Below, piece by piece: positions 1 to 37,369 of a stretch of 37,369 nucleotides of DNA (the stretch's first letter is position 1; every line of letters begins with the position of its first letter). The DNA comes from a virus. The notes beneath the pieces were generated by a model. It saw nothing but the letters and a program-made list of their open reading frames with translations, did no database searches and was not told the DNA's origin. Location of the stretch: the IMG/VR virus record IMGVR_UViG_3300021963_000326, positions 1 to 37,369 of that record; one strand, written 5' to 3'. Both the position numbers and the translations under genes were made by a program.

Positions 1-161
1 AGATCCAACGACTACAGCTTCAAGTCTTACCATGCCTACGGCAACCGCAATCGACGCAGTAATGACCAACATGAAAACCAACAGCACGTTTCGGCTGACG
101 GTTGTCAACATTGGCACTAGCACCGGCGTGGTTACGATGGTGGTTGGCACCGGCATTACTG
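1..161. repeat. Terminal direct repeat, left copy (circular-map overlap)
   Basis: Bases 1-161 recur at 37209-37369 with one difference (c at 127, a at 37335), which is a synonymous third-position Gly change in the gene that spans the join. This is what a circularly permuted phage genome looks like when assembled and opened. A physical terminal repeat of 161 bp cannot be excluded, but the position inside a coding gene favours assembly overlap. Confidence 0.93.
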
Positions 162-277
162 CGGTTGGCAATCTGGTTGTGGCTATCACCGGCAGTGCGG
201 CTGGCGTTGGTGGTGCGGCTCAGTTCCTGTTCCGCAAAACCGGCACCGCTGCGTACACCGTTTATCGCGTAGCTTAG
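1..277 (+). CDS. Small virion-type protein, C-terminal part (continues from 37063)
   Basis: This is the 3' portion of a gene that begins at ATG 37063 and reads through the circular join in frame; the first full codon here is at base 2 and the stop TAG is 275-277. The joined protein is about 140 residues, rich in Thr, Ala, Val and Gly, with no charged clusters, as is typical of small beta-rich head or decoration proteins. It directly follows the coat gene and is followed by a terminator. I do not recognise a named family. An internal ATG at 32 is in frame but has no ribosome site, so the start at 37063 is preferred. A structural role is inferred from position and composition only. Confidence 0.85.
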   Translation, partial: DPTTTASSLTMPTATAIDAVMTNMKTNSTFRLTVVNIGTSTGVVTMVVGTGITAVGNLVVAITGSAAGVGGAAQFLFRKTGTAAYTVYRVA

Positions 278-283
278 TAACAA

Positions 284-317
284 CACCTCGCGGTGTAACA
301 GCCGCGAGGTGGTTTTT
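284..317 (+). terminator. Rho-independent terminator after the coat-associated gene
   Basis: A perfect 10-bp inverted repeat (284-293 with 302-311) and a 8-base loop are followed by G and five T. It lies 6 bases after the stop codon of the gene that spans the join and probably lowers expression of the tail genes relative to coat. Confidence 0.85.
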
Positions 318-328
318 AAGGATTCGAT

Positions 329-502
329 ATGGTCATCTACATGCGCCACCCCGTCCACGGCAAAAAGGTCGCTATTGCAGAGGCTGAAGCGGTGTACGAC
401 GAAAAAAACGGTTGGGAACGCTTTGAGTTGGGCGGCCCCGAATCGGAGGTCAACGAACTGGCAAAACCGCGAGGGCGACCGCGTAAGGAGCTTGTAGAAT
501 GA
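329..502 (+). CDS. Small conserved phage protein between coat and tail accessory genes
   Basis: A 57-residue protein starting MVIYMRHPVHGKKVAIAEAE and ending in a basic tail with KPRGRPRKELVE. The stop TGA (500-502) overlaps the ATG (499-501) of the next gene, so the two are translationally coupled. Short proteins with this 'YMRHPVHG.KVA' opening and a K/R-rich end occur in phage head-tail regions, from memory; no function is established. The AT-hook-like GRPRK suggests contact with DNA, which is inference. The start has an 'aaggattcgat' ribosome site. Confidence 0.8.
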   Translation: MVIYMRHPVHGKKVAIAEAEAVYDEKNGWERFELGGPESEVNELAKPRGRPRKELVE

Positions 503-1212
503 CCACCACGGCGGGGGACCAGATCAACGGAGCGTTGCGCCTGATCGGTCAATTGGCCGAAGGTGAAACGCCTTCTGCGGCGACTTCAGCAGACGCGCTG
601 ACCGCGATGAACCAGATGTTGGATAGCTGGTCATCGGAACGCCTGTCTGTGTTCTCGACGCAAGACCAACTATTTACTTGGCCGGCCAATACCGCAACAC
701 GCACTCTCGGGCCTACGGGTGATTTTGTGGGCAACCGTCCGGTACTGGTTGACGATTCAACGTATTTCCGCGACCCATCAAACAATATCAGTTTTGGCAT
801 CAAGCTAATAAATCAAGCGCAGTACAACGGCATTGCAGTAAAGACAGTGACCAGCACCTATCCGCAGGTCTTGTTTGTAAATATGACGATGCCAAACATA
901 GAAATGACAATCTACCCGGTGCCAACCAAGGCGTTGTCATGGCACATCATTAGCGTTACCGAACTAACCGAACCCGCAACACTGGCGACTACCTTGGTGG
1001 TGCCTCCAGGCTATCTTCGAGCGTTCCGCTTCAACTTAGCGGCTGAGATTGCTGCCGAGTTTGGCGTGGAGCCGCCGCCCCAGGTGCAACGGATTGCCAT
1101 GTCGAGCAAGCGCAACATTAAACGCATCAACAACCCCGACGACGTAATGAGCTTGCCTTACAGCATCGTGGCAACCCGCCAGCGGTTTAATATCTACAGT
1201 GGGAATTACTAA
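499..1212 (+). CDS. Tail accessory factor, P22 gp4-like
   Basis: A 237-residue protein matching the P22 gp4 tail accessory family pattern: N-terminal helical part with DQINGALRLIGQLAEGE, then ALTAMNQMLDSWSSERL. In P22, twelve gp4 copies join the portal to the tail hub gp10 and close the head after packaging. It is longer than P22 gp4 (166 residues), as in other phages of this type. It overlaps the preceding small gene by four bases, and the gp10-like hub is two genes downstream, the same functional neighbourhood as in P22. Assignment rests on motif recognition and synteny. Confidence 0.82.
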   Translation: MTTTAGDQINGALRLIGQLAEGETPSAATSADALTAMNQMLDSWSSERLSVFSTQDQLFTWPANTATRTLGPTGDFVGNRPVLVDDSTYFRDPSNNISFGIKLINQAQYNGIAVKTVTSTYPQVLFVNMTMPNIEMTIYPVPTKALSWHIISVTELTEPATLATTLVVPPGYLRAFRFNLAAEIAAEFGVEPPPQVQRIAMSSKRNIKRINNPDDVMSLPYSIVATRQRFNIYSGNY

Positions 1213-1213
1213 C

Positions 1214-1819
1214 ATGGCAAATATCGCAATTTCTGCTCTACCCGTTGCCGCTTCGCAAGCTGGCGCTGATGTGCTGCCGATTGTTCAAGCCACGACCAGC
1301 ACGACCAAACAACTGTCGGTAACCCTTTTGTTTACCAGCCCGACGTTTGTCACGCCAGCACTGGGAACGGTTGCCAGCGGCAACATCAGCGCCTGCACCA
1401 GCACCTCGATGGCACTAACCACGCCGGTAATTGGTGCGGCAACCGGCACCAGCCTTACTGCGACCGGCACGATTGTATCTACCGGCACTGCGGGTGTGGG
1501 CTACGCAACGGGCGCTGGCGGGGCGGTAACACAAATAACCAGCCGCACTACAGGCGTGACGCTAAACAAAACGGCTGGCGCAATTACTTTGGTGAGCGCA
1601 GCGGGGTCAGCTACTGCTGCCACTTTTACCGTGACCAATAGCACCGTGGCGGCAACCGATGTGATTATACTAAATCAAAAGTCAGGAACAGACCTGTATG
1701 ATCTGATGGTCACCGCAGTGGCGGCGGGTAGCTTTAACCTTACGTTCCGCACAACGGGTGGCACCACCACAGAAACCCCAGTTTTTAATTTTGCAGTCAT
1801 CAAAGCAGTTGCGGCGTAA
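1214..1819 (+). CDS. Thr/Ala/Gly-rich structural protein
   Basis: A 201-residue low-complexity protein. The N-terminal half holds short repeats of the type 'TPALGTVASGNIS' common in phage fibres; the C-terminal half (about residues 95-200) contains TRTTGVTLN-like and TNSTVAATDVIILNQKSGTD segments found as a beta-rich module in several phage head or tail proteins. The ATG at 1214 is chosen over GTG 1199, which would overlap the gp4-like gene by 14 bases. It lies between the gp4-like and gp10-like genes. A surface or tail-fibre-like role is inferred. The stop is directly followed by the TTG start of the hub gene. Confidence 0.75.
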   Translation: MANIAISALPVAASQAGADVLPIVQATTSTTKQLSVTLLFTSPTFVTPALGTVASGNISACTSTSMALTTPVIGAATGTSLTATGTIVSTGTAGVGYATGAGGAVTQITSRTTGVTLNKTAGAITLVSAAGSATAATFTVTNSTVAATDVIILNQKSGTDLYDLMVTAVAAGSFNLTFRTTGGTTTETPVFNFAVIKAVAA

Positions 1820-3457
1820 TTGAAAACGCCCATTCTCGGCGGCAGTTATGTCGCTCGGTCCATCAATGCGGCAGACAACCGCATGGTCAACCTTTTTGCC
1901 GAAGCGGTGCCAGAAGGCAGCGGCGGTAAAGAGGCTGGCTTCCTGTTGCGCTGCCCCGGCCTGCGTCTGCTTGCGACTGTCGGTGATGGCCCGATCCGTG
2001 GGTTGTGGGTCACCAATGGCGTGGCCTATGTGGTGTCGGGCAGTGAGTTTTACAGCTTAAACACCAGTTGGGTTGCGACCTTGATTGGTTCTGTGTCGGG
2101 TTCTGGCCCGGTCAGTATGGCTGACAATGGAACGCAGATATTTATCGCCTGTAACCCGTTAAGCTACATCTACAACGTGTCCACGTTAGTGTTTGCCCAG
2201 ATTACGGATGTGGACTTCCCTGGTGCTGGCTCGGTTGGCTACCTTGACGGGTACTTCGTATTTAACGAACCAGACTCGCAGAAGTTTTGGGTTACCAGTC
2301 TGTTGGATGGCACTTCCGTAGACCCGTTGGACTTTGCAAGTGCCGAAGGCTACCCCGACAATGTAATTGCGCTGATCGTAGACCACCGCGAGATATTCTT
2401 GTTTGGCACTACCAGCGTTGAGGTCTGGTATGACGCGGGAACGCCTGACTTCCCCCTGGCGCGGATTCAAGGCGCGTTCATGGAGGTTGGGTGCGAGGCT
2501 GCATACTCGGTGGCAAAGCTCGACAACAGCGTTTTCTGGTTAGGCTCGGATGCTCGGGGGCGGGGGATTGTCTACCGGGCTAACGGCTACACGCCAGCGC
2601 GGGTTTCCACCAATGCGGTGGAATACGCCATCCAGAGCTACGGCAGCATCTCCGATGCGGTTGCCTACACCTACCAGCAAGACGGGCATCCGTTCTATGT
2701 TCTGATCTTCCCGTCAGCCGAAGCAACATGGGTTTATGACGTGTCCACCCAGTTGTGGCACGAACGTGCTGGGTTCGAGAACGGACAATTTGTCCGGCAC
2801 CGTAGCAACTGCCAGATGTCGTTCAACGACGAGGTTGTAGTTGGGGACTACGAGGATGGGAGACTGTACGCTTTTGATCTTGATGTCTACGCTGATGATG
2901 ACCAGATTCAAAAGTGGCTGCGGTCTTGGAGGGCGTTGCCAACAGGCCAAAACAACCTGAAACGTACCGCGCACCACTCGCTGCAACTGGATGCCGAAAC
3001 GGGTGTTGGGTTGAATGCCTACCCCGCCTACGATGCCGAAGATCTTGCCACTGAATCCGGTAACATCATCGTGGCTGAGTTTGTGCAGGGGTATTTGACC
3101 ACGCAAGCCAGCGACCAGTTAGTCACGGAGGCCGGCGACGGTAACGAGCCGCTGGTGACCCAAGTGCAACCCGCTGAGGATTACAACGGCTATGCGCTGG
3201 AAACCGAAGCCTACACCGCTGCTCCTGGTTACGACCCGCAAGTCATGCTGCGCTGGTCGGATGACGCTGGGCACACTTGGTCAAACGAACATTGGAACTC
3301 AATGGGCAAGCTCGGGGCTTATGGAACCCGCACTATTTGGCGGCGGCTCGGCATGACCGAGAAGATCCGCGACAGGGTGTATGAGGTGTCAGGAACCGAC
3401 CCTGTAAAGATCGCCATCATGGGCGCTGAACTGTTCGTTACTCCAACGAGTAGCTAG
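1820..3457 (+). CDS. Tail hub / packaged-DNA stabilization protein, P22 gp10-like
   Basis: A 545-residue protein beginning at TTG immediately after the previous stop. The opening KTPILGGSYVARSINAAD and NLFAEAVPEGSGGKEAGFLL is the hallmark of the P22 gp10 family, whose members form the hexameric hub below gp4 and hold the tailspikes. The body shows repeated beta-propeller-like blades (for example GPIRGLWVTNGVAYVVSG). P22 gp10 is 472 residues; the extra length here is in the C-terminal third, where QPAEDYNGYALETEAY and VMLRWSDDAGHTWS resemble the usual jelly-roll end. The stop TAG overlaps the GTG start of the next gene. Confidence 0.88.
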   Translation: MKTPILGGSYVARSINAADNRMVNLFAEAVPEGSGGKEAGFLLRCPGLRLLATVGDGPIRGLWVTNGVAYVVSGSEFYSLNTSWVATLIGSVSGSGPVSMADNGTQIFIACNPLSYIYNVSTLVFAQITDVDFPGAGSVGYLDGYFVFNEPDSQKFWVTSLLDGTSVDPLDFASAEGYPDNVIALIVDHREIFLFGTTSVEVWYDAGTPDFPLARIQGAFMEVGCEAAYSVAKLDNSVFWLGSDARGRGIVYRANGYTPARVSTNAVEYAIQSYGSISDAVAYTYQQDGHPFYVLIFPSAEATWVYDVSTQLWHERAGFENGQFVRHRSNCQMSFNDEVVVGDYEDGRLYAFDLDVYADDDQIQKWLRSWRALPTGQNNLKRTAHHSLQLDAETGVGLNAYPAYDAEDLATESGNIIVAEFVQGYLTTQASDQLVTEAGDGNEPLVTQVQPAEDYNGYALETEAYTAAPGYDPQVMLRWSDDAGHTWSNEHWNSMGKLGAYGTRTIWRRLGMTEKIRDRVYEVSGTDPVKIAIMGAELFVTPTSS

Positions 3458-5460
3458 TGGCTAACCTAAACATCACCAACATTCCCGCGCCACGGGTGCC
3501 GTTCATCGACGAGCGCACCGGCCTGATGGCGCGGGAGTGGTATCGGTTCTTTCTCAACCTGTTTGTTTTGACCGGCAGCGGCAACAACCCCATCACGCTT
3601 GAGGAGTTGCAGCTTGGACCACCCAACCAGCCAGACCTGACCGAGTTGCTGATCCAGATCAACCAGAACATCGCCCCGCAATACGAGGATCAATCGGGCG
3701 ACTTCTTGGCGACCCTTGACACCGCGCAACTGATGTCGATGATGTCGCGGTTTGAGAACGCAGAAGCCGCCATCCAGGGGGCGTACCTCCAGCCGGTTGT
3801 GCAGACCGGCACCATCGCCAATTACAATCTGGACGGTAGCCCAACGGCGGGCGGCATAGCCTATGGCACCGGCCCTGCGTTGGCAGTCAGTGCCGCCGGG
3901 ACAGTGGGACAGGTGCTGACCAGCGGCGGTGCTGGAGCGCCAACATGGGCAACTGATGGCGGTGGAACCGTCACCAGCGTTTCGGTGGTGTCTGCCAACG
4001 GGCTGGCGGGGACGGTGGCAACGGCAACAACGACCCCGGCGATCACGCTCTCCACGACCATCACCGGGCTGCTGAAAGGCAACGGCACCGCAATCAGCGC
4101 AGCGGCCAGCGGCACTGACTACGCCCCGGCGACCAGCGGCACCTCAATTCTGTACGGCAACGGCTCGGGCGGGTTCAGCAACGTCACCATCGGCACAGGC
4201 GTTGCCTTTGCAGCCGGAACGCTATCGGCAACCGGATCGGGCGGTACTGTGACCAGCGTGACCGGCACCGCGCCAGTTGTCAGTTCGGGCGGCACCACGC
4301 CAGCAATCTCGATGGCCGCTGCAACAACGAGCGTAAACGGTTACTTGACCAGCACCGACTGGACGACCTTTAACAACAAGCAAGCCGCGCTGGTCAGCGG
4401 CACTAACCTCAAAACGGTCAATGGCACAACGCTGCTTGGCTCGGGCGATCTTGGCACAATCACCTATGCTTACGGCGGTACTGGCCTGACATCTTACACC
4501 GCAGGCGACATAATCTACGCCAGCGCCGCTAACACGGTTGCCAAACTTGCTATCGGCACCAGTGGGCAGCGGCTCGTGGTTGCCGGAGGTCTGCCTAGCT
4601 GGGCAACCGATACAACGGTTGGAACCGTTACCAGCGTAGCGCAGTCATTTACCGGCGGCTTGATCTCGGTTGCTGGCTCACCGATCACTACATCCGGCAC
4701 GCTGGCCTTAACGGTTGCTGGCACCTCGGGTGGTATTCCGTATTTTTCAAGCGCATCAACCTGGGCAACCTCGGCTGCGCTTGCTGCCAGCGCGTTAGTT
4801 ATTGGCGGCGGTGCTGGGGCAGCGCCAGCTTCGACCACAACCGGAACTGGCGTTGTTACCGCGCTCGGTGTCAATACCGGAACGGCAGGCGCGTTTGTGG
4901 TCAACGGCGGCGCTCTGGGTACACCTTCCAGTGGTACGGTTACCAACCTGACCGGCACCGCCAGCATCAACATCAACGGGACGGTTGGGGCTACAACGCC
5001 GACCACCGGGTCTTTCACTACGATGAAGGCCAGCACAGGCGCTGCTGTCGGTGGTGCCACTCCCGGTGCTGGCGGCATTGCATTCCCCGCAACGGCGGTT
5101 GCTGTGGCAGATGCCAACACGCTGGATGATTATGAGGAAGGCACTTGGACACCAAATCAGGGATCAGGGCTTACTGTGGTTGGCGCGTTTACTAGCACTG
5201 GTACATATACAAAGATAGGCCGCATGGTTGTTGTTCAGGGCCAGATGCAAGGCGCAACTTCAATTGCAATAACTGCCGGTAATATTTTGACTAGCAATAT
5301 GCCATTCACTAGCTTAGAAAATAACGCAGGCAGCATGACCGTTGGTGTAGGCTCTGGCGGTGCGGTCTTAGGTCTTGGTGCTAGTACGCAAATATATTCA
5401 GCATTCACTGTCGTAGCAACGGCGTCATCTTTGCTTTTTACAGTAACAATTTTTGTTTAG
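3457..5460 (+). CDS. Tail fibre-like protein with repetitive shaft
   Basis: A 667-residue protein, GTG start overlapping the previous stop by one base. Residues 1-110 form a distinct virion-attachment-like head with IPAPRVPFIDERTGLMAREW and WYRFFLNLFVLTGSGNN, seen in phages of this type in front of variable fibres. Residues 130-540 are a long Gly/Thr/Ala/Ser shaft with fibre repeats such as GTVTSV and TSGTSILYGNG. Near residue 555 is LDDYEEGTWTP, a recurring junction motif in phage fibres, after which the final 110 residues form a short beta domain. Base composition becomes visibly AT-richer after about 5140, as in the following tailspike, suggesting an exchanged tip. Confidence 0.8.
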   Translation: MANLNITNIPAPRVPFIDERTGLMAREWYRFFLNLFVLTGSGNNPITLEELQLGPPNQPDLTELLIQINQNIAPQYEDQSGDFLATLDTAQLMSMMSRFENAEAAIQGAYLQPVVQTGTIANYNLDGSPTAGGIAYGTGPALAVSAAGTVGQVLTSGGAGAPTWATDGGGTVTSVSVVSANGLAGTVATATTTPAITLSTTITGLLKGNGTAISAAASGTDYAPATSGTSILYGNGSGGFSNVTIGTGVAFAAGTLSATGSGGTVTSVTGTAPVVSSGGTTPAISMAAATTSVNGYLTSTDWTTFNNKQAALVSGTNLKTVNGTTLLGSGDLGTITYAYGGTGLTSYTAGDIIYASAANTVAKLAIGTSGQRLVVAGGLPSWATDTTVGTVTSVAQSFTGGLISVAGSPITTSGTLALTVAGTSGGIPYFSSASTWATSAALAASALVIGGGAGAAPASTTTGTGVVTALGVNTGTAGAFVVNGGALGTPSSGTVTNLTGTASININGTVGATTPTTGSFTTMKASTGAAVGGATPGAGGIAFPATAVAVADANTLDDYEEGTWTPNQGSGLTVVGAFTSTGTYTKIGRMVVVQGQMQGATSIAITAGNILTSNMPFTSLENNAGSMTVGVGSGGAVLGLGASTQIYSAFTVVATASSLLFTVTIFV

Positions 5461-5467
5461 GATTACT

Positions 5468-6874
5468 ATGGCAATCACAAAAATTAACTATAGCCAAATC
5501 AAATCAGCGCCGATAAATATTATGGACTATGGTGCTACTGGTAATGGCACTACTAATGACACTACTGCGTGGCTTGCGTTTCTTGCTGCTGTTGCTGTGA
5601 CTGGACAACGTGGGTATGTGCCGGTAGGAACCTATTTAGTAGACCCATTTAGCTTTGATAGCACTATGTCTGGTATGAGTTTGTACGGCGACTCATTTAA
5701 CCCAGCCAGCGGAACATTTGGCGTACCCAGCACAATAATAAAGTGCCGTACTGCTAGCGCCAAGTTTGTTACATTTGCAGGAACCAATGATCTTCGGATT
5801 GACAGCATCAGCTTTGATGGAAACAAGATATCCGACGCAGTACTATATTTTTCTGGGTTGACACTCAACTCCCCAATGAACTTTGCTTATTGTGAGTTTG
5901 TTGGCGCAACTCCAACAACGGGAATAATCCACCAGTACGCTGGGTCAATTCAAGGCGATTCGGTCACTTTTTATCAATGCCGAATTGCTGAGTCACACAA
6001 TCTGATCGGATCAGATAAGGCAGCAAATTGCATTTACAACAATAACACCAATGCGTTTCTAATTACTTATGAGAACTGCTACTTTGCAAGCGCAAACGTA
6101 ATTGCTCGTTATGGGGCTGGTTCTTGCAATCTGTTGAACTGCCAGTTTTACGACATAACCACCGGAATAATTTTGGTAGACAATGCGACTCAACCATTTA
6201 CCGTTGATCGTGGATATACGGAAGGAAGCGCGTCGATCTACTTCTTCAGGCAGCAAGGAACGGCAGGAGTTAATTACCCTTACCCAATCGTGCTGTCAAA
6301 ACTGCAACTCAATGCAGCAGACATAGACATTCTCTGCAACTGTCAACAGCCAGTGGTAATCACGGATTCCTATATTAGCGGAAATGTGCAAGTCACCTCG
6401 TATGGTGGTGCTAATGGAACTCATACTGTCACCGCAAGAAATCTTTGTTTTCCCGCCGCAAAAGGATTTACCGGAACTGACCCACTGACGTATCTTGAAA
6501 ATTCCGGTACAGAGATAAATACAATCCAGCAACCTAGCAAACAAACTTCAGCCGGCGTTGAAAGGATATATGTAACTGGCTCGGTACGCAGCGCAGTGAA
6601 TTCGCTGGCTACTGGCGTTGCTACGCCTAATGTTTTAGATAAAAACCTTTGCACAATTGTAAATGCCGCGCCTCAGAACGTGACAGATTTAACTACCAAC
6701 GCTCTTAATGGGCAAGAGTTAATAATTTACTTTGGCGATGGGAACACCACATTAGTTCAGGGGGCTACGATGAAACTGCAAGGCTCAGTAAATGTAACTC
6801 CTACTACCGGTTCAATCATCACTCTGCGTTGTTTGTCTTCTGTATTCTATGAAGTGTCCAGAAGCATCAAATAG
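5468..6874 (+). CDS. Tailspike / receptor-binding protein with pectate-lyase-type beta-helix
   Basis: A 468-residue protein whose N-terminus has NIMDYGATGNGTTNDTTAW, the signature of the pectate lyase superfamily 3 / right-handed beta-helix found in phage tailspikes. Following residues (about 60-340) alternate short beta strands with Asn-rich turns, as expected for a beta-helix; the last 90 residues form a capping domain. The ATG at 5468 has an 'aggatt' ribosome site; the earlier TTG at 5453 would overlap the previous gene. The protein probably binds or degrades a host surface polysaccharide; active-site residues cannot be named without a structure. The coding DNA is AT-richer than the flanking genes, in line with horizontal exchange of host-range genes. 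Confidence 0.82.
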   Translation: MAITKINYSQIKSAPINIMDYGATGNGTTNDTTAWLAFLAAVAVTGQRGYVPVGTYLVDPFSFDSTMSGMSLYGDSFNPASGTFGVPSTIIKCRTASAKFVTFAGTNDLRIDSISFDGNKISDAVLYFSGLTLNSPMNFAYCEFVGATPTTGIIHQYAGSIQGDSVTFYQCRIAESHNLIGSDKAANCIYNNNTNAFLITYENCYFASANVIARYGAGSCNLLNCQFYDITTGIILVDNATQPFTVDRGYTEGSASIYFFRQQGTAGVNYPYPIVLSKLQLNAADIDILCNCQQPVVITDSYISGNVQVTSYGGANGTHTVTARNLCFPAAKGFTGTDPLTYLENSGTEINTIQQPSKQTSAGVERIYVTGSVRSAVNSLATGVATPNVLDKNLCTIVNAAPQNVTDLTTNALNGQELIIYFGDGNTTLVQGATMKLQGSVNVTPTTGSIITLRCLSSVFYEVSRSIK

Positions 6875-6925
6875 CACCTATCCAATTTCACTACCCCAAA
6901 ATTCCACACTAAAAGGAAACGGATA

Positions 6926-7405
6926 ATGGCTACAATTTCACCCGTTCCATTTCTACAGTTTGTTGACGCTAATGGCGCTCCGTTGGCGGGAGGTAAGCTA
7001 TACACCTACGAAGCGGGGACCACGACCCCGCTTGCAACTTATACGACCTACGCGGGGACTACCCCCAACGCGAACCCCGTAATATTGGATTCGGCAGGCC
7101 GCGCCTCTGTTTGGCTCGGGGTTGGCTCGTATAAGTTTGTTCTTAAGGACTCCGCTGACGTTTTAAGTTATACCACAGACAATATTTCGGGAACCTACGG
7201 AGCTATGCAGCCAGCAGTCGTGGCAACCGCAGGGCAGACGGTGTTTACTGTTTTGCCGTACACGATGGGCGGCAGCGCAATTGTGGCAGTCAACGGTTTG
7301 ACGGAAGAATACAACGTGGCGTATACCGAAACCAACAGCACCACGATTACGTTTGTCTCGCCTGGGCTTTCCGTTGGCGACCGAGTAACCGTAAGGAGCA
7401 TATAA
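6926..7405 (+). CDS. Head-binding-domain-type tail protein
   Basis: A 159-residue protein opening with ISPVPFLQFVDANGAPLAGG and KLYTYEAGTTTPLATYT, a module frequent at the N-terminus of phage tailspikes and in stand-alone short tail proteins, where it anchors to the tail hub. The second half (from about residue 95) contains AGQTVFTV and YNVAYTETNSTTITF, a small beta domain also common in fibres. Here there is no enzymatic C-terminus, so it may be an adaptor, a short fibre, or a remnant of a larger spike. The start has an 'aaaaggaaacggata' ribosome site. A leftward HNH gene lies immediately downstream. Confidence 0.8.
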   Translation: MATISPVPFLQFVDANGAPLAGGKLYTYEAGTTTPLATYTTYAGTTPNANPVILDSAGRASVWLGVGSYKFVLKDSADVLSYTTDNISGTYGAMQPAVVATAGQTVFTVLPYTMGGSAIVAVNGLTEEYNVAYTETNSTTITFVSPGLSVGDRVTVRSI

Positions 7406-7413
7406 CGTGACCG

Positions 7414-7896
7414 TCAAATCGTACAGCCAACGTGTAACGCCCGTTTTGCGGTTAAATACGCTTGATGCGCTTCCTCTTTGGTTGAAAAAATGCCTAAGTA
7501 AACTTTTTTGTTATTTACCGAAAGCCTTGCGGAAAACCGGTTGCCGTTCGGAAAAATTCCTAAAACGCCAGTGCTACGGTTACTTTTTTGCGCCTTGCGT
7601 TGGTTTTGGACATTAGCCCATTTGGGTATATCTCTTAAATTTGAAAATTTATTGTTAGCGCGATCACCGTCAATATGATCTATTTCGTAACAGGGCCAAT
7701 TACCCGTCATATACAACCATGCCAATCGATGGCATTTATGGGGTTTTCCGTCAATCGAAGTGGTCAAATATCCGTCAGAACTGCGGCTGCCGGAAATATT
7801 GCCGACTTTGGCTCCAAGTTGTTTAAGCCTGCGGATAAATACGCCGACAACCGGGTCGTAGAAAAATACCGCTTTAAGTCTTGCTTGGGTAAGCAT
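7414..7896 (-). CDS. HNH homing endonuclease with AP2-like DNA-binding domain
   Basis: A 160-residue protein read leftward, against all neighbouring late genes. The start MLTQARLKAVFFYDPVVGVF is typical of phage HNH endonucleases and has a GAGGTG ribosome site, so ATG 7896 is chosen over upstream in-frame codons. HNH core: CHRLAWLY at about residue 54, then EIDHIDGDRANNKFSNLR at about residues 71-88, containing the HNH His/Asp and the Asn. An AP2-like DNA-binding segment (GVLGIFPNGNRFSARL ... VYLGIFSTKEEAHQAY) forms residues 108-155. Such free-standing genes copy themselves into sites in related phages. It sits between two tail genes in a likely insertion segment of about 600 bases. Confidence 0.9.
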   Translation of the reverse strand: MLTQARLKAVFFYDPVVGVFIRRLKQLGAKVGNISGSRSSDGYLTTSIDGKPHKCHRLAWLYMTGNWPCYEIDHIDGDRANNKFSNLRDIPKWANVQNQRKAQKSNRSTGVLGIFPNGNRFSARLSVNNKKVYLGIFSTKEEAHQAYLTAKRALHVGCTI

Positions 7897-8011
7897 ATAG
7901 CACCTCATCAAAGTGAAAGTCATCGAAAAGCGCGGCATACGATGATGAGTCGTATGTCCCCCGTCGGGTTAGCCGCAATATAATTGTACCAGTTAGCTAA
8001 GGAGAATTAAA

Positions 8012-8347
8012 TTGACAGTTACCGTAAAGACGCTTATCCCCGCCAAGATCGCGGAGTCTAGCCAGACAACCCAATACACCGCAACCAACGTCACCACGAT
8101 CATCGACAAGTTCACGGCGACAAACTACAGCGCAACGGCTGCAACGCTTAGCGTCAACTTGGTCACTGCCGCTGACACGGCTGGCAATCAGAACTTGATT
8201 ACCAAGACCAAGACACTTGCCGCCAGCGAGGTGTACACTTTTCCCGAGATTGTGGGCCAGGTGCTGATGGCAAGCGGGTTTATCTCCACCATCGCTGGGA
8301 CGGCAACGGCCATCAACATTCGCGCCTCTGGGCGGGAGGTTAGCTAA
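8012..8347 (+). CDS. Small beta-rich virion-type protein
   Basis: A 111-residue protein with TTG start at 8012, preceded by a strong 'taaggag' ribosome site at 7998-8004. It opens VTVKTLIPAKIAESSQTTQY and contains NVTTIIDKFTATNYSATAAT, a type of sequence common in short phage structural proteins that follow fibre genes. No named family is recognised. It ends TAA directly before the ATG of the next gene, so it belongs to the same late operon. A role in the tail or as a decoration protein is inferred from position and composition. Confidence 0.75.
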   Translation: MTVTVKTLIPAKIAESSQTTQYTATNVTTIIDKFTATNYSATAATLSVNLVTAADTAGNQNLITKTKTLAASEVYTFPEIVGQVLMASGFISTIAGTATAINIRASGREVS

Positions 8348-9475
8348 ATGAGCTTCTGGACAGACATACGCGACACCGTTGAATCGGTTGCTTCCGTTGC
8401 AGGTAATTTTTTCTTGCCAGGATCGGGGGCAATTACCTCGCAACTGGTTAGCGAAGGTGCCCAAGACATGCTGGGTTCAGGTTTGGGGCAAATTGCTATG
8501 CTCGGCAGCGGTGTGGCTGGCGGGGTAGGCGGGAACCTGTCCAATTACGGCAAGGTTTTTGATGCGGCAGGTAATTTTGCAAGCGGTGGCGAAAACGCAC
8601 TAAGCAACTTGTTTAGTACGGGTAGCGCGGGGGCACAGTCAAATACTCCTGCGTTTAAAAACCTATTTGATACTTATATAAACACCGGAGCCACGCCCCA
8701 AGAAGCGTTGCAATTTACCCAAGACGCACTGTCACAAGGGTCTTCAGGCGCAACCAATTGGACAAAATACCTTACAAGCCCGTCAGTGCTTGGATCTGTC
8801 ATTAGCGGTGGTGCGGGACTGCTTGGCGCGGGTCTGCAAGCCAACGCTGCAAGGCAAGCAGCACAAGGTATTGCTGACGCAAACATCAGTTCCAACCAGC
8901 TCATGGCTAGGATGAACGAGCAAAACCAAGCTCGGCAGGAACCGTTCTATCAAGCTGGTTTGCGTGCGCTTCCTGCTTATACGCAAGGCGTAATGCCTGG
9001 TGGCGATCTGGTTAGACCGTTTGCAATGTCTGACTATCAAGCAGATCCTGGCTACGGCTTTCGAATGTCCGAGGGTTTGAAAGCACTGGACCGAAACGCC
9101 GCCAGCCGCGGCAACCTGCTATCTGGCTCAACTCTGAAGGGTGCCACTCGGTATTCTCAGGATCTGGCAAGCCAAGAATACAATAATGCGTACAACCGCT
9201 ATGTTGGCAATCAGGCCACGCAGCGCAACGCACTGGCCGGTTTGACGGGCTTTGCCCCAACCGCATCATCTGCCATGCAAGCCGGTGATACGGCTTACGG
9301 CAGCAACGCGGCAAACCTTGCCAGTAACACAGCCGTTGCAAACGCTGGCGCTGGGGCTACTCGCGCGGGAGCTTACGGCGAAGCAATCAAGGGTATTGGG
9401 CAGAACGTCTACAACATGATGAATCCCGATCCCATAAATGCAATGATGGCCGCGTATATGCAAAGAGGAAGGTAA
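8348..9475 (+). CDS. DNA ejection/transfer protein (P22 gp7/gp20 functional position)
   Basis: A 375-residue protein. The N-terminal half is Gly/Ala/Ser-rich with hydrophobic stretches (IAMLGSGVAGGVGG, about residue 55, and VISGGAGLLGAGLQANAA, about residue 150), fitting membrane interaction. The C-terminal half has the conserved ejection-protein module: QARQEPFYQAGLRALPAYTQ, DPGYGFRMSEGLKALDRNAA, SRGNLLSGSTLKGATRY and QEYNNAYNRY. This module is usually annotated as DNA transfer or injection protein in podoviruses and siphoviruses. It is the first of three consecutive long genes that replace the P22 gp7-gp20-gp16 block. It is likely packed inside the head and released with the DNA. Confidence 0.8.
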   Translation: MSFWTDIRDTVESVASVAGNFFLPGSGAITSQLVSEGAQDMLGSGLGQIAMLGSGVAGGVGGNLSNYGKVFDAAGNFASGGENALSNLFSTGSAGAQSNTPAFKNLFDTYINTGATPQEALQFTQDALSQGSSGATNWTKYLTSPSVLGSVISGGAGLLGAGLQANAARQAAQGIADANISSNQLMARMNEQNQARQEPFYQAGLRALPAYTQGVMPGGDLVRPFAMSDYQADPGYGFRMSEGLKALDRNAASRGNLLSGSTLKGATRYSQDLASQEYNNAYNRYVGNQATQRNALAGLTGFAPTASSAMQAGDTAYGSNAANLASNTAVANAGAGATRAGAYGEAIKGIGQNVYNMMNPDPINAMMAAYMQRGR

Positions 9476-9478
9476 AAC

Positions 9479-11011
9479 ATGGAATCTTTTAATTTCGGTG
9501 CATTTGATCCGACCATTGGGGCGCGGATTGCGGCTATCCCGCAAGAGGCGCGGAAACAGCAATCGGCCAACATGCTGCAAGCCATGCAGATGCAAGGGGC
9601 TATGCGGCAAAATGAAATGTCGCAAATGCAACTCGATGAGTTGAAATCTGATCGCGCTGAGATGATTAAGTTGCAACAAGAGTTGGAAGCTAAAGGCGGG
9701 TCGCCGGATTTAGGCCGGTTAGCAAATGTGTTAATGAAGTCGCCCAAGCATTTCAAGTTGGGTATTGAGCTTAGCCAAAAACTAAGCGACCAAGCGCGAT
9801 TTGACAGGCTTAATTCTGGCGACGCGCTCCCCCCAGCACCCACTGAAGCCCCGGCTGATATGTTGCCCGGTGTTGTTTCTGCGCCAGCAGGGGTTAATAA
9901 CTTACCTGCGCCCCCCGTTGCTCCGCCGCAAGCGCAAACAACGATAGCCAACTTAAACAGACAGATTGCTGCAAACATGGCTTTGGGTACGGACCAAGGT
10001 TATAAATACGCTGAAATGCTGCAAAAACGGGCCGACGCGTTAAGTAAGCGGTACACGGTTGGTACTACGCTTATGGGGGCTGAAGGCAACATTATTGGCA
10101 CGGCGCCGGAAGCAACATCCCAAGAAATTCGCACCATGCAGGCGCTTGGTTATCCTCCCACGCAAGCGGGGTACGCAGCGTTTCGCGATACTCAACGTCA
10201 AGACCGGTTGCTTACGCCAGACGCAGAAGCGCAACAAATACGTATGCGATTGGCTAGCCGCCCGCCAGCACAACCCCCGGCGCCGTCCACCCAAACCATT
10301 GCAGACCCAACAGACCCAACAAAAGCCATAGTCGTAGATACAAGGACATATGCGCCGGGTGGGGGCGCAAATTCCCCCGGCGTTATTGGTTATGCTCCGC
10401 CGTCTAAAACACCAGAAAACATACGCGAAGAAGAACTAAAAACGGCGTACAACACTAATCGAATTTTAAATTCTGCTGTGCAAATAGGCAACATACTGAA
10501 GAAAACGCCTAGTGCATCGCAGCCCGGTGGGCTGGAGGCTTCTGCAATGGCAATGTTTGGCAACGCTGGCGTTGCAAATCTGTCGCGTTCGGGAGATAGA
10601 CAAATTGTTGCCGCAGCGCAGTCTGACATTATTGATTCACTGCTGTATCTTGCCACGGGCGCAGCGTACAACAAGGAACAGCTTGCACAGCAAAGGCAGT
10701 CGTACTTACCTGCGTTTACGGATGAGCCAGGAACTGTAGCTGCCAAACAAGACGCATTACGAGGGTTGATTGATGGCGCAAAAGTTCGCTCAGGCAGAGC
10801 ATGGACACCTAAGATGGAGTCAGCAATGCGGTCGTTGGTTGGTGGCGCGCCTGCCTCGCCACCAACGCCAGCACCCGCTGCCTCGTCACCAACGCCAGCA
10901 CCCGCTGCGGCGGCAAAACCATATTCGATGTCTACACCAGACGGAAAAACACACAGCTTTGACACACCCGCCGCGCTTGCCGCGTTCAAAAAAGCAGCGG
11001 AGTTAAACTAA
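9479..11011 (+). CDS. Putative internal virion / ejection protein
   Basis: A 510-residue protein with no catalytic motif that I recognise. Residues 1-115 are strongly helical and Met/Gln-rich (MLQAMQMQGAMRQNEM, QLDELKSDRAEM), probably coiled coil. The centre has a Pro/Ala/Gln-rich linker, a helical segment around residues 315-450, then a Pro/Ala repeat and a last segment YSMSTPDGKTHSFDTPAALA, which resembles a short DNA- or membrane-contact tail found in phage internal proteins. Its stop overlaps the ATG of the next gene by one base. Position between two other ejection-type proteins is the main reason for the assignment. Confidence 0.68.
   Translation: MESFNFGAFDPTIGARIAAIPQEARKQQSANMLQAMQMQGAMRQNEMSQMQLDELKSDRAEMIKLQQELEAKGGSPDLGRLANVLMKSPKHFKLGIELSQKLSDQARFDRLNSGDALPPAPTEAPADMLPGVVSAPAGVNNLPAPPVAPPQAQTTIANLNRQIAANMALGTDQGYKYAEMLQKRADALSKRYTVGTTLMGAEGNIIGTAPEATSQEIRTMQALGYPPTQAGYAAFRDTQRQDRLLTPDAEAQQIRMRLASRPPAQPPAPSTQTIADPTDPTKAIVVDTRTYAPGGGANSPGVIGYAPPSKTPENIREEELKTAYNTNRILNSAVQIGNILKKTPSASQPGGLEASAMAMFGNAGVANLSRSGDRQIVAAAQSDIIDSLLYLATGAAYNKEQLAQQRQSYLPAFTDEPGTVAAKQDALRGLIDGAKVRSGRAWTPKMESAMRSLVGGAPASPPTPAPAASSPTPAPAAAAKPYSMSTPDGKTHSFDTPAALAAFKKAAELN
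10854..10907 (+). repeat. 27-bp tandem duplication encoding a Pro/Ala linker
   Basis: Two adjacent 27-bp units (10854-10880 and 10881-10907) differ at one base and encode the repeated SPPTPAPA / SSPTPAPA linker of the ejection-type protein. The length is a multiple of three, so the frame is kept. Confidence 0.85.
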
Positions 11012-13401
11012 TGGACTACGAAGCTTTAGCAAAACAATACGGGGGGACCACCGCGTCACCACCAGTAGATTACGAGGCTTTAGCAAAGCAATATGGTGGC
11101 GTAACCGCAGCACCTAAAAGTCTTGTAGCCCAGATACCGGGGATGCCTGCGGTATCCGCACCCACGCCCGCGCCATCGCTGTACCAGCGGGCGCTGGGCG
11201 TGGCTGAAGTGGTGCCGGGTATGATTGGTGGCGTGGTTGGCGGCGTTGTGGCGCCTGTGGCAGGGCTTGTTAGTTCCCTGACCAGCGGCAAGTTTGGAAC
11301 CCGTGAAGGTGCGGCGGCGGGTGAGCAAACAGTAAAGCGCGTCCAAGAAATGCTAGCGTACAAGCCAGTAACTCAACCTGGTGCGGAAAACATACAGGCC
11401 GTTGGCGAAGTGTTGGCACCGCTTGTGGGCGTCCCTTTTCCGACCTTAAACGCGCTAGCCCGCACTGCGGCGCCGCCCCTTAGCTTGGCGACTAACGCTT
11501 TGCGCGGTGAGGCCCAGCTAGTTGGTGGCGCTGTGTCGGAAGCGGCAAAAGCCCGCGCTGCGGTTAGGCAAGTAACTAACGAGGCGAAGAGCTACGCGAA
11601 CGCGCCGCAAATTGACGCCGCGCAAACCGCGCAACGCTTAGGCGTGGCTTTACCGCCTTCTATATCCAATCCAACAAAAACCACCCGCGCTATTAGCGCC
11701 ATTGCTGGCAGAGAAGGCGACAAGGCGTTGGGCGAGGGCAACGCTAAACAAATTATTAAGTTGGTAAAGGACGATATTGGGGATACGTCGCCCGACCCAA
11801 TCAGTTTAGCCACCATCAACAATGCGCTGGATGTAGCAAGTGGGCCGTATGCGCCCGTACGCGCTCTGCCAGCGTTGCGCGTTTCCGACGCAGCAATGCA
11901 AACATTAAACGCCATACCCAAAGCGCCGTCAATCGGCGGCAAAGCTGGGGCGGCGGCGGTCAGTGCATTGGTAGATGAAGCATTACTAGAGTTAAGCAAA
12001 GGCCGCAGTGGGGCGGCAGTGTTGGATGACATTAGGAAGTTGCGAAGCGACGCGCAGGCTATTTTTAAGGCCAACGATAAAGGCACTAGCGCGCCAGATC
12101 CAGTAGCAACGGATAGAGCAACCGCGCAGATGCAAATTGCCAACACGCTGGAAGATATACTTGACGCCAACGCGGCACCGGAAGTTGTACCGGCGCTAAG
12201 AGCAGCACGAACCAAGATTGCACAAATCAATGACCATGCGCGGGCGTTAGATTATGCAAGCGGCGCAATTGACCCGCAAATATATGCTAAGTTACTGCAA
12301 GAACGCAAAGGTCAAATGACGGGATTGCCAGCGGACCTTGGTAAAGTTGCGGCTATTTACCCTTCAGTAATGGTCGTTACGCCAGCCACATCTTTTGTTG
12401 GCCCGCGCGCCCTTCGCAGCACGTTGGGTATGGGCCTTGGCGCGGCTTTAGGAACGGCAGTAGGGGTTGGCCCGCTAGTAGGTGCAGGCGCTGGTTCGGT
12501 TGGCGGCGCTTTTGCCGGCAACTTAGCCGCACGTCGTATGGCTTCCCCCGCGTTTCAAGCCAAGTACGCGGTGCCACCAGACTTTCGCCGGCCCGCACCT
12601 GACACCGGGCTTACCCTAGCACCATCATGGGAACCGTCAGCGTTTCCGGCTAGAGAAGCACCGCCAACGCAAGCGGGGAACCAATTTACTCTAGGTGACT
12701 ATCCATCACCGCAAGCGCCCGCGCAACTAACAATGCCAAGCATTGATTACCCCGGCTATCCTAAACAACCCGTTGATATTGTGCGCCGCTATCAAGAAGG
12801 AGCGGAGGCCGCTCAGATAGCAACAGAAGCAGCGTCGCGTCTGCCTACTGGACGCGGGTCTGCCTTTGATTTAGACCCTATAACGGGGCGGCTGCGTAAT
12901 GTTAGTCAAGGTATGAAAGGCGCAACGCCAGACGTTATTGAAAGCACAGGCACGCTATTGCAAAGTGCGGCTAAAAAGGTTACTGAAAATAAGCAATTTG
13001 ATATGACGATGGCGGAAAAGATTGCTTGGAATAAAACTAAACAATTTATTTCAGAAGCGTCGCCTGAAATTAAAGCTTTATTTCCCGCGTATAAAACGCT
13101 ATCAGAACAGCAAATAGCAATACGGATGGCGGACAGAAACATTGCCGAATTAGCCGTTAAAAAGGCGCGCGAAAAAGCGGCTGGGTTTGACGAAATATCA
13201 AAACGCGCAACCGACGCGCAGAAAATACGAGTCGCTGCGGTAAACAGGGAAAAGATGCTGGATCTGGCCGATTCACTGGACCAGCAATTACGCGGTGACA
13301 GGCCGGTATTGCCTTCTTCGCAAGGACCAAAAACACGCGCCGCGCAACGGCTTAACCAACTAGCACCGCAAGAATCTCAAAACAGACTGGCGGCACCTTA
13401 A
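11011..13401 (+). CDS. Large internal virion / ejection protein
   Basis: A 796-residue protein. It opens with two copies of the 11-residue motif DYEALAKQYGG (residues 2-12 and 20-30), a motif I have seen at the start of other phage internal proteins. A Gly/Val/Pro-rich hydrophobic stretch follows at about residues 70-95 (VVPGMIGGVVGGVVAPVAG), and a second near residues 470-510 (GMGLGAALGTAVGVGPLVGA), both possible membrane-inserting segments. The rest is Ala-rich helix. No lysozyme or protease motif is evident. By size and order it occupies the place of P22 gp16. Stop TAA and the next ATG share one base. Confidence 0.68.
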   Translation: MDYEALAKQYGGTTASPPVDYEALAKQYGGVTAAPKSLVAQIPGMPAVSAPTPAPSLYQRALGVAEVVPGMIGGVVGGVVAPVAGLVSSLTSGKFGTREGAAAGEQTVKRVQEMLAYKPVTQPGAENIQAVGEVLAPLVGVPFPTLNALARTAAPPLSLATNALRGEAQLVGGAVSEAAKARAAVRQVTNEAKSYANAPQIDAAQTAQRLGVALPPSISNPTKTTRAISAIAGREGDKALGEGNAKQIIKLVKDDIGDTSPDPISLATINNALDVASGPYAPVRALPALRVSDAAMQTLNAIPKAPSIGGKAGAAAVSALVDEALLELSKGRSGAAVLDDIRKLRSDAQAIFKANDKGTSAPDPVATDRATAQMQIANTLEDILDANAAPEVVPALRAARTKIAQINDHARALDYASGAIDPQIYAKLLQERKGQMTGLPADLGKVAAIYPSVMVVTPATSFVGPRALRSTLGMGLGAALGTAVGVGPLVGAGAGSVGGAFAGNLAARRMASPAFQAKYAVPPDFRRPAPDTGLTLAPSWEPSAFPAREAPPTQAGNQFTLGDYPSPQAPAQLTMPSIDYPGYPKQPVDIVRRYQEGAEAAQIATEAASRLPTGRGSAFDLDPITGRLRNVSQGMKGATPDVIESTGTLLQSAAKKVTENKQFDMTMAEKIAWNKTKQFISEASPEIKALFPAYKTLSEQQIAIRMADRNIAELAVKKAREKAAGFDEISKRATDAQKIRVAAVNREKMLDLADSLDQQLRGDRPVLPSSQGPKTRAAQRLNQLAPQESQNRLAAP

Positions 13402-13565
13402 TGGCAACCACCAACGAGCTGGACGTGCGCCTGACCTCGCACGAGGCGGTCTGCGAGCTGCGCTACGAATCTATCAGCGCCCGTCTGAAGCGCATCGAGC
13501 AGATCGGCATCAGCGTTGCCGGGTTCATTATTGCCTTGCTCCTCCACATCATACTGAAAGGCTGA
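13401..13565 (+). CDS. Small membrane protein, hemolysin XhlA-like or holin accessory
   Basis: A 54-residue protein: a soluble N-terminal part with heptad-like spacing (ELRYESISARLKRIEQIG) and one C-terminal membrane helix (ISVAGFIIALLLHIILKG). This layout matches XhlA-type hemolysin proteins and some phage holins. It overlaps the preceding stop by one base and opens the lysis cassette that ends with the endolysin. A role in membrane permeabilisation is inferred from topology and position; sequence evidence alone is thin. Confidence 0.7.
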   Translation: MATTNELDVRLTSHEAVCELRYESISARLKRIEQIGISVAGFIIALLLHIILKG

Positions 13566-13567
13566 CC

Positions 13568-14110
13568 ATGAAAAAGCTCTTGCTCCTCGCACTGTTCTGC
13601 GCAAACGCCTCTGCTGCTGACCTGATGATCTGTGATGGCGAGTTTGCCTTGTGTGCTGCCTCCGCCAGCGTCCCCACCGGCAAGACGATCCGGGTCGATG
13701 GCAAGGAATTTCAGGAGGGCATGGCGGTCTGTCCGGTGCTGACCGGAAAATCCGTAGCCAACGGCAAACTAATGAAAGGTTCCTGCAAAGCCCCGGCTGG
13801 CAAGGTTTGGAGTTTGTTCTCGACCTTGACCGAGTACCCCCAGGCACCCAGTTGGGCGGTGGTCACCATGACCCCGCGTTCGTTCACCACCACCACAGAG
13901 GCCGGAGGCGGGATGAGCAACCAATGGTCATTCTTGTGTGACAAGCAAGCCAAGAAGGTCAACGGTGTGCAGCTTGCCAACTGCTACGGCCCGATCAACG
14001 AATCGCCGTGGAATAACGGTCATGTAGCACCGGGCACAACCGCGTTCACCGCCGCGCCGGTTGGAGCAGCAAACCCTGTTGGCGGAGACATTCCATCGAG
14101 AGGAAAATAA
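13568..14110 (+). CDS. Exported Cys-containing protein in the lysis cassette
   Basis: A 180-residue protein with a clear signal peptide, MKKLLLLALFCANASAA, likely cut after ASA near residue 16-17. No lipobox is visible, so it is probably periplasmic. The mature part has at least six Cys (including MICDGEFALCAAS and FLCDKQAKK), suggesting disulfides. It lies between two small membrane-protein genes, upstream of the endolysin. It could act at the envelope during lysis or modify the infected cell surface, but I recognise no family. The ATG is two bases after the previous stop. Confidence 0.78.
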   Translation: MKKLLLLALFCANASAADLMICDGEFALCAASASVPTGKTIRVDGKEFQEGMAVCPVLTGKSVANGKLMKGSCKAPAGKVWSLFSTLTEYPQAPSWAVVTMTPRSFTTTTEAGGGMSNQWSFLCDKQAKKVNGVQLANCYGPINESPWNNGHVAPGTTAFTAAPVGAANPVGGDIPSRGK

Positions 14111-14112
14111 TC

Positions 14113-14283
14113 ATGGGCTGGCTCAGAAAACGGTTTGGCGAGGCATCGACTTTAGCGGGTCTGGGAGTGCTGTTTGCCGTTGGCATCCCGCTGGTCCCAC
14201 CGCAGTATCAACTGCTGGCGCAGGGTATCGCTGCGGCGCTTGGTCTTGGCGGTGCGGTCAGGGCTGACCCCGGCAACAGGTGA
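14113..14283 (+). CDS. Putative holin-like small membrane protein
   Basis: A 56-residue protein with two hydrophobic segments (STLAGLGVLFAVGIPLV, about residues 11-27, and LLAQGIAAALGLGGAV, about residues 33-48) joined by a PPQYQ turn and a short basic N-terminus (GWLRKRFGE). This fits a small class II-type holin with two membrane helices. It overlaps the GTG start of the endolysin gene by four bases, the usual pairing of holin and endolysin. The function is inferred from size, topology and neighbour. Confidence 0.72.
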   Translation: MGWLRKRFGEASTLAGLGVLFAVGIPLVPPQYQLLAQGIAAALGLGGAVRADPGNR

Positions 14284-14702
14284 CCCCGCACTTTACCCTA
14301 GCTGAGCTGACCGTCACTGACCACCGGAGCCTGGACAACACCCCAGATCCGGCGGCGCTGGCAAACCTGCAACGGCTGGCTGAGTTTCTGGAAAAGGTCA
14401 AAGAACTGTTGCAGTTCAAGCCGATCATGATTAATTCGGCTTACCGCAGCAAAGCGGTCAATGCAGCGTGTGGGAGCCGCGAAAGTAGCCAGCACCGGCT
14501 CGGGTGCGCCGCCGATATACGAGTGCCCGGGATGTCACCCGATGCTGTGGTGAAAGCAATAACGGCATCAGGTTTGCCATTCGATCAATGCATCCGGGAG
14601 TTTGATAGCTGGACACATATCAGCATCCCAAACACCCCCGACGCATACCCGCGCAAGATGGTGTTTATAATTGACAAGGCAGGACCAAGACTTTTTTCGT
14701 GA
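14280..14702 (+). CDS. Endolysin, peptidase M15 family (D-Ala-D-Ala carboxypeptidase-like)
   Basis: A 140-residue zinc peptidase that would cut peptide cross-links of the cell wall at the end of infection. MINSAYRSKAVNAACGS is followed by SQHRLGCAADIRV, with the His and Asp zinc ligands at about residues 72 and 79, and WTHISIP supplies the third ligand near residue 113. This is the Peptidase_M15_3 pattern common in phage endolysins. No signal peptide is present, so it depends on a holin for release. The GTG start at 14280 overlaps the stop of the holin-like gene. A terminator follows at 14724. Confidence 0.9.
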   Translation: MTPHFTLAELTVTDHRSLDNTPDPAALANLQRLAEFLEKVKELLQFKPIMINSAYRSKAVNAACGSRESSQHRLGCAADIRVPGMSPDAVVKAITASGLPFDQCIREFDSWTHISIPNTPDAYPRKMVFIIDKAGPRLFS

Positions 14703-14723
14703 TGCCGTGGCAGTGCCCCCTTC

Positions 14724-14747
14724 GCCCCTTTTACAGGGGCTTTTTTT
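14724..14747 (+). terminator. Rho-independent terminator at the end of the late operon
   Basis: GCCCC (14724-14728) pairs with GGGGC (14736-14740), followed by seven T. It ends the rightward late transcript 21 bases after the endolysin stop. It also overlaps the 3' end of the leftward gene whose stop is at 14731. Confidence 0.83.
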
Positions 14748-14940
14748 CGCGCATTTCTAACTGCCTTGGGTGGGGCTTAGGTTTGTATTCGGTGGGGTAA
14801 TCCACCATTCGTCGTCCAGGCCATACGTACTCAGGCTTTAACGTTTTTACCTCGTGGTCTGGCCTTGTCTCCTTGCGTACTGTCGTTGGTACTGCGTTGC
14901 GTGGCTTCAACTTTAGTGCTCTCGCTTCGTATTGGTGCAT
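14731..14940 (-). CDS. Small basic hypothetical protein
   Basis: A 69-residue, strongly charged protein (KEYVWPGRRMVDYPTEY-like centre: PEYVWPGRRMVDYPTEYKPK), last gene of the leftward operon. It has a good ribosome site (AGGAG, seven bases upstream of ATG 14940). Its stop lies in the loop of the late-operon terminator, so the two operons converge with no spacer. No family recognised. It overlaps the 3' part of a second possible gene (14831-15118) in another frame by 110 bases; this one has the more natural composition. Confidence 0.62.
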   Translation of the reverse strand: MHQYEARALKLKPRNAVPTTVRKETRPDHEVKTLKPEYVWPGRRMVDYPTEYKPKPHPRQLEMREKKPL

Positions 14941-15118
14941 GACCTACTCCTATTAAGTCCCAATATTGACTGCCTGACGCTCTCCACGTTAGGCGCTCTG
15001 CTCTCTGGGCAGTCCAAAAAAATACCACGTTTTGTAAAGGCACGTGACTGTAGCTGCGGTGAGTTCCTCCGGTTGCTGACGGCAGGGTTGTGTTTAAAGA
15101 TTGCCCAGACGAATTCAT
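14831..15118 (-). CDS. Possible small protein overlapping its neighbour
   Basis: A 95-codon reading frame starting ATG 15118, one base after the stop of the gene upstream and with a GGGAG ribosome site, as expected for a coupled operon gene. The product is Ser/Thr/Arg-rich (NVVFFWTAQRAERLTWRASG). It has no recognised family, and its 3' 110 bases overlap the gene 14731-14940 in a different frame. Either both are translated, or the coding sequence really ends near 14940 and has suffered a frameshift. Without it, 14941-15119 would be an unusual gap in an otherwise gapless operon. Confidence 0.4.
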   Translation of the reverse strand: MNSSGQSLNTTLPSATGGTHRSYSHVPLQNVVFFWTAQRAERLTWRASGSQYWDLIGVGHAPIRSESTKVEATQRSTNDSTQGDKARPRGKNVKA

Positions 15119-15119
15119 T

Positions 15120-15290
15120 TCATCTCCCTGTATTAGATGCTGCGTTAAACCACGCCCGATGTGCCGACGTGAAAGACGGCCCCCACTTGCCACCGATCAT
15201 CACTCGGTAGGTCACGCCGAACATCATCGAATACTCACCCTTGCACACAGCATCGGGGTGGCGCTTCAGGACTTGCTGTTTCGGGGTCAT
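15120..15290 (-). CDS. Small hypothetical protein
   Basis: A 56-residue protein beginning MTPKQQVLKRHPDAVCKGEY and containing VTYRVMIGGKWGPSFTSAHRAW. The ATG at 15290 is chosen because of a near-perfect AAGGAGGTG ribosome site; upstream in-frame ATGs lie in the neighbouring gene. Its start overlaps the stop of the upstream gene (15287). Short proteins with this 'HPDA.C' opening are common in phage early regions, from memory; function unknown. Confidence 0.75.
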   Translation of the reverse strand: MTPKQQVLKRHPDAVCKGEYSMMFGVTYRVMIGGKWGPSFTSAHRAWFNAASNTGR

Positions 15291-15547
15291 TTCTTCACCT
15301 CCTTGAGTGCGCGGAGTGCTTCGGCGCATTCTTCTGGGCATACGATTTCCTTGCCAAGGTTCTCACACACCTTCGCGCATTCCTCGATGGTCGCCAGTCG
15401 GAAGGTGGAGAGTTGACCTCTCGGGAGCCACGTTTCACCGCAGTTGTGGCATTGCACCACCCCGTTATATTGGTTCCATTTGACAGGGTAGTCGTCGTCT
15501 GTGTAGGTGTACCCACAGCACGGAACGGTCTTCAGCGTATCGCTCAT
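15287..15547 (-). CDS. Small zinc-finger-like protein
   Basis: An 86-residue protein with TVPCCGYTYTDDDYP near the start and VVQCHNCGETW near residue 38, a C-C...C-x2-C arrangement like a zinc ribbon of the Lar restriction-alleviation or small-phage zinc-finger type. The C-terminal half, ATIEECAKVCENLGKEI to ALRALKEVKK, is a helical module found on its own in phage proteins. A nucleic acid or protein-binding role is likely; a restriction-alleviation role is only a possibility. Start ATG 15547 has a GGGGGTGAA ribosome site and overlaps the previous stop as ATGA. Confidence 0.72.
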   Translation of the reverse strand: MSDTLKTVPCCGYTYTDDDYPVKWNQYNGVVQCHNCGETWLPRGQLSTFRLATIEECAKVCENLGKEIVCPEECAEALRALKEVKK

Positions 15548-15564
15548 TTCACCCCCGGATTCAG
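15544..15564 (-). repeat. 21-bp gene-junction repeat, copy 1
   Basis: This segment encodes the end LNPGVK-stop of the gene upstream, the ribosome site GGGGGTG, and the overlapping ATG of the gene downstream. It is repeated at 15780-15800 with one difference (position 15550 versus 15786), with the same junction arrangement. Confidence 0.85.
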
Positions 15565-15783
15565 GCACCGCTTTTCTGTTAGCTTGAGCAGCCTCATAAC
15601 GGTCCTGCCGGTGCGCGCTCCAAACGTGCCTTCAAGCCAGTGCCTGTACGCCCCGCCTTCTGTGCGGAATCCCGAATAAATGGTGTACGGATAACCCGCT
15701 TCGAGATAAGCGAATTTCCCGCTGTTCCCTGAATGCCGGATTACCCGCACCCCGGCTGACTTAGCAAATTCTTCAAGGTTCAT
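15544..15783 (-). CDS. Small hypothetical protein
   Basis: A 79-residue protein, MNLEEFAKSAGVRVIRHSGN onward, with AGYPYTIYSGFRTEGGAYRHW in the middle. No family recognised; mixed alpha/beta composition suggests a small folded domain. Start ATG 15783 overlaps the stop of the upstream gene (ATGA). It ends in CLNPGVK, exactly as the upstream gene does, because both junctions carry the same 21-bp repeat. Confidence 0.72.
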   Translation of the reverse strand: MNLEEFAKSAGVRVIRHSGNSGKFAYLEAGYPYTIYSGFRTEGGAYRHWLEGTFGARTGRTVMRLLKLTEKRCLNPGVK

Positions 15784-15800
15784 TTGACCCCCGGATTCAG
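15780..15800 (-). repeat. 21-bp gene-junction repeat, copy 2
   Basis: Second copy of the junction unit at 15544-15564, 20 of 21 bases identical. It contains the C-terminal codons LNPGVK, the stop, the ribosome site and the next ATG. Confidence 0.85.
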
Positions 15801-16004
15801 ACACTGGATGTAGTCGAACTGGGCTTCTCCAGTCTCACGGTTCGATGTCCACCGTGCTGCGCCTGCGATGACTGCGCTGCGCTGCGCCTCGCGGATCGTT
15901 TCTTTGACGCCCATTGTGTAGCCCGACAACACCGCTCCGCACAACACAAGCGCAGCAAACGTGCCCACAACAGTCCACAACGCCCATTCCGGTAGTTGGC
16001 TCAT
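15780..16004 (-). CDS. Small single-span membrane protein
   Basis: A 74-residue protein with one membrane helix at about residues 8-30 (WALWTVVGTFAALVLCGAVL), followed by a charged cytoplasmic or periplasmic tail with ETIREAQRSAVIAGAARW. The ATG at 16004 has a GAGGAG ribosome site and overlaps the stop of the tiny gene upstream. In shape it resembles an inner-membrane spanin or a phage-encoded membrane modulator, but it is not next to the lysis cassette in transcription direction. Function unknown. Confidence 0.72.
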   Translation of the reverse strand: MSQLPEWALWTVVGTFAALVLCGAVLSGYTMGVKETIREAQRSAVIAGAARWTSNRETGEAQFDYIQCLNPGVK

Positions 16005-16099
16005 CGTTTGCGCTCCTCTCGTAAAATCCAAACAACGCAGCCGGTGATGACCGCGAATATGATTCCTGTAAATATCCACGCTATGTCTGTGAGGGTCAT
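16001..16099 (-). CDS. Very small membrane protein (32 residues)
   Basis: ATG 16099 to TGA 16001 encodes MTLTDIAWIFTGIIFAVITG and a short tail ending in WILREERKR: one membrane helix with a positively charged end. It has an AAGGAGGAG ribosome site and overlaps both neighbours in ATGA junctions, which supports real translation. Membrane miniproteins of this kind are frequent in phage early operons; function unknown. Confidence 0.68.
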   Translation of the reverse strand: MTLTDIAWIFTGIIFAVITGCVVWILREERKR

Positions 16100-16251
16100 T
16101 TCTTCTCCTCCTTAGTTCTGTGTTGCATCCACTCAGTCAGGACCGGCACCGCTCTGGGTGTCCAGTTGCTGCCCTTCTCAAAGGCGAAGGGTTTACCGTG
16201 GCGTTGGCGCGCTGCCAGCACTTTTTCCGCCCGCTCCGTGTTAGTTGCCAT
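16096..16251 (-). CDS. Small basic hypothetical protein
   Basis: A 51-residue protein, MATNTERAEKVLAARQRHGK onward, containing KPFAFEKGSNWTPRAVPVL and a Lys/Glu-rich end (HRTKEEKK). The start is preceded by GGTGGAG and overlaps the upstream gene end (16241). No family recognised. Part of the gapless leftward operon. Confidence 0.68.
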   Translation of the reverse strand: MATNTERAEKVLAARQRHGKPFAFEKGSNWTPRAVPVLTEWMQHRTKEEKK

Positions 16252-16426
16252 GAAGTAACTCCACCCGTTCGCGGGACACGCGCAAAGTGTTGTACCGCTG
16301 GTGCAACCGCTCCAGCACCACCACGCGCCGGGCGTCTGCTTTCTCCTCCTGCAACATCTGCAACACCTCGGCCTCGGTCTTACTTGCGAGGATGTGGTTC
16401 AGTTCACGCCAGGTTAGTCGCTTCAA
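16241..16426 (-). CDS. Small helical hypothetical protein
   Basis: A 61-residue, highly charged protein: MKRLTWRELNHILASKTEAE followed by VLQMLQEEKADARRVVVLERLHQRYN. The whole chain is predicted by eye to be helical with two or three helices and could bind nucleic acid or a protein partner; this is inference. It overlaps genes on both sides by short stretches. Confidence 0.72.
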   Translation of the reverse strand: MKRLTWRELNHILASKTEAEVLQMLQEEKADARRVVVLERLHQRYNTLRVSRERVELLHGN

Positions 16427-16562
16427 TTTTCTTCTCCAGTTCGTTAATGTTTTTCAACACCCGCGCCAGCCCCCGCTCGGCAGCATGAAACTGCCGGTAA
16501 CGGATGGTCAACTCGGACCTTGCCGCCTTCAGCTTGGCCTTCAATGCGTCGATTCGTTTCAT
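16404..16562 (-). CDS. Small coiled-coil protein
   Basis: A 52-residue protein (MKRIDALKAKLKAARSEL ... VLKNINELEKKIEATNLA) with continuous heptad spacing. The start at 16562 overlaps the end of the helicase gene by four bases. Proteins of this size and composition follow SNF2 helicase genes in several phages, from memory. Function unknown. Confidence 0.72.
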   Translation of the reverse strand: MKRIDALKAKLKAARSELTIRYRQFHAAERGLARVLKNINELEKKIEATNLA

Positions 16563-17851
16563 GTCAGAGCTTCCATTGCAAGTTGTGATAGGGACTTCTT
16601 GTCGTGCAGCGCGGCGTAGATCTTCTCGTCCACCGTACCCTCGGTCAGCAGGACGTAGCACCACACGTCATGCGTCTGCCCGCTGCGGTGCAGCCGCCCG
16701 ATGGTCTGCTCATAGAGTTCCAGCGACCACGGCAGCGCCAGAAACACGAGTCTGCTGCCCCCATGTTGCAGGTTCAGACCGTGGCCGGCGGACTTGGGAT
16801 GCACCAGCAGCAGTTCTATCGCGCCCGCGTTCCAGCGGTCGATGGCGTCTGGCTCGTCGAGCGTCACGGCGCGGGGGTAACGGCGCTGCAACTCGGCCAA
16901 CTCGGCCTGGTACTGGTAGGCGATGATCGTGTTGGCGTGTTGGTTCTCGGCCAGCAGATCGTCCAGCACCTGAAACTTGTGGTCTGACAACCACTTCGTC
17001 GCCTTGCCCTCGGCGTAGACGAAGCCCGACGCCATCTGTTGCAGCTTGGCCGTCACCACGCCCGCATTGGCCGCAACGGCCTGGGTGTCGGGGAACAGCA
17101 ACATGAAGTTCTTTTTCATGGCCTTGTAGTCGGCCATGTCCATGTCGCAATTCATCACCACCGTGTGCAGCGGCGGCAGCTTGTCCTTGTACTCGCCCGC
17201 GTCCAAGACGAACGTGGCCGGCTTGATGCGCTCCATCACCTGCGCGAGCGCCCCGGCGGCGGGTGTCCACTCGCCAAAATCGCGGTTGATGCAATGAAAG
17301 TACTGCTGCAAGAAGGCACCCTTGCTGCGACCCAGTAGCGACTGGTCGATCACCTTGCATTGGCCGAATACGTCCTCCAGACCGTTAGAGGTAAAGCTGC
17401 CGGTCAGCCCCCAGCGGATGGGGATTGCGTCCAGCACCTTGATGAGCGCCTTGAACCGCTTGCCCGATGGGTTCTTCAGGCGCGTCAATTCGTCGAACAC
17501 CACGCCATCGAAGTGCAGCGGCTGCTCGGCCAGCCATTGCAGGTTGTCGTAGGTGGCAACCACCACCTGGACGTTGGCCTGTAACGCCTTCACCCGCTGC
17601 GTTGGTGTGCCGATGACCACCGACAACGACAGCGCGGGTGCCCACAGCTTGGCCTCCACCGGCCAGACGTTGACGGCCACACGCTTGGGCGCGACAACCA
17701 GAAACCGCTGCACCACGCCGTCGCGCAGCATGTCGCGCATAGCGGTGAGCGTTAAGGCTGTTTTGCCGGCACCGACGGGCGCGAGGATCATGGCCCTGTC
17801 CGCTTCGTAGAGGAAGTCAGCGGCTAACTCTTGGTACGGTCGGAGAACCAT
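16559..17851 (-). CDS. SNF2-family DNA helicase/translocase
   Basis: A 430-residue superfamily 2 ATPase. Motif I (Walker A) is LAPVGAGKT at residues 23-31; a DEAD-box variant, VVFDELTRLKNP, follows near residue 116; LTGSFTSN is motif III; the C-terminal lobe has the SNF2 motif V-VI pattern KSAGHGLNLQHGG and LYEQTIGRLHRSGQTHDV. Such proteins are frequent in phage early regions and probably act in replication, recombination or remodelling of host proteins on DNA. The start has an AGGAGG ribosome site. It overlaps the VRR-NUC nuclease gene by 28 bases, a pairing that suggests a joint function. Confidence 0.9.
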   Translation of the reverse strand: MVLRPYQELAADFLYEADRAMILAPVGAGKTALTLTAMRDMLRDGVVQRFLVVAPKRVAVNVWPVEAKLWAPALSLSVVIGTPTQRVKALQANVQVVVATYDNLQWLAEQPLHFDGVVFDELTRLKNPSGKRFKALIKVLDAIPIRWGLTGSFTSNGLEDVFGQCKVIDQSLLGRSKGAFLQQYFHCINRDFGEWTPAAGALAQVMERIKPATFVLDAGEYKDKLPPLHTVVMNCDMDMADYKAMKKNFMLLFPDTQAVAANAGVVTAKLQQMASGFVYAEGKATKWLSDHKFQVLDDLLAENQHANTIIAYQYQAELAELQRRYPRAVTLDEPDAIDRWNAGAIELLLVHPKSAGHGLNLQHGGSRLVFLALPWSLELYEQTIGRLHRSGQTHDVWCYVLLTEGTVDEKIYAALHDKKSLSQLAMEALT

Positions 17852-18123
17852 TGGTCTACTTCCTCCTTCGATCTAATCACTATGTAATTCACCCCCATGC
17901 GGCGCATGTCAGCGGCAAACAGCTTCTGCCACGGTGACAAGCGGCCCTTGGTGGTCTTCAATTCCACGAACCACACCACGCCACCGGGCAGCAGCACGAT
18001 CCGGTCGGCCACACCAACACGCCCCGGTGACACCCACTTGTAGGCCACGCCACCATGCTCGTTGGTGCGGCGCACAAGGTAGCGTTCAATGTCACGCTCC
18101 AGTAGCGGCATGGTGAAACTCAT
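17824..18123 (-). CDS. VRR-NUC domain nuclease
   Basis: A 99-residue protein that is almost entirely a VRR-NUC domain: an early Glu in LLERDIERYL, then SPGRVGVADRIVLLPGG with the catalytic Asp and WFVELKTTKGRLSPWQK with the Glu-x-Lys, followed by the conserved WQ and the closing VNYIVIRSKEEVDQW. VRR-NUC enzymes are PD-(D/E)XK nucleases; stand-alone phage and plasmid copies may cut branched DNA (the family includes FAN1 and phage Holliday-junction type enzymes). The start could also be the Met at 18111. It precedes and overlaps the SNF2 helicase gene. Confidence 0.88.
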   Translation of the reverse strand: MSFTMPLLERDIERYLVRRTNEHGGVAYKWVSPGRVGVADRIVLLPGGVVWFVELKTTKGRLSPWQKLFAADMRRMGVNYIVIRSKEEVDQWFSDRTKS

Positions 18124-18280
18124 CGCTGGTAATCGTGCCCCCCGGCGCAAGATCCACCACGATCTGTTTTTCGTAGCTCTGGATGACGACGATGCCGGGG
18201 ATGCCACCGTTGGCCGCGCAGTAGTCGCGCAACGCCTGTTGTAATTCCCTAGTTGATATGGTTGCTGTTTGGATTCTCAT
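18092..18280 (-). CDS. Small hypothetical protein, first gene of the leftward operon
   Basis: A 62-residue protein (MRIQTATISTRELQQALRDY onward) with a helix then a beta-rich part, IPGIVVIQSYEKQIVVDLAPGG. An AAAGGAAA ribosome site precedes ATG 18280, and the divergent promoter region lies directly upstream. It overlaps the VRR-NUC gene by 32 bases. No family recognised. Confidence 0.68.
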   Translation of the reverse strand: MRIQTATISTRELQQALRDYCAANGGIPGIVVIQSYEKQIVVDLAPGGTITSDEFHHAATGA

Positions 18281-18293
18281 GGGGTTTCCTTTA

Positions 18294-18322
18294 TTGATGT
18301 AAAAAAGTTTAGCACATAAAAT
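18294..18322 (+). promoter_or_regulatory. Putative sigma-70 promoter for the replication operon
   Basis: TTGATG (18294-18299), a 17-base spacer and TAAAAT (18317-18322) match the bacterial consensus in 4/6 and 5/6 positions. Transcription would start near 18329, about 40 bases before ATG 18370. A second, extended minus-10-like element TGGTATTAT lies at 18330-18338. The 89-base AT-rich gap between divergent genes must also hold a leftward promoter, but I cannot pick it out with confidence. Confidence 0.5.
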
Positions 18323-18369
18323 AAAAGTGTGGTATTATTTTTTCTCCACCTCAAATAAAGGACAGTCAA

Positions 18370-18606
18370 ATGGAAATAACTAATAGGACATCAGCGGGCT
18401 TGTGTGAGGCGCTATTCCAAGAGTTTGATTTGTTGCGTGCCGGTATGAGCGATCACCATCGTGCGGCGGCGGTAGCAAAATTAGCTGTGCAAATCATTAA
18501 CACCAAACGGCTTGAAATTGACGCGGCGGTGTTTGATAAAAGTGGGCTAAAGTTTTCGCCGTTAAACCTAACCACTCAAGGGGTTCGAATTGGCCTTCCT
18601 ATATAA
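18370..18606 (+). CDS. Small hypothetical protein
   Basis: A 78-residue protein, first gene of the rightward replication block. It opens MEITNRTSAGLCEALFQEFD and is helical through about residue 55. The start is preceded by AAAGGACAGTCAA, a leader shared with two other genes in this block. No family recognised. It overlaps the next gene by 17 bases. Confidence 0.7.
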   Translation: MEITNRTSAGLCEALFQEFDLLRAGMSDHHRAAAVAKLAVQIINTKRLEIDAAVFDKSGLKFSPLNLTTQGVRIGLPI

Positions 18607-18874
18607 CCCCGAAGCAATAGCGCAAGCAAAGGCGCTGCAAGCGCAAATCTATGCGCTGTTTAAAAAATGTAACCAACATGTGGGTTTGTGCGATGTGTGC
18701 GGCGATTCAAAGTATGTAGCCGCTGGCAACGGTTTTGCGCCTAGTGACGCGCCTAAATTGTGCATACGCCATCGTTGTGGTTGGAATTCAACACTAGCGC
18801 GTCGCGGGCGCAAACAAGATGTGACGCTTTTTTTTGCCCGTTATTTAACTAATATTTTAATTAAAGGACACTAA
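18590..18874 (+). CDS. Small Cys-rich (zinc-binding-like) protein
   Basis: A 94-residue protein with a TTG start after AGGGGTTCGAA. A candidate metal site is formed by HVGLCDVCGDSKY (C-x2-C) at about residues 31-40 and KLCIRHRCGWN (C-x4-C) near residue 60. The surrounding chain is basic in its C-terminal third (TLARRGRKQ), consistent with nucleic acid binding. No named family. Coding DNA is AT-rich compared with the nuclease and polymerase genes downstream. Confidence 0.68.
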   Translation: MAFLYNPEAIAQAKALQAQIYALFKKCNQHVGLCDVCGDSKYVAAGNGFAPSDAPKLCIRHRCGWNSTLARRGRKQDVTLFFARYLTNILIKGH

Positions 18875-18875
18875 A

Positions 18876-19199
18876 ATGGAAGCACACGGTGATGAAGACA
18901 TCCGCACGGAACCCACCGAGCGCCAGTTGGAAGTGGCACTCGAATCAGTGATCGAGTGCGTCATGGAAGACGGCCAATGGCCGAAGAACGGTCGCGCCCA
19001 GTTTGACCTCTACGAGTTCTTGCTGGACAAGCGCGATCCTTCCTACGCAATGGAGATGTACGTTGCCAGTATGAGCAACGACACCCGTGCGCTGGAGACT
19101 CGCATTGCGCGTGAGCGCAAGACCGTCGAGGCCATGCTCGTCGAGCATCTGCGCGACAGTGAACTGGTGGCCGACCACGCAGCGGAGTGGGCAGAATGA
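18876..19199 (+). CDS. Acidic hypothetical protein
   Basis: A 107-residue, mostly helical, Glu/Asp-rich protein. The start has the AAAGGACACTAAA leader seen at two other genes. No motif recognised. Its TGA overlaps the ATG of the DUF2800 nuclease gene (ATGA), so the two are probably translated together and the protein may be a partner of the nuclease. Confidence 0.72.
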   Translation: MEAHGDEDIRTEPTERQLEVALESVIECVMEDGQWPKNGRAQFDLYEFLLDKRDPSYAMEMYVASMSNDTRALETRIARERKTVEAMLVEHLRDSELVADHAAEWAE

Positions 19200-20293
19200 A
19201 ACACTCAACAGTCGTCGGCGGTAGCACCGCCAAGCGCGTGATGAACTGCCCAGGCTCAGTCGCGTTGGTGCAACTGGCCCCACCGTCGTCATCCAGCGTG
19301 TACGCTGACAAGGGTACGCTCTTGCACACCGCGATCAGCGAGATGTTGTTGGGCGAGGACAACGTGATTGGCATGACCTACGAAGGCCAGATCCTCGACC
19401 AGACCATGCTAGACGAGAAGCTCCAGCCGGCGCTGGACCTCTTGGACAAGCTCGACCCCAACGGGGAGATGAAGCTCGCCATCGAGACTCGCGTAGGTTT
19501 CGGCAAGTTTCTCCCCGGTGCCTTTGGTTCCTGCGATGTGCTGGGTCGCCTTGGCAGCACCGCGTATGTGATCGACTGGAAATTCGGCGAAGGCATTGCG
19601 GTAGACGCCGAGCAGAATGAGCAACTGATGTACTACGCCGCTGCGGCCATGCGTACGCCCGAAGTGGCGTGGGTGTTTGATGGGGCTGTTGCCGTTGAGT
19701 GCGTCATCATTCAACCCCCGGTCATTCGCCAGTGGACGACCACACCGGCGCGGATCAAGGCGTTTGAGAAGGACTTGAAGCGTGCGGTGAAGGTCTCCAG
19801 TCTGCCCGATGCCAAACTCAACCCCGGCGACCATTGCCGCTTCTGCCCCGCAAAGCCGACCTGCCCCGCCATGACCGGCGCGGTGGATCGTGCGCTGAAG
19901 GTCAAGCTCGACGCCATTGACGATGAACTGCTGGGCACCTACGCATCCAATGCGGTCTTGTTGCAAGGTTGGATTGACTCGATCAATGAGTTGGTGCAGA
20001 CCAAGATTGAAAAGGGTTATAAAATACCGGGCTGGAAGATGGTCGCAAAGAAAGGCCGGCGCCAGTGGGCCGATGAGGCCAAAGCGGCCGCCGCCTTGAC
20101 CGAATTGGGCATCGACCCCTACAAGAAGGAACTGCTCTCGCCCGCGCAGGCCGAGAAGAAGGTAAAGAATCTGCCCGAAGGACTGACGGTGTCAGTGTCA
20201 TCAGGCGATACGGTGGCCCCGGAGTCAGATCCGAGGCCAGCGGTTTTGCAAATCGGGCAGCAACTGACCGCCGCCCTCTCTAAACTTATCTAA
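19196..20293 (+). CDS. DUF2800 protein, Cas4-like PD-(D/E)XK nuclease with probable Fe-S cluster
   Basis: A 365-residue protein of the DUF2800 family, found in phages next to DNA polymerase genes. Core motifs: STAKRVMNCPGSVAL near the start, KGTLLHTAISEML (His of the fold), LPGAFGSCDVLGRLG and STAYVIDWKFGEG, which carries the Asp-x-Lys of the nuclease, then EQNEQLMYYAAAAM. The Cys at about residue 17 and the cluster CRFCPAKPTCPAM near residue 218 repeat the four-Cys iron-sulphur signature of Cas4 and AddB nucleases. It probably processes DNA ends during replication or recombination. The start ATG 19196 is chosen over GTG 19187 because of the coupled ATGA overlap. Confidence 0.87.
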   Translation: MKHSTVVGGSTAKRVMNCPGSVALVQLAPPSSSSVYADKGTLLHTAISEMLLGEDNVIGMTYEGQILDQTMLDEKLQPALDLLDKLDPNGEMKLAIETRVGFGKFLPGAFGSCDVLGRLGSTAYVIDWKFGEGIAVDAEQNEQLMYYAAAAMRTPEVAWVFDGAVAVECVIIQPPVIRQWTTTPARIKAFEKDLKRAVKVSSLPDAKLNPGDHCRFCPAKPTCPAMTGAVDRALKVKLDAIDDELLGTYASNAVLLQGWIDSINELVQTKIEKGYKIPGWKMVAKKGRRQWADEAKAAAALTELGIDPYKKELLSPAQAEKKVKNLPEGLTVSVSSGDTVAPESDPRPAVLQIGQQLTAALSKLI

Positions 20294-20304
20294 GGAGTAA
20301 AGTA

Positions 20305-20955
20305 ATGTCAAATCTAGTCACGTTCGCAGGTGCAAATCTCCCCGCTGTTGCTTCTCTTGCCACCTCGCTTCGCAAGCTGGAGTCTGCTGCTGGTCCCGCT
20401 GGTATTGTGATCCTGAAAATGGACCGCACCGGCCACTGGGTGTTTGGTGCCGACCAGACCGAGGTGGAGGACGGTTCGCACTGGGCCGTCAACCCGTTTT
20501 CCTTCGTCCACGGCTTTATCGCCTGGGGCGACGGCGAGGTGCTGGGTGAGAAGATGGCCTCGGTCAGCGATCCGTTGCCTGAACTCGACGCGGCGCCTCC
20601 CGGTGCCAAGAAGGGCTGGGAAACACAAGTCGGCATGTCGTTGAAGTGCGTCAGCGGTGAAGACGCCGGCATGGAAGCGCGGTTCACCACCACGTCGGTA
20701 GGCGGCAAGCGCGCCGTGCAGGAGTTGGCAGTCGCCATCGCCGCGCAGGTGGAGAAAGACCAAAACGAGCCGGTGCCGATTGTGACCCTTGGCAATGAGC
20801 ATTACCAGCACAAGAGCTATGGCCGCATCTACACGCCAGCGTTTGGTGTGCTGGAGTGGGTCAGCCTGACAGCGGAGGCAGCGCCCGCGCCGGTAGTGGA
20901 GGCTGCGGTTGAGGCTCCCGCGCCGGCTGGCCGTCGTCGTCGGGTTGTAGCGTAA
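20305..20955 (+). CDS. Hypothetical replication-block protein, possibly single-strand DNA binding
   Basis: A 216-residue protein between the DUF2800 nuclease and the polymerase. MSNLVTFAGANLPAVASLAT is followed by ILKMDRTGHWVFGADQTEVE and NPFSFVHGFIAWGDGEVLGE, a beta-rich core rich in aromatics, and a flexible tail of Ala/Pro/Glu ending in GRRRRVVA. Proteins with this opening are common in phages at this position, from memory, with no proven role. An OB-fold or DNA-binding function would fit both composition and place but is not demonstrated; the basic, not acidic, tail argues against a standard SSB. Ribosome site: AAGGAG. Confidence 0.72.
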   Translation: MSNLVTFAGANLPAVASLATSLRKLESAAGPAGIVILKMDRTGHWVFGADQTEVEDGSHWAVNPFSFVHGFIAWGDGEVLGEKMASVSDPLPELDAAPPGAKKGWETQVGMSLKCVSGEDAGMEARFTTTSVGGKRAVQELAVAIAAQVEKDQNEPVPIVTLGNEHYQHKSYGRIYTPAFGVLEWVSLTAEAAPAPVVEAAVEAPAPAGRRRRVVA

Positions 20956-20959
20956 AAGG

Positions 20960-20989
20960 AAGCGGGGGCGCAGTATGGCCCCCGCTTTT
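20960..20989 (+). terminator. Rho-independent terminator
   Basis: GCGGGGGC (20962-20969) pairs with GCCCCCGC (20978-20985), with flanking A/T pairs and a run of four T. It lies between the 216-residue protein and the next small gene and would split the replication block into two expression levels. Confidence 0.85.
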
Positions 20990-21011
20990 AATAAACTAAA
21001 GGACAATCAAA

Positions 21012-21212
21012 ATGAATGAAGACGAATATGAAGCCATATATAGCGGTTTAGCACTTCTAGCTAAAGCTATTACGCCGGCAAACGCAAGTCCGGGCCACGA
21101 TGAAGCAGGTAATTACGTTGCTTCTTTGACCGAGGCTGTTATGGGCATAACTTCAGGTTTGCATAAAATTGCGGAGGCTATTGAACACTTAGCTGACACC
21201 AACGAAAAATGA
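21012..21212 (+). CDS. Small acidic hypothetical protein
   Basis: A 66-residue, helical, acidic protein (MNEDEYEAIYSGLALLAKAI onward, with GITSGLHKIAEAIEHL). The start follows AAAGGACAATCAA, a leader shared with 18370 and 18876. It overlaps the polymerase start by four bases. No family recognised; it may be a small partner of the polymerase, which is inference from coupling. Confidence 0.7.
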   Translation: MNEDEYEAIYSGLALLAKAITPANASPGHDEAGNYVASLTEAVMGITSGLHKIAEAIEHLADTNEK

Positions 21213-23134
21213 TCTGGCTTGACTTTGAAACCCGTAGCCGCTGCGACCTACCCAGTCGCGGCGTCTACAACTACGCGCAGGATGCCAGCACCGAGGTGCT
21301 GTGCATGTCCTACGCCTTTGATGACGAGGACGTGCGTACCTGGTTGCCGGGTCAGCCCTTCCCCGACATCAGCGGCCATCAGATCGTCGCGCATAATTCC
21401 GCGTTCGAAAGACTTATTTTTTGGTATGTCCTCTGCCCAGACATAGGTGTGCCTGAACCAAAGTTGGAGCAGTTCTATTGTACTGCGGCCCAAGCCCGTG
21501 CGAACTGCCTCCCCGGCAGTCTGGAGGACGTAGGCCGTGCGGTCAGCAGCAAGATGAAAAAGGACCACCGTGGCGCCGCGCTGATCCGCCTTCTGTGCGT
21601 CCCACGCAAGGACGGCACCTTTAACAACGACCCCGCGCTGATGGCCGAGATGGTTAATTATTGCGCGCAGGATGTCAGGGCCATGCGCGAGATTAGCAAG
21701 TCCATGCGCCCCCTGTCCGATGACGAACTAGCCGACTATCACGCAAGTGAGCGCATCAACGACCGTGGTGTGCTGGTCGATCTCGACCTCTGCCGTGCGG
21801 CTATTGAATACGCCGAGGAAGAACTATTAGAGATCCAAACCATTGTGGCCGAGGTGTCCAAGGGCGAGGTGACCAGCGTGCGCTCCCCCAAGATGCGCCA
21901 GTGGGTGCAGGATCGCGTTGGCCCCGAGGCGCTCAAGCTGATGTGGACGGGCGAGAAGTTCTCCATCGACAAGTCGGTGCGCGCCAACCTGCTGACGCTC
22001 GGGCCTGACGAGGTGCCCGCCGACGTGGCCGAGGTCATCCAGTGCGCCGACGATCTGTGGGCCTCCTCTGTGGCTAAGTTCAAGCGGCTGGCCGACTTGG
22101 CCGACACGGACGACGACCGTGTGCGCGGCGCGTTCGTCTTTGCCGGTGGCAGCGCCACGGGCCGGTTTGCCAGTTTTGGGGCGCAGGTGCATAACTTCAC
22201 CCGCAAGACCGCCAAAGACCCCGCCGCCGTGCGCCAAGCGATGGTGCGCGGTCACAAGATTGTCCCCGCGTTCGGCCCCCGGGTGACCGACGTTCTCAAG
22301 GGGATGCTACGCCCCGCGCTCATCCCGGCGCCGGGGTGCGTGCTGGTGGTGGCCGACTGGTCTGCCATCGAGGGCCGCGTGAACCCGTGGCTCTCCAACT
22401 GCCCCGCCGGCGAGGCCAAGCTGGATGTTTTTAGGTCTGGCCTTGACCCCTACAAGGTCAACGCGGTGGCGACCTTCGGCGTGGCCTATGCCGACGTGAC
22501 GGGCGACCAGCGCCAAGTCGGCAAGGTTCAGGAACTCGCGTTAGGTTTTCTCGGTGGCGAGGGATCGTTTGACACGTTTGGGCGCGTCTACGGCGTGCGG
22601 GTCGAGAACGTCCCGCGAGTAATCCGCCTGTGGCGCACCACCAACCCGTGGGCGATGCAGCACGGCCAAGACTTGGAAGCCTCCTACACCCGCGCCATGC
22701 GGAATGTCGGGCGTGAGTTCGCAGCCGGTCGGGTGGTGTACCTCTTCGACGGTCAGCACCTGTGGTACGCGCTCCCCTCGGGCCGGGTGCTGTGCTACCC
22801 GTTCGCCAAACTGGAGGCCGATGGCGTATCCTACCTCAAGGCCGCATGGAAGCCCGCAGCCGATGCGACCGAGTGGCCCCGCGCCCGCCTGTGGCGCGGT
22901 CTGGCAGTCGAGAACATTACCCAAGCAACGGCCAACGATCTGCTGCGTGTGGCCCTGCGCCGTATCCCCGACGTGGTGCTGCACTGTCACGATGAAGTTG
23001 TCGTGCAGTGTCCAGAGGCCGATGGTGAGCGGGTGGCCGCAGAGGTGGAGCGGGTGATGTGCGAGCCGCCTGAGTGGGCCGCTGGTCTGCCGCTGGGGGC
23101 CGAGGTGAAGATAATGAACGTGTACGGAAAATAA
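21209..23134 (+). CDS. Family A DNA polymerase with 3'-5' exonuclease
   Basis: A 641-residue replicative polymerase. Exonuclease motifs: LDFETR at residues 4-9 (Exo I), IVAHNSAFERL near residue 59 (Exo II) and YCAQDVRAMRE near 151 (Exo III). Polymerase motifs: VVADWSAIEGR near 380 (motif A, catalytic Asp), RQVGKVQELALGFLGG near 434 (motif B, the O-helix Lys) and LHCHDEVVVQ near 592 (motif C, HDE). No 5'-3' exonuclease domain is present, as is usual in phages. The ATG overlaps the preceding gene, and the primase/helicase follows. Together with the clamp-like protein at 25592 it suggests a largely self-sufficient replisome. Confidence 0.95.
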   Translation: MIWLDFETRSRCDLPSRGVYNYAQDASTEVLCMSYAFDDEDVRTWLPGQPFPDISGHQIVAHNSAFERLIFWYVLCPDIGVPEPKLEQFYCTAAQARANCLPGSLEDVGRAVSSKMKKDHRGAALIRLLCVPRKDGTFNNDPALMAEMVNYCAQDVRAMREISKSMRPLSDDELADYHASERINDRGVLVDLDLCRAAIEYAEEELLEIQTIVAEVSKGEVTSVRSPKMRQWVQDRVGPEALKLMWTGEKFSIDKSVRANLLTLGPDEVPADVAEVIQCADDLWASSVAKFKRLADLADTDDDRVRGAFVFAGGSATGRFASFGAQVHNFTRKTAKDPAAVRQAMVRGHKIVPAFGPRVTDVLKGMLRPALIPAPGCVLVVADWSAIEGRVNPWLSNCPAGEAKLDVFRSGLDPYKVNAVATFGVAYADVTGDQRQVGKVQELALGFLGGEGSFDTFGRVYGVRVENVPRVIRLWRTTNPWAMQHGQDLEASYTRAMRNVGREFAAGRVVYLFDGQHLWYALPSGRVLCYPFAKLEADGVSYLKAAWKPAADATEWPRARLWRGLAVENITQATANDLLRVALRRIPDVVLHCHDEVVVQCPEADGERVAAEVERVMCEPPEWAAGLPLGAEVKIMNVYGK

Positions 23135-23136
23135 CA

Positions 23137-23165
23137 ACGGCCCACGGGGAGGAACCGTGGGCCGT
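23137..23165 (+). promoter_or_regulatory. Strong RNA hairpin between polymerase and primase genes
   Basis: A perfect 11-bp inverted repeat (23137-23147 with 23155-23165) has the loop GGAGGAA. No T-run follows, so it is not a standard terminator. It starts 3 bases after the polymerase stop and ends 29 bases before the primase ATG. It could protect or process the mRNA; a ribosome-site-like loop is unusual. Confidence 0.6.
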
Positions 23166-23194
23166 CAGACCAACCAACCAAGAGGAACTATAGC

Positions 23195-25498
23195 ATGGAC
23201 TTTATTGAATTCGTCACGAGCTTGGCACCAGAGGGCGAGACTGTTTTATTTGTACAACAAAAAACCAAGGCGTGGATACCGCAACTGCCCGCCGCCCCCC
23301 GCCGCGCCGGCGGCGCCTGGTATGTCAGTAGCGGCAGCTTCATCCTCGACCGCATGACCGGCGGCTTGTCGGCCAGCACCGCCAACTGCACTCACGTTAC
23401 GTTTATCGCCGTCGATGACGTAGGCACCAAGAGCAAGGTGCCACCGCTGGAGCCGACATGGAAGATAGAATCCTCACCGGGTAATTTTCAGTGGGCGTGG
23501 GTGTTGAGCGAGCAGGTGCCGGTGGCCGTGGCCGGTGCTGCCGAGCGGGCTTTCGCCGCCGCCGGCTATACCGACGGTGGCGCCATCAACGCGGTACGCA
23601 ACTGGCGTATCCCCGGCTCCATTAACCTGAAAGAAGGCCGCGACCGCTTCGCCGCCGTTCTGACCGAGTTCCACCCCGAGCGGGAATTCACGCTTGAGGC
23701 GATCTGCGCCGCGTTGGGCGTGACCCCCGACCCCGCTGACACGGCCACCGTGCGCCCGGTCACCCTGGACGACGACGGCACCGACGACGTGCTGGCGTGG
23801 CTCTCCGAGGCCGGCCACCTGACCGCTCGCGGCAACGCCGCCGGCTGGTGGGGCGTGGTCTGCCCTAACGCCGAGGCGCACACCACGGGCGAGATCGAGG
23901 GCCGCTACATGCCGGTGAACCGGGCCTATACCTGCCTCCACGCCCACTGCGCCGAGTGGAATAGCGCCCGGTTCTTGTCCTGGGTGGCCGAGCAGGGAGG
24001 CCCAACCCACACCACTGGCCTGCGCGAGGAGCTGCTCGCCGCCGTGATGGCGACCACCCTTGCCAAGATCACTCCCGGCGACCTCTTCAGCGCCGGCACC
24101 GAGGCCGGCGCCTTGATCGCCGCCGTGGCGCGCAAGGAAATCGGGCGGGTTGAGAAGGGCGGGTGGTATGAGCGGTTCGCCTATCTGCTGTCGGACGAAG
24201 CCTACTTCGACATGCAAGAGCGCGCCCACGTCACCCGGGGCGTGTTCAACGCCCTGTTTCGGCACATCCCCTGCTATTCCATTCACGCCAGCGACAAGGG
24301 CAAGTCGCGCCGCGTCGAGTCGTCGATCTGCTATGACGAGAACCGTCAGTCCATGGGCGCGCCCGCCTTGGCCGGTGTCACCTACTCACCGGGCGACGAC
24401 GTGCTGGTGACCCGCGACGGTGACGTTTTTGGCAACATGTGGCGCGACGCGCGCCCGCCGGTCAACCGCAGCATGGTCGCCGACATCTCTCTCTGGCTCG
24501 ACCACTGCGCCGCCCTGATCCCCGAGCGCGCCGAGCGCGAGCATATTTTCGATGTGATGGCTTGCAAGCTCCAGAACCCCCGCGTCAAAGTGAACCACGC
24601 GATCCTGATCGCCGGCTATCAAGGCTCCGGCAAGGACACGTTCTGGGCGCCGTTCCTCTGGTCAGTGTGCGGTCAGGGGCGCAACCTGGGCGAACTCAAC
24701 AACAACACGATCAATTCACAGTGGGGCTACGCCTACGAGAGCGAGGTCATCATGCTGCACGAACTGCGCGAGAGCGAGGCCAAGGACCGCCGGGCCTTAG
24801 CGAACCACTTGAAGCCGATTATTGCCGCCCCGCCCGCCACCATTCTGGTCAACAAAAAATCACAGCACCCCTATAACGTGGTCAACCGCTGCCTGGTGAT
24901 CGCGTCCTCAAACGACCGGGTGCCAATCGTCCTCGACACCCAAGACCGCCGGTGGATGTGCGTGTGGTCTGACCTGCCGCGCATGGACCCGCCCGAGCGC
25001 GGTCAGCGCATGTGGCGCTGGTTCGAGTCAGGCGGTGGTTATGAGGCCATCGCCGCCTGGCTCTACCGCCGCGACGTGTCCGCGTTCAACCCCGCCGCAG
25101 CGCCCCCGGTGACCGAGTACAAGTTAAGCCTGATCGCCAACGGCCAATCGCCCGCCGAGTCGATCCTGTGCGAGATGATACGCGGGCGCGAGGGGCCGTT
25201 CGAGCAGGGCGTCATCACCGCGCCCTTCCACGTCCTCTGCGCCGACCTGACCCTGCGCGCTGGTCTGGCGCCGGGACAGCGCATCCCCGCCGCCGCCCTG
25301 CACCACGCGCTCTTGGAATGCCAGTGGCTCGACTGTGGGCGCGTGACGAGCGCGGAACTGCCCACCCGGCGCCACGTCTATTGCGCCCCGGAACTGATCC
25401 ATGCCACCAAGTCAGAACTCCGGCGCCTGGTGGAGGTGCCGGTGAACTCACCGCTCGCGGATGCTCTGCGAAAACCGAGCCTGTCGGCGGTCAAATAA
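23195..25498 (+). CDS. Primase/helicase with DUF5906-type SF3-like ATPase
   Basis: A 767-residue protein. The N-terminal 180 residues contain FQWAWVLSEQVPVAV and INAVRNWRIPGSINLKEGRD, the pattern of archaeo-eukaryotic primase (RepB/PriCT-like) domains. A Cys/His segment, WWGVVCPNAEAHT and YTCLHAHCAEWN (about residues 220-255), resembles a zinc-bound primase insert. The helicase core has Walker A ILIAGYQGSGKDTFWAPF near residue 473, EVIMLHELRESEAKDRR as Walker B region and CLVIASSNDRVPIVL as motif C, typical of DUF5906 / D5-like helicases. It would unwind and prime DNA for the adjacent polymerase. Ribosome site GAGGAA upstream. Confidence 0.88.
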   Translation: MDFIEFVTSLAPEGETVLFVQQKTKAWIPQLPAAPRRAGGAWYVSSGSFILDRMTGGLSASTANCTHVTFIAVDDVGTKSKVPPLEPTWKIESSPGNFQWAWVLSEQVPVAVAGAAERAFAAAGYTDGGAINAVRNWRIPGSINLKEGRDRFAAVLTEFHPEREFTLEAICAALGVTPDPADTATVRPVTLDDDGTDDVLAWLSEAGHLTARGNAAGWWGVVCPNAEAHTTGEIEGRYMPVNRAYTCLHAHCAEWNSARFLSWVAEQGGPTHTTGLREELLAAVMATTLAKITPGDLFSAGTEAGALIAAVARKEIGRVEKGGWYERFAYLLSDEAYFDMQERAHVTRGVFNALFRHIPCYSIHASDKGKSRRVESSICYDENRQSMGAPALAGVTYSPGDDVLVTRDGDVFGNMWRDARPPVNRSMVADISLWLDHCAALIPERAEREHIFDVMACKLQNPRVKVNHAILIAGYQGSGKDTFWAPFLWSVCGQGRNLGELNNNTINSQWGYAYESEVIMLHELRESEAKDRRALANHLKPIIAAPPATILVNKKSQHPYNVVNRCLVIASSNDRVPIVLDTQDRRWMCVWSDLPRMDPPERGQRMWRWFESGGGYEAIAAWLYRRDVSAFNPAAAPPVTEYKLSLIANGQSPAESILCEMIRGREGPFEQGVITAPFHVLCADLTLRAGLAPGQRIPAAALHHALLECQWLDCGRVTSAELPTRRHVYCAPELIHATKSELRRLVEVPVNSPLADALRKPSLSAVK

Positions 25499-25522
25499 AA
25501 AAGGGGCCGCAAGGCCCCTTTT
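25497..25522. terminator. Bidirectional terminator between convergent operons
   Basis: AAAAGGGGCC (25499-25508), loop GCAA, GGCCCCTTTT (25513-25522): a perfect 10-bp stem with a stable GNRA-type loop, A-run on the left and T-run on the right. It can stop the rightward replication transcript and the leftward clamp transcript. Confidence 0.88.
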
Positions 25523-25535
25523 CTTTGGCGGTGGT

Positions 25536-25613
25536 CTACAGGTCGAACACGATAACGAGCAGCGCCAGGCAGAGCAGCACGCCCAGCGCGATCAATCTGC
25601 CGCCCACTGGCAA
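25536..25613 (-). CDS. Possible 25-residue membrane peptide
   Basis: TTG 25613 to TAG 25536 encodes MPVGGRLIALGVLLCLALLV followed by IVFDL, a single membrane helix. It overlaps the 3' end of the clamp-like gene, but no ribosome site is visible and the start is a rare codon. A shorter product could begin at TTG 25595, which overlaps the clamp stop. It is listed because two other membrane miniproteins occur in leftward operons of this genome. Confidence 0.3.
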   Translation of the reverse strand: MPVGGRLIALGVLLCLALLVIVFDL

Positions 25614-26176
25614 TCGGCCACGGCCAAGGCGCTGGAGCGCATTGGCATGACCACGCCCGTGGCATCCTCACCCAGGTAGACCAACCCGCCACGGTCGCCG
25701 CCGGGGAGCAGGTCGAACAGCCCCTTTTCGGAACCTAAGTCCTCCGCCGCCCGCTTGAACTTGGTCAACAGGTCAGGATCGAAAAACGACGGCTTGCCGT
25801 CCGGCGCTTTGGGCACCACGCGCCGGTAGTCCGGGAACGGTCCCGGCGCCGGGGTGAACACCAGCGCCTCGCCCGTTGCCCGCGTGAGCCGGCACTCCGG
25901 CTCGCCCGGGATCAGGATGATCGGCAGGCTCTTGCTGCCTTTCCATGCCAACGCCGCCTTGATGGCGTCCGACGGTATGATGCCCGTCCAGGTGTCGGTG
26001 TCAGGCTCGCCCGCCGCCCGCACCACGAGCAGCACGTGCCCGTCGGTTGCGACCAGGCGCACGCCCGCCGGGGACGCTTCGACCAGCACCCCGTGCAGGG
26101 ACAGGCGCACATCCTTCGGATCGCTCGCCGCGAACCGCGCCGCCGCTTTGAGCTTGTTTCGATCAATGGTAATCAT
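25592..26176 (-). CDS. Sliding-clamp-like protein (DNA polymerase III beta-type)
   Basis: A 194-residue protein. The N-terminal part, MITIDRNKLKAAARFAAS followed by LHGVLVEASPAGVRLVATDGHVLLV, closely follows the DnaN domain-1/2 pattern (the 'L.ATDGH.L' hallmark). The later parts, TGIIPSDAIKAALAW and FPDYRRVVPK, match the DnaN 'FPDY..V.P' element. At 194 residues it is about half of a bacterial clamp (around 366) and could be a two-domain ring subunit. It would tether a polymerase to DNA. It is transcribed leftward, convergent with the polymerase and primase genes. Start ATG 26176 follows AGAGGACA. Confidence 0.8.
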   Translation of the reverse strand: MITIDRNKLKAAARFAASDPKDVRLSLHGVLVEASPAGVRLVATDGHVLLVVRAAGEPDTDTWTGIIPSDAIKAALAWKGSKSLPIILIPGEPECRLTRATGEALVFTPAPGPFPDYRRVVPKAPDGKPSFFDPDLLTKFKRAAEDLGSEKGLFDLLPGGDRGGLVYLGEDATGVVMPMRSSALAVADCQWAAD

Positions 26177-26257
26177 AATTTATTGTCCTCTAGTGAATTA
26201 TGACGGGCAAGTGCCAGTCCGGCGCCGCCCGCGTGAGCAGGCGCCGCCGGCCGGGCA

Positions 26258-26479
26258 CTAATCGGCAATCGCCGCCGCCGCCCGCTCTCGCCAGCAATCA
26301 TCCGCCAGCGCATCGGTCAGGATACGCTTTAGGTGCGCGATCTCGTCCAGCAGCTCCTCACGCGCCGCCGGTACCGCCGCGAGTTCATCCTCCGCATCAA
26401 TCTGCGCCGCCAGGGCGCCCGCCAGGGCGATATCGCCTTGCGCGTATGCTGCGCGCTCTTGTTCGTCCAAGGTCAACAT
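26258..26479 (-). CDS. Small Ala/Glu-rich helical protein
   Basis: A 73-residue helical protein (MLTLDEQERAAYAQGDIALA onward). GAGAGGATAGACC precedes ATG 26479, a good ribosome site. No motif recognised. An 81-base gap with a GC-rich imperfect inverted repeat (around 26219-26252) separates it from the clamp-like gene. Confidence 0.68.
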   Translation of the reverse strand: MLTLDEQERAAYAQGDIALAGALAAQIDAEDELAAVPAAREELLDEIAHLKRILTDALADDCWRERAAAAIAD

Positions 26480-26482
26480 GGT

Positions 26483-26563
26483 CTATCCTCTCAAAATTAA
26501 GTAAATAAAAATCACCGTTGCGCCGCCGGCGCATATGTAGCTACCGATTTCGGATATGCTCAT
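26483..26563 (-). CDS. Very small membrane protein (26 residues)
   Basis: ATG 26563 to TAG 26483 encodes MSISEIGSYICAGGATVIFI and YLILRG: one membrane helix. Its start overlaps the stop of the upstream gene (26560) as ATGA, and its last codons form the ribosome site of the downstream gene. The tight packing supports expression. Function unknown. Confidence 0.55.
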   Translation of the reverse strand: MSISEIGSYICAGGATVIFIYLILRG

Positions 26564-26835
26564 GATTGCCCTTCGCACGCGACAAGGTACGCGCGCATAC
26601 GGTTATACAAGTCGCGTTTTGTGATGTGACCACAGGAGAAGACATCGCGCGCGCCGCCGCTCTCATTCGCGATTTGGTGCAAGCATACGCCGCCATAGGC
26701 GCCGCTGATAAGGTAATTACCCACTTGCCCGGTCAATTTGCCGTCGATACGCTTGTAGGGCGCCGTGGGCGTCTTTTGCGCGACGTTAATACGCTCACAA
26801 AGCGAATCTAGGTATCGTTGCGTGATTCTGTCCAT
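26560..26835 (-). CDS. Conserved phage hypothetical protein
   Basis: A 91-residue protein: MDRITQRYLDSLCERINVAQ, then APYKRIDGKLTGQVGNYLIS and GAYGGVCLHQIANESGGARD. I recognise this 'L..RIN..T..P..PY.RIDGKL..QVGNY.LSGAYGG..LHQ' pattern as recurrent in phages of proteobacteria, without known function. Ribosome site AGGAGAG upstream. A perfect inverted repeat precedes it in the transcript. Confidence 0.78.
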   Translation of the reverse strand: MDRITQRYLDSLCERINVAQKTPTAPYKRIDGKLTGQVGNYLISGAYGGVCLHQIANESGGARDVFSCGHITKRDLYNRMRAYLVACEGQS

Positions 26836-26870
26836 AATTTACTCTCCTATAATTGACGCAATGCGCGCCC

Positions 26871-26895
26871 AATAGCGGCCGGCGCGGCCGCTATT
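26871..26895. promoter_or_regulatory. Perfect inverted repeat between leftward genes
   Basis: AATAGCGGCCG (26871-26881), GCG, CGGCCGCTATT (26885-26895): an 11-bp perfect dyad, nine bases after the stop of the 238-residue gene. No T-run follows on the minus strand. It may cap the upstream mRNA 3' end or be a weak rho-assisted terminator. Confidence 0.6.
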
Positions 26896-26904
26896 AGTTG
26901 AGCA

Positions 26905-27621
26905 CTAAGCCATCGCAAAATGGCGCGCCATGGCGCCATGGACGATAATGGCCGCGCTAGCCTTCGTGGCGCGTCCACCATCGCATGCCTGGCAGTCGAT
27001 GCATTGCATACGCTCGCCCCCTTCTGGGCTCGCCGGGCATGCGAATTCGTTAGATTGCAGGGGTTCCGTTTCGGTGCGGACCCTAAAAGTCCGCCAGCCC
27101 ATGGCGCGCGCGATATCCTGCTCTGCTACGCTGTCAACGGATGCCATGACATAATCTTTTAACGATTGCGCCCACATTCTGCGCCAGGCGTGTGTGTACC
27201 CGGTCCGGCCGGCCGCAGCTGCTAACAGCATGCGCCACTGGCGGACCGGAACCATGGCCGGATCGCCATAGGCGCCCATTCGCACAATGCGCTGTGCAAT
27301 GAGTATCGCGACGGTACCGGGATCATCGGACAAGTCTATGTAATGTCCGCGATGGTAGGCGGACCATACTGAGGATGGCGATTTTCCGATATCAACGTAA
27401 CAGGTCCGTTTACGTGTGGCATTGCCACGGTGCGCGCAATTGCCACAAATAGAGCGATCCTCGCCAGACTGGATAGCATCAAGGGGCGAGATATCCTCTC
27501 GCAGGATCCACGTTTGGACCATATCGCCAGTCTTACCGTTTACTGATTTTAGGGTAGCAATGGCAACAATCGGCGCGCCATCAATCGGACTAGGTCCGCG
27601 AAAGAAGATAAATCCGGCCAT
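26905..27621 (-). CDS. Cys-rich conserved phage protein, first gene of the leftward clamp operon
   Basis: A 238-residue protein with a beta-rich N-terminus (MAGFIFFRGPSPIDGAPIVA) and GKTGDMVQTWILRED. Two Cys clusters stand out: SICGNCAHRGN plus RTCYVDIGKSP at about residues 57-80, and MQCIDCQACDGG near 205-216; both look like zinc or Fe-S sites. Between them, RQWRMLLAAAAGRTGYTHAW is helical. Related proteins are widespread in phages beside replication genes; from memory the family may be DUF7227, which I cannot verify. A DNA-related role is inferred. The promoter at 27686-27714 drives it. Confidence 0.75.
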   Translation of the reverse strand: MAGFIFFRGPSPIDGAPIVAIATLKSVNGKTGDMVQTWILREDISPLDAIQSGEDRSICGNCAHRGNATRKRTCYVDIGKSPSSVWSAYHRGHYIDLSDDPGTVAILIAQRIVRMGAYGDPAMVPVRQWRMLLAAAAGRTGYTHAWRRMWAQSLKDYVMASVDSVAEQDIARAMGWRTFRVRTETEPLQSNEFACPASPEGGERMQCIDCQACDGGRATKASAAIIVHGAMARHFAMA

Positions 27622-27685
27622 GTTTAGACTCCAATGTAGTGTATGAACACGCGCACCGGGTTGGCGTGCGTGGATTTACGAGCGG

Positions 27686-27714
27686 ATTAGAGCATAACTA
27701 GAATTATCTCGCAA
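27686..27714 (-). promoter_or_regulatory. Leftward sigma-70-type promoter
   Basis: On the minus strand TTGCGA (27714-27709), a 17-base spacer and TCTAAT (27691-27686) match the consensus in 4/6 and 5/6 positions. Transcription would start near 27679, some 58 bases before ATG 27621. Confidence 0.5.
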
Positions 27715-27717
27715 GCG

Positions 27718-27732
27718 ATATTGTTACAATAT
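27718..27732. promoter_or_regulatory. Operator-like palindrome
   Basis: ATATTG, TTA, CAATAT: a perfect 6-bp dyad with 3-base centre, starting four bases upstream of the minus-35 of the leftward promoter. Position and symmetry suit a dimeric regulator, host or phage; no phage regulator gene is recognised in the window. Confidence 0.4.
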
Positions 27733-27860
27733 TTGCATGTTATTTGCAGGTTCTTTCCCTCGCGCTTGCGCTCGTTCGTGGGGCGTATGGGCCTGATAAG
27801 CTATATTTCAGTTAGTCATATTTAGGAATCTTAAAAGTTAGGTATGTATAGGTAGCAGGG

Positions 27861-27890
27861 CGCGCGCGCCACAGCGCGCGCGCTGGCGCC
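27861..27890. repeat. Alternating GC tract with perfect 14-bp palindrome
   Basis: Near-continuous CG/GC alternation, with CAGCGCGCGCGCTG (27872-27885) self-complementary and GGCGCC following. Such alternation can adopt cruciform or left-handed DNA. It stands out sharply from the AT-rich DNA just to its left. Confidence 0.7.
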
Positions 27891-27936
27891 GACTTAAAAC
27901 GGGTGCCGAAACTGCACATATGGCCTATAACCCTGT

Positions 27937-27964
27937 GCCAGCCAGCCAGCCAGCCAGCCAGCCA
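27937..27964. repeat. Seven tandem GCCA tetranucleotides
   Basis: 28 bases made of exactly seven GCCA units. No gene reads through it, so a phase-variation role is unlikely. It may be a slippage product or a binding-site cluster. Confidence 0.9.
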
Positions 27965-28002
27965 TATCCCTCATTGTCCACATTTCACGGAATTCAGAGT
28001 CT

Positions 28003-28238
28003 GCCGGATCCGATGGACCGCGGGATCCGATGGACCGATGGACCGCGGGATCCGATGGACCGATGGACCGCGGGATCCGATGGACCGATGGACCGATGGA
28101 CCGCGGGATCCGATGGACCGATGGACCGCGGGATCCGATGGACCGCGGGATCCGATGGACCGCGGGATCCGATGGACCGCGGGATCCGATGGACCGCGGG
28201 ATCCGATGGACCGCGGGATCCGATGGACCGATGAATCC
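28003..28238. repeat. Two-word tandem repeat array (8-bp and 9-bp units)
   Basis: The 236 bases are made of two words: A = GATGGACC and B = GCGGGATCC. Starting from a variant B (GCCGGATCC, 28003-28011), the numbers of A after each B are 1, 2, 2, 3, 2, 1, 1, 1, 1, 1, 1, giving 16 A and 10 further B, then a degenerate end GATGAATCC (28230-28238). The intact words are identical to each other. There are 11 GGATCC sites at spacings of 17, 25 or 33 bases, and every A-B joint makes CCGCGG. Possible roles are iterons, packaging site or regulator-binding array. Confidence 0.95.
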
Positions 28239-28370
28239 GCCTTCCAGGCATCGAGCATCGAGAATTGTTGCATTGCAGCATAGGGGGAGAGAGGGCCGAG
28301 CGCCAAGGGCACAGGTCAGGGCAGCGTTCGTAAGCAATTTTTCAAAATTTTTTATGTCCGCAAGCCAAAC

Positions 28371-28418
28371 ACTTACGCCCCCACTTACGCCCCCACTTAC
28401 GCCCCCACTTACGCCCCC
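28371..28418. repeat. Four tandem copies of a 12-bp repeat
   Basis: ACTTACGCCCCC occurs four times without change (28371, 28383, 28395, 28407), followed by a partial copy and a short duplicated TAGGCCAAA / TAGGCTAAA. It lies 57 bases before the terminase ATG and just after an AT-rich stretch. Confidence 0.93.
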
Positions 28419-28439
28419 ACATAGGCCAAATAGGCTAAA

Positions 28440-28469
28440 TGGACAACGTGTTTAAGTCCGTGGTATAAC
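28440..28469 (+). promoter_or_regulatory. Promoter for the terminase/late operon
   Basis: TGGACA (28440-28445), 18-base spacer, TATAAC (28464-28469) with a TGG extension directly before it. Matches to consensus are 5/6 and 5/6. The expected start of transcription, about seven bases after the minus-10, is the A of the terminase ATG (28476), which would make a leaderless message. Confidence 0.55.
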
Positions 28470-28475
28470 GCAGCC

Positions 28476-28883
28476 ATGTTCCAGTCCCTACCACTGGCTA
28501 TCCGACCTAGAGTTCAGGCGACAGAGGCGCGTCTGGATGCCATATATAAAGCAGCATCTATGGGGTTGAAAGGAGATTCACTGGCACTGGCGTCTGGGAT
28601 GCTGCCTTTGGAGTACCGGCAATTGTGCCAATTTGACCCATTGGCCGAACTGGCCGCGCAAAAGGGCAAGGCCGATAGTGAGTTGCGCGCAGCGCAGCGT
28701 CTGAACGAGGCGTCTGAACAAGGCGACGCCAAGGCGAGCCTGGCAATACTTCAACACGTCCACGGGTGGACAGCACGGCAGGAGATCAGTGTGGACGTGT
28801 ACCAGAAGATCAGCGTCATCACGGCGCTTGAGCAGGCCCGCGCAAGGGTGATCGAGGGGCAAGCAGTTGAGATAAGCCCCTGA
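28476..28883 (+). CDS. Terminase small subunit
   Basis: A 135-residue protein directly upstream of, and overlapping by one base, the large terminase. The N-terminal part (ATEARLDAIYKAASMGLKGD ... ASGMLPLEYRQL) looks like a helix-turn-helix DNA-binding domain; the centre (QKGKADSELRAAQRLNEASE, GDAKASLAILQHVHGW) is the helical oligomerisation region seen in small terminases. It recognises the packaging site, often near or in its own gene. No ribosome site precedes ATG 28476, which fits the leaderless promoter reading. P22 gp3 is 162 residues, so the size is plausible. Confidence 0.83.
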   Translation: MFQSLPLAIRPRVQATEARLDAIYKAASMGLKGDSLALASGMLPLEYRQLCQFDPLAELAAQKGKADSELRAAQRLNEASEQGDAKASLAILQHVHGWTARQEISVDVYQKISVITALEQARARVIEGQAVEISP

Positions 28884-30406
28884 TGCAAACCCCAATCTAC
28901 ACCTCCGAAGACGAACAAAAGCTCATGGTTGAGTTGTGGTCGCCGCAGATCTGCGACGACCCGGAGGCGTTTGTTCTGCTGGCCTTCCCGTGGGGCCAGA
29001 AGAACACCCCGCTGCACAAGTTCAAAGGCCCGCGCAAGTGGCAGCGCGAAGTCCTGCGCGACATCAAGCAACATATAGATAACAACAAGGGTAAGGTGCA
29101 GATGGACACCCTGCGAGAGGCGGTCAGTAGCGGGCGCGGGATCGGCAAGTCAGCCTTGGTGAGTTGGCTGGTGCTGTGGATGCTGACCACCCGCATCGGC
29201 GCGAGCGTCATCATCAGCGCCAACTCGGAGAGTCAACTACGGTCGGTGACCTGGGCCGAGCTAACCAAGTGGGCGGCGATGACCATCAACAACCACTGGT
29301 TCGAGATCAGCGCGACCAAGCTGGTGCCGGCGGCGTGGCTATGCGAGTTGGTCGAGCGGGATCTCAAGAAAGGTACGCGGTACTGGGCCGCAGAGGGCAA
29401 GCTCTGGTCGGCTGAGAACCCCGACAGCTACGCAGGCGTCCACAACCAGGACGGCATGATGCTGATCTTCGACGAGTCATCAGGTATCCCCAACCCTATC
29501 TGGGAGGTTGGCGCCGGGTTCTTCACCGAGAACACACCGGACAGGTACTGGTTTGCTTTTAGCAACCCCCGGCGCAACGAGGGGTACTTTTTCGAGTGTT
29601 TTAACGCAAAAAGAGCGTTCTGGAACACCCGTAGTGTGGACGCAAGAACGGTGGAGGACACCGACAAGCAGGTCTACGAGCAGATTATCGCCGAGTACGG
29701 CGAGGACAGTCCCCAGGCCAAGGTGGAGGTGTATGGTGAATTTCCGAGCGCGGGTGAGGATCAGTTCATCTCGGCGGTGCTGGTGGACGATGCAGCAAAA
29801 AGACCCCGATACAAAGATGCCACCGCACCTGTGGTTATGGGAATTGACCCAGCGCGAGGCGGCGCTGACTCGACGGTTATCGTGGTCCGTCAAGGGCGCG
29901 ACCTGGTGGCGATAAAACGCTACTCGGGCGAGGACACCATGACCATCGTCGGGCGGGTGATCGACGCCATCGAGGAATACAAGCCTACGCTGTCAGTAAT
30001 CGACGAAGGCGGCCTCGGATACGGCATACTTGACAGGCTGACAGAACAACGGTACAAGGTGCGTGGGGTAAACTTTGGCTGGAAGGCCAAGAACTCCATT
30101 ATGTGGGGCAACAAGCGGGCTGAAATGTGGGGCACCATGAAGGACTGGCTGAAAACAGCGTCCATCCCGACCGACCGGCAACTAAAAGCCGATCTGCTTG
30201 GACCCATGAAGAAGCCCAACAGCAGCGGTACGATTTTCCTTGAGGGGAAAAAAGAGATGCGAAGCCGAGGACTGGCCTCACCCGATGCCGCTGACGCGCT
30301 GGCCGTCACGTTTGCTTTCCCTGTCGCGCACCGCGAGTACCGCGAACCTGCGCGCCGGATAAATTCTCAGTCAAACAGCGTAACTAACTCTTGGATGGGC
30401 AGTTAG
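28883..30406 (+). CDS. Terminase large subunit
   Basis: A 507-residue DNA packaging motor, ATPase plus nuclease. Walker A is SSGRGIGKSALVSW near residues 82-95, Walker B with catalytic Glu is MLIFDESSGIPN near 193-204, the coupling motif SNPRRNEG follows near 231. The RNase H-like nuclease has MGIDPARGGADST near residue 319 (first Asp), SVIDEGGLG near 372 and ASPDAADALAVTF near 466 (last Asp). It is close in size to P22 gp2 (499 residues), and this lineage typically packages by headful, which fits the circular map. ATG overlaps the small subunit stop. Confidence 0.95.
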   Translation: MQTPIYTSEDEQKLMVELWSPQICDDPEAFVLLAFPWGQKNTPLHKFKGPRKWQREVLRDIKQHIDNNKGKVQMDTLREAVSSGRGIGKSALVSWLVLWMLTTRIGASVIISANSESQLRSVTWAELTKWAAMTINNHWFEISATKLVPAAWLCELVERDLKKGTRYWAAEGKLWSAENPDSYAGVHNQDGMMLIFDESSGIPNPIWEVGAGFFTENTPDRYWFAFSNPRRNEGYFFECFNAKRAFWNTRSVDARTVEDTDKQVYEQIIAEYGEDSPQAKVEVYGEFPSAGEDQFISAVLVDDAAKRPRYKDATAPVVMGIDPARGGADSTVIVVRQGRDLVAIKRYSGEDTMTIVGRVIDAIEEYKPTLSVIDEGGLGYGILDRLTEQRYKVRGVNFGWKAKNSIMWGNKRAEMWGTMKDWLKTASIPTDRQLKADLLGPMKKPNSSGTIFLEGKKEMRSRGLASPDAADALAVTFAFPVAHREYREPARRINSQSNSVTNSWMGS

Positions 30407-30664
30407 GTGAAGAAAAGCGTGTCTCTAGCTGTTGGTCGAGGCGAGAAGCTCCCGGTGAGCAAGGGCGCTGGACTCACGGCCAAGGGTCGAGCCAAGTACA
30501 ACGCAGCCACCGGCAGCAATCTAAAGCCACCGGCACCCAGCCCCAAGACCGCCGCTGACAAGGGGCGCAAAGCGTCATTTTGTGCGCGCATGTCTGGGGT
30601 AGTCAGGAACGCCAGCGGTCCCGCTGAACGTGCAAAAGCATCACTTAAACGATGGAAGTGTTGA
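30407..30664 (+). CDS. Small basic protein, DUF6321-like
   Basis: An 85-residue protein with a GTG start right after the terminase stop. SKGAGLTAKGRAKYNAATGS, SFCARMSGV and GPAERAKASLKRWKC form a pattern I know from many phages, annotated DUF6321 or hypothetical (from memory). Strong positive charge and place between terminase and portal suggest a packaging or DNA-binding accessory role, which is inference. Confidence 0.8.
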   Translation: MKKSVSLAVGRGEKLPVSKGAGLTAKGRAKYNAATGSNLKPPAPSPKTAADKGRKASFCARMSGVVRNASGPAERAKASLKRWKC

Positions 30665-30666
30665 AC

Positions 30667-30807
30667 ATGCCCCTAGTCAAGTCAAAGTCACCCACCGCCT
30701 TTCGCAAGAACATCAAGGCCGAAGTTGCTGCTGGCAAGCCCGTGAAACAAGCGGTGGCGATAAGTTATGCTGTTAAGCGTGAAGCTATGAAGAAAAAAGG
30801 CAAGTAG
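30667..30807 (+). CDS. Small Lys-rich protein
   Basis: A 46-residue protein (MPLVKSKSPTAFRKNIKAEV ... VKREAMKKKGK). Short 'SK..AFRKNIKAE...GKP.KQA.AIAY' proteins sit next to the previous family in many phages. The TAG overlaps the GTG start of the portal gene. A role in packaging or binding DNA in the head is inferred. Confidence 0.8.
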   Translation: MPLVKSKSPTAFRKNIKAEVAAGKPVKQAVAISYAVKREAMKKKGK

Positions 30808-33038
30808 TGGCTTATCAAGACACAGGCATCAACGAAGCAGGCGCAGTGTCGTCAGGCGGCACTAAAGGTGACCGTGACAACGGCGAGATGCTGGCAACGA
30901 TGCGAACGCGCCTCACAATGGCGATTGCGGCGTACTCGGATTCGCGTGAAGACGAGCTGGACGACCTGCGCTTTCGCGCTGCAAGCCCTGACAACCAGTG
31001 GCAGTGGCCTGCGGATGTGCTGGCGACACGCGGCTCGGTGCAAGGGCAGACGATCAACGCTCGACCCTGCCTGACCATCAACAAGCTGCCGCAGCATGTG
31101 CTGCAAGTGACCAACGACCAGCGGCAGAACCGGCCCAGTGGCAAGGTCATACCGGCTGACGACAAGGCCGACATTGAAGTGGCCGAAATCTTTAACGGCA
31201 TCGTGCGGCACATCGAGTATATCTCGGACGCTGACGTAGCCTACGACACCGCGTGCGACAACCAGGTTACGTTTGGCGAGGGCTACTTCCGTATCCTGAC
31301 CGAATACTGCGACGACAACAGCTTTGAGCAGGATTTGCGGATCGGGCGTATTCGGGACAGTTTTAGCGTTTACATGGACCCAACCATCCAAGATCCTTGC
31401 GGCTCGGACGCGGAATGGTGCTTTATCAACCAAGAAATCACCAAAGACGAGTACGAGCGCGAGTTTCCAGATGCTGCCACGCTGTCTAGCCTTGCCTACG
31501 GCGTGGGTGACGGGCAGTTAAATGCTTGGATCAATCAAGACACGGTGAGAATTGCCGAGTATTTTTACATCAAACACGAAGCCAAAACCCTAAACCAGTA
31601 CCCCGGTGGAATGACCGCAATGGCGGGATCACCGGAAGCAAAGCAAATTGAAATGATGGGTTTGGTTCCGACAAAAACCCGAGATGTTGATGTTAAAACG
31701 GTCAAATGGTGCAAGACCAACGGGTTTGAAGTGCTGGAGGAACAGGATTGGGCAGGCAAATACATCCCTGTAATCCGCGTCATTGGCAACGAATTTGAGA
31801 TAGATGGTCGGATGTACGTCAGCGGTCTGGTGCGAAATGCGAAAGACGCTCAGCGTATGTACAATTACTGGGTCAGCCAAGAGGCCGAAATGCTGGCGTT
31901 GGCACCCAAGGCACCGTTCATTGGTTACGGTGGTCAGTTTGAAGGCTATGAGCAGCAATGGAAGACCGCCAACATCAACAATTGGCCCTATCTGGAGGTC
32001 AATCCTGATGTGACCGACGGGCAGGGTGGCGTGTTGCCCCTACCGCAGCGGTCGCAGCCACCGATGGCCTCAAGCGGCCTGTTGCAAGCCAAAGCGGGGG
32101 CGTCGGATGACATCAAGAGTTCTACCGGGCAGTACGACAGCAGTCTGGGCGCCACCAGCAACGAGCGGTCGGGGCGGGCAATTCTGGCGCGGGAGAAGCA
32201 GTCCGACACCGGCACCTACCACTATGTGGACAACCTGGCGCGGGCAATTCGGTACGCCACGCGGCAACTGGTCGATCTGATACCGAAGATCTACGACACC
32301 CAGCGCATTGCGCGCATCATTGGCATGGACGGCGAGACAGATCAAGCCATGATCGACCCGACGCAGCCGATGCCGGTCAGGAAGATCCAGAACGAGGCCG
32401 GCATTGTCATCAAGAAGATCTACAACCCCAACGTCGGCAAGTACGACGTTGCGGTGACCACCGGCCCGAGCTACATGACCAAGCGGCAGGAGTCGCTGGA
32501 TGCCATGAGCCAACTGCTGCAAGGCAACCCGCAACTGTGGGCCGTGGCCGGCGACCTCTTTATCAAGCACATGGATTGGCCGGGGGCGCAGGAGATGGCG
32601 GCGCGGTTTGCCAAAACCATCGACCCCAAACTGTTGTCAGACGAGGATGACCCGGCACTGCAAGCGGCTAACCAGCAGATGCAGGCGATGGGCCAAGAGA
32701 TGCAGCAGATGCAACAGATGCTGCAAAACGTCAGCCAGTCGATGGAAGCGCAGACGCTGAAGGTCAAAGAGTTTGAGGCCGAGGTCAAAGCCTACGACGC
32801 CGAGACTAAACGGATCTCGGCAGTGCAGGCTGGGATGACACCTGAGCAGATTCAAGACATTGTAATGGGGACGGTCCACGGCATGATCACCTCCGGCGAT
32901 CTAATTAACGAGATGCCTGGGCGGGATCAAGACATGATGCCGCAAGAGATGATGCAGGGGATGCCGCACATGCAGCAGATGCCGCCGGATATGGGCCAGA
33001 TGCCACCACAAGGTATGCCGATTGGAGCACCGCAATAG
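30807..33038 (+). CDS. Portal protein, P22 gp1-like
   Basis: A 743-residue portal of the P22 type (P22 gp1 is 725). LTINKLPQHVLQVTNDQRQN and RPSGKVIPADDKADIEVAEI near residues 90-125 are the family hallmark, followed by DNQVTFGEGYFRILTEYCDD and FSVYMDPTIQDPCGSDAEW. The end (from about residue 620) is a long Gln/Met-rich helix and tail: QQMQAMGQEMQQMQQMLQ, then GMPHMQQMPPDMGQMPPQGM, fitting the coiled barrel of P22-type portals. It forms the dodecameric DNA channel at one capsid vertex. GTG start overlaps the preceding stop; its stop overlaps the next start. Confidence 0.93.
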   Translation: MAYQDTGINEAGAVSSGGTKGDRDNGEMLATMRTRLTMAIAAYSDSREDELDDLRFRAASPDNQWQWPADVLATRGSVQGQTINARPCLTINKLPQHVLQVTNDQRQNRPSGKVIPADDKADIEVAEIFNGIVRHIEYISDADVAYDTACDNQVTFGEGYFRILTEYCDDNSFEQDLRIGRIRDSFSVYMDPTIQDPCGSDAEWCFINQEITKDEYEREFPDAATLSSLAYGVGDGQLNAWINQDTVRIAEYFYIKHEAKTLNQYPGGMTAMAGSPEAKQIEMMGLVPTKTRDVDVKTVKWCKTNGFEVLEEQDWAGKYIPVIRVIGNEFEIDGRMYVSGLVRNAKDAQRMYNYWVSQEAEMLALAPKAPFIGYGGQFEGYEQQWKTANINNWPYLEVNPDVTDGQGGVLPLPQRSQPPMASSGLLQAKAGASDDIKSSTGQYDSSLGATSNERSGRAILAREKQSDTGTYHYVDNLARAIRYATRQLVDLIPKIYDTQRIARIIGMDGETDQAMIDPTQPMPVRKIQNEAGIVIKKIYNPNVGKYDVAVTTGPSYMTKRQESLDAMSQLLQGNPQLWAVAGDLFIKHMDWPGAQEMAARFAKTIDPKLLSDEDDPALQAANQQMQAMGQEMQQMQQMLQNVSQSMEAQTLKVKEFEAEVKAYDAETKRISAVQAGMTPEQIQDIVMGTVHGMITSGDLINEMPGRDQDMMPQEMMQGMPHMQQMPPDMGQMPPQGMPIGAPQ

Positions 33039-33661
33039 TGGACAACGCGCTTGCCATGCCATCGCAAAATATGCTTGGTGACACATACGCCAGTTCTCCG
33101 ATGCGAATGAACCCAAACATAGCGGCGCAGGGCGATAATATTCGTTTGCAGGCATTGCTTAACCAAGCGGCTAAATCATACCCATTTATTGCGCAGCACA
33201 ACCCAATACTACGCAATGGCGTAGGAGAAGGGTATTTAGAAACATGGCCTTCAGGAGAAGGTGGAGCGCCGGATTCAATGGGCCGCGATACAAGGCCAAA
33301 GCATTTTCCTATGTCGCGGCTTGGCATTGAAATTCGTAGGCCAAACGATGTAACCCACCATGACATTGCGGGAGAGGTATTACACATTGACCCTTATGCA
33401 AATACTGTGCGGGACAACCTAATAAAACTTTTAACTTCAAGCCAATTACAAACATTAAAAGCTAACGCAAACGATTATCAAATGACCCTTGACCAAGGCC
33501 GCAGCGAAGATGATGCTATAAGAAATGCTGCTGATTCAGCTTTGCGTGGATACACGTTTGGGCAATGGCCCGAAGAAGTAAATCGTGAAATGCAATATAG
33601 CCCCATACAAACTGGTTTGCTTGAAGCGTTAAAAAACTACATGAAAACGGGCAAAAAATGA
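33038..33661 (+). CDS. Hypothetical protein, AT-richer insert between portal and DUF5856-like gene
   Basis: A 207-residue protein, GTG start overlapping the portal stop. The N-terminal part is low in motifs; the middle, MSRLGIEIRRPNDVTHHDIA followed by GEVLHIDPYANTVRDNL, is the best conserved-looking segment, with a HH-D and a HIDPYA stretch. The last part is helical. No function recognised. Coding DNA is clearly AT-richer than the portal upstream, which suggests a recent arrival. It overlaps the next ATG as ATGA. Confidence 0.72.
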   Translation: MDNALAMPSQNMLGDTYASSPMRMNPNIAAQGDNIRLQALLNQAAKSYPFIAQHNPILRNGVGEGYLETWPSGEGGAPDSMGRDTRPKHFPMSRLGIEIRRPNDVTHHDIAGEVLHIDPYANTVRDNLIKLLTSSQLQTLKANANDYQMTLDQGRSEDDAIRNAADSALRGYTFGQWPEEVNREMQYSPIQTGLLEALKNYMKTGKK

Positions 33662-34020
33662 AATGCACCGACTTTCTGGGAATGCTGTTTCTAGCGCGGG
33701 ACGTAGCGCACAGCGTTCATCTTAATACCCGCAGCTACTCCAAGCATGTAGCCTTAAACATCTTCTACGAGCGCATCGTGGGCGCTGCCGACGACTTTGC
33801 GGAAGCCTACCAGGGCCGGCATGGGCTAATTGGCCCTATCTCGCTGATGTCAGCCAAGAAAACCGCAAACATCATCGAGTTTCTGGAAGACCAGTTGAAA
33901 GAAATCGAAGCGGCGCGGTATGACATTGTGGACAAGTCTGACACCTCGTTGCAGCAACTTATCGACAACATCGTAGAAGTTTACTTACGCACCCTCTACA
34001 AACTCCGATTCCTAGCTTAG
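33658..34020 (+). CDS. DUF5856-like helical protein
   Basis: A 120-residue all-helical protein: DFLGMLFLARDVAHSVHLNT, then VGAADDFAEAYQGRHGLIGP and RYDIVDKSDTSLQQLIDNIV, ending YLRTLYKLRFLA. I recognise this as the DUF5856 family of phage head-region proteins, a ferritin/Dps-like four-helix shape with an E/H-containing pattern (function not known to me). It is coupled with the preceding gene by ATGA. A structural or metal-binding role is conjecture. Confidence 0.82.
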   Translation: MKCTDFLGMLFLARDVAHSVHLNTRSYSKHVALNIFYERIVGAADDFAEAYQGRHGLIGPISLMSAKKTANIIEFLEDQLKEIEAARYDIVDKSDTSLQQLIDNIVEVYLRTLYKLRFLA

Positions 34021-34029
34021 GACAACATC

Positions 34030-34302
34030 ATGTCAGCCACCTATGAACGTATCACCGCAACGCATCAAATTAAAGTCGGGTTTACGGTTTTAAAAGGCAT
34101 TTTTATTAGCGCCGCAAGCGCAACGCCAACCATCACAATCTACGATTCCGGCACCGCAAGCAATAGTGACCCGATCATAATCGGCGTGTTTACGCCCGCA
34201 GCGGCAACTAACCACACCTTTACCGCAAATGGCATCTCGGCCAGCAAAGGACTTTACGTTGTCATATCGGGAACGGTAACAGCGACTCTCTTTTTTGAAT
34301 AA
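34030..34302 (+). CDS. Small beta-rich virion-type protein
   Basis: A 90-residue protein with KVGFTVLKGIFISAASATPT and TITIYDSGTASNSDPIIIGV. Proteins of this type ('G..I..A.A.ATITIYD...A..') recur in phage head-gene clusters, sometimes as several paralogues in the same genome. It lies between the DUF5856-like and scaffold genes. Function unknown; a capsid surface role is possible. Confidence 0.75.
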   Translation: MSATYERITATHQIKVGFTVLKGIFISAASATPTITIYDSGTASNSDPIIIGVFTPAAATNHTFTANGISASKGLYVVISGTVTATLFFE

Positions 34303-34307
34303 CCGCA

Positions 34308-34324
34308 CTGGCGCGGTACGCCAG
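34308..34324 (+). promoter_or_regulatory. Small intergenic hairpin before the scaffold gene
   Basis: CTGGCG, loop CGGTA, CGCCAG (34308-34324), six perfect pairs, no T-run. It could modulate scaffold translation or mRNA processing. Weak evidence. Confidence 0.4.
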
Positions 34325-34344
34325 GGATTCCAAGGAATCAAGCC

Positions 34345-35118
34345 ATGAGTGAAGAAGTACTAGCGGAAGTACCCGCGCCGGAACAGGTAGCTACGGCAGC
34401 ACCTGAGCCTGAGACTGTAGCGCCGGTAGAAGCATCCGAAGGTGAGCCGAAGGAACCCTCTAAGGTATTTACCCAAGAGGAACTGGACGCAGCCATTGGC
34501 AAGAGACTTGCACGAGAGCAGCGAAAGTGGGAGCGCGAAGCAAGGCAGGCCGAAGCACCAAAGCCCGTCCCTGTGGAGCATGTAAAGCCGGAACAGTTTA
34601 CGACGACTGAGGAATACGTTGATGCACTGACGACTTCCAAAGCGCAGCAGATTGTCCAGCAGCAGCAGTTTGCGAAACAGCAACAAGAGTTGTTGGGGAA
34701 TTATCACAACAAAGAAGAGGATGCGCGGAGTAAATACGAGGACTTCGAACAAGTCGCGTACAACCCCAAGCTACCGATCACCGATGTGATGGCCCAGACA
34801 ATTCAAGCCTCGGATAACGGCCCTGATATTGCATATTATCTTGGCACAAACCCCAAGGAAGCTGACCGCATTGCTCGACTTCAACCGTTCTTGCAGGCAA
34901 AAGAGATAGGAAGATTGGAAGCGAAAATTGCTTCTGAACCCGTAACAAAACGCACGTCCAGCGCACCTGCGCCGATTTCACCCGTCACCGCTCGTGGAGG
35001 TCACTCCGGCAGTTTTGATACCACCGACCCAAGGTCAATAAAAACCATGACCACAAGCCAGTGGATTGAAGCTGAAAGGGCAAGACAAGTGAAAAAGCAG
35101 GAAGCGAGATCCCGCTAG
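34345..35118 (+). CDS. Capsid scaffolding protein
   Basis: A 257-residue protein, acidic and Pro/Glu/Ala-rich at the N-terminus, then FTQEELDAAIGKRLAREQRK, a long helical Gln-rich middle (TSKAQQIVQQQQFAKQQQEL) and a basic C-terminus (WIEAERARQVKKQEARSR). This is the usual design of phage scaffolds, with a basic C-terminal hook that contacts coat, as in P22 gp8 (303 residues). The coat gene follows after an HNH insertion. The TAG stop shares the CTAG tetranucleotide with the leftward HNH gene stop. Confidence 0.87.
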   Translation: MSEEVLAEVPAPEQVATAAPEPETVAPVEASEGEPKEPSKVFTQEELDAAIGKRLAREQRKWEREARQAEAPKPVPVEHVKPEQFTTTEEYVDALTTSKAQQIVQQQQFAKQQQELLGNYHNKEEDARSKYEDFEQVAYNPKLPITDVMAQTIQASDNGPDIAYYLGTNPKEADRIARLQPFLQAKEIGRLEAKIASEPVTKRTSSAPAPISPVTARGGHSGSFDTTDPRSIKTMTTSQWIEAERARQVKKQEARSR

Positions 35119-35738
35119 CATAATTCGTAATCAGGAAAGTTATCAGAAAGGCATCTTTTTCTAAGTGTAAACCTATGAATGCCAGTGATCTTAGCCGCCT
35201 CCGCGAAGGAGCGATATTCAACACCCATAACTCTGCAAGCAGTATTGCGGTGATGGGCGAGACTTCGCGCTTTTTTGGAAGCATCACTATGACCAGCTCT
35301 GGCAAAAAGAGGACGTTTGCGGCCAAGAAGTGCGGCACGTTGCTTCGCCTTTGTCTCATCGGACGTAACCCGTCCGGTGCGGTATTGTCGGATCTTCTCC
35401 CGCGTTTCTGGAGTACGGATGTATTTTCCGTTTTGAACAAGCATGTCGCTATGCCGTTCTTGCAGATGCTCTCTTTGCGTAAGACATTCAAGGTTGTCGG
35501 CGCGGTTGTCGGTTTTGTCACCGTTAATGTGATGGACTTGTTTACTTGGCTCAAAATCTTCAAGCCAACAAGCTGCCACAATGCGGTGCATAAGCCTACG
35601 TCCAAACCACAAGTACCCCTGCGGATGGACGGTTGGGGTGCAAGGTTGCATCTTTCTGATGACTTTTCCACAGCGCGAAACGGCGTAAAGATGGTCAAAA
35701 AATCGGTACTCGATTTCTTCTATCGTGACGCTAATCAT
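35115..35738 (-). CDS. HNH homing endonuclease with NUMOD-type DNA-binding parts
   Basis: A 207-residue protein read leftward between scaffold and coat. Core: RLMHRIVAACWL near residue 49, KQVHHINGDKTDNRADNLEC near 66-85, the HNH motif with HH, N and N-L. ETREKIRQYRTGRVTSDETK is NUMOD3-like, and the end, VEYRSFAEAAKITGIHRFTL, is a NUMOD1/IENR1-like helix-turn-helix. A GAGG ribosome site precedes ATG 35738. Such genes spread between phages by cutting cognate intronless alleles. The insert fills the space that P22-type phages leave between scaffold and coat. Confidence 0.92.
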   Translation of the reverse strand: MISVTIEEIEYRFFDHLYAVSRCGKVIRKMQPCTPTVHPQGYLWFGRRLMHRIVAACWLEDFEPSKQVHHINGDKTDNRADNLECLTQREHLQERHSDMLVQNGKYIRTPETREKIRQYRTGRVTSDETKAKQRAALLGRKRPLFARAGHSDASKKARSLAHHRNTACRVMGVEYRSFAEAAKITGIHRFTLRKRCLSDNFPDYELC

Positions 35739-35799
35739 GTTGTGCCTCGTTTGGTGGTTATGGAATCTTCATTCTAACTTAATTTATCGGAGAAGTATA

Positions 35800-37008
35800 A
35801 TGGCCAACAGTTTATTGACAATTGATATGATCACAAGGAAGTGTCTCGAAATACTTGAGAACAACCTGGTGATTTCCCGCAACGTAAATAAGGAGTACGA
35901 CGACAGCTTCGCCGTTGAAGGTGCCAAGATCGGCTCGACCCTGCGGATTCGTCTGCCGGATCGCGCATTGGTGACTGACGGTGCCGCACTGCAAGTCCAA
36001 GACGACAACGAGCAATACACCACGCTGACGGTATCGAGCCAGAAGCACATCGGCATCAACTTTACTTCTGCCGAGCTGACCATGCAGTTGGACGACTTCG
36101 CGGAACGTGTTCTCAAGCCGCGTATCAGCCAATTGGCATCGAGTGTGGATGCTGACGTTGCCAACGCCTACAAGTCTATTTTCAACACCGTAGGCACTCC
36201 CGGCACCACGCCAGCCACCGCTCTGGTTCTGCTGCAAGCGCAACAGAAACTGAACGAATCGGCTGCGCCTATGTCGCCGCGCTACGCCACCGTAAACCCT
36301 GCCGCTAACGCTGGGCTGGTCAATGGTATGACCGGCTTCTTTAACCCGACGGGTACTATTTCCCGCCAGTTCAAGACCGGCATGATGGGCGAAGGTGTGT
36401 TGGGCTTCGATGAGATGAACATGTCTCAGTCGATTGTCAATCACACCACGGGCAGTCGTGCGGGAACCATCTTGGTCAACGAAACGGTTGCCACTCAGGG
36501 GCAAGCCACCATTACTCTTGATGGTCTTACCTCTACCACTACTGTTACTGTGGGCGATGTGTTTACCATAGCTGGCGTGAATGCGGTCAACCCGCAAACC
36601 CGTCTTAGCACTGGTAGCCTGCAACAGTTTGTGGTGACCGCAGCGCAAACGGCGTCCGGTGGCGACATGGCTAACATGGCTATCTCGCCGCCGATGTACA
36701 CGGCAGCAAACGCGCTGGCGACCATCGATGCGTTCCCGGCTAACAACGCTGCGGTGACGTTCGTGGGAACTGCGTCTACCGTGTACCCGCAAAACTTGGT
36801 CTATCACAAGAATGCGATCACGCTGGCAACGGCTGACCTCTTGCTCCCGCAAGGCGTTGACATGGCATCACGTCAGGTGCATAACGGGGTCTCAATGCGT
36901 ATCGTGCGTCAGTACGATATTAACAACGACCGTATGCCCTGCCGCGTCGATGTGTTGTATGGTTTCAACACCATCCGCGCACCGATGGCCTGCCGGATCT
37001 GGGGCTAA
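35800..37008 (+). CDS. Major coat protein, P22 gp5-like
   Basis: A 402-residue coat protein. LTIDMITRKCLEILENNLVI and GAKIGSTLRIRLPDRALVTD, then TTLTVSSQKHIGINFTSAEL and MQLDDFAERVLKPRISQLAS are the P22 coat family opening. The insertion domain lies around residues 220-295 (VNETVATQGQATITLDGL, VGDVFTIAGVNAVNPQTRL). It ends RVDVLYGFNTIRAPMACRIW, also typical. P22 gp5 has 430 residues. ATG 35800 is chosen because of the GGAGAAGTATA ribosome site; longer in-frame starts run into the HNH gene region. Confidence 0.93.
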   Translation: MANSLLTIDMITRKCLEILENNLVISRNVNKEYDDSFAVEGAKIGSTLRIRLPDRALVTDGAALQVQDDNEQYTTLTVSSQKHIGINFTSAELTMQLDDFAERVLKPRISQLASSVDADVANAYKSIFNTVGTPGTTPATALVLLQAQQKLNESAAPMSPRYATVNPAANAGLVNGMTGFFNPTGTISRQFKTGMMGEGVLGFDEMNMSQSIVNHTTGSRAGTILVNETVATQGQATITLDGLTSTTTVTVGDVFTIAGVNAVNPQTRLSTGSLQQFVVTAAQTASGGDMANMAISPPMYTAANALATIDAFPANNAAVTFVGTASTVYPQNLVYHKNAITLATADLLLPQGVDMASRQVHNGVSMRIVRQYDINNDRMPCRVDVLYGFNTIRAPMACRIWG

Positions 37009-37015
37009 CCAAACC

Positions 37016-37036
37016 GCTCCCGCCTAGCGCGGGAGC
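37016..37036 (+). promoter_or_regulatory. Hairpin after the coat gene
   Basis: GCTCCCGC (37016-37023), loop CTAGC, GCGGGAGC (37029-37036): eight perfect pairs. It is followed by 'aacttaacatttta', not a real T-run, so it may be a leaky terminator or a 3' stabiliser of the abundant coat mRNA. Confidence 0.6.
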
Positions 37037-37062
37037 AACTTAACATTTTAGGAGAAACGATA

Positions 37063-37369
37063 ATGGCACTTCCCTCAGTTGGTGGCGGCTATCAGTTCAC
37101 TGATGGCAATACGAATGAACTGGAAATTGACACCCAAGCAGCGCCGCAAACGGCAACGTCCACGGCAACCTTGACCACCACGCAAGTTTTGGGTGGTCTG
37201 TTGGTAGTAGATCCAACGACTACAGCTTCAAGTCTTACCATGCCTACGGCAACCGCAATCGACGCAGTAATGACCAACATGAAAACCAACAGCACGTTTC
37301 GGCTGACGGTTGTCAACATTGGCACTAGCACCGGAGTGGTTACGATGGTGGTTGGCACCGGCATTACTG
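37063..37369 (+). CDS. Small virion-type protein, N-terminal part (continues at base 1-277)
   Basis: ATG 37063 follows a strong TTAGGAGAAACG ribosome site. The reading frame is open to the window end and joins in frame to 1-277 through the 161-base overlap, giving about 140 residues: MALPSVGGGYQFTDGNTNEL, then AAPQTATSTATLTTTQVLGG and the part described at base 1. It comes straight after coat, the usual place for a decoration or head-stabilising protein. That role is inference. The single base that differs between the two overlap copies is silent. Confidence 0.87.
   Translation, partial: MALPSVGGGYQFTDGNTNELEIDTQAAPQTATSTATLTTTQVLGGLLVVDPTTTASSLTMPTATAIDAVMTNMKTNSTFRLTVVNIGTSTGVVTMVVGTGIT
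37209..37369. repeat. Terminal direct repeat, right copy
   Basis: Same 161 bases as 1-161, with one substitution at 37335. See the left copy for interpretation. Confidence 0.93.

Follow-up and report, generated by a model that had tools for sequence, protein, structure and literature searches.

Exchangeable tandem repeats beside a conserved G-box/T-box core upstream of terS: a candidate packaging region in a P22-like environmental phage

How headful phages find their packaging site (pac) with a small terminase subunit (TerS) that has almost no DNA sequence preference is a question to which an intergenic gap in an environmental virus record, of a freshwater phage with P22-like head genes, may be relevant. 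The stretch analysed here, called the window, comprises 37,369 nucleotides. Its ends (1-161 and 37209-37369) overlap over 161 bp, making a circle of 37,208 bp plausible; the single mismatch in the overlap represents a variant or an error at circle closure. Portal, coat and Hc3 matches of this phage are of the Sf6/P22 kind. The gap of 854 bp (27622-28475) is bordered on the left by a minus-strand gene for a protein of 238 aa (26905-27621, a match to phrog_2554) and on the right by plus-strand terS (28476-28883, 135 aa), which is followed by terL on the same strand (28883-30406, 507 aa). A second, short AT-rich divergent gap lies between replication genes (18290-18370) and is a candidate early promoter region. 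An earlier note had drawn attention to the intergenic gap of about 850 bases and proposed that it is laid out like a replication origin or a pac site.

The gap and all six sequence elements listed in the note were found. An imperfect, operator-like GC-rich dyad (about 27645-27673, read by eye) lies just upstream of the leftward gene and is followed by 2.5 copies of an 11-bp direct repeat, TATTTGCA(T/G)GT (27730-27756), an alternating GC palindrome (27858-27889) whose arms (27860-27869 and 27874-27883) pair in 10 of 10 positions, and seven plus-strand copies of GCCA (27937-27964). The most prominent element is a two-word tandem array on the plus strand (28006-28230, TRF score 301). A second dyad, TGTTGCA-T-TGCAGCA (28266-28280), separates the array from a core on the plus strand (28283-28342), consisting of GGGGG..GGGCC, a fixed spacer and CAATTTTT, which is a candidate recognition or cleavage element for packaging. 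The T-box of the core forms the left end of the AT-rich patch (28336-28358; GC 26% over 28334-28360), and 4.2 plus-strand copies of the 12-bp direct repeat CACTTACGCCCC (28370-28420, TRF score 102) and an extended -10-like TGGTATAAC on the plus strand (28461-28469), 6 nt before the terS ATG, complete the region. When the region was shuffled 500 times with dinucleotide content preserved, TRF never scored higher than 67, hence always below 100, and elsewhere in the window no TRF row had at least three copies and a score of at least 60.

The array can be parsed into 26 words (28011-28228), 16 of CGATGGAC (A) and 10 of CGCGGGATC (B), in the order ABAABAABAAABAABABABABABABA, and mixes an 8-mer and a 9-mer. 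Within the window, all 16 occurrences of the first word and 10 of the 11 occurrences of the second are inside the array. Eleven of the 12 BamHI sites (GGATCC) of the window also fall within the region (28001-28240), a clustering that is odd for a phage if its hosts carry such a restriction enzyme. Comparison with relatives divides the region into a conserved core and repeats on its left. These repeats form a block that is conserved in position and variable in words, of which the two-word array is the form found in a single lineage.

The name terS is supported by a predicted fold similar to Sf6 TerS and by the position before terL. The structure predicted for the protein, at a mean pLDDT of 71, combines a helix-turn-helix-like start with a long helix, and a structural aligner placed Sf6 TerS on top (Z 7.5 and 7.2; 85 and 84 residues aligned, at an rmsd of about 5 and with 7% identity; the next row had Z 4.4). 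Foldseek returned no match at E ≤0.001 and Pfam none for this protein, so that the structural ranking supports the name and does not prove it. Of annotated phages, DSL-LC05 and MW202483, both from metagenomes, are the nearest to the window, and MW202483 alone gave a terS match when 50,697 phage records were searched. A search of 84,980 genomes of bacteria and archaea turned up four relatives of terS, from bins labelled actinobacterium, Burkholderiales, Rhodoferax and Proteobacteria, which are a lead only to the host since bins can be contaminated. The loci from the Burkholderiales and Rhodoferax bins (L368 and L369) contain tandem GTCCACATT, giving TTGTCCACA words, which we take to be close to the DnaA box consensus.

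For comparison, three sets of TerS relatives were used, the best 80 of 265, the best 80 of 345 and the best 80 of 99 relatives. TerS of the window and of the MW202483 type are 51-55% identical, and the DSL-LC05 type is Sf6-type by Pfam and has mainly the C-terminal tail in common with the window protein. Two unlike N-terminal types in related phages are joined to one ISITEALAQAQARVIEGE-like tail (L162:4293-4748 versus window 28476-28883), which could reflect a domain swap that retained the presumed TerL-binding tail. Two different terS loci (L295 and L312) are found in one record of 72,555 bp, about two genome lengths, which is either a chimera or contains tandem genomes.

An alignment of 60 sequences, which omits identical segments and 11 loci that were pattern-less or too short, defined the core as five G, a few bases, GGGCC, a spacer of near-constant length and AA(C)TTTTT. 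A plain pattern of this layout matched upstream of terS and on the terS strand in 206 of 222 loci from three clades, never twice: in 60/72 loci of the window clade, 74/74 of the DSL-LC05 type and 72/76 of the MW202483 type. The distance between G-box and T-box goes with the type of terS, measuring 39 bp in 48 of 60 window-type, 45 bp in 60 of 74 DSL-type and 37 bp in 56 of 72 MW-type loci. Outside the site, the pattern occurred once in 491 kb of 15 long contigs, 14 of which were free of it; the lone match comes from the 12-mer array of the window itself, on the opposite strand. A sequence-only profile gave a single match in the window (28265-28354, E 1e-17) and one match per long contig, at the edge of the array; in DSL-LC05 the match was weak (12.6 bits, E 0.04) and accompanied by a second, weaker one elsewhere, and MW202483 had no profile match. 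The four terS relatives from bacterial bins, which were outside the training of the profile, scored 28.5, 19.7, 12 and 8.8 bits just upstream of terS. Among the 12 window-clade loci missed by the pattern, five were recovered by the profile (L023, L026, L028, L046 and L058) and three through their long contigs (L048, L062 and L065), and L041 and L072 are present in the core alignment; in the MW type, where the pattern missed four loci, variants of the core can be seen by eye in L335 and L346. No core was found in P26218 with the plain pattern, nor was one visible by eye in MW202898. P26218 has a gap of about 500 bp before its putative terS (L354:33146-33653) with repeated GCTACAAC and GTTGTAGC words.

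The core ends 38-165 bp before terS in the window clade, 181-236 bp in the DSL type and 25-523 bp in the MW clade, a variation that speaks against its being a constant component of the promoter of terS. A better candidate for this promoter is the extended -10-like TGNTATAA directly before the terS ATG, which is kept in many relatives and whose spacing of 6 nt suggests a leaderless or near-leaderless late terS transcript. A scan for the sigma-70 consensus yielded no more matches than in shuffles. A conserved RNA fold was rejected, as the core offered two pairs with zero compensatory changes in 60 sequences, and the two Rfam matches were both far below the gathering score. In some relatives, of different lineages, the core is parted from terS by a homing-endonuclease-like gene (L046:4294-4950, L023:1429-2091, L163:10712-11158), which is of the NUMOD4 type in L046 and L023 (the latter weakly PD-(D/E)XK) and HNH in MW202483, and there array and core remain together. 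Phage termini were proposed as likely targets of homing endonucleases in a passage of PMC10448857, with HK97 as the packaging case.

The repeats on the left of the core were quantified by an alignment-free count of repeated 8-mers in the adjacent 300 bp, after near-duplicates and loci short of flank had been dropped. Of 135 distinct loci, 129 had a count above the highest of 20 shuffles (44/45, 44/49 and 41/41 in the three clades), and the median in a control stretch of terL was zero. Tandem arrays of at least three copies and a TRF score of 60 were present in 47 of 52 loci of the window clade whose sequence extends 590 bp or more beyond the left side of the core, the remaining five having shorter or sparser repeats, and the best units ranged from 4 to 71 bp. 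Words in relatives include GGCCTGTC, TGGCCGTGC, CCGGCTCGA, TCGACC, GCCT, a 22-mer around AGTGCTTACTAAC and TTGCCTAGGCAATGG. At the same threshold, the 15 long contigs carried arrays within about 1.1 kb upstream of terS, except G005, with its array at about 2 kb, and G006, in which none was detected; in G001 and G008 arrays also occurred at the opposite end of the contig, where the sequence of the near end recurs. Coding function of the array was rejected, because unit lengths such as 4, 8, 17 and 22 bp would not preserve a reading frame, none being divisible by three. The accompanying elements vary as well: dyads like the one at the leftward gene are visible by eye in several relatives, the place of the GC palindrome is taken by GC-rich dyads of other spelling (also by eye), several relatives have GCCA, GCCT or CTGC arrays, the TGTTGCA-T-TGCAGCA dyad is common to many relatives but not all, and 11-12-mers akin to the CACTTACGCCCC repeats occur in some and are missing from others.

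Words are replaced where the surroundings are not. In 16 loci that hold the left anchor, so that both flanks were anchored, both flanks were alike (score of at least 0.5) in 10 of 120 pairs. Four of these ten had an array score of 0.03, no better than that obtained after shuffling (mean 0.05); in each of the four, a 22-mer array is paired with one of TCGACC or GCCTGTCG. The window and contig G011 are 93% identical in PolA and primase, 92% in TerS, 94% in TerL, 87% in the exonuclease and 83% in the helicase (51-99% over all shared proteins), and yet their array words are unrelated. With 83-94% identity in replication, recombination and terminase proteins, it is unlikely that these proteins read the words by letter. 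Copy number differs as well. L002 matches the window without a difference for 5,238 bp, beginning 238 bp upstream of terS, and yet contains fewer array words in the right part of the array, to which the comparison is confined because the contig begins inside it. Between L006 and L008 the difference is a single 17-bp unit, with flanks of at least 99.8% identity; copy numbers are uncertain, as short-read assembly may collapse arrays. Copies within GC-word arrays are near-perfect, and some lineages hold a word type for long, such as the 22-mers or ACCC-GGGT dyads. After near-duplicates and loci with too little flank had again been removed, words repeated in inverted order further left exceeded shuffles in 9/44 window-clade, 20/45 DSL-type and 15/39 MW-type loci (1, 5 and 0 in the control); the window itself has no such two-sided words. 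The architecture is real, deeply conserved and, within the searches made, undescribed: titles, abstract openings and passages of the literature yielded no account of such arrays beside terS.

From this combination we infer that the region may be the pac region of a P22-like podovirus with a layout like that of SPP1 and SF6, the core containing the cut site and the array serving as a platform, a reading to which we give a little less than even confidence. Of the earlier proposal, the pac half is favoured by the occurrence of the core once per genome upstream of terS in three clades. SPP1/SF6 appears to be the nearest known arrangement. According to PMC4737164, SPP1 pac lies over the terS promoters and has three sets of direct repeats. 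The boxA repeats are missing from SF6, and yet SF6 TerS can substitute for the SPP1 protein; its domain shows little sequence specificity in DNA binding, for which selection of bent DNA was proposed. Here, too, the site (pacL-pacC-pacR in SPP1/SF6) is located upstream of or over the terS promoter, the core ending 25-523 bp before terS in the 206 of 222 loci, several sets of direct repeats surround it, and repeats differ between relatives with similar TerS. Unlike in SPP1/SF6, the repeats on the left form long tandem arrays whose words are replaced entirely, the G-box/T-box core is conserved over three clades, and the site is known from sequence rather than from mapped termini. An arrangement of the SPP1/SF6 kind predicts that repeats are kept while their letters are free and that a fixed cleavage zone lies beside them. 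The 60-bp core would then be where terminase is positioned and cuts, and the repeat block on its left would be the non-encapsidated side, a landing platform for ring-shaped TerS. If TerS contacted the array by DNA shape and repetition and not by letters, the array could be freely rewritten by gain, loss and replacement of units; alternatively, it may be a scar of breaks occurring there. To the right, the 12-mers and the extended -10 would constitute the TerS side, which includes the late promoter.

Similarity to headful packaging of Sf6 and P22 lies in the predicted TerS fold, which the structural aligner ranks closest to Sf6 TerS, and in the Pfam Sf6-type TerS of a related clade, but P22 pac is placed inside the terS gene in PMC9611059, whereas the conserved element here is upstream of terS. 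A site directly upstream of terS is also typical of lambda/HK97-type cos, and the HNH and NUMOD4-type genes beside it in some relatives recall the HNH gene by the HK97 terminase mentioned in PMC10448857; in contrast to cos phages, the contigs here close into circles and cohesive ends are not evident. In favour of pac, the Rhodoferax podovirus P26218, which shared genes connect with DSL-LC05 (PMC10611076), was judged terminally redundant or permuted (PMC4657236). Contig ends were considered as termini and rejected: in the window clade they cluster in the array, as assembly breaks would, and two contigs starting alike at the T-box came from one sample. Among 43 DSL-type contigs ending upstream of terS, five end inside the core, which could be due to sequencing drop-out at G-runs. 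Contig ends cannot decide on termini, because the near-complete G015 closes across the core by a 127-bp overlap and G016 breaks at the G-run.

A bolder form of the packaging reading, which we consider unlikely though worth stating, is that repetition itself is the conserved signal, the array acting as a centromere-like phage satellite that can be rewritten and loads terminase beside the fixed G/T core. Herpesvirus 'a' sequences have G-run and T-run packaging motifs beside GC-rich variable tandem repeats, and the likeness to this region is one of appearance only. Against the pac reading, the word sets of some lineages, with dyads or two-sided words, resemble specific binding sites and would fit operators or an origin. 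The location of P22 pac inside terS, the lack of a visible core in P26218 and MW202898 and the failure of the profile to match MW202483 count against it as well.

A divergent early/late control region, in which words are operators of a fast-diverging regulator and the core is a regulatory element of the late promoter, would suit the location, with a leftward gene on one side and the genes for terminase on the other, the dyad words of several lineages and the extended -10 adjoining terS. It is difficult to reconcile with a core-to-terS distance that spans 38-165 bp in the window clade and extends to 523 bp in the MW clade, and with GCCA, GCCT and CTGC arrays devoid of a dyad. Moreover, among the 15 long contigs, several of them incomplete, no DNA-binding-like gene tracked the class of array, the only genes that did so encoding small membrane proteins, presumably lysis-like. 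We regard such a control region as improbable.

We are equally doubtful about a replication origin, with the repeats as initiator boxes (iterons) and the AT-rich patch as unwinding element, although repeats adjoin this patch, as in SPP1 oriL and oriR according to PMC6316719, the Rhodoferax-bin locus L369 has its tandem GTCCACATT with TTGTCCACA words resembling a DnaA box, and inverted words further left exceed shuffles in part of the DSL- and MW-type loci (20/45 and 15/39). Iterons rarely have units as short as 4-10 bp, and the window is without two-sided words. Unlike in SPP1-type phage origins, the words are not common to relatives with alike replication proteins, PolA and primase included, unless small or host initiators are involved. 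The cumulative GC skew, suggested by the earlier note as a check, has its minimum at 27285, near the region but 337 bp to its left; it drops along stretches of minus-strand genes, the third-position skew by gene has no two-replichore pattern, and the minima of relatives lie at various places. The skew thus follows gene strand and does not inform on an origin, so that this half of the proposal was neither strengthened nor weakened.

Least probable of all is a functionless array, a hot spot of slippage and break repair beside an unrelated conserved element, since copy number changes between contigs identical over 5.2 kb, arbitrary unit length and spelling and near-perfect GC-word copies would be expected of it, but not an array in almost all relatives examined from three clades, locked to one side of the core, nor word types such as the 22-mers and ACCC-GGGT dyads held for long in some lineages.

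On the packaging reading, a group of phages that keeps core and repeats but swaps the words would constitute a natural experiment, one TerS facing many arrays, on how headful phages find pac with a TerS that is nearly indifferent to sequence. The G-box/T-box core may in addition be used as a marker for the putative packaging start in uncultured phages.

Follow-up and report, generated by a model that had tools for sequence, protein, structure and literature searches.

The pac site of phage SPP1 carries direct repeats at terS, the gene of the small terminase subunit (PMC4737164). The boxA repeats of SPP1 are absent from SF6, and yet the TerS proteins of SPP1 and SF6 are interchangeable; moreover, the DNA-binding domain of SF6 TerS binds DNA without sequence preference (PMC4737164). 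Such sequence-blind loading is not general, since the TerS of HK97 recognizes a specific sequence (PMC11331095), and it is a matter of continuing debate how small terminases find the pac site, published models being sequence-independent in some cases and sequence-specific in others. Direct repeats are likewise found in the SPP1 replication origins oriL and oriR, where they are combined with an AT-rich unwinding element (PMC6316719). In the literature, no report of the locus described below was found, and the paper on DSL-LC05, which carries an equivalent of terS, does not mention repeats.

The DNA analyzed here, a stretch of 37,369 nt from a freshwater phage (hereafter the window), contains between a leftward gene and terS a tandem array of two words, A (GATGGACC, 16 copies) and B (GCGGGATCC, 10 copies), arranged in the exact order ABAABAABAAABAABABABABABABA (Table 1). 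The TRF score of the array (301) was far beyond chance, and every copy of either word in the window lies inside it. The exact words cover 218 nt and are bordered by decayed edge units of 9 nt on each side (GCCGGATCC on the left and GATGAATCC on the right); an earlier note on this DNA, which described the array as built only from A and B, is thus right for 218 of the 236 bases and wrong for the outer 9 nt per side. Since units of 8 and 9 nt follow one another in a frame-shifting order, the array is non-coding.

The GGATCC spacings of 17, 25, or 33 nt given in that note were reproduced, as were its counts of 11 GGATCC and 10 CCGCGG within the array, whereas the rest of the genome holds only 1 of each against Markov expectations of 6.5 and 19.6, respectively. 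Its suggestion that six-base palindromes are avoided also held outside the array, with 269 seen against 634 expected (42% of expectation). The "length code" read from the number of A words between B words found no support: mixtures of two to five words are usual among the relatives, and the spacing is therefore an ordinary map of mixed variant repeats. The words GATGGACC and GCGGGATCC are in themselves nothing special, and it is the family-wide pattern that deserves attention.

Table 1. Features of the repeat slot and its surroundings in the window.
Feature	Coordinates	Strand	Remarks
Leftward bordering gene	26905..27621	-	phrog_2554, function unknown
GC-rich inverted repeat	27855..27892	.	GGCGCGCGCGCC..GCGCGCGCGC, left of the arrays; z -2.1
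Outer tetranucleotide array	27937..27964	.	(GCCA)7
Two-word GC-rich tandem array in variable repeat slot	28003..28238	.	exact words 28012-28229; decayed edges 28003-28011 and 28230-28238
Conserved non-coding core adjoining the slot	28273..28348	+	G-run, GGGCC, (A/G)CAATTTTT T-run
12-nt repeat	28370..28420	.	CACTTACGCCCC x4.2; related 11-12-mers GCCCSYACATCA at this place in relatives
9-nt repeats	28419..28440	.	ATAGGCCAA, upstream of the terS promoter
Putative terS promoter	28440..28469	+	TGGACA, 18 nt, TATAAC; conserved, directly before ATG
terS, putative small terminase subunit	28476..28883	+	helical/HTH-like N-terminus; overlaps terL start
terL, large terminase subunit	28883..30406	+	phrog_2, E 1.8e-43

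As summarized in Table 1, the array is one of several repetitive elements at this locus. Relatives have an equivalent of the inverted repeat in the same position, and arrays like (GCCA)7 occur at about -560..-360 in L104, L115, L126, L112, and L121. The putative terS promoter was deduced from the conserved flank and was not picked up by a generic promoter scan; given this promoter, the array would fall outside the late transcript. The identity of TerS is putative and is based mainly on synteny, together with the DSL-LC05 counterpart, which belongs to Pfam Sf6_terminase and shares a C-terminal block with it; the structure model of TerS was of low confidence, and a fold search with it returned no significant match. 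The protein of the leftward gene is also encoded by many mycobacteriophages, Klebsiella phages, and roseophages. The two ends of the window (1-161 and 37209-37369) overlap by 161 nt at 99.4% identity, and the sibling contig L091 runs across the end junction; the record, though classed as linear, maps as a closed circle of about 37,208 bp.

Relatives were collected as two IMG/VR sets found through TerL and TerS (about 85, not phylogenetically independent), and tandem-repeat finding was run on 84 distinct loci. In the 250-nt bins of the 500 nt upstream of terS, arrays were present in 52-64%, as compared with 0-6% elsewhere within 4 kb. When the region -700..-100 of terS was inspected in the 56 relatives that had sufficient flank and a terS of at least 75% identity, tandem repeats were found in 52, in a slot lying 160-550 nt upstream of terS and with array lengths of about 40 to 380 nt. 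In the remaining four (L013, L020, L114, and L119), an ORF intervenes between terS and this region. That of L020 (2182-2844) is a weak NUMOD4-type ORF, beyond which palindromic repeats and the core are found, and L013 has a 22-mer repeat at -910..-838 with its core anchor at -783. The earlier note had counted relatives lacking any repeat here as evidence against its view, and no intact, readable slot without repeats was encountered among the relatives examined (52 readable). Its link between the array and the terminase or control region is supported, the position being specific in dozens of relatives. The ORFs inserted between core and terS in L013, L114, and L119 were noticed by reading only; in L093, an HNH_3 endonuclease ORF (3497-3943) occupies the same interval. 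The TerL relatives L198 and L199 come from betaproteobacterial (Rhodoferax) assemblies, a weak hint at the host, and L198 has the palindromic repeats.

The core adjoining the slot aligns in 76 relatives and is conserved as sequence, its T-run lying 3' of the slot in 76 sequences, so that the repeats adjoin an AT-rich region as they do in iteron origins. A core HMM trained without the window gave one match per genome, adjoining the slot, with an E value of 6e-14 for the window; in DSL-LC05 the core-like match was weak (E 0.38) yet rightly placed, behind imperfect GC-rich words. A conserved RNA was rejected, as the core alignment yielded no consensus secondary structure and no Rfam family exceeded the gathering score. 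Cumulative GC skew reaches its minimum at the slot in the window and in the relatives G001 and G003, and elsewhere in others, with gene orientation as a confounder.

While the place of the repeats is constant, their words are not. Word sharing was uncorrelated with terS identity (Spearman 0.04; 38 arrays, 703 pairs), and words were unrelated even at 95-97% terS identity. Phages with terS 91-98% identical to that of the window use CGGCCTGTC (L095), CCGGCC (L112), GCCTGTCG (L108), CCGGCTCGA (L111), CTCGACCGGCTCACGG (L102), or TGGCC combined with GTGC, ACC, G, or GACATCSASS linkers (L104, L012, and L115). The conserved iterons or fixed-sequence terminase box envisaged earlier are not supported, given these differences between phages with 97% identical TerS. 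Apart from those of the sibling L091, the words closest to the window's are found in L109, whose short array of GATGGACC and GCCGGACC adjoins palindromic repeats. Exact window words occurred elsewhere in IMG/VR at about the chance number (an estimate), except in L091 and the unrelated phage L212, and a search of plasmids gave no match. In L212, arrays of GGTCCATC, the reverse complement of word A, stand at 8843-8961, in a gap between divergent genes some 3 kb ahead of a terminase small-subunit gene, and the words are kept in its relative L221 (801-831); this is possibly a coincidence.

GC-rich words are the commonest occupant of the slot, being found in most phages. The second occupant is a 17-nt palindrome, AGTTAGTGCYYACTAAC, recurring every 22-26 nt and conserved between phages (81 sites), which stands upstream of terS in L098, L100, L106, L107, L109, L134, and L136 and has no site anywhere in the window. 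Another clade (terS 76%) carries TTGCCTAGGCAATGG repeats in the same slot, and these have given way to GC words in L157 and L162, as compared with L033 and L166; the switch from palindromes to GC words is the same in both clades. GC words and palindromes were nearly exclusive, with both in 2 phages, GC words only in 28, palindromes only in 11, and neither in 4 (Fisher P 8e-6, uncorrected for ancestry). GCC or GGC was present in 33 of the 34 GC words, against a permuted maximum of 31, and the words were predicted to be modestly more bendable than permuted ones (mean percentile 0.71, with non-independent words). A primase trinucleotide site was discarded as an explanation, GCC occurring in 33 of 34 words and being absent from those of the window. 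Chi arrays were also dismissed: the (GGTGGCT)n slot arrays of L025, L030, and L146 contain, by reading, the E. coli Chi GCTGGTGG, and other words lack it.

On a much shorter evolutionary scale, L091 differs from the window by about three substitutions in 13 kb (99.9% identity), and as assembled it has both window words and a uniform run shorter by three AB units; its contig starts within the array, and the left array part is thus not comparable. This difference between near-identical genomes fits rapid copy-number change, as in minisatellites, and supports the recent slippage or unequal exchange proposed in the earlier note. Comparison of the locus across phages, which that note had recommended, changed the meaning of the array, the words not being conserved between relatives.

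Taken as a whole, the evidence, comprising place, repeat persistence, word turnover, alternation, and the conserved core, tentatively favors a repeat slot with a word-blind loading or wrapping role over a neutral hotspot and over word-specific iterons. In the neutral case, which we regard as a serious though less probable alternative, the array would be a minisatellite without function at a mutational hotspot, where restarting replication, cutting by terminase, or recombination at the neighbouring core would create and expand repeats by slippage and annealing. The free word content uncorrelated with ancestry, the wide range of array lengths, the decayed edges around a uniform centre, and the change of unit number in L091 would all be expected of such a hotspot. 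So would the lack of excess self-complementarity in the words (P 0.40 in the word permutation test; array z 0.41), on which grounds a selected hairpin or cruciform was also rejected. A high birth rate of repeats could even account for their persistence, yet a neutral origin sits less easily with the 0 of 52 readable intact slots devoid of repeats and with the near-exclusive alternation with conserved palindromic repeats, which suggests a common role; the GCC or GGC shared by nearly all GC words points the same way, though common ancestry could explain it. An iteron-type origin or operator appears improbable; every set of words would here have a matching initiator or repressor, encoded by phage or host, that recognizes it. 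Repeats adjoining an AT-rich tract do resemble SPP1 oriL/oriR (PMC6316719), and the strongly conserved palindromic alternative resembles a true protein site; however, a repeat sequence conserved under the same initiator was found only for the palindromes, and the words of L118 are unrelated to those of the window although the TerS, TerL, polymerase, and primase of the two phages are 91-93% identical. Nor does any gene or gene cluster in the 4 kb left flank track the array type (best uncorrected P 0.03), and a cognate protein next door was accordingly rejected; the phrog_2554 gene lies beside 8 of 26 GC-word arrays and 0 of 12 palindromic arrays (uncorrected P 0.04).

The dense GGATCC and CCGCGG sites, depleted elsewhere in the genome, could suggest a restriction or modification decoy or the Dam-sensitive switch raised in the earlier note. 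This is very improbable, as the consensus words of other phages lack GATC and share no common site or palindrome, palindrome enrichment over permuted words is slight, and GATC is present in the genome neither in excess nor in deficit. Least credible of all is an assembly artefact: a large number of contigs stop in this region and short reads give uncertain copy numbers, but independent contigs from many metagenomes show arrays in this one position that are built of differing words.

Since repeats are present in essentially every close relative and the words mostly differ even at about 97% identity, the slot seems to keep repetition but not sequence, and we consider, with somewhat less than even confidence, that the array occupies a hypervariable repeat slot of a packaging and/or replication start region. 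A use in starting packaging or replication is suggested by place and persistence. The repeated tract may assist the loading or wrapping of a protein that forms rings or oligomers, such as TerS or a replication initiator, beside the core, acting through repetition, length, or flexibility instead of a fixed sequence. Slippage, unequal exchange, and recombination during co-infection could then freely rewrite the words, and the A/B "code" would be a record of recent duplications and not information. A stronger proposal, that the cis-acting element is defined by repetitiveness, such that any short GC-rich repeated word can replace the conserved palindromic iterons, is rather doubtful; if true, the element could be wholly rewritten without change in the proteins that use it. 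Near-identical terS regions with different words and a conserved core offer a natural series for a direct test of pac recognition, and the locus is an unusually fast-changing marker for distinguishing phage strains in lakes.

Compared with the known systems, the locus is like the SPP1/SF6 pac in having direct repeats just upstream of the terS start, a conserved promoter (here putative) and terS start, and a repeat sequence that varies between related phages, the TerS proteins of SPP1 and SF6 being interchangeable. This likeness concerns repeats and place; in a pac site of this type, TerS would bind the repeats and TerL would cut there. In SPP1 a small number of box repeats overlap the promoter and the gene, whereas the window family has short GC-rich words that run to as much as 380 nt, located upstream of terS and swapped wholesale between near-identical phages. 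With iteron origins such as SPP1 oriL/oriR it shares direct repeats that adjoin an AT-rich tract in the interval separating the replication genes from the late genes, but iterons are conserved with their initiator, whereas the slot words are not. The GC-rich units of 8-17 nt, interspersed variants, copy-number change, and decayed edges are those of minisatellites (VNTRs), from which the slot differs in residing at one fixed site of a 37-kb phage genome, in having an alternative palindromic occupant, and in the replacement of its words over very short evolutionary distances.
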